This document shows, in pieces, positions 1 through 47,417 of a DNA stretch of 47,417 nucleotides. The notes beneath the pieces were generated by a model, which was given only the letters and a program-made list of their open reading frames with translations, did no database searches and was not told the origin of the DNA. Source of the DNA: an uncultured Bacillota bacterium (GTDB lineage: Bacteria > Bacillota > Dethiobacteria > DTU022 > UBA8154); the NCBI GenBank assembly GCA_937973635.1, contig CALJJZ010000027.1, positions 1 to 47,417 on the forward strand, read 5' to 3'. The position numbers and the translations under genes are program-made. Each line of letters opens with the position of its first letter. Position 1 is the first letter of the stretch.

Positions 1-914
1 CTGGGGTTGGCTTCCTTTTCCTGCAACGCAGGCAGCAGGGGTTTTTGGGTCAACACTTTAAGGAGAGGCGCAGCACCACAGCGACACACAGGTAGCCCCG
101 CAGGGCAGTTGCATCCCTTGCTGAGACGCTGAAATAGCTCCTTTACCAGTCTGTCTTCCAGGGAATGGTAGGAGATAACTACCATTCTCCCTCCCGGCCG
201 CAGCGCCTCCACCCCCTGCGCCAGACCGGCTTTTAAACTTTCCAGCTCATCATTTACAGCCATACGCAGTGCCTGAAACACCCTCTTTGCCGGGTGCCCG
301 CCCCTGCGCCTCGCCGCTGCAGGTATGGCTTCCCTGATAATCTCTACAAGCTCGCCGCTGCGGCTAATCGGTTTTTGGCGCCGCTGCTCAAGGATGCGGG
401 AAGCAATCCTTCCCGCCCATTTCTCCTCTCCGTAACGGCGGAAGATCTCTGTCAGCTCTTTCTGGTCGAGGCTGTTTAAAAGATCCATGGCCGTTTGTTT
501 TTGCTCCGTATCCATACGCATATCCAGAGGCACATCCTGCCGGTAGGCAAAACCCCGTTCAGGGGAGTCAAGCTGATAAGAGGAAACCCCCAGGTCGAAA
601 AGGACCCCATCGAGCTCCGTAATCCCCAGGCCATGGAGTACGTTTTGCAGTTCCCTGAAATTAGCTTTGATCGGGATGAAGCTCTCCCGGTATGGCGCCA
701 GCTTCATCATGGCTTCCTGTAACGCTTCCCCGTCCTGATCCACTCCGATCAGTTTGCCGCCCGGCTGCAGCCGCAGCAAAATTTCTTCTGCATGCCCCCC
801 TCCCCCCAGGGTTGCATCCATAATTACTTTTCCCGGAGCAGGGGCCAGTAATTCTACGGCCTCTTGTAGCATTACGGGAATATGCCAGGGGCTTTTATGC
901 ATCTCTGTGGTCAT
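1..914 (-). CDS. rsmH: 16S rRNA (cytosine-1402-N4)-methyltransferase RsmH, C-terminus cut by window edge
   Basis: RsmH methylates N4 of C1402 in the decoding centre of 16S rRNA using S-adenosylmethionine. Translating the minus strand from the ATG at 914 gives the family N-terminus: HIPVMLQEAV, then the SAM-binding DATLGGGGHAEEIL and GVDQDGEAL. At the window edge the frame still reads the conserved tail VLTQKPLLPALQEKEANP, so only about a dozen residues are missing. An AAAGG site sits just upstream of this ATG; a second ATG at 902 is less likely. It follows mraZ by 14 bases, the standard head of the dcw (division and cell wall) cluster, so ftsL and pbp genes are expected beyond the left edge (inference). 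Confidence 0.95.
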   Translation of the reverse strand, partial: MTTEMHKSPWHIPVMLQEAVELLAPAPGKVIMDATLGGGGHAEEILLRLQPGGKLIGVDQDGEALQEAMMKLAPYRESFIPIKANFRELQNVLHGLGITELDGVLFDLGVSSYQLDSPERGFAYRQDVPLDMRMDTEQKQTAMDLLNSLDQKELTEIFRRYGEEKWAGRIASRILEQRRQKPISRSGELVEIIREAIPAAARRRGGHPAKRVFQALRMAVNDELESLKAGLAQGVEALRPGGRMVVISYHSLEDRLVKELFQRLSKGCNCPAGLPVCRCGAAPLLKVLTQKPLLPALQEKEANP

Positions 915-928
915 AACAACCTTTCCTT

Positions 929-1360
929 TTAGAAGGGGAAGTCTTCCATTTTTTCGGCTACAGCTTCAAAAGATTTTCCGGCCTCCTTGCTATATTCTTC
1001 CCATTTCTCTCTGCTCCACAGTTCTGCCCGGTTGGAGACGCCGATAAAGATTACTTCTTTCTGCAAAGAGGCGTGTTCGCGCAGGGCGGGAGGAATAAGC
1101 ACCCGGCCTTGCCTGTCTAGCTCCACTTCGGCGGCCCCAGAGAAAAAAAGCCGTAAAAATGCCCGCGCCTCGGCCCTGCTGGAAGAGAGGCTTTTCAGCT
1201 TTGTTTCCAGGGCCGCCCATTCTTTATGGGGATAGATAAACAAACAGTTATCCAGCCCGCGGGTCACCACAAAATTATCTCCCAGCTCTTCCCGCAGGCG
1301 GGCAGGAATATTAACCCGTCCTTTTTCATCCATGGTATGCAAGTATTCACCCATTAACAT
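929..1360 (-). CDS. mraZ: Transcriptional regulator MraZ
   Basis: MraZ is a DNA-binding regulator with an AbrB-like double fold that controls its own dcw operon. The 143-residue protein has both repeats: GEYLHTMDEKGRVNIPAR near the N-terminus and ELDRQGRVLIPPALRE near residues 78-93, each with the DxKGR/DxQGR signature. Length matches the family. The first ATG (1360) has AGGA nine bases upstream; a second in-frame ATG lies at 1354 and is an alternative start. It is the first gene of the cluster with rsmH directly behind. A set of evenly spaced GTGG sites upstream looks like its operator. Confidence 0.95.
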   Translation of the reverse strand: MLMGEYLHTMDEKGRVNIPARLREELGDNFVVTRGLDNCLFIYPHKEWAALETKLKSLSSSRAEARAFLRLFFSGAAEVELDRQGRVLIPPALREHASLQKEVIFIGVSNRAELWSREKWEEYSKEAGKSFEAVAEKMEDFPF

Positions 1361-1397
1361 CCGGTAACTTCCTGCCCTTTTGCGAATTTATGTTTTA

Positions 1398-1442
1398 CCA
1401 CTTCAACCCACATTAAACCACTTCGTATATATTCTGCCCCAC
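1398..1442 (-). promoter_or_regulatory. Probable MraZ operator: GTGG repeats at helical spacing
   Basis: On the minus strand GTGG occurs at + strand positions 1398-1401, 1408-1411 and 1418-1421, exactly 10 bp apart, with a fourth copy at 1439-1442 (21 bp further). This places the motif on one DNA face just upstream of mraZ. MraZ of other bacteria is known to bind short TGGG-type direct repeats with about 10 bp periodicity near its own promoter, so autoregulation is the natural reading. A TATAAT-like box lies further upstream at 1461-1466, without a clear -35. Confidence 0.65.
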
Positions 1443-1857
1443 TTTTAAAACTCCTGCTTAATTATAAAAAAAAATATAAAAAATTTACTGAAAAAAACGG
1501 GAGCACTGCTGTTATCTTTTGTTTTTTGCCGGCAAATTAAAGGGAAACCCAAAAAGTCCTGTCGCCAGAGGGTCAAGAAAAAAAAGGGAAGCCGTCGAAG
1601 ACTTAAAGCCTTCCGCAACTCCCCTGTTAGGGTCTTTTAGCCCTTTTTATCTTATTCCCCCAAAAAACAAAAAACAGCAGCGTGCTGTTCCCTCTTTCCG
1701 CCCTTTTCCCGCATAAAAGCCAGCAGTTAAAGGCGAAGTTTCAATAAGTCGTGATTTTGCTTCAGACTAAAAAATAAAAGTCGAAAAGGACCCGCCGCAG
1801 CCAGTTATTTTTCCCCCATAATCAAGCAATAACCCCATCAGATCCTGCAGGCAGCGG
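1443..1857. other. Intergenic stretch between mraZ and mgtE
   Basis: Apart from the AT-rich tract at about 1460-1500 (possible promoter/UP region for mraZ) and the terminator hairpin at 1660-1690, nothing convincing is coded here. A weaker hairpin (GGAAG pairing with CTTCC at about 1580-1610, followed on the minus strand by a T run) may be a second terminator. A short plus-strand open frame at 1519-1716 has low-complexity composition and no ribosome binding site. Confidence 0.5.
1660..1690 (-). terminator. Rho-independent terminator downstream of mgtE
   Basis: Read on the minus strand, AACAGCA-cgc-TGCTGTT forms a perfect 7-bp hairpin followed by TTTTGTTTTTTG. It lies about 170 bases beyond the mgtE stop codon and separates mgtE from the mraZ promoter region. 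Confidence 0.7.
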
Positions 1858-3180
1858 TTAAATCAAATATTTCATAAACACCGTCGCCGTATAAAAATAG
1901 ATCAGCAGCCCGGTAACGTCTTTAATTGTCGTGACAAAAGGCCCCGAAGTAATGGCCGGGTCAATACCAAAATGGTCGAAAATCATCGGGATAAGCGTAC
2001 CGATGAGCGCAGCCAGAGAGATGGTGATAAACATGGCTATGCCTACCACCACACCGAGCATTGGCCTGCTCCATTGCCAGAGGGACGCAGCCAGGGCAAT
2101 GACAACGCCGTTAATCAGCCCCATGGTGATCCCGATTTTTATCTCCCGCAGGAAATAGCTCCATATATCCTTCTTTTCAATCTCCCCCGTAGCCAAGCCC
2201 CGCACAAAAAGCGTTGATGACTGGGCGCCCACATTGCCCCCCATATCCATGATTACAGGAATAAAAACGGCCAAGATAACAATGGACTGGAGCGTAGCCT
2301 CAAAGGTTCCAATCACGCTGCCGGACAAAAGCCCGCCAAAAAGGCTGATAATCAGCCAGGGCAGCCGTTTGCGCACGATACTGTAGACAGAGGCTTCAAG
2401 GAGATCCACGCTCTCCACCTCACCTGTACCGGTGAGGCGGTAGATATCCTCCGTGGCCTCTTCCTCAATGACGTCGATAATGTCATCTACAGTAATAATA
2501 CCCAGCAGACGCTGTTCTTCATCGACCACCGGCACAGCCAGCAGGTCATAACGGGAAACGAGGCGGGCCACCTCTTCCTGGTCCATATCTACCGGGACGC
2601 TGATCACGTTTTTTAACATGATCTCCTTGAGCAAAGTCCCGTCCTCCGCCGCAATCAGATCCCGTAAAGAGATCACGCCTGTTAACTTTGTCTGATCATT
2701 GATGACATAAACGTAATAGATGATCTCCGCATCAGGGGCCATTTCGCGGAGCCGCGTAATGGCCTCTTCCACTGGAATATCCTCCGGCAGGGCAATAAAA
2801 TCGGTGGTCATAATCCCGCCAGCCGTATCCTCCCGGTAACGGAGCAGCCCCTTAATCTCTTCGGCTTCCTCGTCAATAAGGGAGAGGAGCTCTTTCGCTT
2901 CTTCCGGGGAAAGCTCCCCTAAGAGGTCGGTGGCATCGTCAACGGCCATCTCCTTGAGGATGGAGGAGGCACGGTGTTTGGTTAAAAGGCGCAGCAGGGA
3001 GACCTGGTCAAACTCGTCCATCTCCTGGATGATCAATGCCGCCTCTTCATCGGAAAGAAGCTCGAAAAGCTCTTTGCGCTGCTGGTCATTCAGTTCATCT
3101 ACCAGTTCCGCCAGGTCGCTGGGGTGGGCGCCTTCTTTAATTTTGGCCACAATTTTTTGTAAGACTTTCTGTATGGGCAT
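1858..3180 (-). CDS. mgtE: Magnesium transporter MgtE
   Basis: MgtE is a dimeric Mg2+ channel gated by cytosolic Mg2+. The 440-residue protein has the family layout: a charged helical N domain (residues about 1-125, with LLGELSPEEAKELLSLID), a CBS pair (about 130-255, ending DDIIDVIEEEATEDIYRLTG), and five predicted membrane helices to the C-terminus, including the pore signature PVIMDMGGNVGAQSSTLFVR near 308. Length is normal. It lies about 50 bases beyond the end of the 6S RNA. No M-box riboswitch is seen upstream, since the leader interval is occupied by the 6S RNA gene. Confidence 0.95.
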   Translation of the reverse strand: MPIQKVLQKIVAKIKEGAHPSDLAELVDELNDQQRKELFELLSDEEAALIIQEMDEFDQVSLLRLLTKHRASSILKEMAVDDATDLLGELSPEEAKELLSLIDEEAEEIKGLLRYREDTAGGIMTTDFIALPEDIPVEEAITRLREMAPDAEIIYYVYVINDQTKLTGVISLRDLIAAEDGTLLKEIMLKNVISVPVDMDQEEVARLVSRYDLLAVPVVDEEQRLLGIITVDDIIDVIEEEATEDIYRLTGTGEVESVDLLEASVYSIVRKRLPWLIISLFGGLLSGSVIGTFEATLQSIVILAVFIPVIMDMGGNVGAQSSTLFVRGLATGEIEKKDIWSYFLREIKIGITMGLINGVVIALAASLWQWSRPMLGVVVGIAMFITISLAALIGTLIPMIFDHFGIDPAITSGPFVTTIKDVTGLLIYFYTATVFMKYLI

Positions 3181-3230
3181 AAAAAATCACCCGGCCTTGT
3201 AACTATTTAATTGATGACCATAAAATACAA

Positions 3231-3433
3231 AAAAAAATTAACCCCACTATGCCGTGGGCCGCTGTTTTGAACTGCTCTCGGCAGGTGGGTGCCTTCTTAC
3301 ATGCTTTATAGGTCCCCTTTAAGGGGCATCTATGCTACATATAAAGGCAGGCTCCCTCTTCATTGGTGTTAGCTCAAAACTTATGCGGTTTTACACGCGC
3401 ACAGCAGGGAAAATATTTTCGGCTGACTATTTC
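3231..3433 (-). ncRNA. ssrS: 6S RNA (regulator of sigma-A RNA polymerase)
   Basis: The minus strand of the aspS-mgtE gap folds into the 6S rod. A long irregular closing stem pairs CCCTGCTGTGCGCGTG (3409-3394) with CACGGCATAGTGGGG (about 3256-3242), followed by CCGC/GCGG and GTTTTGA/TTCAAAAC. A large central bubble comes next, then a terminal hairpin in which GCC-TTATATG pairs with CATGTAA-GGC and ATAG-CCCC pairs with GGGG-CTAT. The 3' end runs into a T tract. A matching promoter places the 5' end near 3433, giving about 200 nt, the usual 6S length. In Bacillus subtilis a 6S gene (bsrA) also lies next to aspS. 6S RNA mimics an open promoter and sequesters RNA polymerase. The assignment rests on structure and synteny, not on a covariance search. 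Confidence 0.85.
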
Positions 3434-3439
3434 AACAAT

Positions 3440-3468
3440 AATATAGCACATCCTCGCCGTTATTGCAA
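3440..3468 (-). promoter_or_regulatory. Sigma-A promoter of 6S RNA
   Basis: Minus-strand -35 TTGCAA (3468-3463) and extended -10 TGC-TATATT (TATATT at 3445-3440) are separated by exactly 17 bases. The predicted start near 3433 lies just upstream of the closing stem of the 6S RNA. Confidence 0.8.
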
Positions 3469-3489
3469 GTACTTGCCCCGCTGCGATCA

Positions 3490-5259
3490 TCATTTCCTGC
3501 TTATAGTATAAATATGCAGCTCGCTCAGCTGATGGGGCGATACCGGGGCCGGGGCGCCGGTAAGCAGACAGCTGCCGGCGGCAGTTTTCGGGAAGGGAAT
3601 GACGTCGCGAATGCTCTTGCGGTCGCTCATAAGCATTAAGAGCCGGTCAAAGCCGAAAGCAATACCGCCGTGGGGCGGAGCGCCGTATTTAAACGCTTCC
3701 AGCAAAAAGCCGAATTTGTCTTCAATCTCTGTCTGTGTCAGGCCCAGCAGTTTAAAGACCGTCTCCTGCAGTTCGCGCCGGTGGATACGGATGCTGCCCC
3801 CGGCTATCTCCACGCCGTTATAAACAAGGTCATAGGCCAGGGAACGAACCTTTAGCGGCTCGGTTTCCAGGAGAGGGATATCTTCCTCCCGGGGTGCCGT
3901 AAAGGGATGGTGGTTGGCTGTAAACCTTTTTTCTTCCCGGTCATAAACAAGCAGGGGGAAATCCAGGACCCAAAGCAGCCGATGCTCCCCTGCGGGGATG
4001 AGGTTAAGGCGGCGGGCCAGGTGAAGCCTGAGCTGACCGAGTATTTTTTGGGCATTGTCTTTTTCGTCCGCCACAAAAAGAAAAAGATCGCCGTTTACTC
4101 CAGCCATGCTCTGGCGTATCCTTTCCAGCTGGTCATCCGTAAAAAACTTGGCGATGGGGGTTTTAAAGCCCTCCTCTGTAACAACCATCCAGGCCAGTCC
4201 ACCTGTCCCCCAGGACTGGACAAGGGCCGTCAGGTCATCTAGCTCTTTGCGGCTGAAAGCAGCGCCGCCCTTTACATTGATCCCTTTTACCGAACCGCCC
4301 TGGGCCACGGCGTGGTTAAAAACTTTAAAAGCAGATTCCCCGGCAATCTCAGAGATGTCCTTAAGTTCCAGGCCGAAACGGGTATCGGGCTTATCGCTAC
4401 CGTACCTCTCCATGGCCTCAGCATAAGAAATCGTGGCAAAAGGCGTTTTTAAATCTAGGTCCAGCACCTCCCGGAACAGCCTGGATACCAGAAGTTCCAC
4501 CTCGGCCATGATCTCTTCCCGACTACAGAAAGATAATTCCAGATCTATCTGGGTAAATTCAGGCTGGCGGTCAGCCCGCAAGTCTTCGTCCCGGAAACAG
4601 CGGGCTAGCTGGAAATAACGTTCCACCCCGCTAACCATAAGCAGCTGTTTAAAAAGCTGCGGGGACTGGGGCAGGGCATAAAAATGGCCCGGCGCCGTAC
4701 GGCTGGGCACCAGGTAATCCCGAGCCCCTTCCGGAGTACTGCGGGTCAACATGGGCGTGTCAACCTCCAGGAAGCCCCGTTCGTCCAGGCAGCGGCGCAC
4801 AGCCATAAAAAGACAGTGACGCAAACGTAACATCTCCTGCATCTCCGGCCGGCGCAGATCCAGGTAACGGTAACGCAGGCGCAGGTTTTCGTCGGTATCT
4901 ATGTTATCTTCAATGTAAAAAGGAGGCACCTGGGACCTGTTCAGCACCTCCATGGCCTCCACATTGATCTCAATTTCCCCGCTGGCAAGCCTGGGATTAA
5001 CCGTTTCAGGCGAGCGGGCAATTACTTTGCCCTTGATGGCCAAAACGTACTCGGAACGCAGCTTTTCCGCTTCCTGGAAAAGTTCGCCGTGCCTTTCCAG
5101 GTCAAAAACAAGCTGTACCACCCCGCTGCGGTCTCTTAGGTCAATAAAGAGCAAGCCCCCGTGATCCCTGCGTCCCTGGACCCAGCCGGCAAGTAAAACA
5201 TCTTCGCCGATATTCTTGCGGGTAATTTCCCCGCACCAGTTTGTGCGCCTAAAAGCCAT
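3490..5259 (-). CDS. aspS: Aspartate-tRNA ligase (possibly non-discriminating, Asp/Asn)
   Basis: Class IIb synthetase charging tRNA with aspartate. At about 589 residues it is a bacterial-type enzyme. It has an OB-fold anticodon domain at the N-terminus (GWVQGRRDHGG, residues about 27-40), motif 2 (CFRDEDLRADRQPEFTQ, about 215), a central GAD insertion, and motif 3 (GIAFGFDRLLML, about 535). The His in RRDHGG is the residue typical of non-discriminating bacterial AspRS, where Escherichia coli has Leu, so it may also make Asp-tRNA(Asn) for GatCAB (inference). Three in-frame starts occur; MAFRR at 5259 has AGGTGG about 7 bases upstream and is preferred over 5265. It has its own promoter. Confidence 0.95.
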   Translation of the reverse strand: MAFRRTNWCGEITRKNIGEDVLLAGWVQGRRDHGGLLFIDLRDRSGVVQLVFDLERHGELFQEAEKLRSEYVLAIKGKVIARSPETVNPRLASGEIEINVEAMEVLNRSQVPPFYIEDNIDTDENLRLRYRYLDLRRPEMQEMLRLRHCLFMAVRRCLDERGFLEVDTPMLTRSTPEGARDYLVPSRTAPGHFYALPQSPQLFKQLLMVSGVERYFQLARCFRDEDLRADRQPEFTQIDLELSFCSREEIMAEVELLVSRLFREVLDLDLKTPFATISYAEAMERYGSDKPDTRFGLELKDISEIAGESAFKVFNHAVAQGGSVKGINVKGGAAFSRKELDDLTALVQSWGTGGLAWMVVTEEGFKTPIAKFFTDDQLERIRQSMAGVNGDLFLFVADEKDNAQKILGQLRLHLARRLNLIPAGEHRLLWVLDFPLLVYDREEKRFTANHHPFTAPREEDIPLLETEPLKVRSLAYDLVYNGVEIAGGSIRIHRRELQETVFKLLGLTQTEIEDKFGFLLEAFKYGAPPHGGIAFGFDRLLMLMSDRKSIRDVIPFPKTAAGSCLLTGAPAPVSPHQLSELHIYTISRK

Positions 5260-5349
5260 CACCATTCCACCTCGTCGTCAACTTGTATCTTGTATAAGGT
5301 TCGCTTAGCGTGCAAACAAAGATAAAAAAATAGCAAAACCACTCCTCTG

Positions 5350-5378
5350 ATTTTAGCCAATGGAAGAAGGGTTGTCAA
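5350..5378 (-). promoter_or_regulatory. Near-consensus sigma-A promoter for aspS
   Basis: Minus-strand TTGACA (5378-5373), 17-base spacer, TAAAAT (5355-5350), about 90 bases upstream of aspS and immediately after the dtd stop codon. The leader of under 100 bases is too short for a T-box. Confidence 0.8.
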
Positions 5379-5387
5379 TTTCAATTA

Positions 5388-5837
5388 CTAGAAAGTCTTA
5401 CGGCTGTCCAGGAGAATGGTAACAGGACCATGGTTGTGGACAACTACTTTCATCATGGCCTGAAAGATGCCGGTGGAAACCTTTAACCCCTCTTCCCGCA
5501 GCAGTTCGCAGACCCTGCGGTAAAGCTCTTCGGCCCAGGCAGGGGGCGCAGCGGCAATAAAGCTGGGCCGGCGGCCCTTACGGCAGTCGCCGTACAGGGT
5601 AAACTGGGATACACAGAGGACCTCCCCGCCTACCTCCGGCAGGGATTTATTCATTAACCCTTCTGCATCCTCAAAAATACGCAGTCCGGCAATTTTGCCG
5701 GCAATATAACGGCAGTCCTGCTCCCCGTCGCCTGCACCAACTCCAAGGAAAACCACCAGCCCTGTATTGATCCGGCCCACAATTTCCCCTGCCACTTCCA
5801 CATGGGCCCGGCAGGCCCGCTGCACTACCGCACGCAT
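5388..5837 (-). CDS. dtd: D-aminoacyl-tRNA deacylase
   Basis: Dtd hydrolyses D-amino acids (and glycine mischarged on tRNA-Ala) from tRNA. The 149-residue protein matches the family from [13 protein letters not shown] onward, with the active-site [17 protein letters not shown] (residues about 78-94) and [11 protein letters not shown] near the C-terminus. It starts two bases after the relA stop and uses AAAGGA inside the end of relA as ribosome binding site. Pairing with rel is standard in Firmicutes. Confidence 0.95.
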
Positions 5838-5839
5838 CT

Positions 5840-8053
5840 TTAGAAACGTCCTTTCTGTGCTGTGCGGGGGAAACGCTTGTCCGGCGACGAAGTATGGTTA
5901 AAGGGGCGTGCCACCGTAAAAACATCCCTTACACGTTTGATTTTATTCATAATAAATTCCAGGCGCTCCAGGTCAGTAACCATAAAGGTCAGGTTCACAG
6001 CCATAATTCCGTCTCGCGTAGAGCGGGCATTTACATTGGAGATGTTGACCTTGCACTCACTGACAGCTTGCACTACATCGGTCAGGAGGTGAGGACGGTC
6101 CACTGCCGTTATCTCCAGTTCTACCGGGTAAGAAACGTCGCTCTGGACCTCCCAGAAAACCTCCATGAGCCGCTCTTTCTCCCTGGCCGCACGCAAGATA
6201 TTGGGACAGTCACGGCGATGGATAGAAACCCCCCGGCCGCGCGTAACAAATCCTGATATTTCGTCTCCCGGCAGGGGGTTGCAACAGCGAGAAAAACGAA
6301 CCAGCAGGTTATCGATGCCCTGGATCCGCACACCGCCGGTGGCACGGCTGGCTTCTTTCCAGGTTTTAAGCGGCAGTACCGGTTTTTCTCCTTCTTCTGC
6401 CCCGTATTTTTTGGCGTACTCTTCCCGCAGGCGGGAGATAACCTGCTGCGTGGAGACGCCACCATAACCTACGGCAGCAAAGACATCGTCTGCAGTAAGC
6501 AGGTTAAAACGACGCCCCACTTCTTCAAGGAGGTTATCCTTGAGCAGGCGATGCGGCTCCAGATGCAGACGCCGTATCTCCCGTTCCAGGCTTTCCCGTC
6601 CCTTGGCAATATTTTCCTCGCGCCGTTCCTTCTTAAACCAGGCGCGGATTTTGCTCTTTGCCGTAGAGGTGATCACCAGCTTCAGCCAGTCACGGCTGGG
6701 CGTTCCTTGTTTGCTGGTAATAATTTCCACCATATCCCCTGTTTTCAGCTTATAATCCAGGGGAACAATGCGCCCGTTTGCCTTGGCCCCAACGCAGCGG
6801 TTGCCCACATCGGTATGGATGCGATAGGCAAAATCCAGCGGCACCGAACCGCGGGGCAGCTCGATAACATCGCCGCGCGGAGTAAAGACAAAGACTTCGT
6901 CGCTGAACAGGTCGATACGCAGGTGCTCCATAAATTCATGGGCATCTTTTAAATCCTGCTGCCATTCAAGGAGCTGACGCAGCCAGGAGAGCTTTTCAGC
7001 AAACTCCCGGTCGTCTTTAACCTTTTCTTTATAGCGCCAGTGGGCGGCAATACCGTATTCGGCGGTACGGTGCATCTCCCAGGTGCGGATCTGTACCTCT
7101 AAAAGTTCATTTGTGCCGCAAACAACGGTCGTATGCAGCGATTGGTACATATTGGACTTGGGTACGGCAATATAGTCGTTAAAATGCCCGGGAATCGGCC
7201 GCCAGAGCGTATGCACCACACCCAGGGTCGCATAGCAGTCCCGCACGCTGTTAACGATGACCCGCAGTGCGGTAAGGTCATAGATTTCGTTAAAATCTTT
7301 ATCTTGTTCTTTCATTTTATTGTAAATACTGTAAATATGCTTGGGGCGGCCCTGGATCTCCGCTTTAATGCCCGCCTCCTCAATGGCGGCGGAGAGATCG
7401 GCAATGGCGTTATTGATATACTCCTCCCGCTCCCGCCTTTTCTTGGCCAGCTTCTCCACCAGGTAATAATAATCTTTACTATTCAGGTAACGAAAGGCCA
7501 GGTCTTCCAGTTCCCACTTAATCTTATAAATACCCAGGCGGTGCGCCAGGGGAGCATAGATCTCCAGTGTTTCCCGAGCTATTTCCTGCTGTTTAAATTC
7601 GGAGAGGTAATGAAGGGTACGCATATTATGGGTACGATCCGCCAGTTTAACGAGGATTACCCGTATATCCCGGGCCATGGCCACAAACATCTTGCGCCAG
7701 GTTTCTGCCTGCTGCTCTTCTTTGGAACGAAACTCCATGCGGCCCAGTTTGGTTACTCCTTCTACAAGGTCGGCTACCTCCGGCCCAAATTCTTTTTCCA
7801 GTTCGTCATACGTTACCGCTGTATCCTCAAGCACATCGTGCAGCAACCCGGTCATAATTGTAACCAGATCCAGTTCAAGCTCTGCCAGGATGCGGGCTAC
7901 GCCCAGGGGATGGGTGATATACCAGTCCCCTGAAACCCGTTTCTGGTTTCCATGGGCGTTCAGAGCAAACTGGTAGGCGCGCTTGATCAGCAGCCAGTCT
8001 TCCTTTTTATTATTGTAGCGAGAAAAATTTTTCTTCAGCAACTGCATACTCAT
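5840..8053 (-). CDS. relA: Bifunctional (p)ppGpp synthetase/hydrolase Rel
   Basis: Makes and degrades the stringent-response alarmone. The 737-residue protein has an HD hydrolase domain with intact HPLGVARIL and LLHDVLEDT (residues about 48-75), a synthetase domain ([37 protein letters not shown], about 240-315), a TGS domain ([17 protein letters not shown], about 395), a Cys-containing domain ([12 protein letters not shown], about 590) and a C-terminal ACT domain. Both catalytic centres appear intact, so it is likely the single long Rel enzyme. Its ATG overlaps the recJ stop by four bases, giving translational coupling. Confidence 0.95.
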
Positions 8054-10548
8054 ATCAGCTTAAGCGGCGCTCCTTCATGCAAAAGGATAAATAATTCCTT
8101 TCCACCGGCCTCCAGCAGATATTTCTGCCAGCGCAAGGCCTCCTGCCATTTACGGCGTGCCCATTTATAATCCTCGGACAATTTTAAGCTCCCCAGAAAG
8201 TAGCAGCCGCCATCCCCCTGCCTAGGGAAAAGGCGTATATTTCCTTCCTCCTGCTGCAGGCAGGCCGCCTGCTCAAAAATAAGCAGGCAGCGCTCCAGCA
8301 GGTGCCGGGTGGAGGGAAAGGGCAGGCACTGCTTGAGGGCTCTCAGCGCTTCTTCGCGGGATAAGCTATGGCCTGCCGCAGCCAGCTCCCGCACAGCCCA
8401 AAAAACCTGCTCCAGAACGGAAAGGGAGGGAATGGTAGCCGTTAAAAGACGCAGGTTCTCCCGCCAGTCTCTCTTTCCGTAAAGAAGGTGTACTTTAATA
8501 TTATTGCCTGATTCAAGGTTTTGCAACAGCTGCTTTAATTGCCGTTCCTGCAGAGGCAGATCATAAAGAACAAGGTGGAGAGGCTTTGGAGGGGCTTCGT
8601 TTACCTTCAGCCGCCCCTGATGAGTAAAAGAGATGGCCTGCGCCGAGGAAAAGGAGCTTTTAAGCCGGCGGATCCGTTCCAGCGTATTCACATAGACAAG
8701 GCAGTTTTCTTCCCGTTTTGCTAGCTCCTTGAGGTAATGATCTTTCCGGGACAAACCGCGACGATCCACCAGGGTGAGAAGCTCCCCTGCATACTGGTCA
8801 GCGTAACGTCCGGCCTGAATCTCCAGCTGCAGAGCCTCTCCGCCCCGCCATCTGTCAAAAGAGAGGGAAAAGAACAGATCCAGCTCCCGCAGGGGATATA
8901 TTTCCGGCAGCCTGTTCCTGCCGTTAAAACAGATGGCGGTAAAATAAAAACCGTCCCGGGAGAGACTTAGCTGCAGATGCTTTTGTCCCTGCCCCACCTC
9001 TTTTTTGCCTTCGAGGTGCCAATTTTCTCCCAGAAAAAGGGGGCGTGGGTTGCCGTAGCCAAATGGTTCGAGCATCTCCAGACCCCGGACCAGTTCGGCG
9101 GAAATATCCCGGGGCTGCAGGGGGGCATCCACATAAAAAGCAGGCCCAGGTTCCGCCTCCTCCTGCCATTGACGCAGCAGCCTGTTTAACTCACGGCGCA
9201 AAGCAGAAATATTCTCCTCTTTTACCGTTAATCCGGCAGCATTTTGATGCCCTCCGTAAGCAAGAAGCAGATGGGCGCATTGCTGCAGAGCAGCGGTAAG
9301 GTTAAATGCCCCGCTGCTGCGGCCAGAGCCCTTCCCCTCTCCCTCCTGAAGGGAAACGAGAATTACCGGCCGGTTATACTGCTCCAGGAGGCGGCTGGCC
9401 ACTATGCCAATAACCCCCTGGGGCCACCGGGGCGCAGCCAGCAGGAGAAAATCCCTTTCATCTTCCGGCAGCTCCTCGGCCATTTTTTGCGCTTCCGCCA
9501 GGACGTCTGTTTCAAGCTGCTGACGGCGGCTATTTTCCTGGTGCAGTTCAGCAGCCAGGCGGCGGGCTTCTTCTTCCTGCTCCGCTATCAGCAGTTTCAG
9601 AGCACGGGCAGCATCGCCGAGACGGCCTGCCGCATTGAGACGGGGGGCAAGGATAAAAGAAATGGTCTCGGCAGTAATGCTGCCGCCGCTGTTTGCCGCC
9701 TGGCAAAGGGCCGCTACGCCCGGGCGCGGCTTCTTATTCATCAGGCGCAACCCATGGCTGACGAGGACGCGGTTTTCTCCCAGCAGCGGAACTATGTCAG
9801 CTACCGTGGCCAAGGTTACAAGATCCAGGTACTCTTCCATCCCCAACCAGGGGTCTTTGCTCTCCTTTGACGCTTTAACCCCCGGCTGCCGTGCCAGGAG
9901 AGCCTGTCCCAACTTAAAGGCAATACCCGCCCCGCATAGCTCTTTAAAGGGATAGCTGCACGCAGGGCGCAGCGGGTTTAAAATGGCGCGGGCAGGCGGC
10001 AGATCCAAAGGCGGCAGATGGTGGTCGGTAATCACCACGTCCATACCTCGTTCCCGGGCATAGGCAACCTCGGGGTTACTGCCGATGCCGCAATCCACAG
10101 TAAGCAAAAGGGAAACTTGCTCCTCTGCCAGCCGCCCGATGACGTCCCTGTTCAGACCATAACCGTCCAGGAGGCGGTGGGGAATATAATACATTACATC
10201 TGCCCCAAGTTTACGCAACAGCATAAACAAAAGGGCTGTAGCCCCCACTCCATCCACGTCATAATCGCCATACACGGCAATTTTCCTGCGCTCCCGTATC
10301 GCTTCCCAGATTATTTTAACAGCAATTTCCATGTCCTGCATAGCAAAGGGAGAATGGAGCTGCCCTGGATCCGGGTAAAGAAAGCTTTGCGCTCCTTCAA
10401 CTGTATCCACCCCCCGGTTAACTAGAACACGGGCCAGGGGCAGGGGCAGTTGCAGAGAATCAGCCAGCGCAGCGCATTTTTCCTCGTTAGAGGGGAAAAA
10501 ATCCCAGACAGCAGACTGCAGATTCTTCCCTGTTCCGTATCTTTTCAA
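8050..10548 (-). CDS. recJ: Single-stranded-DNA 5'-3' exonuclease RecJ
   Basis: RecJ degrades single-stranded DNA in recombinational and mismatch repair. The 832-residue protein has the DHH phosphoesterase motifs AVYGDYDVDGVGATALL (residues about 90-106), LTVDCGIGS and VVITDHHLPP (about 150-178), then a DHHA1 domain with GGHQNAAGLTV (about 455) and an OB-like segment. The region after about residue 560 is the long C-terminal extension seen in Firmicutes RecJ, here poorly conserved and of unknown role. The start is a TTG overlapping the lapA stop (TTGA). Confidence 0.93.
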   Translation of the reverse strand: MKRYGTGKNLQSAVWDFFPSNEEKCAALADSLQLPLPLARVLVNRGVDTVEGAQSFLYPDPGQLHSPFAMQDMEIAVKIIWEAIRERRKIAVYGDYDVDGVGATALLFMLLRKLGADVMYYIPHRLLDGYGLNRDVIGRLAEEQVSLLLTVDCGIGSNPEVAYARERGMDVVITDHHLPPLDLPPARAILNPLRPACSYPFKELCGAGIAFKLGQALLARQPGVKASKESKDPWLGMEEYLDLVTLATVADIVPLLGENRVLVSHGLRLMNKKPRPGVAALCQAANSGGSITAETISFILAPRLNAAGRLGDAARALKLLIAEQEEEARRLAAELHQENSRRQQLETDVLAEAQKMAEELPEDERDFLLLAAPRWPQGVIGIVASRLLEQYNRPVILVSLQEGEGKGSGRSSGAFNLTAALQQCAHLLLAYGGHQNAAGLTVKEENISALRRELNRLLRQWQEEAEPGPAFYVDAPLQPRDISAELVRGLEMLEPFGYGNPRPLFLGENWHLEGKKEVGQGQKHLQLSLSRDGFYFTAICFNGRNRLPEIYPLRELDLFFSLSFDRWRGGEALQLEIQAGRYADQYAGELLTLVDRRGLSRKDHYLKELAKREENCLVYVNTLERIRRLKSSFSSAQAISFTHQGRLKVNEAPPKPLHLVLYDLPLQERQLKQLLQNLESGNNIKVHLLYGKRDWRENLRLLTATIPSLSVLEQVFWAVRELAAAGHSLSREEALRALKQCLPFPSTRHLLERCLLIFEQAACLQQEEGNIRLFPRQGDGGCYFLGSLKLSEDYKWARRKWQEALRWQKYLLEAGGKELFILLHEGAPLKLI

Positions 10549-11015
10549 AGCCCCTGTTCTTCCTTTGGTGCACAGTTCCTCCGCCCATGGTCCTGCTCCT
10601 CATCTGTACCCGGGCCGTCAGGCACTGCTGTTTTTTTTGTTTTGCCCTCTGCGCCCCCGGAACCTGCGCTTTCGGCACAGGCCCAGCCTTCAGCCCCGGT
10701 TGTCTCCTCCTGCCATTGTCCAAGCTGCAACAGCAGGCTATCCCTTTCCTGTTCCACTGCCTGCAGCTGCGTGCGGAGCTCCGTCAACTCGCCCTGCAAG
10801 GCGCGCAGGCGTAAAACAGCCTTCACCTGCCTGTAGACACCCAGCAAAAAAATCGTGAGGGCCCCCAAAAAGGCGGCCCCCAGGATAACCAAAACGGCAG
10901 AAACATCCGTTTTACCCACCAGATAATTGATCGCAATAGGCTGGTTATTTGCCAGGGCAAAGATGGCGATAAAGATACTAAAAACCAATGCCAGAATTAC
11001 GCCCAGTTGGCTCAC
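10545..11015 (-). CDS. lapA: LapA-domain membrane protein with coiled coil
   Basis: LapA (DUF1049) proteins are small inner-membrane proteins with a cytoplasmic helical tail; in proteobacteria LapA works with LapB in envelope assembly, but the Firmicute role is unknown. The sequence shows two hydrophobic helices (GVILALVFSIFIAIFALANN and VLVILGAAFLGALTIFLLGV), then a coiled coil (about residues 70-105, LRALQGELTELRTQLQAVEQ), then a low-complexity Gly/Glu/Lys tail. I place the start at the GTG at 11015, preceded by GGGGGG; a longer frame reaches 11168 inside secF but would put a non-membrane segment first. It is coupled to recJ by a four-base overlap. Confidence 0.75.
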   Translation of the reverse strand: MSQLGVILALVFSIFIAIFALANNQPIAINYLVGKTDVSAVLVILGAAFLGALTIFLLGVYRQVKAVLRLRALQGELTELRTQLQAVEQERDSLLLQLGQWQEETTGAEGWACAESAGSGGAEGKTKKTAVPDGPGTDEEQDHGRRNCAPKEEQGL

Positions 11016-11113
11016 CCTAAGCCCCCCTGTCCCAAATGTTAGCACCTCTGCCCTATATTTCGACAGCTTCAGGGGATTTCCTGCCTGACCGGAGATCTTC
11101 CTGCAACCAAGTC

Positions 11114-12040
11114 TCAGGAAGGGGCCGGCGCCTTTTTTTTCAAACCGGCCTTGCGCCACAACAGCCACAGCGGGCTGGCAATAAAGATAGAAGAATAGGT
11201 GCCGCTGACGATGCCGATCAGCAGGGCCAGGGCAAACATTTTCAGGTCCATGGCGCCTACAAAATAATTAAAAGCGATAAAAAGCACCAAAAGAACCACC
11301 AGAGTGGTGAGGGAGGTATTAATTGAGCGCATCAGGTTGGCATTGATGCTGTTCTCCACCACTTCTTCCACTGTGCGGTTGCCCCTGTACTTGAGGTTTT
11401 CCCGGATACGGTCAAAAATAACAATGGTATCGTTGATGGAATAACCGATAATGGTGAGTACAGCCGCAATAAAGGTGCTGTTTACTTCCAGGCGGAAGAG
11501 GGAAAAAATACCGATAATCACAAAAGCATCATGCAAAAGGGCTACAATAGCAGCAAGGGCAAACCTGAACTCGAAACGCAGGGTGATATATAAGATCATC
11601 AGCAAAGCGGCGGCCACCAGGGCAAGAAAAGCCTCCCGCGTCAGTTCACGGCCAATCACCGCTCCCACGTTATCAATGCGCAGGACATCCTGGCCGGTCA
11701 TCTGGGGCCAGCGTTCCCGGAAAGCGGCGATAATCTCCCGCCGGGCCGTTTCGTCCAGCTCAGGCGTTTTTATGACGATCTCGTTCCCCATACCGTCTTC
11801 GCCTCGGCCAACCCGCTGCAAGGGTACACCCTCCAGGCCAAAGGGCGCCAGCACCTCCCTGACTTCATCCATGCTGTAATCATCGCCAAGGCGCAGGTGC
11901 ATAATTGTCCCCCCGGTAAAATCAATACCCAGGTTAAGCCCCACGCTCAACAGGGAAATAAGCCCCACAAGGATAAGCAGGCCAGAAAAAATAAAAGCTG
12001 CGCGACGATATTTCATAAAAGGTATATTTATGGTTTTCAT
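11114..12040 (-). CDS. secF: Protein translocase subunit SecF
   Basis: SecF with SecD uses the proton or sodium gradient to help pull secreted proteins through SecYEG. The 308-residue protein has the N-terminal helix, the signature NLGIDFTGGTIMHLRLGD (about residues 33-50), a periplasmic domain, and five C-terminal helices with GYSINDTIVIFDRIRENLK near 215. The ATG at 12040 follows GGGGGTAATAAGCTT; an upstream extension within secD is open but lacks family similarity. It begins seven bases after secD. Confidence 0.95.
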   Translation of the reverse strand: MKTINIPFMKYRRAAFIFSGLLILVGLISLLSVGLNLGIDFTGGTIMHLRLGDDYSMDEVREVLAPFGLEGVPLQRVGRGEDGMGNEIVIKTPELDETARREIIAAFRERWPQMTGQDVLRIDNVGAVIGRELTREAFLALVAAALLMILYITLRFEFRFALAAIVALLHDAFVIIGIFSLFRLEVNSTFIAAVLTIIGYSINDTIVIFDRIRENLKYRGNRTVEEVVENSINANLMRSINTSLTTLVVLLVLFIAFNYFVGAMDLKMFALALLIGIVSGTYSSIFIASPLWLLWRKAGLKKKAPAPS

Positions 12041-12047
12041 AAGCTTA

Positions 12048-13280
12048 TTACCCCCTGTAGCCCAGGTAAGCAGGTTTTTTAAGCAAGCGGGAACGGGCGG
12101 CCATGCGTAAAAGCATACGGGTAAGGAAAATCGCCGTAAGGAAGCTGGCCATGATGCCGATGAGCAGGACCACAGCAAAACCCCGGACCGGGCCGCTGGC
12201 AACGATAAAGAGGACGAGGGCCACGATTACGGTGGTGATATTGGCATCGAGGATGGCCCGCAGCGCCAGCTCAAAGCCGGTATTAATCGCCGTCAGGATC
12301 GTCTTGCCCAGCCGCAGCTCCTCTTTGACCCGTTCAAAGATAAGCACATTTGCATCTACCGCCATGCCGATGGAAAGGATCAGACCGGCCAGACCGGGCA
12401 AGGTAAGGGTTGCTTTTAAAGCGGCCAGTACCAGGAAAACGACGGCCAGGTAAACGATGAGGCTGATTACGGAGACCAGCCCGGCAAAACGATAATAAAA
12501 GAGCATAAAGAGCGCCACGAGCAAAAGACCGACTATGCCGGCGGAAAAAGCGAGCCTTAAAGCATTTTCGCCCAGCAGGGGCCCTACAGAACGGGTCTCC
12601 AGCTCCACCAGCCGCACCGGCAGGGCGCCGGAACGGAGCATCAGGGCGATACTGTGGGCCTCCTCGGCAGAACCAATGCCCGTAATGATGGCATTGCCGT
12701 CCGTTATCACCGCCTGCACGACGGGGGCGGAAACGAGCTCCTCGTCAAGGTAAATGGCAATAACCTGGTGCAGGTATTCCTGTGTGGCCCGGGCAAAGAT
12801 CTCCCGTCCTTCGGCATCAAATTCCAGGGCGACAACGGGCTGGTTGTACTCACCGCGCGTAAAATAAGCGTTTTTCAGGTTGGCGCCGGTGAGGATTACT
12901 TCCCCTTCAGGGCTCAAAAAGGTAAGCATGGCCGTGCGCCCAATGACAGCCATGGCCTGGCCCGGATCATCGATGCCGGGAAGTTCGATGCGGATACGCC
13001 TTTCCCCTTCCCGTTGCAAGACCGGCTCCACTACGCCCAATTCGTCCACGCGCTGGCGGATAATGGTCATAGCCCGCTGAATTGCATCATAGTCTATCTC
13101 CGCATCACCCGTATCTACCGCCTCCAGCAGGACATAAATACCCCCCTCCAGGTCCAGGCCTTTGCGCAGGTAATCGTCCCAGTTCAACAAAAACACGATG
13201 GAAGCGGAAACCAGGAGCACAGAAATAATGATAAAGAATAAGGCCTGTAAACCGGCTTGCTTCTTTTTACGTTGCGACAT
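12048..13280 (-). CDS. secD: Protein translocase subunit SecD
   Basis: Partner of SecF in proton-driven secretion. The 410-residue protein starts with a basic N-terminus and one helix, then GLDLEGGIYVLLEA (about residues 38-51), a P1 domain, and the C-terminal five-helix block with GLAGLILSIGMAVDANVLIF (about 290). It is short compared with proteobacterial SecD, as usual for Firmicutes with separate secD and secF. GGAGGAGGGG precedes the ATG. It heads the secD-secF-lapA-recJ-relA-dtd run; no clear promoter is seen in the 72-base gap upstream. Confidence 0.95.
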   Translation of the reverse strand: MSQRKKKQAGLQALFFIIISVLLVSASIVFLLNWDDYLRKGLDLEGGIYVLLEAVDTGDAEIDYDAIQRAMTIIRQRVDELGVVEPVLQREGERRIRIELPGIDDPGQAMAVIGRTAMLTFLSPEGEVILTGANLKNAYFTRGEYNQPVVALEFDAEGREIFARATQEYLHQVIAIYLDEELVSAPVVQAVITDGNAIITGIGSAEEAHSIALMLRSGALPVRLVELETRSVGPLLGENALRLAFSAGIVGLLLVALFMLFYYRFAGLVSVISLIVYLAVVFLVLAALKATLTLPGLAGLILSIGMAVDANVLIFERVKEELRLGKTILTAINTGFELALRAILDANITTVIVALVLFIVASGPVRGFAVVLLIGIMASFLTAIFLTRMLLRMAARSRLLKKPAYLGYRG

Positions 13281-13352
13281 CTTTCCCCTCCTCCACTATT
13301 AACGATACCATAAAATTAACAAGTATAAACAACTTTAAATATAAATTTAAGG

Positions 13353-13871
13353 TCATTTTCTAAAACTGCAACCTTCCAGGGCCAGCAGCCTCGCTTTCCA
13401 TGCCAGCCCCGCGCCAAAGCCTGTCAACCTTTTCCCGGCCCCAAGCACACGGTGGCAGGGAATTAAAAGGGGCGTGCAGTTGCGCCCCAGGGCTTGTCCG
13501 GCTGCTCGGGCCCCACGCTCGTTGCCGGCCAGCCGAGCGATCTCCCCGTAGGTCCTTGTTTCCCCGAAAGGGATGACCGCCGTAAGCTGTAAAACTTTAA
13601 GGGTCCAGGCGGAATAAGTGCCAGCCAGGAGGGGGTAGCTCCCCCGTATCTCCCGCCCTCCTTCAAAATAGGCCTTCAGCTCCGGCGCCAATCCCGGCCA
13701 GGGCAGCCCTGGCACCTGCACAGCAGCCTCAAGCTCTGCCGCCGGGAGACAAAGGGGTAGCACCACGTAACCAATGCCGGCTTCTTTAAAATATATCTTC
13801 AGCGGTCCCGGGGGCAGCTCCAAGAGATATAGCTTCCAGCCCGGGGAATCGGCTGCAAAAACAAAGTACAT
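13353..13871 (-). CDS. ogt: Methylated-DNA-[protein]-cysteine S-methyltransferase
   Basis: Suicide repair protein that transfers the methyl group of O6-methylguanine to its own cysteine. The C-terminal half is the conserved domain: a helix-turn-helix segment AVIPFGETRTYGEIARLAGN and the acceptor site PCHRVLGAGKRLTGFGAGL, Cys near residue 138, then WKARLLALEG. The N-terminal half is divergent. The ATG at 13871 follows GGGAAGGATAG and gives 172 residues; the ATG at 13895 lies inside hisI. It is the last gene of the his run, and the link to histidine synthesis looks positional only. Confidence 0.9.
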   Translation of the reverse strand: MYFVFAADSPGWKLYLLELPPGPLKIYFKEAGIGYVVLPLCLPAAELEAAVQVPGLPWPGLAPELKAYFEGGREIRGSYPLLAGTYSAWTLKVLQLTAVIPFGETRTYGEIARLAGNERGARAAGQALGRNCTPLLIPCHRVLGAGKRLTGFGAGLAWKARLLALEGCSFRK

Positions 13872-13875
13872 CTTA

Positions 13876-14220
13876 CTATCCTTCCCGCCGCCCAACCCTT
13901 TCCAAAGGAACGCTGCGGTAAAAACAGCTCCGCTCTCCCGTGTGGCAGGCGGGGCCTGTTTGTTTTACTTTCACCAGAATGGTATCGCCATCGCAGTCAT
14001 AAAGGATCTCCTTTACCTCCTGGATATGGCCCGACGTTTCCCCTTTTTGCCAGAGCTGTTTCCTGCTGCGGCTCCAAAAACAGGTCAAGCCGGTCTCCAG
14101 GGTCCGCTGGAAGGACTCCCTGTTCATATAGGCGAGCATCAGCACTTCCCCATTCTCCCAGTCCTGCACGATGGCCGGTATTAGTTCATAGCGATCAAAA
14201 GCCAGCTCCGCTGCTGCCAT
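13876..14220 (-). CDS. hisI: Phosphoribosyl-AMP cyclohydrolase HisI
   Basis: Opens the adenine ring of PR-AMP in step three of histidine synthesis. The 114-residue single-domain protein (no HisE fusion) shows [15 protein letters not shown], the active region [18 protein letters not shown] (about residues 48-65) and the zinc ligands in [14 protein letters not shown] and [14 protein letters not shown]. The start ATG at 14220 lies one base after the hisF stop, with GAGGTG in the end of hisF. Five bases separate its stop from ogt. Confidence 0.95.
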
Positions 14221-14221
14221 T

Positions 14222-14986
14222 TTAGAGCCGCACCTCCACTCCCTGAGCGTGCAGGTATTCCTTGACCTCTCTGATGGAGAAATGGCGATAGTGGAAAACA
14301 GAAGCAGCCAGCGCAGCATCTGCCCTGCCTTCGATAAGGACGCGGGCAAAGTCCTCCATCTTGCCCGCTCCGCCGGAGGCAATAACAGGGATACTCACCC
14401 TTTCACATACGGCCCGGGTAAGGGGAATATCGTATCCAGCCTGTCCGCCGTCTGCATCCATGCTGGTAAGGAGTATCTCTCCCGCACCGAGCTCCTCCAC
14501 GCGCGCCGCCCAGTCAAGGACAGAAAGGCCCGTGGCCTGACGGCCACCATGGGTATAAACTTCCCAGTCCTCCAGCTGCTCATTCCAGCGGGCATCAATG
14601 GCGACCACAATGCACTGGCTGCCAAAAATGCGGGCCCCTTCTTTTACCAGGGAGGGGTTTTCCACCGCGGGCGTATTCAGGGAGATCTTATCCGCCCCTG
14701 CATTTAAAATATTGCGTATCTGCTCTATGGTACTGATGCCTCCGCCCACCGTAAAAGGAATAAAAACCTCCTTTGCCGTGCGCCGAGCCACCTCAAGCAT
14801 CGTTTCCCGCTTTTCAAAAGAAGCGGTAATATCTAAAAATACCAGCTCATCGGCTCCTTCCTTGTTGTAAAAGGCAGCCAGCTCCACGGGATCGCCCGCA
14901 TCTTTTAAGTCCACAAACTGTACGCCTTTAACGACCCGGCCCTCTTTCACATCAAGGCAGGGTATGATCCTTTTAGCCAACACCAT
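14222..14986 (-). CDS. hisF: Imidazole glycerol phosphate synthase subunit HisF
   Basis: Cyclase subunit that, with ammonia from HisH, makes imidazole glycerol phosphate and AICAR. The 254-residue TIM barrel starts [18 protein letters not shown] and carries the catalytic Asp pair in IIPCLDV and [14 protein letters not shown] (residue about 130), plus [15 protein letters not shown] near 218. GGAGGGGGAA precedes the ATG at 14986; an in-frame TTG at 14998 is an unlikely start. Confidence 0.97.
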
Positions 14987-15014
14987 TTCCCCCTCCAAAA
15001 AAAATAATGCTTTT

Positions 15015-15758
15015 TCAGCAGTCTCCTTTACTTCTTTGCTCTAACTTCTGTATGGCTTCCTGCAGATCCAGAAAGCCGCTATAGAGAGCCTGTCCTACAA
15101 TGACACCCTTTATCCCGTCTTTCTCCAGTTCCTGCAGGCGGAGCAGGTCTTCCAGAGAAGAGACGCCGCCCGAGGCGATTACAGATATGCGCAGTGCCCG
15201 GGCCATCTCCTGCATGGCCTGAAGGTTGGGGCCCTCCAGCATTCCGTCACGGGAAATATCCGTATAGATAATCTCCCTGACACCGATTTTCTCCATCTCC
15301 AAGGCCAGATCAACAGCCCTGCGGGAGGAATTTTCTACCCACCCCTTTATCGCCGCCACACCGTCACGGGCATCAATGCCCGCTACAATCCTTTCCCCGT
15401 AGAGGCCGACCAGCTCTGCGAGCAAGACCGGTTCTTCCACAGCGGCTGTACCCAGGACAACACGGGAAACACCAAGCTTAAAAGCTCCTTCGACGGTGGA
15501 ACGATCCCGGATCCCGCCCCCCAGCTGCACGGGGATCTCCACCGCAGCAGTTATGGCGGCAATAGCGGGCAGATTTACTGGTTTTCCAGCAAAAGCGCCG
15601 TCGAGATCAACTACATGCAACCGCTGCGCCCCCGCTGCCTGCCAGCGCAAAGCTATTTCTGCCGGATTATTGCTATATACCGTTTCCTGTTCCCGTTCGC
15701 CGCGGCGCAGGCGCACACACCTGCCCCGGTGCAGGTCAATCGCCGGGATGATGAGCAC
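15015..15758 (-). CDS. hisA: ProFAR isomerase HisA
   Basis: Isomerises ProFAR to PRFAR in histidine synthesis. The 247-residue TIM barrel has [18 protein letters not shown] at the N-terminus with the catalytic Asp, the phosphate site VQLGGGIRD, and the second Asp in [12 protein letters not shown] (about 170), then [13 protein letters not shown] start at 15758 matches the family N-terminus (VLIIPAID); upstream in-frame TTG codons at 15776 and 15764 are alternatives. It overlaps the end of hisH by 23 bases. Confidence 0.95.
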
Positions 15759-16359
15759 CTTCAACCATCCTTCCAAAATTTAGAAGCAAGCGCAGGCCTG
15801 CTTCCCCGCTTTTTTCCGGGTGAAATTGCAGCCCGTACGTATTCCCTTTTTTTACCGCCGCGGCAAAGTTTACACCGTAATCACAGCTGGCGATCCGGCC
15901 CGCTTCAGGAGTAAGGGAAGCATAATAAGAGTGGACAAAATAAAAACGGCTTTTTTCGCCAATGCCCTGGAAGAGAGGGAGAGCGACCGTATCAACTCGG
16001 TTCCATCCCATGTGGGGCACCTTGCCGGCAGAGGAGAAACGCCTGATTGTTTCTGTAAAAAAGGTAAGGCCGCAGCTGCCAGGGGCCTCCTCGCTGCGGG
16101 CAAAAAAAAGCTGCAACCCCAGGCAGATACCCAGAAGGGGGAACCCCTCCCCGTGGCGCCTCTGCAAGTAGGCAAAGAGCCCTTTGCGCTGCAGTTCTTC
16201 CACCGCGCTGCCAAAAGCGCCCACGCCGGGCAAAACAAGGGCGGAGCAGCTGTCAAGGACGGAGATCTTATCTGTGAGCACAGTGGCAAAGCCTAGATAA
16301 GAAAAGGCATTGCGCACACTGGTAACATTGCCCATCCCATAATCAATTACACCAATCAA
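15736..16359 (-). CDS. hisH: Imidazole glycerol phosphate synthase glutaminase subunit HisH
   Basis: Glutamine amidotransferase partner of HisF. The 207-residue class I amidotransferase begins IGVIDYGMGNVTSVRNAF and has the nucleophile elbow FPLLGICLGLQLFF (Cys near residue 80), and the His-x-Glu pair in YGLQFHPEKSGEAG near 185. The start is a TTG at 16359 with AAGGGGGC about 9 bases upstream; the nearby ATG is in another frame. It is the first gene after the his promoter. hisG, hisD, hisC and hisB are not in this window. Confidence 0.95.
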   Translation of the reverse strand: MIGVIDYGMGNVTSVRNAFSYLGFATVLTDKISVLDSCSALVLPGVGAFGSAVEELQRKGLFAYLQRRHGEGFPLLGICLGLQLFFARSEEAPGSCGLTFFTETIRRFSSAGKVPHMGWNRVDTVALPLFQGIGEKSRFYFVHSYYASLTPEAGRIASCDYGVNFAAAVKKGNTYGLQFHPEKSGEAGLRLLLNFGRMVEGAHHPGD

Positions 16360-16390
16360 TAAACATAAGCCCCCTTGAGCAGATGCATGT

Positions 16391-16419
16391 ATTGTAACAC
16401 GGTAAAAAATCACTGTCAA
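16391..16419 (-). promoter_or_regulatory. Consensus sigma-A promoter of the hisHAFI-ogt operon
   Basis: Minus-strand TTGACA (16419-16414), 17-base spacer and TACAAT (16396-16391), about 32 bases upstream of the hisH start. No riboswitch or attenuator is apparent in the short leader. Confidence 0.85.
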
Positions 16420-16540
16420 TGAGCCAACGCAAGGCACGTTCCGGAGTGCCAGAGACACCCAAAAGGGAGCAAAGAGCCCCCGCACAGCCCCTTGCAAAAT
16501 ATACTTTTGAGCTCCGGCAGTAAATTTTGCCTGCCATGTT

Positions 16541-17677
16541 TTAGAGACGGGGAACCAGCCTGTAATATAATTCTTCATAATAGGGTACGATTCGAGCGGC
16601 GGAAAACTGCTCCGCCCGCCTGCGGGCGGCTGCCGCAAGCCTCCCGTGGAGCTCTCCGTCGGTGAGCAGCCGTCTCATGGCCGCAGCCAGAGCGTTAAAG
16701 TCATATACAGGAAAAAGCAGGCCGGTCTGCCCATCGGAGACAACTTCCAGCAGCCCCCCCGTATTCGCGGCTATAACCGGTACAGCACAGGCCATGGCTT
16801 CAAGGGCCACCAAGCCGAAACTCTCCCTCGCCGAAGGCAGCACAAGGAGATCGGCACAGGAGAGCAAAGGCACGGGATCGGCCTGTACGCCAAGAAAGCG
16901 TACATGGGCAGCCAGGCCCATTTCCCCGACCATGCGGGCCACCTTTTCTTTCTCTACGCCGTCACCCACCAGGACAAGGACCACATCTTTTTTTTCCCGG
17001 AGCAAAAGGGCAAAAGCCCTTATCAAGTCCGTTACCCTTTTTACGGGGCGGAAGTTTGAGATATGCATGACGATCTTTTCGCCCCGGGGCGCCAGCTCCC
17101 GGAGCAATTTACTATTAACTTCGCGCCGGTAGCGTTCCAGGTCAATGAAATTATAGATGACCGCGATCTTTTCCTGCTCCTGCTCCTGCTTCAGCCCCAA
17201 AAGAGCGGCGGTCTCCCGGCGCAGGCTAAAAGAGACGGCGGTGACCGCATCGCTTTTTTCTAGGCCATAACGGACCAGCGGCCCCAGCTGCGGGTCGTGC
17301 CCCCAGGTGCTGATATCAGTCCCGTGCACCGTCGTTACGATCTTAACCTCTTCTGCCCCGGCGATCTGGCGGGCCAGTATGGCCGCCACGCTATGGGGAA
17401 GGGCATAATGGGCATGGATAACCTGGGGTGAGCACTCCTTGAGCACCGCGGCAAGCCTGGCCGCTGTTTCCAGGGAAAAGAGGGGATAAGGAAAGAGGGG
17501 GAATTGCCGCAGAGCTACTTCATGGTAAAAGATGTTCTTTTCCACAGTTAAGCGAAAAGGCTTTGCATAGGAGACAAGGTGGATCTCGTGGCCGCGCCGC
17601 GCCATCTCTCTGGCCAACTCCACTGCCACAACGCCGCTACCGCCGGGGGTAGGGAAACAGAGCACGGCTACCCTCAT
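16541..17677 (-). CDS. bshA: N-acetyl-alpha-D-glucosaminyl L-malate synthase BshA
   Basis: First enzyme of bacillithiol synthesis: a GT4 glycosyltransferase joining UDP-GlcNAc to L-malate. The 378-residue protein has an N-terminal Rossmann domain with CFPTPGGSGVVAVELAREMA (BshA signature), VIHAHYALPHSVAA and TTVHGTDISTWG (about 120), then the GT4 donor site SNFRPVKRVTDLI and PSARESFGLVALEAMACAVP (about 285). The ATG at 17677 overlaps the bshB1 stop by four bases, with GGAG upstream. The bshB1/bshC context decides the assignment over a generic glycosyltransferase. It is last in the bsh operon. Confidence 0.92.
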   Translation of the reverse strand: MRVAVLCFPTPGGSGVVAVELAREMARRGHEIHLVSYAKPFRLTVEKNIFYHEVALRQFPLFPYPLFSLETAARLAAVLKECSPQVIHAHYALPHSVAAILARQIAGAEEVKIVTTVHGTDISTWGHDPQLGPLVRYGLEKSDAVTAVSFSLRRETAALLGLKQEQEQEKIAVIYNFIDLERYRREVNSKLLRELAPRGEKIVMHISNFRPVKRVTDLIRAFALLLREKKDVVLVLVGDGVEKEKVARMVGEMGLAAHVRFLGVQADPVPLLSCADLLVLPSARESFGLVALEAMACAVPVIAANTGGLLEVVSDGQTGLLFPVYDFNALAAAMRRLLTDGELHGRLAAAARRRAEQFSAARIVPYYEELYYRLVPRL

Positions 17678-18384
17678 GGCAGATTGCTCCAACCAATCAG
17701 ATCTTCAACCAGGGGCCTGCTGTGAAAAAGCAGCCCTTCCCCATACATGGCCCCTGCCAGGGACCCGAAATAAGCGTCCCGGTTGCGGATATGCTGGCGG
17801 AAACCAGGGTCGTTTACCGGCGTGGCCACCGCCCCCCCGCCGGCCCGGCCAAACTGGCTGCGGTGCGCGTCCAAGGCCTTTTCTTTCAGTGCATAAACAG
17901 AAGAGACATCAATAATAATTTCCGGAAGCATGTCTACGGTTAGAAGATAATAGTATAATTTAAAGGGGCGGAACGGCTCCCCCGCGACGGGTAATCTCCG
18001 CAGCCCGGCAAGGAAAACGGCCCGGTTTAACAGCTCCCCTGCGACTTTATGGTCAGGATGGCGGTCGCCCTGAAAATACGGCGCCAGGACAACCCTGGGT
18101 TGCCAGCGCCGCAGGGCGGCAACCACGGCCAAAAGGCTTTCCCGGTCCGGGGAGAGGGCCGTATCGGGCAGGGCAAGGCATTCGCGCATACAGCATTTTA
18201 AGATCCCGGCTGCTTCTTGCGCCTCCAGCCGCCGCTCCGCCACCGTCCCATTGCTGGCCATTTCTCCCGCCGTTAAGTCAATAATCCCGCAGCTGTACCC
18301 TTTAAGGGCATGTCCAGCCAGGATCCCTCCGACTCCAATTTCCACATCATCGGGATGGGCCCCAAAGGCAAGCAGGTCCAGCAC
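17674..18384 (-). CDS. bshB1: Bacillithiol biosynthesis deacetylase BshB1
   Basis: Zinc-dependent deacetylase (LmbE/PIG-L family) removing the acetyl group from GlcNAc-malate. The 236-residue protein has the metal motif AFGAHPDDVEIGVGG (about residues 6-20, His-x-Asp-Asp), GIIDLTAGEMASNGT and the third ligand in FQGDRHPDHKVAGEL (about 107). GMYGEG-like FGSLAGAMYGEGLLF near the C-terminus is typical of BshB1. It begins four bases after bshC ends and overlaps bshA. Confidence 0.93.
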   Translation of the reverse strand: MLDLLAFGAHPDDVEIGVGGILAGHALKGYSCGIIDLTAGEMASNGTVAERRLEAQEAAGILKCCMRECLALPDTALSPDRESLLAVVAALRRWQPRVVLAPYFQGDRHPDHKVAGELLNRAVFLAGLRRLPVAGEPFRPFKLYYYLLTVDMLPEIIIDVSSVYALKEKALDAHRSQFGRAGGGAVATPVNDPGFRQHIRNRDAYFGSLAGAMYGEGLLFHSRPLVEDLIGWSNLP

Positions 18385-18387
18385 CGT

Positions 18388-19800
18388 TTATCCACCCTCT
18401 TCCGTTTTGATAAAATACAGGTAATGCCCGGGCTCTCCGGGAAATTCCAGAGAAAATTTTTCCCAGAAAGGGAAACCATAAACAAGCAGGTAAGCAACGG
18501 GGTTAAAAGCCCGCTCCTGGAGGCGGGAACGGGGCCAGAGCTTCTCGCGTAACGGCTCCGGCCCCCGCCTGGCTTCCAGCAGGTCCTCCGCCGTCTCCAG
18601 CCCGAGGCCGGAGCGTCCCGCCAATTCCAGCAGGGCAGGCTCTAGCAGAGTAACCCCCGGGCGGGGGAACAGGAGGGAGGGCTCCAAATTAAAAAAAGCA
18701 TAGAGACCCTTCAACTGGGCAAAGTAAGCAAGCTCTGCCGGCCCCGCAACATAGGCAAGGCTGGGGAAAAGACTGTCCTGGAAAAGGGGGCGCAAAAGGA
18801 CATTAGGGCTGAATAAAGCAGGCCGGGCCACAATTAATTGGAAAAGTTCCTCGCGGGAAAGGGAGAGCTCACCACCCGGCGTGTAGTAATAGTCCCTTTC
18901 AAGCAGCAAGGGATAACGTTTCTCTCCCCAGGTGATCATGATAAAAGTTTCCTGTCCGCGGCGCTTTACTTGCAGGGGGAAGCCTCGGGCAACTAAAGCT
19001 TCTTCCGCCAGGGCAATAACCCTGTGCATCTCCCCCCGGCTCTCCAGGGCCCGTAAGAGCAAAGGGATGTACAACCCCCGGGCCGCCGCCGCCAGGGGAT
19101 CAAAAAAAATAAGCCCCAGAGCAGCACACAGATGGGACATGATGCGCATAAACCAGCTGCTTAAGGTCTCTTTTCCCGGGGAGATGGTGGTGCGGAGCCA
19201 CTCCATCACCCTCTCCTGGTGCACTCCGCCTCCGGGCAGATCCAGCCCCTCCAGTTGGGCAAAAAGGTCGGCAAGGGCCTCCTGCTCAAGCTCCAGCTTG
19301 CCCGCCGGCAGATGGTGGGGCGGCAGGTTAAGGGACAAACGGGCCACCCTGCCTTCACCGGCAAGCATAGAAGAATGTAACAGGGGCTGGACGTTATGGT
19401 CTTCTGAAGCCATCCAGAAAAGGGGCTGCACGGGTACCTGCAGCAACAGTTCCAGGCGCCGGGCCAGCCTGACTGCGGCAAGGGCCTTATAGAGGACAAG
19501 GAGAGGACCCGCCAGAAGGCCCGGCTGTTGTCCCGTAATCACAAAAAGGGTGCGCCTGTCCCGCACCTTCTCTGCCCAGCCAGGGGGGGGCTGTACCGGA
19601 AGCGCGGCATTAATCTCCACCAGCAACTCCCTCACTTCAGAGGGAAAGGAGCGGCCCTGCAAAAAAAAAGCCCTCCTGCGGTAAGATTCACCTTCTCTGT
19701 AATTTCCGTTAAAAAAAGCGACAACCCCCGCCTCCTGCTCCACGTAACGGGAGAAAAAAGGGGGGTAAATGCCGTCGAGGGGAGCGATCCGTTTAAACAT
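18388..19800 (-). CDS. bshC: Putative cysteine ligase BshC (bacillithiol synthase)
   Basis: Last enzyme of the pathway, adding cysteine to GlcN-malate. The protein is about 470 residues; BshC family members are around 540, so this one is somewhat short. The diagnostic core TLFVITGQQPGLLAGPLLVL (about residues 83-102), FWMASEDHNVQPL (about 130) and the C-terminal MLxP-type segment (SLAYVAGPAELAYFAQLKG, about 350) are present. I choose ATG 19800 with GAAAGGCAG upstream; a longer frame starts at 19848. Its neighbours bshB1 and bshA complete the known route. Confidence 0.9.
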   Translation of the reverse strand: MFKRIAPLDGIYPPFFSRYVEQEAGVVAFFNGNYREGESYRRRAFFLQGRSFPSEVRELLVEINAALPVQPPPGWAEKVRDRRTLFVITGQQPGLLAGPLLVLYKALAAVRLARRLELLLQVPVQPLFWMASEDHNVQPLLHSSMLAGEGRVARLSLNLPPHHLPAGKLELEQEALADLFAQLEGLDLPGGGVHQERVMEWLRTTISPGKETLSSWFMRIMSHLCAALGLIFFDPLAAAARGLYIPLLLRALESRGEMHRVIALAEEALVARGFPLQVKRRGQETFIMITWGEKRYPLLLERDYYYTPGGELSLSREELFQLIVARPALFSPNVLLRPLFQDSLFPSLAYVAGPAELAYFAQLKGLYAFFNLEPSLLFPRPGVTLLEPALLELAGRSGLGLETAEDLLEARRGPEPLREKLWPRSRLQERAFNPVAYLLVYGFPFWEKFSLEFPGEPGHYLYFIKTEEGG

Positions 19801-19848
19801 CTGCCTTTCTTGCCTTTCCTTCTCTTTATCTGCCCGGCAATTTAGCAA

Positions 19849-20484
19849 TTAAAAATACTCATAAAAGCGTAAAAAGAGGGGGATAGGATCGGATGAATTC
19901 AAAGAAACCCAGTAAATCATATTGTCCTTACGATAATAGTAATTATCTGTATGGCAATGGTTAAGGTAGTACACCTCTACATCCTGCAGAAAAAACGACC
20001 CGAATTTGCCTCCGTCCTTTAAAGCGGACATACGCTCATTAATTTTGCCCAGATGCTTTCTTGCTTCTAGAGCCGTGTCCATCTCGAAAACCCAGACCGT
20101 TACCTGTTCATCAGCGCTGCTGTAATAAGGAATAAAAACCCTGACAATAGGGGCGTCGTAACCATGCATCCGCTGCGCGTGTTCCAGGGCTTCTTTGCCG
20201 GAGATTAATTTATCCATATTCAAGCGCCCCACCCGGGCAGGGAAATGGAGATCCGCTTTCAGAGGTTCTTGCCCCGGCATATCAGCATCCAGGGTAAAGG
20301 TGCCCAAAAGAGGCGTATAATCAAAGGTTTCCACCCGGCTAAAAAAGAGCGAAGGCACCGTCCAATTGATACTGCTTTGCCCCCGAATCAAACCGCCGTT
20401 TAAAGCATAGTAGCGGCCCAGCAGAAAACCAAGGCCAATTAAAAGAAAAGAAAGCAAACAGGTGAAAACAACCTCCCGGCGCAT
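19849..20484 (-). CDS. Membrane-anchored or secreted protein of unknown function
   Basis: The 211-residue protein begins MRREVVFTCLLSFLLIGLGF, a basic N-terminus plus one hydrophobic helix, so it is a signal anchor or signal peptide with an extracytoplasmic domain. The rest is soluble and Tyr/Phe-rich, with YYLNHCHTDNYYYRKDNMIYW near the end and no family I recognise. It ends just before the bshC frame and probably shares its transcript, so a role beside bacillithiol synthesis is possible but unsupported. Upstream lies a 157-base AT-rich gap with a TTGACG box but no good -10. Confidence 0.75.
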   Translation of the reverse strand: MRREVVFTCLLSFLLIGLGFLLGRYYALNGGLIRGQSSINWTVPSLFFSRVETFDYTPLLGTFTLDADMPGQEPLKADLHFPARVGRLNMDKLISGKEALEHAQRMHGYDAPIVRVFIPYYSSADEQVTVWVFEMDTALEARKHLGKINERMSALKDGGKFGSFFLQDVEVYYLNHCHTDNYYYRKDNMIYWVSLNSSDPIPLFLRFYEYF

Positions 20485-20641
20485 CTGTTCACGCCTTCCT
20501 GTTTGTTAATAAGCAATTACTCTGCTGCGTCTTTGTCTTTTTTGTTATTTATACTATATTTCTCCTATTCTATATCCCTCCTCAAAAACCTTCTTCACCC
20601 TATGATATAATATTAAAATCGTCAAAAAAGATGATCTATTT

Positions 20642-21865
20642 TTATTTATGCAGCTGAAAATTATCGTGTAAAGCCTTTACCGCCCGCGGCAGATCCTCGT
20701 TGGCAATTAACAGAGAGATGGTAATATTTGAATCCCCCGTTTGCTTGATTTTAATGCCCTGGGTATGCAACGCCTCCACGACACGGGCCATTACACCAGG
20801 GATGCTGTGCATTCCTACGCCAACCACGGAGACCTTAGCGCAATCCCGGTCAATGCGGTAGGAAACCCCCAGCTCTTTGAGGATCTCTTCGACTTTGGAG
20901 TAGTGCTCTTCTTTGACAGTAAAGGCTTTTATACGCGGAAAGACGCTGATCAGATCAATATTAATCCCCGCAGCAGCAATACGCTGGAATATTTCCAGTT
21001 CCTGGGCGGCATGGGGCTGCGCCAGTTCAATATAAAACTGGACCAGGCCCGTAGTATGGGCAATACCTGTTACAGCGCGGCGGCTGCGGGTGCTGAAATT
21101 GCCTTCACGCAAGAAATGCTCGCCGGTAATCAGCGTTCCGGCACCGTTGTCTTCGGGGCTTTTAACCACGACGTTTACGTTGTTACGCATGGCAACCTCC
21201 ACCGCCCGGGGGTGGATTACCTTAGCCCCCTCGTAGGCAAGCTGGCAGACCTCCCCGTAAGTAATCTGCTGGATGACCTTGGCGTCTTTTAAAATACGCG
21301 GGTCCGCCGTCATGATCCCGGAAACGTCGGTATAGATCTCCACTTTTTCCGCCTGCAGGGCCGCGCCGAGGATTACGGCGGTGGTATCGCTGCCTCCTCT
21401 GCCCATGGTATTTAACTCCCCGTCTTTATCCACCCCCTGAAAGCCGGCAACAACGGGGATGATCTTTCGTTGCATCAGCTCCTGGACCTTCTCCGGCCGG
21501 CAGTCAACTACTTCTGCCTCCCCGTAACAGCCGTCCGTAATAAGGCCCGCTTGAGCGCCGCTCAATGCCCGGGCTTCAAGTCCTGCCTGGCAGAGAGTGG
21601 CGGCCATGACCACTGCAGAGATAATTTCCCCGCAGGACATGATCAGATCAAGTTCTCGTTGCAGGAGCCCCCCGTATTCCTGCAAAGCAAGCCCTTTTAA
21701 GGTATCTGTAGCATAGGGATCACCCTGACGCCCCATTGCCGACACAACCAGGGTAACATCATAACCATCCTCAAGGGCCTCCTTTATACGCTGGACCACC
21801 AGCGCACGTTTATCGGCAGTGGAAACAGAAGTCCCCCCGTATTTTTGCACCAATATTTTCAACAA
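20642..21865 (-). CDS. dapG: Aspartate kinase (DapG/LysC type)
   Basis: Phosphorylates aspartate at the start of the aspartate pathway. The 407-residue single-function enzyme has the kinase motifs VQKYGGTSVSTADKR (residues about 6-20), VVSAMGRQGDP, LNTMGRGGSDTTAVILGAAL (about 150) and EIYTDVSGIMTADPRI, then two ACT domains at the C-terminus (about 265-407), where feedback inhibitors bind. Its position at the end of a lysine-riboswitch operon with asd and dapL suggests it serves diaminopimelate and lysine synthesis. Twenty bases separate it from asd. Confidence 0.95.
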   Translation of the reverse strand: MLKILVQKYGGTSVSTADKRALVVQRIKEALEDGYDVTLVVSAMGRQGDPYATDTLKGLALQEYGGLLQRELDLIMSCGEIISAVVMAATLCQAGLEARALSGAQAGLITDGCYGEAEVVDCRPEKVQELMQRKIIPVVAGFQGVDKDGELNTMGRGGSDTTAVILGAALQAEKVEIYTDVSGIMTADPRILKDAKVIQQITYGEVCQLAYEGAKVIHPRAVEVAMRNNVNVVVKSPEDNGAGTLITGEHFLREGNFSTRSRRAVTGIAHTTGLVQFYIELAQPHAAQELEIFQRIAAAGINIDLISVFPRIKAFTVKEEHYSKVEEILKELGVSYRIDRDCAKVSVVGVGMHSIPGVMARVVEALHTQGIKIKQTGDSNITISLLIANEDLPRAVKALHDNFQLHK

Positions 21866-21885
21866 ATACCACTCTCCTTGATTTT

Positions 21886-22905
21886 TCAGATCAGCAGCTC
21901 GGCAATCTGGACAGAATTGGTCGCTGCGCCTTTGCGAATATTATCGGCAACCACCCACATATTAAGGCCGTACGGGACAGAACGGTCCTGACGGATACGG
22001 CCCACAAATACTTCATCCCGGCCCTCCGTCAGTATCGGCATAGGGTAAAGGAGCTCGGCCGGATCATCCATAACAACTACGCCGGGGAAAGCGGCAAGGG
22101 CTTCCCGGGCCTGCTGCGGGGTAATGGGACGGTTAAATTCCACATTGACGGCTTCGCTGTGCCCGTTAAAGGCGGGCACCCGCACTGTCGTGGCCGTGAT
22201 GGCCAGGTCAGGCAATCCCATAATCTTGCGCGTTTCCCGGATCATCTTCATTTCTTCTTTGGTGTAATCGTCTTCCTCAAAAACGTCGATATGGGGCACC
22301 ATATTAAAAGCAATCTGGTGGTGCCGCGGCGCTGCTTTGTAAGGTATGCGTTCTTTGACAACTTCTTTCCCTGACAATACGGCCTCGCTCTGTGCCGCCA
22401 GCTCATCCACCGCTTCCTTACCCGCCCCTGAGACAGACTGGTAAGTGGCAACTACCACCCGCTTCAAACCTGCAAGGAGGTGCAGAGGTTGCAGGGCTAC
22501 AACCATCTGAATGGTAGAACAATTTGGGTTGGCGATCAGCCCCTGGTGTTTGCGCGCAGCCTCGGGGTTGACTTCTGGCACAACAAGGGGAACCAGGGGA
22601 TCCAGGCGAAAAGCGCTGCTGTTGTCAACAACAATGGCTCCTTTTTTTACAGCTTCCGGGGCCAGAATCTCGCTTATTTCTCCTCCCGCGCTGAAGAAAG
22701 CAAAATCGACCCCCGCAAAGGAAGCGGGCTGTGCTTCTTCTATAGGGTAGTACCTGCCCTCCACCTCCACTTTTTTATCAGCGGAACGGGAGGACGCCAG
22801 CATCTTCCAGTTTTTTACCGGAAATTTGCGCTCCAGCAGCACACGGATAAAGGCCTGACCCACCATACCGGTAACTCCTACGATTGCCACGTTAAACCCA
22901 GACAT
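21886..22905 (-). CDS. asd: Aspartate-semialdehyde dehydrogenase
   Basis: Reduces aspartyl phosphate to the semialdehyde with NADPH. The 339-residue protein begins with the nucleotide-binding VAIVGVTGMVGQAFIRVL, carries the active cysteine in LIANPNCSTIQMVVAL (about residue 128) and the catalytic His in PAFNGHSEAVNVEF (about 246). Normal length. It lies between dapL and dapG in the lysine operon. Confidence 0.97.
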   Translation of the reverse strand: MSGFNVAIVGVTGMVGQAFIRVLLERKFPVKNWKMLASSRSADKKVEVEGRYYPIEEAQPASFAGVDFAFFSAGGEISEILAPEAVKKGAIVVDNSSAFRLDPLVPLVVPEVNPEAARKHQGLIANPNCSTIQMVVALQPLHLLAGLKRVVVATYQSVSGAGKEAVDELAAQSEAVLSGKEVVKERIPYKAAPRHHQIAFNMVPHIDVFEEDDYTKEEMKMIRETRKIMGLPDLAITATTVRVPAFNGHSEAVNVEFNRPITPQQAREALAAFPGVVVMDDPAELLYPMPILTEGRDEVFVGRIRQDRSVPYGLNMWVVADNIRKGAATNSVQIAELLI

Positions 22906-22976
22906 GCAGAACCACCCCTTTGATACAAATATATTAATCTCAGAGTAAAAGGTTGCTTGCTTCCACCAAGCCCCAA

Positions 22977-24152
22977 TCAGTTAAACTTGGCCACTTTTTT
23001 GATCCGCTCCATGGCTTCCTGCAGCCTCTCCTCGGCCACGGTAAGGGCGATACGGAAATAACCCTCGCCGTACTCGCCAAAGCCTCGGCCCGGTGTCAGG
23101 ACCACGCCCGTTTCATCGAGGATATGGCTGACAAACTCAGCAGAAGTAAAGCCGGCCGGCACAGGGGCCCAGAGGTAGATGGTACCGCGGGGCGGCTCCA
23201 CGGGCCAGCCCGCTTCGGAGAGAGCCTTGACGGCGATATCGCGGCGGCGCTGGTACAGCTCGCGCATACTCCTTAAAAACTCCTCCCTCTGCGGATTGAC
23301 AAGGGCCTCTACCCCCGCGTACTGGATCGCTTTAAATACGCCTGAATCTAAATTGGTCTTAAAACGGTAGAGCGCCTCCACGGCCGTCCTGTTTCCCACC
23401 GCATAACCAAGACGCCATCCCGTCATATTAAAAGTCTTGGAAAGGGAGCCAAATTCAATGGCCACATCCCTGGCCCCTTCCGCTTCCAGAAAACTGATGG
23501 GCCGGTAATGATCATAGCCGATCTCGCTGTAAGCCGCATCATGACAGATAAGTAAATTGTACTGCCGCGCAAATTCCACCGCCTGACGGAAAAAGTGCAG
23601 CGGGGCCACGGCACCGGTAGGGTTGTTGGGATAATTCAGGTACATGATTTTGGCCTTGCGGGCGATTTCAACTGGAATGCTTTCCAGGTCGGGAAGAAAA
23701 GCGTTTTCCTGCAAAAGGGGCAGCAGATACGGGGTCCCCCCGGCAAAAAGGGTGCTGATGCCATAGACAGGGTACCCAGGATCCGGGACCAGATTGACAT
23801 CCCCTGCGTCGGTAAAACAAAAAGCGATATGAGCGATCCCCTCTTTGGAACCAATTAAGGGCAGCACTTCATGTTGAGGGTCCAGGGTTACCCCATGGCG
23901 CCTGAGGTAGTAATCGGCCACTGCCTGGCGGAACTCGGCAAGCCCCTGATCCGGCGGATAATTATGGTTGGACGCCCTGGCAACCTCTTCCTGCATCCGT
24001 TTGATGATATAGTCCGGCGTAGGGGCATCAGGGTCTCCAATACCCAGGGAGATGACGTCAACGCCCTTTTCCCGGGCAGCTTTCACTTTTTTGTCAATCT
24101 CCGCAAAAAGATAGCGGGGTAATTTGCGTATGCGTTCAGACAGGCGATCCAT
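22977..24152 (-). CDS. dapL: LL-diaminopimelate aminotransferase DapL
   Basis: Converts tetrahydrodipicolinate directly to LL-diaminopimelate, bypassing the acylated routes. The 391-residue class I/II aminotransferase has VISLGIGDPDAPTPDYIIKR (about residues 32-51), NYPNNPTGAVAP, the Asp-x-Ala-Tyr contact in ICHDAAYSEIGYD, and the PLP lysine in GSLSKTFNMTGWRLGYAVG (about 236). Sequence alone could suit another aminotransferase of this class, but its place between asd and dapF under a lysine riboswitch strongly supports DapL. dapA and dapB are not in the window. Confidence 0.93.
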   Translation of the reverse strand: MDRLSERIRKLPRYLFAEIDKKVKAAREKGVDVISLGIGDPDAPTPDYIIKRMQEEVARASNHNYPPDQGLAEFRQAVADYYLRRHGVTLDPQHEVLPLIGSKEGIAHIAFCFTDAGDVNLVPDPGYPVYGISTLFAGGTPYLLPLLQENAFLPDLESIPVEIARKAKIMYLNYPNNPTGAVAPLHFFRQAVEFARQYNLLICHDAAYSEIGYDHYRPISFLEAEGARDVAIEFGSLSKTFNMTGWRLGYAVGNRTAVEALYRFKTNLDSGVFKAIQYAGVEALVNPQREEFLRSMRELYQRRRDIAVKALSEAGWPVEPPRGTIYLWAPVPAGFTSAEFVSHILDETGVVLTPGRGFGEYGEGYFRIALTVAEERLQEAMERIKKVAKFN

Positions 24153-24203
24153 TCTTGTTCCCTCCCGAGCAGTTCTTTAGTTTTTCAGATCCAGACTCCA
24201 GCT

Positions 24204-25049
24204 TTAGACATTAAAACTTCCATTATATACTTCTTCCGCAGGACCTTCCATGATCACCCTGCCTTCATTTTCCCAGGCGATCTCCAGCTCTCCTCCCGGG
24301 AGATGCACCTTCACCCGGGAATGGAGGCGCCCCGTTAGCACACCAGCCACCACAACGGCACAGGCGCCTGTGCCGCAGGCCAGGGTCGGCCCCACCCCCC
24401 GTTCCCAAACCTTCACTTCAACTTCTGCAGGGCTTATGACGCGGACAAACTCCACGTTAGTGCGCCGGGGGAAAAGGGGGTTGTTTTCCAGCATCTCCCC
24501 CCAGCGCGGCCAGGGTATATCCTGTAAAGAGGGCAGGAAGACAACACAATGGGGGTTACCCATACTGATGGCTGTAAAGTTCAACTCCGTCTCCTGCAGG
24601 CTGACTTTTTCGTCGATGACGCGGCGAGCCGGACCGCTGACAGGGATCCCCGTGCTTTCCAGCACAGGAGGGCCCATATCCACCCTTACCGCCCGCACCG
24701 CTTTCCCCTCCAGCAGCACCTGTACTTCTTTCAGTCCGGCTCCCGTCTCCAGGGAGAAGTTTGGGCTTTCACACATACCCCTTTCCCAGAGATAGCGGGC
24801 CAGGCAACGCAGAGCATTGCCGCACATCTCCGCTTCGCTGCCGTCGGGGTTAAAAATACGCATAGAGAAAGGAGCCTTCTCTCCCCGCTCCAGTAAAGCC
24901 AGCCCGTCAGCCCCGATACCAAAATGGCGGTGGCAAAGCTGGGGAGCCCTGGCGGCATAATAATTTTTATCGAGGCCGTACTTCATGTTATTAATTACGA
25001 TAAAATCATTACCCAGGCCCTGCATCTTGGTAAAAAAAATGACAGACAA
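24204..25049 (-). CDS. dapF: Diaminopimelate epimerase
   Basis: Interconverts LL- and meso-diaminopimelate without cofactor, using two cysteines. The 281-residue protein shows KMQGLGNDFIVINN at the N-terminus, FGIGADGLALLE, the first catalytic Cys in EAEMCGNALRCLARYLWE (about residue 76), and the second in GPTLACGTGACAVVVAGV (about 225). Both cysteines are present. It sits 33 bases after lysA and 51 before dapL. Confidence 0.97.
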   Translation of the reverse strand: MSVIFFTKMQGLGNDFIVINNMKYGLDKNYYAARAPQLCHRHFGIGADGLALLERGEKAPFSMRIFNPDGSEAEMCGNALRCLARYLWERGMCESPNFSLETGAGLKEVQVLLEGKAVRAVRVDMGPPVLESTGIPVSGPARRVIDEKVSLQETELNFTAISMGNPHCVVFLPSLQDIPWPRWGEMLENNPLFPRRTNVEFVRVISPAEVEVKVWERGVGPTLACGTGACAVVVAGVLTGRLHSRVKVHLPGGELEIAWENEGRVIMEGPAEEVYNGSFNV

Positions 25050-25082
25050 GGCGGTTTCCTCCCGAAAGGCAAAGTTAAGAAA

Positions 25083-26357
25083 TTAAACATCCAGGGAAAT
25101 TAAATCGTCATAGCTCTCGCGGCGCACCACAAGCCGCGCCTGGCCATCCCGCACAAAGAGGACAGCCGGCCTGGGATTGCGGTTGTAATTACTGGCCATG
25201 GCATAGCAATAAGCACCGGTGCTGAAAACCGCCAGCAGGTCACCTTTTTCTACCGGCGGCAGCAGAGTGTTTTCGATCAAGATATCCCCCGACTCACATG
25301 CTTTTCCGGCAACGGTGACGGCCACCATCCCGTTGTCCGCAGCTTTATTGGCAAGCATGGCTTCATAGCCGGCCCCGTACAGGGCGGGGCGGATGTTGTC
25401 CATCATCCCCCCGTCCACAGCGACATAGCGGCGGACTCCAGGGACCTCTTTAATCGTGCCCACACGATAAAGGGTGATACCCGCTTCGCCGCAGATAGAA
25501 CGGCCCGGTTCCAGCAACAACTCCGGCAGGGGGAAATTCTTCTCTGCTGCCGCTTCTGTCACCGCTGCCGCCAGGTTGGCCACAAAGGTCTCGATGGAAG
25601 GGGGGGTATCGCTGCTCCGGTAGCGGATGCCCAGGCCTCCCCCCATATTCAGGCGGGGCACCGTATAATCGGCCTTATCCCTGACCAGGGCCATAAAGTC
25701 GAGCATCCGCTGCGCTGCCGGGCGGAAGGATTCGATCTGAAAAATCTGGGACCCGATATGACAGTGGAATCCTGCCAGCTCCAGCTGAGCGGGAACAGAG
25801 AGGACAAGCTCCACCGCCGCCAGGGCTTCTTCCAGGGCAAAGCCGAATTTGGAATCCTCCTGTCCTGTTTGGATATATTCATGGGTATGGGCTTCCACCC
25901 CCGGCCGCAGGCGTAAAAATACCGCCACTTTTTTCCCTTTTTGACGTGTCAGCTCCATCAAGTCTTCCAGCTCCATCATGTTGTCCACGACGATATTGCC
26001 CGTGCCAGTATCAAGGGCCTGCTCAAGTTCTGCCAGGGATTTGTTATTCCCGTGAAAATAGATCCTCTCCAGAGGAAAGCCCGCTTTTAGTGCGGTATAA
26101 AGCTCCCCCCCCGAAACCACATCCAGACCCAGTCCTTCTTCAGCCACCAGCCGGGCCATGGCCAGTACCAGAAAAGCTTTGCCCGCAAAAATAATTTGGC
26201 CCCTGGGATAATGCTGCCGTAAAGCATTGCGAAAACGGCGGCAGTTTTTGCGCAGCAGTTCCTCATCCATAATATAAAGGGGCGTACCATACCGTTCAGC
26301 CAGCTCCACAGTATCACAACCGCCTATCTCCAGGTGCCCCCGTTTATTCACCCTCAT
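25083..26357 (-). CDS. lysA: Diaminopimelate decarboxylase
   Basis: PLP enzyme making lysine from meso-diaminopimelate. The 424-residue fold III decarboxylase has the PLP lysine in IIFAGKAFLVLAMARLV (residue about 55-60; the usual Tyr before Ala-x-Lys is replaced by Phe-Ala-Gly-Lys), GFHCHIGSQIF, LNMGGGLGIRY, the PLP phosphate site EPGRSICGEAG (about 290) and ACESGDILIENT (about 350). The ATG at 26357 follows GGCGGGAACA; the ATG at 26375 has its AGGAG too close. First gene of the riboswitch-controlled operon. Confidence 0.95.
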   Translation of the reverse strand: MRVNKRGHLEIGGCDTVELAERYGTPLYIMDEELLRKNCRRFRNALRQHYPRGQIIFAGKAFLVLAMARLVAEEGLGLDVVSGGELYTALKAGFPLERIYFHGNNKSLAELEQALDTGTGNIVVDNMMELEDLMELTRQKGKKVAVFLRLRPGVEAHTHEYIQTGQEDSKFGFALEEALAAVELVLSVPAQLELAGFHCHIGSQIFQIESFRPAAQRMLDFMALVRDKADYTVPRLNMGGGLGIRYRSSDTPPSIETFVANLAAAVTEAAAEKNFPLPELLLEPGRSICGEAGITLYRVGTIKEVPGVRRYVAVDGGMMDNIRPALYGAGYEAMLANKAADNGMVAVTVAGKACESGDILIENTLLPPVEKGDLLAVFSTGAYCYAMASNYNRNPRPAVLFVRDGQARLVVRRESYDDLISLDV

Positions 26358-26393
26358 TGTTCCCGCCTTTATCATCTCCTGTCACCACCCCCG

Positions 26394-26446
26394 TAAAAAT
26401 ATAAAACGGCTTTCCGGGATAACCGTCAGCCGTCTCCGGCAAAGCC
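26394..26446 (-). terminator. Leader terminator of the lysine riboswitch
   Basis: On the minus strand GGCTTT(g)CCGG pairs with CCGGAAAGCC and is followed by GTTTTATATTTTT. It lies between the riboswitch and the lysA start, as expected for transcription attenuation when lysine is bound. Confidence 0.75.
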
Positions 26447-26469
26447 CGCTTATACCCCCTTAAGCCCCG

Positions 26470-26662
26470 TTGAGATAGCGCTCCACCTGGACCTTGGGCT
26501 TAACGGCACGCTCCAGGTGACAGTCCGCAGATTATTTACCGGCGGACCAGCTTTCAGCCCTCCGGTTAAGGCTGAAAACTTCGGCGGCGGCCCCTTTCCC
26601 CCAGTTCACAGGACCGGTCCTCCCCGGGATACTCTTGACCTTCCGCACCTCTACCTCACCCC
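26470..26662 (-). promoter_or_regulatory. Lysine riboswitch (L box)
   Basis: The minus-strand leader reproduces the conserved L-box blocks in order: GTGAGGTAGAGGTGCGGAA, CAAGAGTAT, CTGTGAACTGGGGGAAAGG, CCGCCGAAG, GGAGGGCTGAAAGCTGG, ACTGTCACCTGG and CCAGGTGGAGCGCTATCTC. P1 forms between GAGGTAG and CTATCTC. These match the Bacillus subtilis lysC leader closely at the ligand core. Lysine binding should favour the downstream terminator and shut off lysA-dapF-dapL-asd-dapG. Confidence 0.95.
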
Positions 26663-26710
26663 GCTTTAAAGAGATGAGGCATTGCCTATGCTTTTTTCTT
26701 TTGCCCTATA

Positions 26711-26739
26711 ATTTTAACATAAAAAAAACGGGACCGCAA
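26711..26739 (-). promoter_or_regulatory. Probable promoter of the lysine operon
   Basis: Minus-strand extended -10 TGT-TAAAAT (26716-26711) with a weak -35 TTGCGG (26739-26734) at 17-base spacing, about 50 bases upstream of the riboswitch. Confidence 0.5.
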
Positions 26740-26764
26740 CAACCACTTTGCCCACAGATTTTCT

Positions 26765-27250
26765 TCATTCCGCCGGGGCCGGCAGGCGGGCATGTTCAGG
26801 GATTTCTTCTTCACTCACCACGGCGGCAATTATCGCTTTAAAACGCTTGCCTTTGGCCAGGCGTTTTTCCTGCAGGCGCAACATAAAAAACGTCAGCAGC
26901 ATCAGTATTAGCCCCACACCCAGACCCCACATATCGGCGCTGTCTGCCAATCCCCGCGCCAGGGCAAGGCTGCGGCCGGCGAAGAGCCCGGCTAGCAAGG
27001 CAAGCAGGGGTAAAAGATACAGTAAAAACGCTGCCAGCAACATCTCCGCGTTTTTGGCCTCCAGGCGCACAAAGGCCCCTCTGGCGGCACCTATGGGGTT
27101 ATAGACCTCCACCAGGCGGTCCCGGTCTTTTTCAGGGTCGCCAAAAAAACCGCCGCAGCGCCCACAGTTGCTGCAAGAAAGGCTGGGGCGGACTTTTACG
27201 ATGGCTTTATCCTGTCCCTTTAGTTCCATTACCTGCCCGTAATGCTCCAA
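26765..27250 (-). CDS. RseC/MucC-type membrane protein (SoxR-reducing-system family)
   Basis: The 161-residue protein starts EHYGQVMELKGQDKAIVKV, has a cysteine cluster CSNCGRCGGFF (about residues 26-36), then two hydrophobic helices (LLAAFLLYLLPLLALLAGLF and GLGVGLILMLLTFFMLRL). This is the RseC/MucC layout; relatives act with the Rnf-like Rsx complex in reducing SoxR or in envelope stress, while the Firmicute role is unproven. The start is probably a TTG. It stands alone between the lysine operon and the Flx/Hdr locus, so a redox role beside the latter is only suggestive. Confidence 0.85.
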   Translation of the reverse strand: MEHYGQVMELKGQDKAIVKVRPSLSCSNCGRCGGFFGDPEKDRDRLVEVYNPIGAARGAFVRLEAKNAEMLLAAFLLYLLPLLALLAGLFAGRSLALARGLADSADMWGLGVGLILMLLTFFMLRLQEKRLAKGKRFKAIIAAVVSEEEIPEHARLPAPAE

Positions 27251-27429
27251 GACAGCTCACGTCCTTCCGTTACCCGGTTATGGCTTCAAGCTGCAGCCAA
27301 TCATCAGTAGTATAAAACAGGGGACAGGCCCGGATCAAGGATGAAATAAAGGTAAATAATGGGAACATCCCGGAAAGCAGCCGGCAAAGGCCGGGAGACG
27401 GTGTAAAAATATTGGTGCGAGCAGCACGA

Positions 27430-27462
27430 AAAGGGGCTAAACGCTCCTCTAGCCCCTTTTTG
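27430..27462 (-). terminator. Terminator at the end of the Hdr/Etf/Flx locus
   Basis: A 9-bp perfect hairpin, AAGGGGCTA with TAGCCCCTT, flanked by A and T runs on both sides, so it could work in both directions. It lies about 35 bases beyond the flxA-like stop codon. Confidence 0.8.
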
Positions 27463-27495
27463 TGCAGTTTACAAATCAAAATCCTGCCCCTAAAA

Positions 27496-28347
27496 TCAGG
27501 CAAAGGCTTCGGGTATATCTTTAAGGGTGGCATAGGTAAAGACGGGTCCGTCCTTGCAGACATACAAGCTGCCCACATTGCAGCGGCCGCACTTGCCAAT
27601 ACCGCATTTCATCCTGTTCTCCAGGGTCGTATAGATCTGGTCATCGGCAAAGTTTAATTTTTTAAGGTTTTCCAGGACAAAGCGGATCATAATCGGCGGT
27701 CCACAGGTAATGGCAATGGTGTTTTCAGGGGAAGGGCTTAAATCCATCAAAAGGGAGGGGACAAAGCCGACGTTGTACTCCCAGCCCTCTTCCTCCACGT
27801 CAATGGTGAGATGGCAGGAGAGGTCGTCGCGCCCGGACATGGCAGCGAACTCGTCCTTAAAGCAGAGATCCCCCGAGGTACGGGCGCCGTAGATCATAGT
27901 CAGGCCCGCGTACTGGTCCAGGTTGGCTTTGACGTATTCTACAATGGGGCGCAGGGGGGCCTGGCCAATCCCGCCGCCGATGGTAAGGATTTTCTTGCCC
28001 TTCCATTCGTCCACGGGGAAGGTGTTGCCGTAAGGGCCGCGTACTGTCAACTTATCCCCCGCTTCCAGCTCATGCAGCGCCTGGGTATTTTTGCCGGCGC
28101 GCATAATGGAAAAGCGCAAAAAGTCGCCCTCCGTGGGAGAGCAAGAGATACAGAACATGCTTTCCCCCACACCCAGCTGGCCCACCATGGCGCACTGTCC
28201 CGGCTGGTGGCGCCAGTTTTTCCTGGCCACGGGGTCATCCAGCGTTACCTTGAAGGTCTTGACGCAACGTTCGCCCACGGTTTCAAACCAGGCGTCCTCA
28301 ATCGTTGCCACATAGGGAATATAAGGGTTGGCGTTATTACACATCAT
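27496..28347 (-). CDS. flxA: FAD/NAD(P)-binding oxidoreductase, FlxA-like
   Basis: The 283-residue protein has an N-terminal FAD domain (about residues 10-110, with HQPGQCAMVGQLGVGESMF), an NAD(P)-binding Rossmann domain (KILTIGGGIGQAPLRPIVEY, about 127; TCGPPIMIRFVLENL) and a C-terminal [2Fe-2S] site CGIGKCGRCNVGSLYVC (about 252). This is the layout of FlxA and of the AsrB/PyrK/HydG group. In FlxABCD-HdrABC the FlxA subunit takes electrons from NADH. Its start (28347 or 28344) overlaps the flxB-like stop, with AAGGAGG upstream. It ends the operon. The symbol is by analogy. Confidence 0.85.
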   Translation of the reverse strand: MMCNNANPYIPYVATIEDAWFETVGERCVKTFKVTLDDPVARKNWRHQPGQCAMVGQLGVGESMFCISCSPTEGDFLRFSIMRAGKNTQALHELEAGDKLTVRGPYGNTFPVDEWKGKKILTIGGGIGQAPLRPIVEYVKANLDQYAGLTMIYGARTSGDLCFKDEFAAMSGRDDLSCHLTIDVEEEGWEYNVGFVPSLLMDLSPSPENTIAITCGPPIMIRFVLENLKKLNFADDQIYTTLENRMKCGIGKCGRCNVGSLYVCKDGPVFTYATLKDIPEAFA

Positions 28348-29363
28348 AGCGCCTCCTTTACCTGCCGCAGGATCTCGACCAGATCGATATTCACCGGGCA
28401 GTAGTTGATGCAGCGTCCACAACCGACACACGCAGTGTGGCCAAACTTTTGCACAAAGTAGCTGTATTTATGGTTAATACGGTTGCGCGTCCGTTCACGG
28501 CGCGTGGGACGGGGATTATGGCCGGAGGCATGGAGGGTGTATTCCTTGAACATACACGAATCCCACATACGGCAGCGGCGCCCCTCAAGCCCTTCTACCT
28601 CGTCCTGGATGTCGAAACAGTGGCAGGTGGGACAGAGGAAAGTACAGATGCCGCAGCCAAGGCAGGAATTGGCTGTCTCCTGCCAGAGGCTGTGCTCCCA
28701 GAGGCCCGGCAGCTTTTCCGCTACACCTGCTGTCTCCACTTTGCGTGTAATCATCTGTTCTGCCTGCCCGTGCAGGCTTTCAGCTGCTTCCCGGTCACCG
28801 GCTGCCGCCGTCTCCACCGTTTCCCCGGCAAGGGCCAGGAGCTTTTCTCCCTTCTCCGTCAGGGGCTGCAGCAGGTAAGCATCACCCAGATCCGTCATCA
28901 GCAGATCCAGGCCTACAGTAGATGCGGGGCCGCCGCCTAGGGAAAGACAGAAACAGTTGACGCACGGCTTGTTGCAGGCTAGGCCCACCACTGTAGCTTT
29001 CCGCCGTTCCTGGTAATAGGGATCGTTATAATCCCAGCCAAAGAGGCTGTCAACTATCACCTGGGCGCGGGCATCGCAGGGTCTGACCCCGAGGACAATA
29101 TCTACGCCTCCCATTGCCGGCTGCTGGATCTCCGTATTGCCGACCTCATAACGGTAAAGCGTCTCCGTTTGAGGGAAAAAGACGCTCTTGGGCGGCACTG
29201 TGGTATTGCTCATCTCCAGCTCCACTTTGCCGCTATCCGTCACAGGAGCAAAGCGCAGGCTTTCACCCACCTTCTGGGGGGCGTAAAGCTTTTGCTCGGC
29301 CAGCGTGGCCAGAAAATCAGCAAACTTCTCTTTACGCACTTTTTTCATATCCATTAAGTCCAC
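28344..29363 (-). CDS. flxB: 4Fe-4S dicluster protein, FlxB/AsrA-like
   Basis: The 339-residue protein carries two ferredoxin-type clusters near the C-terminus: CLGCGICTFLCPTCHCFD (about residues 221-238) and CVGCGRCINYCPVNI (about 305-320). The N-terminal half contains DIVLGVRPCDARAQ and LACNKPCVNCFC, found in AsrA and HycB-related proteins. It probably wires FlxA to FlxD/HdrA. A TGA stop overlaps the flxA start and two bases separate it from flxC. An AsrA function is possible from sequence, but there is no asrC here. Confidence 0.85.
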   Translation of the reverse strand: MDLMDMKKVRKEKFADFLATLAEQKLYAPQKVGESLRFAPVTDSGKVELEMSNTTVPPKSVFFPQTETLYRYEVGNTEIQQPAMGGVDIVLGVRPCDARAQVIVDSLFGWDYNDPYYQERRKATVVGLACNKPCVNCFCLSLGGGPASTVGLDLLMTDLGDAYLLQPLTEKGEKLLALAGETVETAAAGDREAAESLHGQAEQMITRKVETAGVAEKLPGLWEHSLWQETANSCLGCGICTFLCPTCHCFDIQDEVEGLEGRRCRMWDSCMFKEYTLHASGHNPRPTRRERTRNRINHKYSYFVQKFGHTACVGCGRCINYCPVNIDLVEILRQVKEAL

Positions 29364-29365
29364 CT

Positions 29366-30349
29366 CTAGAGAATGAAGTCTTCTTTGTCGTCGGGTCGAT
29401 AACTGGCCTGTAACGGTTTGGCTTCGGGATCCACTCCCGGTTCGTATGCATATTTATCCCGTACCTCTTTGGTCAGCTTTCTGTTGAGCTTCATCAGAGG
29501 TATATCCACGGGACAGACCCGTTCACACTCACCGCATTCAATACAACGCCCGGCCAGGTGAAAAGCCCTGGCCAGGTGAAAGGCCGTATTTTCGGCGGTA
29601 TTGACCGAACGCATAATCCACTGGGGGTTCAACCTGTCCAGCACACAGTCCTCACAGTAACACATGGGGCAAACATTGCGGCAAGAATAGCAGCGCATAC
29701 AGCTGGCAAATTTTTCTTCCCAGAAGCCCCAGCGCTGCTGCGGGCTGCCCGCCTCCAGCTCCCTGACATCGACATAGTCATCGCTGCCCCAGACCGCCAC
29801 CTCTTCCCAGACTGTTACATCGGCAATTACGGGATTGGGGTAACGGCAAGTGAGGCATTTGCCGGCCAGCACCTCCTGTCGGGGCACCGCCACGCTGCCG
29901 CCAGGCAGGTTAAAGACCACCGTGTCACCGTCCCACACGGCGCTTACCGCTTCCCGGACATCAGGGAACTTCGCTTCGACTTTTTTCTGGTCAATAACCC
30001 CGCGGCAGGGGCAGCCGATTACCAGAACCCTTTCCCGGCTAATCCCCTGCTCCACCAGCTGCTGCACCACCGCCCGGCTGTCACAACCTTTAACCAGCAG
30101 AGCCACTTTACGGCTGTCCGGTTCCTGTCCCCGGGGCACCGGGAGCTTCTCCGCCAAGGTAAGGTAGGTGGCCAGGTTGTTGGTGCAGAGGGGTGAAAAA
30201 ATGAGCTCCTCCGCCTCCTCCGGCGTACTCATAAAATAAGGAGCGGCACGGAAACCATAAGTGCCCTGTCTCCAGCCAATCAGATATTTTACATCATCCC
30301 GGGAGATAGTCTCCCTGGCTATCTCCTTGAGCTTGTCTACGTTCACCAA
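29366..30349 (-). CDS. flxC: 4Fe-4S dicluster/F420H2-dehydrogenase-beta-like protein, FlxC-like
   Basis: The 327-residue protein has an N-terminal domain with ALLVKGCDSRAVVQQLVEQG and VIGCPCRGVID (about residues 87-120), as in the coenzyme F420 hydrogenase/dehydrogenase beta group, then CLTCRYPNP, and two iron-sulfur clusters CMRCYSCRNVCPMCYCEDC (about 218) and CIECGECERVCPVDIPL (about 272). It probably relays electrons between FlxA/B and FlxD-HdrA. It starts 13 bases after flxD and lies two bases before flxB. Confidence 0.85.
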   Translation of the reverse strand: MVNVDKLKEIARETISRDDVKYLIGWRQGTYGFRAAPYFMSTPEEAEELIFSPLCTNNLATYLTLAEKLPVPRGQEPDSRKVALLVKGCDSRAVVQQLVEQGISRERVLVIGCPCRGVIDQKKVEAKFPDVREAVSAVWDGDTVVFNLPGGSVAVPRQEVLAGKCLTCRYPNPVIADVTVWEEVAVWGSDDYVDVRELEAGSPQQRWGFWEEKFASCMRCYSCRNVCPMCYCEDCVLDRLNPQWIMRSVNTAENTAFHLARAFHLAGRCIECGECERVCPVDIPLMKLNRKLTKEVRDKYAYEPGVDPEAKPLQASYRPDDKEDFIL

Positions 30350-30362
30350 GAGATCATCCCCC

Positions 30363-30794
30363 TTACCAATTAATTTTGGCGCGCCGGAACTGCTTAAAGG
30401 GCCCGGCCTCCTTCGCCTTTTTGGTTACTTCCCCTACTACATCTTTCCATTTGGCCCCTTCGGAAGCGGAGACCCAGCTCATATTGAAACGGCCCGGTTC
30501 CACACCCACATACTCGAGCAGTTCCCGCAGCAGGGTAAAACGGCGCCGCGCATAAAAATTGCCCTCCATATAATGGCAGTCTCCCGGATGGCAGCCTGAA
30601 ACCAACACCCCGTCCGCGCCCTGCTGCAGGGCATTGACCACATAGAGGGGGTTTACGCGCCCGCTGCACATGACACGGATGACATTGAGGTTAGAGGGAT
30701 AGTGGGTACGACTGGTCCCCGCCAGGTCCGCCCCGGCATAGGAACACCAGTTACACAAAAAGGCCACGACGTTGGGTTCAAATTCCGTACTCAT
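30363..30794 (-). CDS. flxD: MvhD/FlxD-type electron-transfer protein (hydrogenase iron-sulfur subunit)
   Basis: The 143-residue protein matches methyl-viologen hydrogenase delta subunit: AFLCNWCSYAGADLAGTSR (residues about 11-29), IRVMCSGRVNPLYVVNAL (about 39) and GVLVSGCHPGDCHYMEGN (about 62-79). These cysteines bind a [2Fe-2S] centre that passes electrons to HdrA. In some relatives one cysteine is selenocysteine; here all are Cys codons, although Sec machinery is encoded 6 kb away. It overlaps the hdrA stop by four bases. Confidence 0.92.
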   Translation of the reverse strand: MSTEFEPNVVAFLCNWCSYAGADLAGTSRTHYPSNLNVIRVMCSGRVNPLYVVNALQQGADGVLVSGCHPGDCHYMEGNFYARRRFTLLRELLEYVGVEPGRFNMSWVSASEGAKWKDVVGEVTKKAKEAGPFKQFRRAKINW

Positions 30795-32791
30795 CTCATG
30801 ACCCCCAATACAGCAATTTGTGGCAGGATCTGCCTATCCATAAAGGACTTCTGCTGGGCGGACCCGGAGAAACAGGCCGCCGCACAGGCGCCGCAGCCCT
30901 TGCAAAGGGCCTCGTTGACCCGCCCTACCTGCACAGGGTTGCCCATGCGGCTAATGGTAACCAGTTCAATGGCGCCGTAAGGACAAATCTCCACACAGTA
31001 GCCGCAGCCGCGGCAGGTATTCTCATTAATAAAGGAAATCTGGGCCTGGATCTTTACTTTCCCGCTGGAAAGGAGCACCAGGGCGGAAGAAGCGGCGCCC
31101 TTGGCCTGGGCCACTGTGTCCGGGATATCCTTGGGCCCCTGGGCGCAGCCGGCCAGGAAAACCCCGTCTGTAGCCGTATCCACGGGGGCCAGTTTGGGAT
31201 GGGCTTCGAGATAGAAGCGGTCTGCCGACTGGGAAAGGCGCAGGATGTCGATAATCTCCCGGGCGTCCTTGCGCGGCTCCAAGCCTACGGCCAGCACAAC
31301 CATATCCACCTCGTCCTCCAGGGGGGTGGCTGCCAGGGTATCCTCCACTTTGATGACCAGCTTGTCCCCCCGTTTGAAGATCTCTGAGGGGTTGCCGCGG
31401 ATATAACGGATGCCTTCTCGCCGCACCCGGTCGTAAAACTCCTCAAAGCCCTTGCCGAAGGCGCGCACGTCCATATAATAAATGCGTACATTGGCCCCGG
31501 GAATTTTTTCTTCCACAAGGTGGGCCAGCTTGGCTGTATACATACAGCAGACACGGGAGCAGTATTCGTTGCCCACGCTTTTATCCCTGGAACCCACGCA
31601 CTTGATAAAGGCGATATCTTTGGGGACAAAGGCGTTCTCGCCTTCGCCCAGCACAATATTGCCGCCTGTGGGGCCGGAAGCGGAAACAAGGCGCTCCAGC
31701 TCCAGGCCGGTTAAAACATTGTCGTAGTCGGCGTAGCCGTATTCCGGTTTACGCGTGGGGTCAAAAGTGTCAAAACCGGTGGCCACGATTACCGTCCCCA
31801 CTTTGAATTCCACAATCTCGTCCTGCTGCTCGAAGTTAATGGCGCCGGCGGTGCAGGCATCGGCGCACTTGGGCGATTTGCCACACTTGCCCCTTGTCAG
31901 GTAGAGGCAGCGTTCCGGGTCAATAGTGTACTTGGCCGGAACAGCCTGGGGGAAAGGCAGGTAGATAGCCGACCGCTTGCCCATGCCCATATCAAATTCG
32001 CTGGGAATACGGCCTTTCAGGCGGCATTCTTCGGCGCAGATACCGCAACCGGTACATTTGTCCACATCTACATAGCGCGCTTTTTTGCGCACCTTTACGT
32101 CAAAATTTCCCACGTAACCGGAGATATCCTCCACCTGGGAATAAGCCAAAAGCTCGATATTGGGATGGTTGGCCACATCCACCATCTTGGGCGTAAGGAT
32201 ACAGGCAGAGCAGTCCAGGGTGGGGAAAGTCTTGTCCAGCTGGGACATGCGCCCCCCTACCGAAGGGGTCTTCTCCACGAGATAGACTTTGAAACCAGCA
32301 TTGGCAATATCCAAAGCCGCCTGGATGCCGGCGATACCGCCACCGATGACCAGAGAAGCGGGCTCCACCTCCACTTCTTTCTCATAGAGGGGCTCCAGCA
32401 GGCGCGCCTTGGCCACAGCGGCATAAACCAGCTTTTTAGCCTTGGCTGTAGCTTCCTCCCGGTCCTCATGAACCCAGGAGCACTGCTCCCGGATATTGGC
32501 CATCTCCAGGTAATAGGGGTTCAGGCCCGCAGCGGCCAGAGTCTTGCGGAAAGTATTTTCGTGCATGCGCGGCGAGCATGAAGCTACAACGATACGGTTT
32601 AAACCTTCTTTTTCTACATCGTCCCGGATCAACAACTGGCCCGGATCTGAACACATATAGGCGTAGTTGCGCACAACTTTGACGTTGGGCAACCGGGAAG
32701 CGAACTCCCTGACGGCCTCAACATCCACCGTCCTGGCGATGTTGACACCGCAGTGACAGACATAAACGCCGATTTTGGGTTTGTTGTTCAT
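30791..32791 (-). CDS. hdrA: Heterodisulfide-reductase-type flavoprotein HdrA
   Basis: HdrA is the FAD protein thought to split electron pairs between a high- and a low-potential acceptor. The 666-residue protein shows the N-terminal KIGVYVCHCGVNIA, the FAD site SLVIGGGIAGIQAALDIANA (about residue 142), the HdrA motif TLDCSACILTPKM (about 190, Cys instead of Sec), an inserted cluster CTGCGICAEEC, and two C-terminal [4Fe-4S] motifs CRGCGYCVEICPYGA and CKGCGACAAACFSG (about 600-640). Length is typical. I place the start at 32791 (MNNKPK); in-frame codons continue upstream to 32815. A 134-base gap holding a tandem repeat separates it from etfA. Confidence 0.93.
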   Translation of the reverse strand: MNNKPKIGVYVCHCGVNIARTVDVEAVREFASRLPNVKVVRNYAYMCSDPGQLLIRDDVEKEGLNRIVVASCSPRMHENTFRKTLAAAGLNPYYLEMANIREQCSWVHEDREEATAKAKKLVYAAVAKARLLEPLYEKEVEVEPASLVIGGGIAGIQAALDIANAGFKVYLVEKTPSVGGRMSQLDKTFPTLDCSACILTPKMVDVANHPNIELLAYSQVEDISGYVGNFDVKVRKKARYVDVDKCTGCGICAEECRLKGRIPSEFDMGMGKRSAIYLPFPQAVPAKYTIDPERCLYLTRGKCGKSPKCADACTAGAINFEQQDEIVEFKVGTVIVATGFDTFDPTRKPEYGYADYDNVLTGLELERLVSASGPTGGNIVLGEGENAFVPKDIAFIKCVGSRDKSVGNEYCSRVCCMYTAKLAHLVEEKIPGANVRIYYMDVRAFGKGFEEFYDRVRREGIRYIRGNPSEIFKRGDKLVIKVEDTLAATPLEDEVDMVVLAVGLEPRKDAREIIDILRLSQSADRFYLEAHPKLAPVDTATDGVFLAGCAQGPKDIPDTVAQAKGAASSALVLLSSGKVKIQAQISFINENTCRGCGYCVEICPYGAIELVTISRMGNPVQVGRVNEALCKGCGACAAACFSGSAQQKSFMDRQILPQIAVLGVMR

Positions 32792-32850
32792 TGCGTTATT
32801 CCATCCTCCAGCCAAAGTTAACTGCCAAACAACGAACAGGGAAAAACTGC

Positions 32851-32882
32851 GGAACGGTCAAGACCATGGAACGGTCAAGACC
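32851..32882. repeat. Tandem 17-bp repeat between etfA and hdrA
   Basis: GGAACGGTCAAGACC occurs at 32851-32865 and again at 32868-32882, separated by AT. Each copy contains the small palindrome GGTC-TT-GACC on the minus strand. Candidate operator or mRNA structure inside the operon; function unknown. Confidence 0.7.
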
Positions 32883-32925
32883 GCCCCCCAGAATTATCTG
32901 AAACCACGAAAGTAATGCCCGCTGT

Positions 32926-33900
32926 TTAGCCTTTGAGTTCCTTCAGTTTCTCCGTCAGCTTGGGTACTACTTTGAACAGGTCATCCACGATCCCGAGATC
33001 AGCTACAGAGAAGATGGGGGCATCGGGGTCCTTGTTGATAGCAACAATAGTCTTGGCCCCCTTCATGCCGGCCAGATGCTGGAAAGCCCCGGAGATACCG
33101 ATGGCCACGTAGAGCTTGGGCTTTACCGTCTTCCCCGAGGTGCCCACCTGGCGGTCATGCCCCAGCCAGCCTGCATCGATAGCCGCCCGGGAACCGCAGA
33201 TGTCCGCCTTCATGGCCTTAGCGAGCTCCTCGATAAGGGGCATATTCTTCTCTTCTTTAATCCCCCGCCCCACAGCCACAAGGATCTCCGATTGGGTAAT
33301 ATCCACATCGCCCACTTCCGCCGCCACATATTCCACAAAACGGCGGTAGGCAATATCTTCCTGCAGCGGCGAGGCGACCTTCTCTATGCTGCCGCTCTTG
33401 TTTGGCTCCCCTGCTTCCAGCGAGGCTTCGCGGAAGGTCAGGAGGTAAGGGGGTTCTCCTTTAAAGGAAAAGTTGGCGTTGACTTTGCCCTGGTAAAACT
33501 GGCGTACGGGCTTGAGCTTGCCGTCTACAAGATTAATTTCAATTACATCGGAAATAAAGGGGAGCTTCAGCTCCACCGCCAGGGCCGGCGCTAAGTCCAC
33601 GCCCTGAGTAGTATGGCCAATCATGAAAAGTTCCGGCTTATGCTCCTGAATCAGGGGAGCCAGGGCTTTTTGATACTTCTCCGAGTTATAGTCAGCAAAG
33701 AGGGGATCGTCCACATAAAGGACGCGGTCGGCATAACCCCTCAGTTTTTCGGCGAAGGCATCGACGCCGCTGCCCAGCAGCACAGCCACTACTTCGCCGC
33801 CCGTTTGCCAGGCTACCGCCGCAGCTTTGGTCAACATCTCCAGGGTAATATCCCTGAGTTCTCCCTGGCGGTGCTCCGCCAGCACAAATACGTTACCCAT
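32926..33900 (-). CDS. etfA: Electron transfer flavoprotein alpha subunit
   Basis: FAD-binding half of an Etf heterodimer. The 324-residue protein has the N-terminal Etf domain ([20 protein letters not shown]) and the C-terminal FAD domain: [12 protein letters not shown] (about residue 208), [20 protein letters not shown] (about 237-256), [18 protein letters not shown] and [20 protein letters not shown]. No ferredoxin-like insertion is present. etfB ends one base before its ATG. Bifurcating and non-bifurcating Etf cannot be separated by eye with confidence. Confidence 0.95.
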
Positions 33901-34689
33901 TTATAGTAGCCCCCCTTTTACCAATTTCTCCGCCAGGAGCGCCGCTTTCTCCTCCGGCTCGCCCTCCAAGATCTCCGCTTTGGATTCCACTTCGGGAATA
34001 TAGAAGTTTTCCAGAGCAATGAGGGAGGCTGCTTCGCTTACTTCCTCCGGAGCTACACCCAGATCTTCCAGCTTCAGGACGGTCAATTCCTTTTTCTGCG
34101 CCAGTCTGATCCCTTTAATCGGCGCATAGCGGGGCTCGTTGATCCCGGTCTGAATGGTAATTACAGCGGGCAGATCCATCTCCACGACCTCGGAGATACC
34201 GCCTTCCAGCTCACGGTAAACCTTCACTTTACCGTCACCGGCTTCCACTTTTTTGACCATGGCCGCATGGGGCACGCCCAGTTCTTCAGCCAGAGCTACA
34301 CCTACCGCCATATTGCCGTCGTCGCTGGCCATACAACCGGTGAGGACAAGGTCAAACTCCTTCCCCTTTATGGCTGCAGCAAGCACCTTGGCTACCTGCA
34401 GGGGGTCGACTTCGTTGATCCGGGGGTCGTCGATGCGTATGGCGCTGTCGCAGCCCTTGGCCAGGGCCATGCGGATCATCATATCCGCATCCTGCGTCCC
34501 AGCGCAGACGATCTGGACATTGCCCCCTTTTGCTTCCTTAAGCAGCACAGCTTCCTCTACGGCATAGTTGTCGGATTCGTTAATGTCGAAGGAGAACTTG
34601 CTGCTATCTACGCCCCGGCCCGTATCGTCCACCTTTACAATGGCTTCAGAGGTATCGGGTACCCTTTTGATACAAACAAAAATATTCAT
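33901..34689 (-). CDS. etfB: Electron transfer flavoprotein beta subunit
   Basis: Partner of EtfA; in bifurcating Etfs this subunit binds the NAD(H)-reacting FAD, in others AMP. The 262-residue protein begins NIFVCIKRVPDTSEAIVKVD and has NESDNYAVEEAVLLKEA (about residue 37), LVLTGCMASDDGNMAVGVAL (about 113) and PAVITIQTGINEPRYAPIKG (about 172), all normal for the family. It lies 50 bases after the HdrD-like gene and abuts etfA, so all three should be cotranscribed. Confidence 0.95.
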   Translation of the reverse strand: MNIFVCIKRVPDTSEAIVKVDDTGRGVDSSKFSFDINESDNYAVEEAVLLKEAKGGNVQIVCAGTQDADMMIRMALAKGCDSAIRIDDPRINEVDPLQVAKVLAAAIKGKEFDLVLTGCMASDDGNMAVGVALAEELGVPHAAMVKKVEAGDGKVKVYRELEGGISEVVEMDLPAVITIQTGINEPRYAPIKGIRLAQKKELTVLKLEDLGVAPEEVSEAASLIALENFYIPEVESKAEILEGEPEEKAALLAEKLVKGGLL

Positions 34690-34740
34690 TCTTTACTCCA
34701 CCTCCTACTGTTTTACATCCAGCTCCGGCCTGCCAAAGAG

Positions 34741-35889
34741 CTATTCCACAAGGTCGCCGATGATTTCAAGAATCTCGGCCACGCGCAGCTGCTCCTCCAG
34801 GCCTTTGGCTTTGATCGCGTCATCCAGGGTCAAGACACAGAAAGGACATGCTACAGCAAGAATATCGGCGCCCAGCTCACCGGCGTCACGGGCCCGTGTC
34901 TCGGCCAGACGTTCCTTCTTGGATTCTGTCTCCACCCACATCTTGCCGCCGCCCCCCTCACAACAGAGGCTGCGCTCCCGCTTACGCTCAAACTCCACTA
35001 CTTCTACCCCGGGGATCTGCTTTAAAATGGCGCGGGGCTCGTCGAAAACGCCGTTTTGCTTCCCCAGGAAGCAGGGATCATGGAAAACGATTTTCCCGGA
35101 AAACTCCCGGTCAAAACTGAGTTTTTGGGCTTCCAGCAGCTCGGCGATAAGCTGGGTATAATGGATAACTTTGGGCTTTAAGCTGGGGTACTGATTCTTA
35201 AACGTGGAAAAACAATGGGGCGAGATGGTGACGATCCTCTCCGCGTTAAACTCATTGAGCAGTTCCGTGTTGCCTTCCACCATCTCCATAAAAAGGTCTT
35301 CCTCGCCCAGGTGATGCACTTCGCTGGCACAGCAGGCTTCGTCATCCCCGACAAAACCATAATCCACGCCCGCCTTGTTCAGCAGTTTTACCAAGTTCTT
35401 GGCCAGGATCTGGACGCGGGGGTCATAAGCGACGGTGCAGCAGACAAAGATCAGGTTTTCCACTTTCTCACCGGGCTCCGCAATCCTGACCTCTAGGCCC
35501 TCCATCCAATCGGAACGGGTCTTGCGCGGCTTGCTCCAGGGATTGCCCTCTAAAAAGACGCTCTCCAGGGCGTCCCGCACTGTGGGCTGGACAACCCCCT
35601 GGTCAACCACGAGAATATTGCGCAGGCCCATTAGGACCTCTACCGGCTTTAACCCCTTGGGACAGCGTACCGCGCAGGTGTTACAGGCCGTGCAATCCCA
35701 GATTTCCGGCAATTTCGCCAGGTCCTCCAGCATGCTCTGATCCAGGGAGTTATAAACAAAGCGGCGCACATTCAGGTTGGTACGTACAGTTACGGGGCAA
35801 CCGCCGGTACAACGCCCGCACTGAACACACCCGTAAAGATCATACTTCTGGATAAAGTCCTGCAGTTCTTCGTTCATCAGTGTATTCAT
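34741..35889 (-). CDS. HdrD-like (HdrC-HdrB fused) iron-sulfur oxidoreductase with two CCG domains
   Basis: The 382-residue soluble protein has two ferredoxin clusters at the N-terminus, CVQCGRCTGGCPVTV (about residues 20-34) and CTACNTCAVRCPKGL (about 67-81), then two cysteine-rich CCG domains: CCTVAYDPR-DDEACC-ISPHC (about 150-225) and HDPCFLGKQNG-SLCCEGGGG-ACPFC (about 270-355). This equals HdrC fused to HdrB, as in HdrD, whose CCG sites bind the noncubane clusters that cleave heterodisulfides. It could instead be a GlcF/LutA-like or Etf-linked DUF224-type protein; unlike those it has no membrane segment. Start 35889 is preferred over 35895. First gene of the locus. Confidence 0.85.
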   Translation of the reverse strand: MNTLMNEELQDFIQKYDLYGCVQCGRCTGGCPVTVRTNLNVRRFVYNSLDQSMLEDLAKLPEIWDCTACNTCAVRCPKGLKPVEVLMGLRNILVVDQGVVQPTVRDALESVFLEGNPWSKPRKTRSDWMEGLEVRIAEPGEKVENLIFVCCTVAYDPRVQILAKNLVKLLNKAGVDYGFVGDDEACCASEVHHLGEEDLFMEMVEGNTELLNEFNAERIVTISPHCFSTFKNQYPSLKPKVIHYTQLIAELLEAQKLSFDREFSGKIVFHDPCFLGKQNGVFDEPRAILKQIPGVEVVEFERKRERSLCCEGGGGKMWVETESKKERLAETRARDAGELGADILAVACPFCVLTLDDAIKAKGLEEQLRVAEILEIIGDLVE

Positions 35890-36063
35890 CTTCATACCTC
35901 ACTTCAGGAAATAAAGAGTACCGCCTTTACCAGTTGTCTCTACTCCTTGCTCTGCTTCCTGCACCTCCTGCTATAAAATTGTTCTTAAACATGAAAAAAG
36001 CAACATTTCCAAAGGAAGAGCATGACCCTGGCTCTTTGCCTTGCCTTTGCCTTGATTTTTGAC

Positions 36064-36070
36064 TTCGACA
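36064..36070 (-). promoter_or_regulatory. Spo0A box (TGTCGAA), proximal to the Hdr/Etf/Flx locus
   Basis: Minus-strand TGTCGAA is an exact match to the Spo0A-binding consensus. It lies about 175 bases upstream of the HdrD-like gene. Confidence 0.5.
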
Positions 36071-36204
36071 CAGGTAAAAAAAATTCCTGCTTGCCACCCA
36101 TTTTATATCTAAAAAGATAATTATTTGGTCGTTATAAGCTCGAGCATCACGATTCATTAATTTTACATAATATTTTTTGTAAAAGAAGGATTTTTCAGGC
36201 AAGA

Positions 36205-36211
36205 TGTCGAA
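36205..36211 (+). promoter_or_regulatory. Spo0A box (TGTCGAA) upstream of spo0E-like gene
   Basis: Plus-strand TGTCGAA is an exact Spo0A-box match 72 bases upstream of the spo0E-like start codon. A Spo0A~P-controlled phosphatase of Spo0A~P would make a negative feedback loop (inference). Confidence 0.6.
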
Positions 36212-36282
36212 ACATATCCAGGCAATACAAATTTTATGTAATGGGACAATTTTTTGTCATCATTGCCGAAGGAGGCATCTGT

Positions 36283-36456
36283 GTGACCATGCCCCAGAAA
36301 AAACTGCTCTCCCGTATTCAAAATCTGAGAGAGCAGCTCAATAAACAGGTCGATGAGAACAACCAGATCATCCTGGACAGCCGCACCCTGGAATTAAGCC
36401 GCGAGCTGGACAAGCTTATCAACCGCTACACCAAAAAATACTTTAAGCCCGATTAA
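36283..36456 (+). CDS. Spo0E-like aspartyl-phosphate phosphatase
   Basis: Small helical-hairpin proteins of this family dephosphorylate Spo0A~P and delay sporulation. The 57-residue protein has the two helices LLSRIQNLREQLNKQVDE and TLELSRELDKLINRYTKKYF, with the family signature SRELD. GGAGG at 36271-36275 best fits the GTG at 36283; the ATG at 36289 is the alternative, and a longer frame back to 36241 lacks a ribosome binding site. It converges with selB, 15 bases away. Confidence 0.88.
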   Translation: MTMPQKKLLSRIQNLREQLNKQVDENNQIILDSRTLELSRELDKLINRYTKKYFKPD

Positions 36457-36471
36457 AGCTGAACCTGGCAG

Positions 36472-38364
36472 CTACAGCCCGGGGAACTTTAAAGGTATCC
36501 GCTCATCGCCGACACGCCTGGTATATTTACAGCCGTCAAAATACTCCAGGATAAGCTGCGCGCTTTTACGTGAGCTCTGCAGCAGGTCCCTGTACTGCCC
36601 CAGGGTTACGCTGCGGTTGCTGCGGAAATGCTCCCGCAGGACCTCCAGGCATCTGTCCACAGCATCCTTATGCAGTAAAAGGTCTTCCCCCACCTTTACG
36701 GCCAGCCCCTGCCAGAGCAAGTAATCCAGCAGCATCTCGCCTTCCTCTTTTCTCAGGCCTAGCTGCGTCCATATTTCGCGGACGGGCAAAGGGTTCAGGG
36801 CCGCCTGCTCCAAAAGATCAAGCAGTTGCCGCAGCTTTTCCTCCTGCCCGGGGGCCGGGCGGGGCGAAAACTCTTCCAGGGCAACTATCTCCCCTTTAAT
36901 CGTAACCAGCCCCTGCTGTTTAAGCTGATCCAGAAGGGCGTCATAGGGCCGCCCCATCATTTTACGCGGCAAAAACCCGCCCAGGAGAGATTTTGGCATG
37001 CCAGGCAGCAGCGGTTTCTCCCGGTGATAGGCAGCGAGCCTCTCTTTAATCTGCTGCTCCCAGGCTGCACGCATCTCCCCGGCCACGTACAATTCGCCGA
37101 GCCTTGCCGCGTCTCCCTCCTGTATAGCTGCCTCCAGCATATCCCTTAACTGTTCCGTCCCCAGTTGGGTCAGCTGAGAGAGCTCCGCCAGGGAAGCCCC
37201 CCCTGCGGCCCTGAGCTTTTGCAGAACAAAAGGCCGGGGGTCCTCCTGTTCCAGTTCTTCCAGGCGGGCCAGGACTTCGGGGCGGAAACGGCGGTGGCGG
37301 GGAGCCTGGTCGTCAAGGATTATCCCGCCGCCGATAGTAACCATGGGAGAATAGGAACGGATGATGAAACGGTCGCCGCGGCGGGCGACCAGGGGCCTAT
37401 CCAGACGGCACTGTACAAAACCCTCCGTGCCCGGTGCCAGCTCGTCGCCTTCCAGTAGCAAAAGGCGCGCCGTCACACGGGAAGTCCCCAGGTAAAAGTG
37501 CACCGGGGCAAGGTTGCCAAGGGGCCGGGCGCCGGGTAAAAGGCGCAGCCTGGCGTCACAAAAACGGGTCAGGCGGCAGTAACCCGGAGCAGCCATGACA
37601 CTGCCCCGTCCCAGCTCCCCCCGCTCCAGGCCGGGGATATTTACAGCCACGCGCTGCCCGGCAGAGGCTTTCTCCACCATGCCGCCGTGCACCTGAATGC
37701 CTCGGACGCGCAATTCGCGGCCCGGGGGCAGGACCTCCACGATCTGGCCCACTTTTACCGTCCCGGCGAGCAAAGTGCCCGTAACCACCGTGCCAAAACC
37801 GGAAATGGAGAAAACCCGATCCAGGGGCATATAAAGGGGCGCTTTATCATCACGCTCCGGCAGCGTCTCTCCCAGGGCGTTAATTGTCTCCCGCAGCTGC
37901 TCAAGGCCCTCGCCGGTAACAGAGGAGACGGGGATGATGGGGGCTTCGGCAAGAAAAGTAGGAGCCAGGAATTCCCGCACCTCCTCTACAACCATCTCCA
38001 GCCACTCCCCGTCCACCAGGTCCCGTTTGGTGATAACCACAATCCCTTTTTTGATCTGTAAAAGCTCCAGAATATCCAGATGCTCCCGGGTCTGGGGCAT
38101 AATCCCTTCCTGGGCGTCGATCACCAGTAAAACCAGATCGATGCCCCCAATCCCGGCAAGCATGTTGTGGATAAAGCGTTCATGTCCAGGGACATCGATT
38201 ACGCCGGCAATCCGGCCATCATTTAAAATGAAAGGGGCAAAGCCAATATCAATGGAGACACCCCGTTCCTTCTCCTCGATAAAGCGGTCGGCATCCACGC
38301 CGGTCAGGGCTTTGATCAGCGCCGTCTTTCCGTGGTCAACATGTCCGGCTGTCCCGATAATCAT
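36472..38364 (-). CDS. selB: Selenocysteine-specific translation elongation factor SelB
   Basis: GTPase that carries Sec-tRNA to UGA codons marked by a SECIS hairpin. The 630-residue protein has G1 GTAGHVDHGKTALIKALTG (residues about 4-22), G2 ERGVSIDIGFAPF, G3 GVIDVPGHERFIHNML, and the non-canonical G4 ITKRD usual in SelB, followed by EF-Tu-like domains 2 and 3 and four C-terminal winged helices (about 370-630) that bind SECIS RNA. Its ATG overlaps the selA stop. Together with selC it shows that the organism encodes selenoproteins. Confidence 0.97.
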   Translation of the reverse strand: MIIGTAGHVDHGKTALIKALTGVDADRFIEEKERGVSIDIGFAPFILNDGRIAGVIDVPGHERFIHNMLAGIGGIDLVLLVIDAQEGIMPQTREHLDILELLQIKKGIVVITKRDLVDGEWLEMVVEEVREFLAPTFLAEAPIIPVSSVTGEGLEQLRETINALGETLPERDDKAPLYMPLDRVFSISGFGTVVTGTLLAGTVKVGQIVEVLPPGRELRVRGIQVHGGMVEKASAGQRVAVNIPGLERGELGRGSVMAAPGYCRLTRFCDARLRLLPGARPLGNLAPVHFYLGTSRVTARLLLLEGDELAPGTEGFVQCRLDRPLVARRGDRFIIRSYSPMVTIGGGIILDDQAPRHRRFRPEVLARLEELEQEDPRPFVLQKLRAAGGASLAELSQLTQLGTEQLRDMLEAAIQEGDAARLGELYVAGEMRAAWEQQIKERLAAYHREKPLLPGMPKSLLGGFLPRKMMGRPYDALLDQLKQQGLVTIKGEIVALEEFSPRPAPGQEEKLRQLLDLLEQAALNPLPVREIWTQLGLRKEEGEMLLDYLLWQGLAVKVGEDLLLHKDAVDRCLEVLREHFRSNRSVTLGQYRDLLQSSRKSAQLILEYFDGCKYTRRVGDERIPLKFPGL

Positions 38365-39821
38365 GACCTTAACCCCGTTTCCTCTTGCCGCAATGCCCCA
38401 GAGCCTGAACCGAGGGCTTCAGGCAGAATATCGCCGAGTATCTTGTCCTCATGGGCCATTACACTCCGCAGATCCAGAAGGAGGCGGTTTTTGTGCACCC
38501 GTACAATTACCGGGGGATCGGCACGGCGCAGTTTCGCCGCCAGCAGGCCGATATTTTCCCTGTTTGTCTCTAGACAAAGCTGCACGCTGGGCAAAGAGGC
38601 AAGGGGAAGGGAACCTCCCCCTACCCTGGCCTTTTCCCGAGAGACGGTCACGCGGATATGCCCCGGCAGCCTCCCCGCCAGGAGCAGGGCCAGGTTTTCT
38701 GCCCTGTCACGTAGCTCTTCCTGGGAAACGGTAAGCATACGCAGGGTAGGTATCTCCCTGAGCGCGCGCCGCTCATCGAGATAAAGGCGCAGCGTCGCCT
38801 CCAGGGCCGCCAGGCTTAACTTATCCATGCGCAAAGCACGCAGCAGTTGATTTTCCCTGATCTGCTGCAGATACTTTTTTTTGCCCACGATAATACCGGC
38901 CTGGGGCCCCCCCAGCAGCTTATCTCCGCTGAAAGTAACCACATCGACCCCCGCCATAATGGAATCCTGGACCATAGGCTCCCGGGGCAGGCCAAAACGG
39001 GCCAGATCTATAAGGACACCGCTGCCCAGGTCTTCCATACAGGGAAGGTCATACTCCAGGGCCAGCTTCACCAGAGCATGGTTGGGGACGGAGGTGGTAA
39101 AGCCCAGGATCTTATAGTTGCTGGTGTGCACTTTGAGCAAAAGGGCCGTCTGTGCGTTAATCGCGCGGCGGTAATCTTTGACATAGCACTTGTTTGTCGC
39201 CCCCACCTCAATAAGCCGCGCTCCGCTGCCGGCCATAACCTCAGGTATGCGAAAGGAGCCGCCCACTTCCACCAGCTCTCCCCGGGAGACGACCACCTCC
39301 CGCCCGGCAGCCAGGGTGTTTAGGGCCAGGAAAACAGCGCCGGCATTGTTATTGACCACCAGCGCCGCCTCGGCGCCGGTCAAGCGGCAGAGCAGCGCCT
39401 CCACGTGCTCATAGCGGGTGGAACGTTTCCCCGTCTTTAAAGACAATTCCAGGTTGCTAAAACTGGCTCCTATTTCCCTTATAGCTTCCACCGCGGCCGG
39501 TGCCAGGGGAGAGCGCCCCAGGTTGGTGTGCAGGATAACCCCCGTAGCGTTAATAACGGGGCGCAGGCTGCGCGAAGTTTGTTCTGTAATATACAGGAGC
39601 GCTTCCCCGGCTAAACGGGCAGGGGTGAAGTTCATCTCTTTTAACTCTTCCGTAGCAGCGTTTATGATTTGCGCTCGTTTGCGCGCCACCACATCCCGTA
39701 CCGCCTCCACTACTACGGAACGGGGAAATGCAGCCAGGCAATCCAGCAGGATCTTTTCCTGTAAAATCCTCTCTACAGAGGGTAAGTGGCGCAAATAATG
39801 CTTATGTTCGTCTCCCGGCAA
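38361..39821 (-). CDS. selA: L-seryl-tRNA(Sec) selenium transferase SelA
   Basis: PLP enzyme converting Ser-tRNA(Sec) to Sec-tRNA(Sec) with selenophosphate. The 486-residue protein has the N-terminal tRNA-binding domain (YLRHLPSVERILQ), NATGVILHTNLGRSPLAP (about residue 89), EALLCRLTGAEAALVVNNNA (about 136) and the PLP lysine in VVTFSGDKLLGGPQAGIIVG (about 290). Length normal. It is coupled to selB by a four-base overlap. selD (selenophosphate synthase) is not in the window. Confidence 0.97.
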   Translation of the reverse strand: MPGDEHKHYLRHLPSVERILQEKILLDCLAAFPRSVVVEAVRDVVARKRAQIINAATEELKEMNFTPARLAGEALLYITEQTSRSLRPVINATGVILHTNLGRSPLAPAAVEAIREIGASFSNLELSLKTGKRSTRYEHVEALLCRLTGAEAALVVNNNAGAVFLALNTLAAGREVVVSRGELVEVGGSFRIPEVMAGSGARLIEVGATNKCYVKDYRRAINAQTALLLKVHTSNYKILGFTTSVPNHALVKLALEYDLPCMEDLGSGVLIDLARFGLPREPMVQDSIMAGVDVVTFSGDKLLGGPQAGIIVGKKKYLQQIRENQLLRALRMDKLSLAALEATLRLYLDERRALREIPTLRMLTVSQEELRDRAENLALLLAGRLPGHIRVTVSREKARVGGGSLPLASLPSVQLCLETNRENIGLLAAKLRRADPPVIVRVHKNRLLLDLRSVMAHEDKILGDILPEALGSGSGALRQEETGLRS

Positions 39822-39857
39822 GTCTTTTCCCCCTCTCTTTTCCTGAAAAAACGCGCC

Positions 39858-40103
39858 TTACAGGCGGTAGACCATATCCCCGGCTTTTACCTTTCCGTCT
39901 ACTTTCAGGCCGATAAGCTGTCCTGCTTTTGCTTCATTAATATTATTGTGATCAATCTGCATCGAAGCCACAACCTGCTCCAATGCGGTGCCGGGACCCA
40001 CAATCTTGATCCTGTCACCCACTTTAAGCGTGCCATCTAATTTTACCACAGCTACAGAAACCTTGCTAAAAAAATTGCTGACCTTGCCCACTGCTTCTTC
40101 CAT
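39858..40103 (-). CDS. Small translation-elongation-factor-like protein (EF-Tu domain 2 fold)
   Basis: The 81-residue protein reads VGKVSNFFSKVSVAVVKLDG, LKVGDRIKIVGPGTALEQVV, then MQIDHNNINEAKAGQLIGLK and VKAGDMVYRL. This is a lone beta-barrel like domain 2 of EF-Tu/SelB, widespread in Clostridia and of unknown function. AAGGAG lies nine bases upstream of the ATG at 40103. It ends 36 bases before selA, so cotranscription is likely; a link to SelB or to Sec decoding is a guess. Its upstream region can form a GC-rich hairpin (AGGCGCC with GGTGCCT, about 40141-40172). Confidence 0.8.
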   Translation of the reverse strand: MEEAVGKVSNFFSKVSVAVVKLDGTLKVGDRIKIVGPGTALEQVVASMQIDHNNINEAKAGQLIGLKVDGKVKAGDMVYRL

Positions 40104-40264
40104 CCTTTTCATCTCCTTGCTGAATTTTCCCCGGTGATCCGCCAGGCACCGCCGGACCGCGGGCTGCAGGCGCCCTTGGGGCCTTATTAATATTTTATCC
40201 AAAAATAATATTAATTGCATAATTCTGCTTTAGGCCTACAAATCCTTTTTTAGCGGCCGTTTTA

Positions 40265-40318
40265 TTGCCCGGGCAAAGACAATGTGATAAGATAAGGGCA
40301 TAGTTTTGCCCGGGACAA
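40265..40318 (+). promoter_or_regulatory. Promoter with paired TTGCCCGGG palindromes upstream of the ZIP transporter gene
   Basis: TTGCCCGGGCAA (40265-40276) is a perfect 12-bp palindrome, and a near copy TTGCCCGGGACAA lies at 40306-40318. The first half of the first palindrome doubles as a -35 (TTGCCC) with TAAGAT (40288-40293) at 17 bases. The two copies would flank the transcription start, the layout of a repressor operator. The regulator is unknown. Confidence 0.5.
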
Positions 40319-40359
40319 GACCGGCGAGGCCGTAAAGGACCGGGGCGGAGAGGATAAAA

Positions 40360-41097
40360 ATGGACTGGCTGGAGATAACGCTTATCGGCTTGCTTTCCGG
40401 CGTTCTGGGCACCGGCTCCGGCGGCGTGGCCATTTTATTTTGGAGACGGCCCTCAGACCGTTTTATGGGGACCGTGCTCGGTTTTTCCGCAGGGATCATG
40501 CTTTCCATCGTTTTTCTGGAGCTGGTGGAAGAAGGGTTGGAGGTAGGGGGACTGGCACCTGCCCTGACGGGCCTGGCTGTAGGCCTGGTCATTTTCTGGC
40601 TGCTGGACAACTTTTTGCCGCACAGGCATTTCTTCTCTGCAGAGAGACCAAACGGAAGTTATCTCAAAAAGGGCCTGCTCATTGCCGCAGGGATTGCCCT
40701 GCACAACTTTCCCGAAGGGCTGGCCATTGGAGCAGGTTATACCGCCTCTCCGTCCGTGGGGTTAACCCTGGCCATCCTCATCACCGTCCACAACCTCCCC
40801 GAAGGGATTGCCGTAGCCATGCCCCTGCACTACGCGGGCAGCAGCGCACTCCGCGTCCTGGGCATAACGGCGCTGGCCGGCACGCCCATGGGTTTGGGCG
40901 CTCTTTTTGGTGCCCTCATCGGCGGCATTTCTCCCTCTGTTCTCTCCCTCTCCCTGGGCTTTGCCGGAGGGGCTATGCTCTATATTGTCTGTGATGAAAT
41001 GATCCCGGACGCTTACCAGGTGGGGGGGGCCCACCTGCCCATCCTGGGCATCTCCCTGGGCGTCATCCTGGGCGTCGTCCTTACAGCCTGGCTCTAG
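40360..41097 (+). CDS. ZIP-family divalent metal transporter
   Basis: Membrane importer of zinc or other divalent metals. The 245-residue protein has about eight hydrophobic helices and both metal-binding signatures: GIALHNFPEGLAIGAGY in helix 4 (about residue 112) and ITVHNLPEGIAVAMPLHY in helix 5 (about 142). Gly-rich LGTGSGGVAILFW near the N-terminus resembles the ZupT/GufA branch. No His-rich loop. GGAGAGGATAAAA precedes the ATG. It is divergent from the EF-like/sel genes. Confidence 0.92.
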   Translation: MDWLEITLIGLLSGVLGTGSGGVAILFWRRPSDRFMGTVLGFSAGIMLSIVFLELVEEGLEVGGLAPALTGLAVGLVIFWLLDNFLPHRHFFSAERPNGSYLKKGLLIAAGIALHNFPEGLAIGAGYTASPSVGLTLAILITVHNLPEGIAVAMPLHYAGSSALRVLGITALAGTPMGLGALFGALIGGISPSVLSLSLGFAGGAMLYIVCDEMIPDAYQVGGAHLPILGISLGVILGVVLTAWL

Positions 41098-41182
41098 CAG
41101 CCGGGCAACAGGTATTAATAACAATGTAGTTATAATATAAAGATACACTAAATATAAAACACATTAACAAGAGGGGAGTATC

Positions 41183-42517
41183 ATGAACCTAAAACCAGGC
41201 CAGCTCCTTGTCTTTATTGTTTTCTGCGTACTTTTTATTTTCGCCCTTTTCTTTCGTACCAGCATCGCCATTATCGTAGAAGACCTTACCCGAGAGTTTG
41301 ATCTGCCCGCCGCCGCCCTCGGACTCATGTCTTCTACCTTTTTTTACGCCTACGCCCTTTTGCAGCTGCCGGTGGGAATCCTCTCCGACCGCATCGGGGT
41401 ACGGAAAACAGTCCTCTTTTTCGGCCTGCTGGGTGTAGCCGGCTCCCTGCTTTTTGCCTCTTCCAGCGGGGCCCAGTCAGCCACCTGGGGGAGGATGCTC
41501 ACCGGTGCAGGAACGGCAGGTATCTGGATCCCGGCCCTTAAATACCTCTCCCTTAATTTCCATCCCCATATTTTTGCCACCCTATCAAGCATCATCAGCG
41601 CCGTAGGCTGTCTCGGCCTTATGCTCAGCACCCTGCCCCTGGCCCTGCTGGTGGAGGCGCGGGGCTGGCGCTTCCCCTTTTTCCTGGCGGCAGCGCTCAT
41701 GTTCCTCCTGGTAATCGCCGCGTGGCACCTGATGGGCCGGGGCGAACAGCGCAGGGCTTCGGCCTCTACGGGCGCTTCACCGGACAGAGAAACGCCTGCC
41801 GGCAAAACCACGCCCGCCAAAGGAGAGGCAGAGGCAAAGGCAGACCGGACAGACCAGGCAACTCCAGAAAAACCTTTCTGGCGGCACCCTGCCTTCTGGT
41901 ACTTTGCCTTCTGGGCTTTCCTTTTTTACGGGACGATCTTCAGTTTTAACGGCCTCTGGGGTGCCGCATACCTGCAGGACACCTTTAAGCTCAGCCGCGA
42001 GGCTGCAGGGGCGCACCTGCTCTTTTTGTCCATCGGGCTCCTGCTGGGCAGCCTTTTCTGGGGGTTCCTTTCAGACCGCTTCGTGCGGGCGCGCCGCCCC
42101 CTGGTCCTTGCCGGCACAGGCACTTTTTTCTTGCTCTGGGGAGCTCCTTCTTTTATGTACGTTTATCCGGGGACTTTCCTGATGTCCCTGCTTTATTTCC
42201 TGCTCGGCCTCTGCGGCATGGTCTTTCTCCTGGTGGTCAGCAGCTCCAAAGAATACTTCCCCCTGCGCACGGCAGGAGCGGCCATGGGCGCGGTAAACTC
42301 CCTCATGCTCGGCGGAGTGGCAGTCTTCCAGGGAATAACGGGCTACCTTTTGGGCCTCTCTCAGGCAGCGGCTACAGTGCTGCCGTACCGCGTTATTTTC
42401 ATCTTTTATTTTGGCGCCATCAGCATCGCCTTTTTCCTGGCGCTGCTCATGCCCGAGACCTTTCCCGGGAAAACAAAAAAGCCGGCCCTCCCGGAAAACT
42501 ACCATATAAATAAATAA
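41183..42517 (+). CDS. Major facilitator superfamily transporter
   Basis: The 444-residue protein has twelve predicted helices, with motif A GILSDRIGVRKTVLFFGLLG after helix 2 (about residue 62) and a degenerate copy GFLSDRFVRARRPLVL in the second half. The central loop (about 190-230) is an unusually long Ala/Lys/Glu/Thr-rich stretch of low complexity. It resembles sugar-phosphate/anion exchangers, but substrate cannot be told. GAGGGGAG precedes the ATG, and a TATAAT lies at 41131-41136 without a good -35. Confidence 0.88.
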   Translation: MNLKPGQLLVFIVFCVLFIFALFFRTSIAIIVEDLTREFDLPAAALGLMSSTFFYAYALLQLPVGILSDRIGVRKTVLFFGLLGVAGSLLFASSSGAQSATWGRMLTGAGTAGIWIPALKYLSLNFHPHIFATLSSIISAVGCLGLMLSTLPLALLVEARGWRFPFFLAAALMFLLVIAAWHLMGRGEQRRASASTGASPDRETPAGKTTPAKGEAEAKADRTDQATPEKPFWRHPAFWYFAFWAFLFYGTIFSFNGLWGAAYLQDTFKLSREAAGAHLLFLSIGLLLGSLFWGFLSDRFVRARRPLVLAGTGTFFLLWGAPSFMYVYPGTFLMSLLYFLLGLCGMVFLLVVSSSKEYFPLRTAGAAMGAVNSLMLGGVAVFQGITGYLLGLSQAAATVLPYRVIFIFYFGAISIAFFLALLMPETFPGKTKKPALPENYHINK

Positions 42518-42550
42518 AATAAAGGCGGCCCGGAGAGAAACGGCAACAAT

Positions 42551-42575
42551 AAAGCGTATATGATATGTATGCTTT
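42551..42575. terminator. Hairpin between convergent genes
   Basis: AAAGCGTATAT-gat-ATGTATGCTTT forms an 11-bp stem (two G-U pairs) in the 68-base gap between the MFS gene and the convergent zinc-ribbon gene. It lacks a strong T tract on either side, so termination is only probable. Confidence 0.4.
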
Positions 42576-42585
42576 AAATTATCGC

Positions 42586-42756
42586 TCAATCAATGCTAAA
42601 GCGCTCCTTATGGCGACAGCCAATGCAGATTAGATCCACATCGCCGTCGTTCCATACCAGGACAACGGCCTGCTCCCCGTCGCAAACGGGGCATTTGATG
42701 ATATGGCTGTCTATAACTTCAGAAACATACTCCTCCATGTACTCCTCTGAGCTCAT
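42586..42756 (-). CDS. Small zinc-ribbon protein of unknown function
   Basis: The 56-residue protein MSSEEYMEEYVSEVID is followed by CPVCDGEQAVVLVW and ICIGCRHKE, giving two CxxC pairs about 21 residues apart, a zinc ribbon. AAGGAGG lies seven bases upstream of the ATG at 42756, which decides the start. Function unknown. Confidence 0.75.
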   Translation of the reverse strand: MSSEEYMEEYVSEVIDSHIIKCPVCDGEQAVVLVWNDGDVDLICIGCRHKERFSID

Positions 42757-42890
42757 CTTCTGCCTCCTTCTTTTGTCCTTTCTGAGCAATATTGTATCGG
42801 CATAAACGCCCCCTGTCAATTTGGCGCCGTACCAGGCCCTATGCTGTCTGCGGATTTTTTAAGCTCTTTGAACTTAAAGAGAACTCGGCT

Positions 42891-43205
42891 TTAATCTACT
42901 TCCTTTAACCTTTCCAGCAAACGCTCCGCCTGAGGGCTGCAAACATATTTCTGGGCGGCAAAGCGCTCCAGGATTGCCACCTCTTTGCGGTGATCCTTCT
43001 TTTGCCTGTACATGGAGGCAAGCATCTCATAGGGCCAGGGCGCTACCCCCCACTCCCTGGCTTTATCTTCCTTTTCAAGGTCGGAGATATAGCGAAGCAA
43101 TTTCTGCTCTATTTCCTCTTCCTTTTGTTTACAGGGGGCACAGGTCCTCTCTCTGTTAAGCTTCAAAAAAAACCCTTTTTTTCCACAGACAATGCACTTG
43201 GCCAC
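42891..43205 (-). CDS. Small protein with N-terminal zinc-binding Cys pairs, unknown function
   Basis: About 104 residues: AKCIVCGKKGFFLKLN and TCAPCKQKEEEIEQKLL give two CxxC pairs (residues about 4-27), followed by charged helices ending in SPQAERLLERLKEVD. The GTG at 43205 has AAGGAGG at good spacing; the ATG at 43211 is too close to it. It directly follows tRNA-Sec on the same strand (about 55 bases). I recognise no family; the helices may form a TPR-like hairpin. Confidence 0.7.
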   Translation of the reverse strand: MAKCIVCGKKGFFLKLNRERTCAPCKQKEEEIEQKLLRYISDLEKEDKAREWGVAPWPYEMLASMYRQKKDHRKEVAILERFAAQKYVCSPQAERLLERLKEVD

Positions 43206-43260
43206 GCCCATCTCCTCCTTGCCTTGGAATACCTTAGGGTTCTTTTTCTACAAAATAAGA

Positions 43261-43356
43261 TGGCGGGAGTAGATGGGAATCGAACCCACCATGGACCTCG
43301 TCAGCCCACCACCGGATTTGAAGTCCGGGGGCGCCACCAGGCCGCCAGCTACTCCC
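43261..43356 (-). tRNA. selC: tRNA-Sec (anticodon TCA)
   Basis: The 96-base minus-strand sequence has the special tRNA-Sec shape: an 8-bp acceptor stem GGGAGTAG/CTACTCCC, discriminator G, encoded CCA, anticodon loop CTTCAAA with anticodon TCA (43321-43319) on a CCGGA/TCCGG stem, a long variable arm (TGGTGGGCTGACGAGGTCCA region), and T arm GGTGGGTTCGATTCCCATC. It reads UGA as selenocysteine and is the substrate of SelA and SelB encoded 3.4 kb away. Confidence 0.97.
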
Positions 43357-43398
43357 GCATAGTCATAAACATCGATAGAATCGGGATTTCCGGGGTTT

Positions 43399-43427
43399 AT
43401 TATACCACTGTGCAGAGCTAAAATCAA
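43399..43427 (-). promoter_or_regulatory. Promoter of selC
   Basis: Minus-strand TTGATT (43427-43422), 17-base spacer, consensus TATAAT (43404-43399). The predicted start near 43392 gives a 35-base leader before the tRNA. Confidence 0.8.
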
Positions 43428-43817
43428 GCTAAAAACACCACGAACAGGTATGATGGGAAAAAGCCCACAAGAAAACGAATATGGCCTAAATTAAGGCCAC
43501 GTTTTTATCCATCTTATTGGTTTTTTTCATATTAGCTTTTTTCATCTTGATAATTAATTACTCCTTTGTTGTTGAAATTACACCTTACCCAAGTGACCCT
43601 AACCACACCCCCACAAACCGAAACCTTTTTTATTTTTATTGCAGTTTATCCATTTACCGGGTCAAAGGGCAATTCTGGAGGCTTTGCTCCTGCAGTCGAA
43701 GGTATTGGATCCAGAACAGCCTTTTTGCCTTCCACGCCCCTTTCCTTACCTGCATGCGGACCCACCATTTAAACGCTTCATCACAAAAAGCCAGTCAGAG
43801 CCATATTTTTATTTTAA
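43428..43817. other. Intergenic region between selC and the CARF gene
   Basis: About 390 bases with no array-like repeats and no confident gene. It holds the hairpin at 43482-43506 and, on the minus strand, a short frame from an ATG at about 43767 to a stop near 43645 reading GVEGKKAVLDPIPSTAGAK and on to PVNG. That frame has protein-like composition but no ribosome binding site and no recognised relative, so it could be a gene remnant or chance. Plus-strand frames here look spurious. Confidence 0.4.
43482..43506 (+). terminator. Terminator-like hairpin with no gene to end
   Basis: TGGCCT-aaatta-AGGCCA followed by CGTTTTTAT is a 6-bp hairpin plus T tract reading on the plus strand, yet no plus-strand gene lies upstream of it for more than 900 bases. 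Confidence 0.4.
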
Positions 43818-45191
43818 TCATGTCCCTGGCACCACCTCCCCAAACTGCAAGCTCGCATCAAATCGGCTTTTCTCTTTTATCCCCTCGCAGCAAGCATCAA
43901 CAAACCATTCCACAAACTCCAGCATTTCCCGGCAGGCAGGTTCGTCCACGGGGGTGATGCCGTGGGCCATGAGGGAGTTGTTTCGTTTTTGCAGGTGGCT
44001 TAGCATAGTACTTTTGTACCTCTCAAAAATTTTGCCTACGGGCGTTTCCAGGCGGGCAAGGAGGGTATAATTTTGTATAAGGCCGAGGTCGATGGTGCCA
44101 GTGCGGGGCTCGCGCAGGGCTGCGTACTCTCCCTGCAAGTGGGTGGGGAGTTTGGCTATGTTGAGGTTCCCTGTGTGCAGGGGTTCGTCCCAGCGAAGCA
44201 GGTTTAGCTGGCCGAACATTTCCAGAGCACGGTAGAGGCGGGCCACAGCATCGTCGTAGCGGCCCTGGGCAATGCGGCGGCGGGAATTGAGTATAAGATC
44301 AAAGACGGGATCGAAAGTGAGGAGGTGATGCCGGCCCCGGTAGCCGGTGGCGGCTGCGGCCCGGCTTTCTTCTTTCAGCAACTCGGCCCAGATAGTTTTG
44401 CTCTTAATAATGCGGCCCAAAAACTGGACATATCTTTTAGGGACACTGTCTTTTTCCTGCTTGAAGATGTCGTAAGCTTTGCTATGGTCGAAACGGTCCC
44501 AGGCCTCATAAGCTTCGCAAAGATAGCGGATTTTTTCCAGGCGGTCGTAAAGGTTATCGTCGTAGATGGGCCTTGCTTTGATTTCCTTCAATAAAGAAAG
44601 GCAGGATTGGTAGTGGTAGCCTTGCCAAAGTACCTGCAAGAGCTGCAGTTTTTTTTCCACCATGACGGGGGTATTGTCAATGAGGCGTGCACTCTGGGTA
44701 CCGCTTTCTACTTTTTGTAGGTCGAGGCGACGGCCCGAGACGACGCAGAGGGTGACCTTACCATCGTCCATGGCAGCTGCGGCCAAGCCGGCAGTCATGG
44801 ACTTGGTGCCGCCTGTGTAGTCGGCCAGGATCTCCACGTAGGGGTCTTTGGCCCGCTCTTTCCAGATAATGCGGCTCGCTTCCAGGTAGCAGTTGTTAAT
44901 ATTATCAAAACGGGAAATTCTGACAATGGTATATTGTTCTGGCTCCAAGCCGAGCTGGGCGGCGATGCTGGGGCGGGTTTCCCCTGTTGGAGCGCCGCAA
45001 CTCTGACATGTACAGACCTGGCCGCAGGGTTTGCCAGGACCATCCACGGTGTAATAGCTCCCCAAATGGGATGAGCCCGGTGTATCATCGGAACAAAGAA
45101 AATAGATGAAATCCGGCTTGTTGTGTTTGATCGAGCTTACAAGGGGCTCGTCGGAACCGCCTACGGTCAGGATAAGGACTTTGCGGGGCAT
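43818..45191 (-). CDS. CARF-HEPN protein of the TIGR02710 (Cas02710) family, orphan
   Basis: Proteins of this family bind cyclic oligoadenylate made by Cas10 and activate a HEPN ribonuclease in type III CRISPR immunity. The 457-residue protein has an N-terminal CARF Rossmann domain: KVLILTVGGSDEPLVSSIKH (about residue 4) and the second CARF motif ILADYTGGTKSMTAGLAAAA (about 120-140). A helical C-terminal domain follows, with the HEPN-type catalytic motif RNNSLMAH (Arg about 403, His about 410). AAGGAG seven bases upstream supports the ATG at 45191 over 45221. No cas10, adaptation genes or repeats are nearby, so it either acts in trans or has another signal. Ribonuclease activity is inferred from the motif only. 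Confidence 0.85.
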   Translation of the reverse strand: MPRKVLILTVGGSDEPLVSSIKHNKPDFIYFLCSDDTPGSSHLGSYYTVDGPGKPCGQVCTCQSCGAPTGETRPSIAAQLGLEPEQYTIVRISRFDNINNCYLEASRIIWKERAKDPYVEILADYTGGTKSMTAGLAAAAMDDGKVTLCVVSGRRLDLQKVESGTQSARLIDNTPVMVEKKLQLLQVLWQGYHYQSCLSLLKEIKARPIYDDNLYDRLEKIRYLCEAYEAWDRFDHSKAYDIFKQEKDSVPKRYVQFLGRIIKSKTIWAELLKEESRAAAATGYRGRHHLLTFDPVFDLILNSRRRIAQGRYDDAVARLYRALEMFGQLNLLRWDEPLHTGNLNIAKLPTHLQGEYAALREPRTGTIDLGLIQNYTLLARLETPVGKIFERYKSTMLSHLQKRNNSLMAHGITPVDEPACREMLEFVEWFVDACCEGIKEKSRFDASLQFGEVVPGT

Positions 45192-45480
45192 CTTTAGCTC
45201 CTTGACAGGTATCTTCTCCATTTAAACTTAAAAAGGGGCAAAAATGGTAACAAAGCGTTTGCCGTTTCCAGCTATTTTATTACAGTCAATTCGTATTTTC
45301 TGTTTACTCTCCATGTGCTTGTTTCGCCATATTATGCTCCAATCCCTCTTTTTTTGCAAGGGTATAATCATTTTTTTTTAAAGACCGAGCAAAAGGGTTT
45401 TTTAAGCTAAATGTAGAATTACTAGAGACGACGACCAAACAAACGGTTGGAAAAATATTTCACAGATAGGAGTATTGCCG
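45192..45480. other. Divergent gap between the CARF gene and the methyltransferase operon
   Basis: AT-rich interval of 289 bases. A TATAAT at 45363-45368 points toward the corrinoid gene but has no recognisable -35. No riboswitch was recognised; in particular I see no cobalamin B12 box. A TTGACT box near 45281 on the minus strand may belong to the CARF gene but lacks a -10 at the right distance. Confidence 0.5.
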
Positions 45481-46119
45481 ATGGTAGATTTGCAAGCAGT
45501 AGCACAGGCGATGGGCGAACTGGACGAGGAGCGGCTAAAAGAGCTCCTGGCCGCCTTTGTGGCCGGCAAGCCGACGGCGGAGGAGGCGATGCAGGTAATC
45601 AGCGCGTGCCAGGAGGGGATGGCCGTGGTGGGGGAGCTGTTTGAGAAAGAGGAGTATTTTGTGGGGGACCTGATTTTTTCCGGCGAACTGCTCATGGGGG
45701 CAATAAACATGCTGAAGCCTTTTATCAGCGGTTCCACTGCGGAAAAAATAGGTTCTATTGTACTGGGTACAGTCCATGGAGATATCCATGACATAGGCAA
45801 AAACATTTTTAAAAATATGTCCGAGGCGGCGGGTTTTGAAGTGCACGATCTGGGGATAGACCAACCTCCCAGCGCCTTTGTAGAAAAAATCAAGGAAGTA
45901 AAGCCGGCCATCGTGGGCATGAGCGGCGTATTGACCCTGGCCCTGGAGTCCATGAAGGAAACCGTTGAAGCCATTGAGGCTGCCGGGCTGCGAAACGGCG
46001 TGAAAATCATTATCGGCGGCAACCCCGTGACCAAAGAAGCCTGCGCCTATATCGGCGCCGACGCTTTTACCAACAATGCCGCCGAGGGCGTAAAAATCTG
46101 CCAGGGGTGGGTGAAATAA
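45481..46119 (+). CDS. Corrinoid protein of a methyltransferase system (MtbC/MttC-like)
   Basis: Carries a cobamide that accepts a methyl group from a substrate and passes it on. The 212-residue protein has the helical cap domain (residues about 5-90, with FEKEEYFVGDLIFSGELLMG) and the B12-binding Rossmann domain with the base-off His motif GDIHDIGKNIFKNM (about 100-113), then MSGVLTLALESM and IIGGNPVTKEA. ATG 45481 has AGGAG eight bases upstream; a TTG at 45475 is in frame. It lies one base before the UroD-like methyltransferase gene, its probable partner. Confidence 0.93.
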   Translation: MVDLQAVAQAMGELDEERLKELLAAFVAGKPTAEEAMQVISACQEGMAVVGELFEKEEYFVGDLIFSGELLMGAINMLKPFISGSTAEKIGSIVLGTVHGDIHDIGKNIFKNMSEAAGFEVHDLGIDQPPSAFVEKIKEVKPAIVGMSGVLTLALESMKETVEAIEAAGLRNGVKIIIGGNPVTKEACAYIGADAFTNNAAEGVKICQGWVK

Positions 46120-46120
46120 A

Positions 46121-47417
46121 GTGTTTGACGTCGAGGCATTACGACAGGAGCGCACGGAGATCTATGAGGACCTTTTCAATAACAAAATCCCCAGAAGGGT
46201 CCCGGTCAACATTACCTTGCCCTTTGAGCCCATAGCCCAATACGGCGGCCTGGACCTGATGGTGGCCCAGTGGAATCCTGCCCTGGTGGAAGAAGCGGCG
46301 GATAAAATATGCCAGGTGCTCTTTTCCGATTCCTGCCCTTTTTCAGGTTCTCTGCGCTTCCCTTCATATTACCAGTCGCTGCAGTCCCAGTCTTTTGTCA
46401 TGGGTTCAAACGGCTTCATCCAGCATCCCGAAGTGGTGGGCATGCTGCCTGAGGAATACGATTACCTCATTGAAAAGCCCTTTGACTGCCTGCTGGAACG
46501 GGTGTTGCCCCGGCAGTACAAGGCCCTGAAAATGGACGAGCCCTTCACCATGGCTATCAACTTCGCCAAGAGCCTTCTCTGCTACCAGCATGACATGGCG
46601 CAAACAGGCGCAATTATCACCAAGCTCAAAGAGAAATACGGTTACTATTCAGGGGCAGACCGGCGGGCAGGGGGGTTTACCCAGGCGCCTTTCGACTTCC
46701 TGGCGGACCAGCTCAGGGGCTTTAAGGATATCAGCATGGACGTAAGGAGAATGCCGGAAAAAATCGCCGAAGCATGCGAGGCCCTCTACCCCATCGTGCT
46801 GAAAAAAGGTATGCCCACAACCATAAGCAACAATGCCGCCGTCTTTATGCCCCTGCATATGCCTACTTTCATGCGGGAAAAAGATTTCGCCAAATTGTGG
46901 TGGCCCACCTTTAAAAAGATGCTCGACGAGTATGCCTCCCTGGGAGTCCATTGCCAGCTGTTCTGCGAGGACAACTGGATGCGGTACCTGGACTACCTCT
47001 ACGAGCTGCCCGTAGATACAAGATTGATGTTTGAATACGGCGACCCCAAAGTGATCAAAGAAAAATTGGGCAAAAAACATATTATCACCGGTCTCTACCC
47101 CGTGACCATGCTCAAGACCCACACCAAAGAACAATGCCTGGATAAGGCCAAAGAGATGCTCGACGTCCTGGCCCCCGGCGGGAAATATTACTTCAACCTA
47201 GACAAAAACCCCCTGACGATCAAGGATATTAAGCTGGAAAACCTCTGTGCCGTAACTGAATATATCTACGAGCACGGCGTCTACAGCAACGCAGGGGAGA
47301 CAGCGGGACTGGCTTTTAACAAGGAGGACTACCGGGTGGACCCGTCAACCACCAGGAAGCTGGAGAGCAAGTACTACCGTACCTGGGAAGACTATAAAGT
47401 GCAAAACCCCAATGTTT
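46121..47417 (+). CDS. UroD-fold corrinoid methyltransferase, C-terminus beyond window
   Basis: Translating from the GTG at 46121 (with AGGGGTGGG upstream in the preceding gene) gives an open frame of about 432 residues to the window edge. It starts FDVEALRQERTEIYEDLFNN, has KEKYGYYSGADRRAGGFTQA near 187, a possible metal site GVHCQLFCEDNW near 281 and APGGKYYFNLDKNPLTIKD near 360. It resembles the uroporphyrinogen decarboxylase superfamily methyltransferases that move methyl groups to or from corrinoid proteins, not HemE itself. Substrate (a methoxylated aromatic, methylamine, betaine or other) cannot be told. No in-frame TAG or TGA occurs, so it needs neither Pyl nor Sec. Confidence 0.82.
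   Translation, partial: MFDVEALRQERTEIYEDLFNNKIPRRVPVNITLPFEPIAQYGGLDLMVAQWNPALVEEAADKICQVLFSDSCPFSGSLRFPSYYQSLQSQSFVMGSNGFIQHPEVVGMLPEEYDYLIEKPFDCLLERVLPRQYKALKMDEPFTMAINFAKSLLCYQHDMAQTGAIITKLKEKYGYYSGADRRAGGFTQAPFDFLADQLRGFKDISMDVRRMPEKIAEACEALYPIVLKKGMPTTISNNAAVFMPLHMPTFMREKDFAKLWWPTFKKMLDEYASLGVHCQLFCEDNWMRYLDYLYELPVDTRLMFEYGDPKVIKEKLGKKHIITGLYPVTMLKTHTKEQCLDKAKEMLDVLAPGGKYYFNLDKNPLTIKDIKLENLCAVTEYIYEHGVYSNAGETAGLAFNKEDYRVDPSTTRKLESKYYRTWEDYKVQNPNV

What the first reader, a model, noticed from the sequence alone, without database searches (positions are those of the whole stretch)
43818..45191. Orphan CARF-HEPN effector with no CRISPR neighbours
The gene has both CARF motifs and an intact HEPN Arg-His motif, but the surroundings are selC, housekeeping-like genes and a methyltransferase operon, with no cas10, repeats or defence genes. 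It may be a stand-alone sensor of cyclic oligoadenylates made elsewhere in the genome, or may have been recruited to another nucleotide signal. An RNase gene 460 bases from selC also raises the question of tRNA targets.
Basis: partly seen in the sequence, partly recalled or inferred. Interest (0 to 1): 0.6.

Follow-up and report, generated by a model that had tools for sequence, protein, structure and literature searches.

The report
Csm6-type CRISPR RNase encoded apart
The gene is an intact RNA-cutting enzyme of a well-known CRISPR alarm pathway (Csm6 type); it sits away from the CRISPR genes, but the same genome carries two type III CRISPR systems that can make its likely trigger, so it is an ordinary family member in an unusual place.

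Summary
Window 43818-45191 (-) encodes an intact 457-aa CARF-6H-HEPN protein (TIGR02710, 195 bits; PF09670 HEPN). Its model matches Thermus Csm6 best, and the catalytic Lys, Glu, Arg, Asn and His are all present. There are no cas genes or CRISPR repeats around it.

It is not an orphan in the genome. The genome has a III-B locus (cas10 with GGDD, CRISPR repeats; contig tied to this genus by synteny) and a III-D locus (cas10 with GGDD). Each carries the cA4 sponge/ring nuclease Csx15. No effector was found in the III-B locus. This gene is the genome's only PF09670 (Csm6-type HEPN) gene.

Relatives elsewhere are normally type III effectors: cas10 lies within 10 kb in at least 50 of the best 80, and in 23 of 29 with full flanks.

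The selC adjacency is incidental: genus-mates have different genes at that spot, and no homologue locus scanned has selC.

Best reading: a cOA-activated (probably cA4) Csm6 RNase acting in trans, a case of the inter-locus signalling already proposed by others (PMC11229360). No evidence for another ligand or for tRNA targets. New member of a known kind; low interest.

The parts
43818..45191 (-). csm6-type gene (TIGR02710 / CARF1-HEPN), 457 aa, start ATG 45191
44637..45191 (-). CARF domain (about residues 1-185; TVGGS and YTGGTK motifs, catalytic-Lys equivalent K130)
44457..44639 (-). Csm6 6H linker domain (residues 185-245)
   Evidence: PF22205, 34.7 bits
43905..44303 (-). HEPN RNase domain (residues 297-429) with E324 and the RNNSLMAH motif (R403 to H410)
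   Evidence: PF09670; invariant in the 29-sequence alignment
45198..45203 (-). Shine-Dalgarno-like AAGGAG before ATG 45191
   Evidence: sequence
43481..43500 (-). terminator-like stem (GTGGCC..GGCCAT then T-rich) between the gene and selC; consensus match only
43261..43356 (-). selC (tRNA-Sec), a neighbour, not part of the system

Best explanation
This is a Csm6-type ancillary RNase of type III CRISPR immunity, encoded in trans. A type III complex elsewhere in the genome (III-B on contig C35, III-D on C98) recognises foreign RNA. Its Cas10, which shows no HD nuclease domain, makes cyclic oligoadenylate. The ring, most likely cA4, binds the CARF dimer of this protein and activates the HEPN site, which cuts single-stranded RNA non-specifically. 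The CARF lysine may slowly cleave the ring as a built-in off switch, while Csx15, encoded in both type III loci, holds down background cA4. Shown here: domains, intact catalytic residues, fold match to Thermus Csm6, both Cas10 cyclase motifs and both csx15 genes in the genome, no effector found in the III-B locus, and the type III context of relatives. Inferred: activity, ligand identity, and that this protein serves the III-B and/or III-D signal.
For: Family and residues: TIGR02710 and PF09670 above cut-off; K130, E324, R403, N404 and H410 match TtCsm6 K137, E332, R415, N416 and H422 (alignment; roles in PMC10897365) and are invariant in 29 homologues. Fold: AF2 model pLDDT 89.4; best PDB matches are all Thermus Csm6, including its cA4 complex, E 1e-14. 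Own genome: III-B with cmr1, cmr3-6, cas10 'YGGGDDV', cas1 and repeats, and no CARF effector among the genes scanned; III-D with cas10 'YGGDDL' plus Card1-like and CARF3 genes; csx15 in both; no HD match in either Cas10. C35 belongs to this organism: its other genes match all four genus-mates. Context of relatives: cas10 within 10 kb in at least 50 of 80, 23 of 29 with 8 kb or more on both sides, and independent PF22335 hits 1-8 kb away in 12 of 18 genomes, 11 of them above cut-off. Ligand: Csx15 is cA4-specific (PMC13148439), known ring nucleases are not found with cA6 Csm6 (PMC12409355), and Csx15 also lies in 7 of the 80 relatives' loci.
Against: No biochemistry. Physical linkage to a type III locus is absent, and the contig ends 2.2 kb from the gene, so linkage on that side is untested. 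The closest relative (L071, 41%) sits beside a Cas10 whose GGDD reads NGDE, and another (L060) sits in a decayed III-A locus without cas10, so this branch does lose its cyclase partners at times. C98 is nearly all cas genes with lower GC (48.5%) and no genus-mate match, so its assignment to this genome is less sure.
Confidence: 0.86

Rival explanations
1. A left-over effector: the gene came with a type III locus since lost or moved, still folds, but no longer has a working partner or role.
For: Relatives in decayed loci exist: L060 with csm4, csm5, split cas6 and no cas10 palm domain in the genome. This genome also holds a degenerate CARF fragment on C59. No close homologue in four genus-mates and 18 same-family genomes.
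Against: The frame and all signature residues are intact, composition looks native (GC 54.2%, window 54.3%), and two GGDD Cas10 genes are present.
Confidence: 0.08
2. The protein was recruited to another nucleotide signal (for example a CBASS-type or stress nucleotide), independent of type III CRISPR.
For: Only its separate location, and the ability of CARF-like folds to bind other ligands in general (inference).
Against: The CARF signature, including K130, is conserved with cA4-binding Csm6; relatives are type III effectors; Cas10 cyclases and csx15 are in the same genome.
Confidence: 0.03
3. The selC adjacency is functional: a tRNA- or selenocysteine-linked RNase.
For: About 460 bases between gene and selC on the same strand.
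Against: A different gene lies at this spot in each of three genus-mates; no tRNA-Sec in 57 homologue loci; terminator-like and promoter-like sites separate the two.
Confidence: 0.01

Closest known systems
Thermus thermophilus Csm6 (PDB 5FSH, 8JBB, 8JH1)
   Same: CARF-helical linker-HEPN architecture, best fold match (E 1e-14), catalytic Lys, Glu, Arg, Asn and His in register
   Different: 17-18% identity; Thermus Csm6 is cA4-activated by experiment, this protein is untested; this one has a Cys-bearing CARF loop
TIGR02710 / CARF1-HEPN effectors of type III loci (PADLOC CARF1--CARF_HEPN, Csx1)
   Same: full-length family match at 195 and 406 bits; at most 41% identity to relatives, most of them beside cas10
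   Different: most relatives lie within 10 kb of cas10; this gene lies on a contig without cas genes
[quoted passage not shown]
   Same: an effector-less, HD-less, cyclase-positive type III locus in a genome with another type III locus and effectors elsewhere
   Different: that study is statistical; here the proposed in-trans effector is solitary, outside any cas locus

Membership tests
Csm6 / TIGR02710 CARF-HEPN ribonuclease | match to the curated family models above cut-off | tested here: met
   TIGR02710 195.5 bits, cut-off 83.9; PF09670 91.4, cut-off 27; PF22205 34.6, cut-off 27.6
Csm6 / TIGR02710 CARF-HEPN ribonuclease | CARF ligand motifs including the (S/G)GTK lysine | tested here: met
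   TVGGS and TGGTK130; T126-K130 invariant in 29 sequences
Csm6 / TIGR02710 CARF-HEPN ribonuclease | HEPN R-X4-6-H active site | tested here: met
   RNNSLMAH, R403 to H410, plus E324
Csm6 / TIGR02710 CARF-HEPN ribonuclease | Csm6 fold | tested here: met
   AF2 pLDDT 89.4; top Foldseek hits all Csm6, TM 0.56-0.63 for the Thermus enzyme
Csm6 / TIGR02710 CARF-HEPN ribonuclease | RNase activated by cA4 or cA6 | not testable with these tools
   needs purified protein
Type III CRISPR ancillary effector | a cyclase-competent Cas10 in the same genome | tested here: met
   GGDD in L008:7569-9365 and L009:4071-5834
Type III CRISPR ancillary effector | encoded in or beside a type III locus (typical of the family, not required) | tested here: not met
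   no cas gene or repeat in the window; only 2.2 kb to the contig end on one side

The most novel reading that the evidence does not exclude
A solitary Csm6-type gene, outside any cas locus, is the dedicated RNase effector of a distant III-B locus that kept its cyclase and its Csx15 dampener but has no effector of its own: a split signalling system in which producer and effector are held on separate parts of the chromosome.
Probability: 0.45. Interest if true: 0.35.

Novelty: new member of a known kind. Interest (0 to 1): 0.2.

Why it matters
It is a clean natural case for testing in-trans cOA signalling: one Csm6-type gene apart from cas loci, one III-B locus with no effector found and one effector-bearing III-D locus, both with csx15. 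It also warns against reading 'no CRISPR in the neighbourhood' as 'no CRISPR function' in draft genomes.

Tried and rejected
(1) selC as a conserved or functional partner: rejected, the upstream neighbour of selC differs in each genus-mate where it can be read and homologue loci lack tRNA-Sec. (2) Foreign-island signature: GC (54.2%) and GC3 (64%) match the window, so composition shows nothing; absence from genus and family suggests horizontal gain, or loss elsewhere, without direct proof. No empty site could be shown because the genus-mates' loci diverge upstream of selC. (3) Two further TIGR02578 hits in the genome (C65, C35:104735) as cas10: rejected for C65, a plain HD-domain protein; the C35:104735 hit was weak (21 bits) and not pursued. 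(4) Another intact CARF-HEPN in the genome: only a CARF fragment on C59. (6) The locally built profiles for cas1 and cas6 may drift, so only Cas10 hits over 60 bits and 300 aa were counted. (7) The 2020 CARF classification paper was not in the library.

Full report
What is there. The open frame runs 43818-45221 on the minus strand, and the likely start is the ATG at 45191, six bases after AAGGAG, giving 457 residues. It matches TIGR02710 along nearly its whole length (195 bits, cut-off 83.9), the Csm6 HEPN domain PF09670 and the Csm6 6H domain PF22205, and PADLOC's CARF1--CARF_HEPN model at 406 bits. The neighbours are selC, selA, selB, a ZIP transporter, an MFS transporter, a B12-binding protein and a UroD-type methyltransferase. 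The window holds no CRISPR-like repeat and no other defence match among ten nearby genes. The contig ends 2.2 kb past the gene, so one flank is only partly seen.

Is it functional? An AlphaFold2 model built on 29 sequences has mean pLDDT 89.4, and its best PDB matches are all Csm6, first the Thermus thermophilus enzyme alone and with cA4 (E 1e-14, TM about 0.6). In register with that enzyme (alignment; roles, PMC10897365), the lysine of the CARF pocket (K137) and the HEPN residues E332, R415, N416 and H422 are K130, E324, R403, N404 and H410 here. All five are invariant in the 29-sequence alignment. Activity itself is inferred.

Is it an orphan? In the window, yes; in the genome, no. The draft genome (2.56 Mb, 98 contigs) has two type III loci. 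Contig C35 carries cmr1, cas10, cmr3-6, cas1 and a I-A set, with 37-base CRISPR repeats at its edge that recur on contig C6. Contig C98 carries a III-D set with csx10, cas7 genes, csx19 and cas6, together with a Card1-like CARF nuclease and a CARF3 gene. Both Cas10 proteins keep GGDD, and neither matches an HD domain, so both should depend on signalling. Both loci encode Csx15, which binds cA4 specifically as a sponge or slow ring nuclease (PMC13148439). No CARF effector was found in the III-B locus among the genes scanned. The window gene is the only PF09670 protein in the genome. A second CARF hit on C59 is a fragment without HEPN, running into the tail of another gene. C35 clearly belongs to this organism, since its other genes match all four genus-mates. 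C98 is less sure: its composition is lower in GC and genus-mates lack the locus.

What do its relatives do? A scan of GTDB genomes gave 294 relatives, of which the best 80 were read with up to 10 kb on each side. Cas10 is present in at least 50 of the 80, and in 23 of the 29 with 8 kb or more on both sides. Independent Pfam hits agree in the phylum sample. In the tree the window protein groups at 100/97 support with four sequences of its own phylum. One of these lies in a III-B locus with GGDD (L058). One lies beside a III-D-like Cas10 whose motif has become NGDE (L071). One lies on a short contig (L073). One lies in a decayed III-A locus that has lost cas10 (L060). So the family is an ordinary type III effector, and this branch has been separated from an active cyclase more than once.

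The selC question. In three genus-mates selC is kept, together with the same small Cys-containing gene and the MFS gene nearby. Upstream of selC each has something else: a molybdopterin oxidoreductase (L053), a lipoprotein (L054), a GGDEF/HD-GYP protein (L055). None of 57 homologue loci holds a tRNA-Sec. A terminator-like stem lies between the gene and selC, and a promoter-like site lies before selC (consensus matches only). The adjacency is therefore incidental.

How it most likely works. Foreign RNA bound by a type III complex turns on Cas10, which makes cyclic oligoadenylate; the ring binds this protein's CARF dimer and switches on its HEPN RNase. The ligand is more likely cA4 than cA6: the nearest solved relative uses cA4, Csx15 is cA4-specific and sits in both own loci and in 7 of 80 relatives' loci, and known ring nucleases are not found with cA6 Csm6 (PMC12409355). 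That an effector may serve a cyclase-positive locus elsewhere in the genome was already proposed from statistics on 133 effector-less loci (PMC11229360).

Verdict. It is a new member of a known kind, useful as a test case for in-trans signalling, and of low interest otherwise.

Noticed in passing
window 42891-43211 (-); L053:3715-4074, L054:1330-1680, L055:7760-8122: A small Cys-containing protein with a conserved WGVAPWPYE motif is kept near selC in four species of the genus; no Pfam or NCBIfam match. In L055 it lies 6.4 kb from selC.
   Followed up: partly
L151 (G000:C59) 2635-3784: A CARF domain of the Csm6/Csx1 kind without HEPN runs into a different, HNH-like reading frame; looks like a degenerate remnant of two defence genes, among sulfur-metabolism genes.
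   Followed up: partly
L071:13036-14619: III-D-like Cas10 of Pelotomaculum sp. UBA3102, beside the closest relative of the window protein, reads NGDE where GGDD is expected, so a CARF-HEPN effector sits next to a probably inactive cyclase.
   Followed up: no
L060:6171-10474 (G170): Decayed III-A locus: short HD-like fragment, csm4, csm5, cas6 split in two frames, then an intact CARF-HEPN gene; no Cas10 palm domain found in that genome.
   Followed up: partly
window about 44952-45059 (protein residues 45-80): Conserved VDGxGxPC loop in the CARF domain, followed in part of the family by CxxC (20 and 12 of 77 relatives): a possible metal-binding insertion; lower model confidence there.
   Followed up: partly
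L008:3264-3653 and L009:2361-2756: csx15 in both type III loci of one genome.
   Followed up: partly
L066:9334-10410 (G333): Homologue whose HEPN half is replaced by an unrelated ATPase-like sequence; probably disrupted.
   Followed up: no
window 26468-26661 (-) and 3237-3413 (-): Lysine riboswitch and 6S RNA.
   Followed up: no
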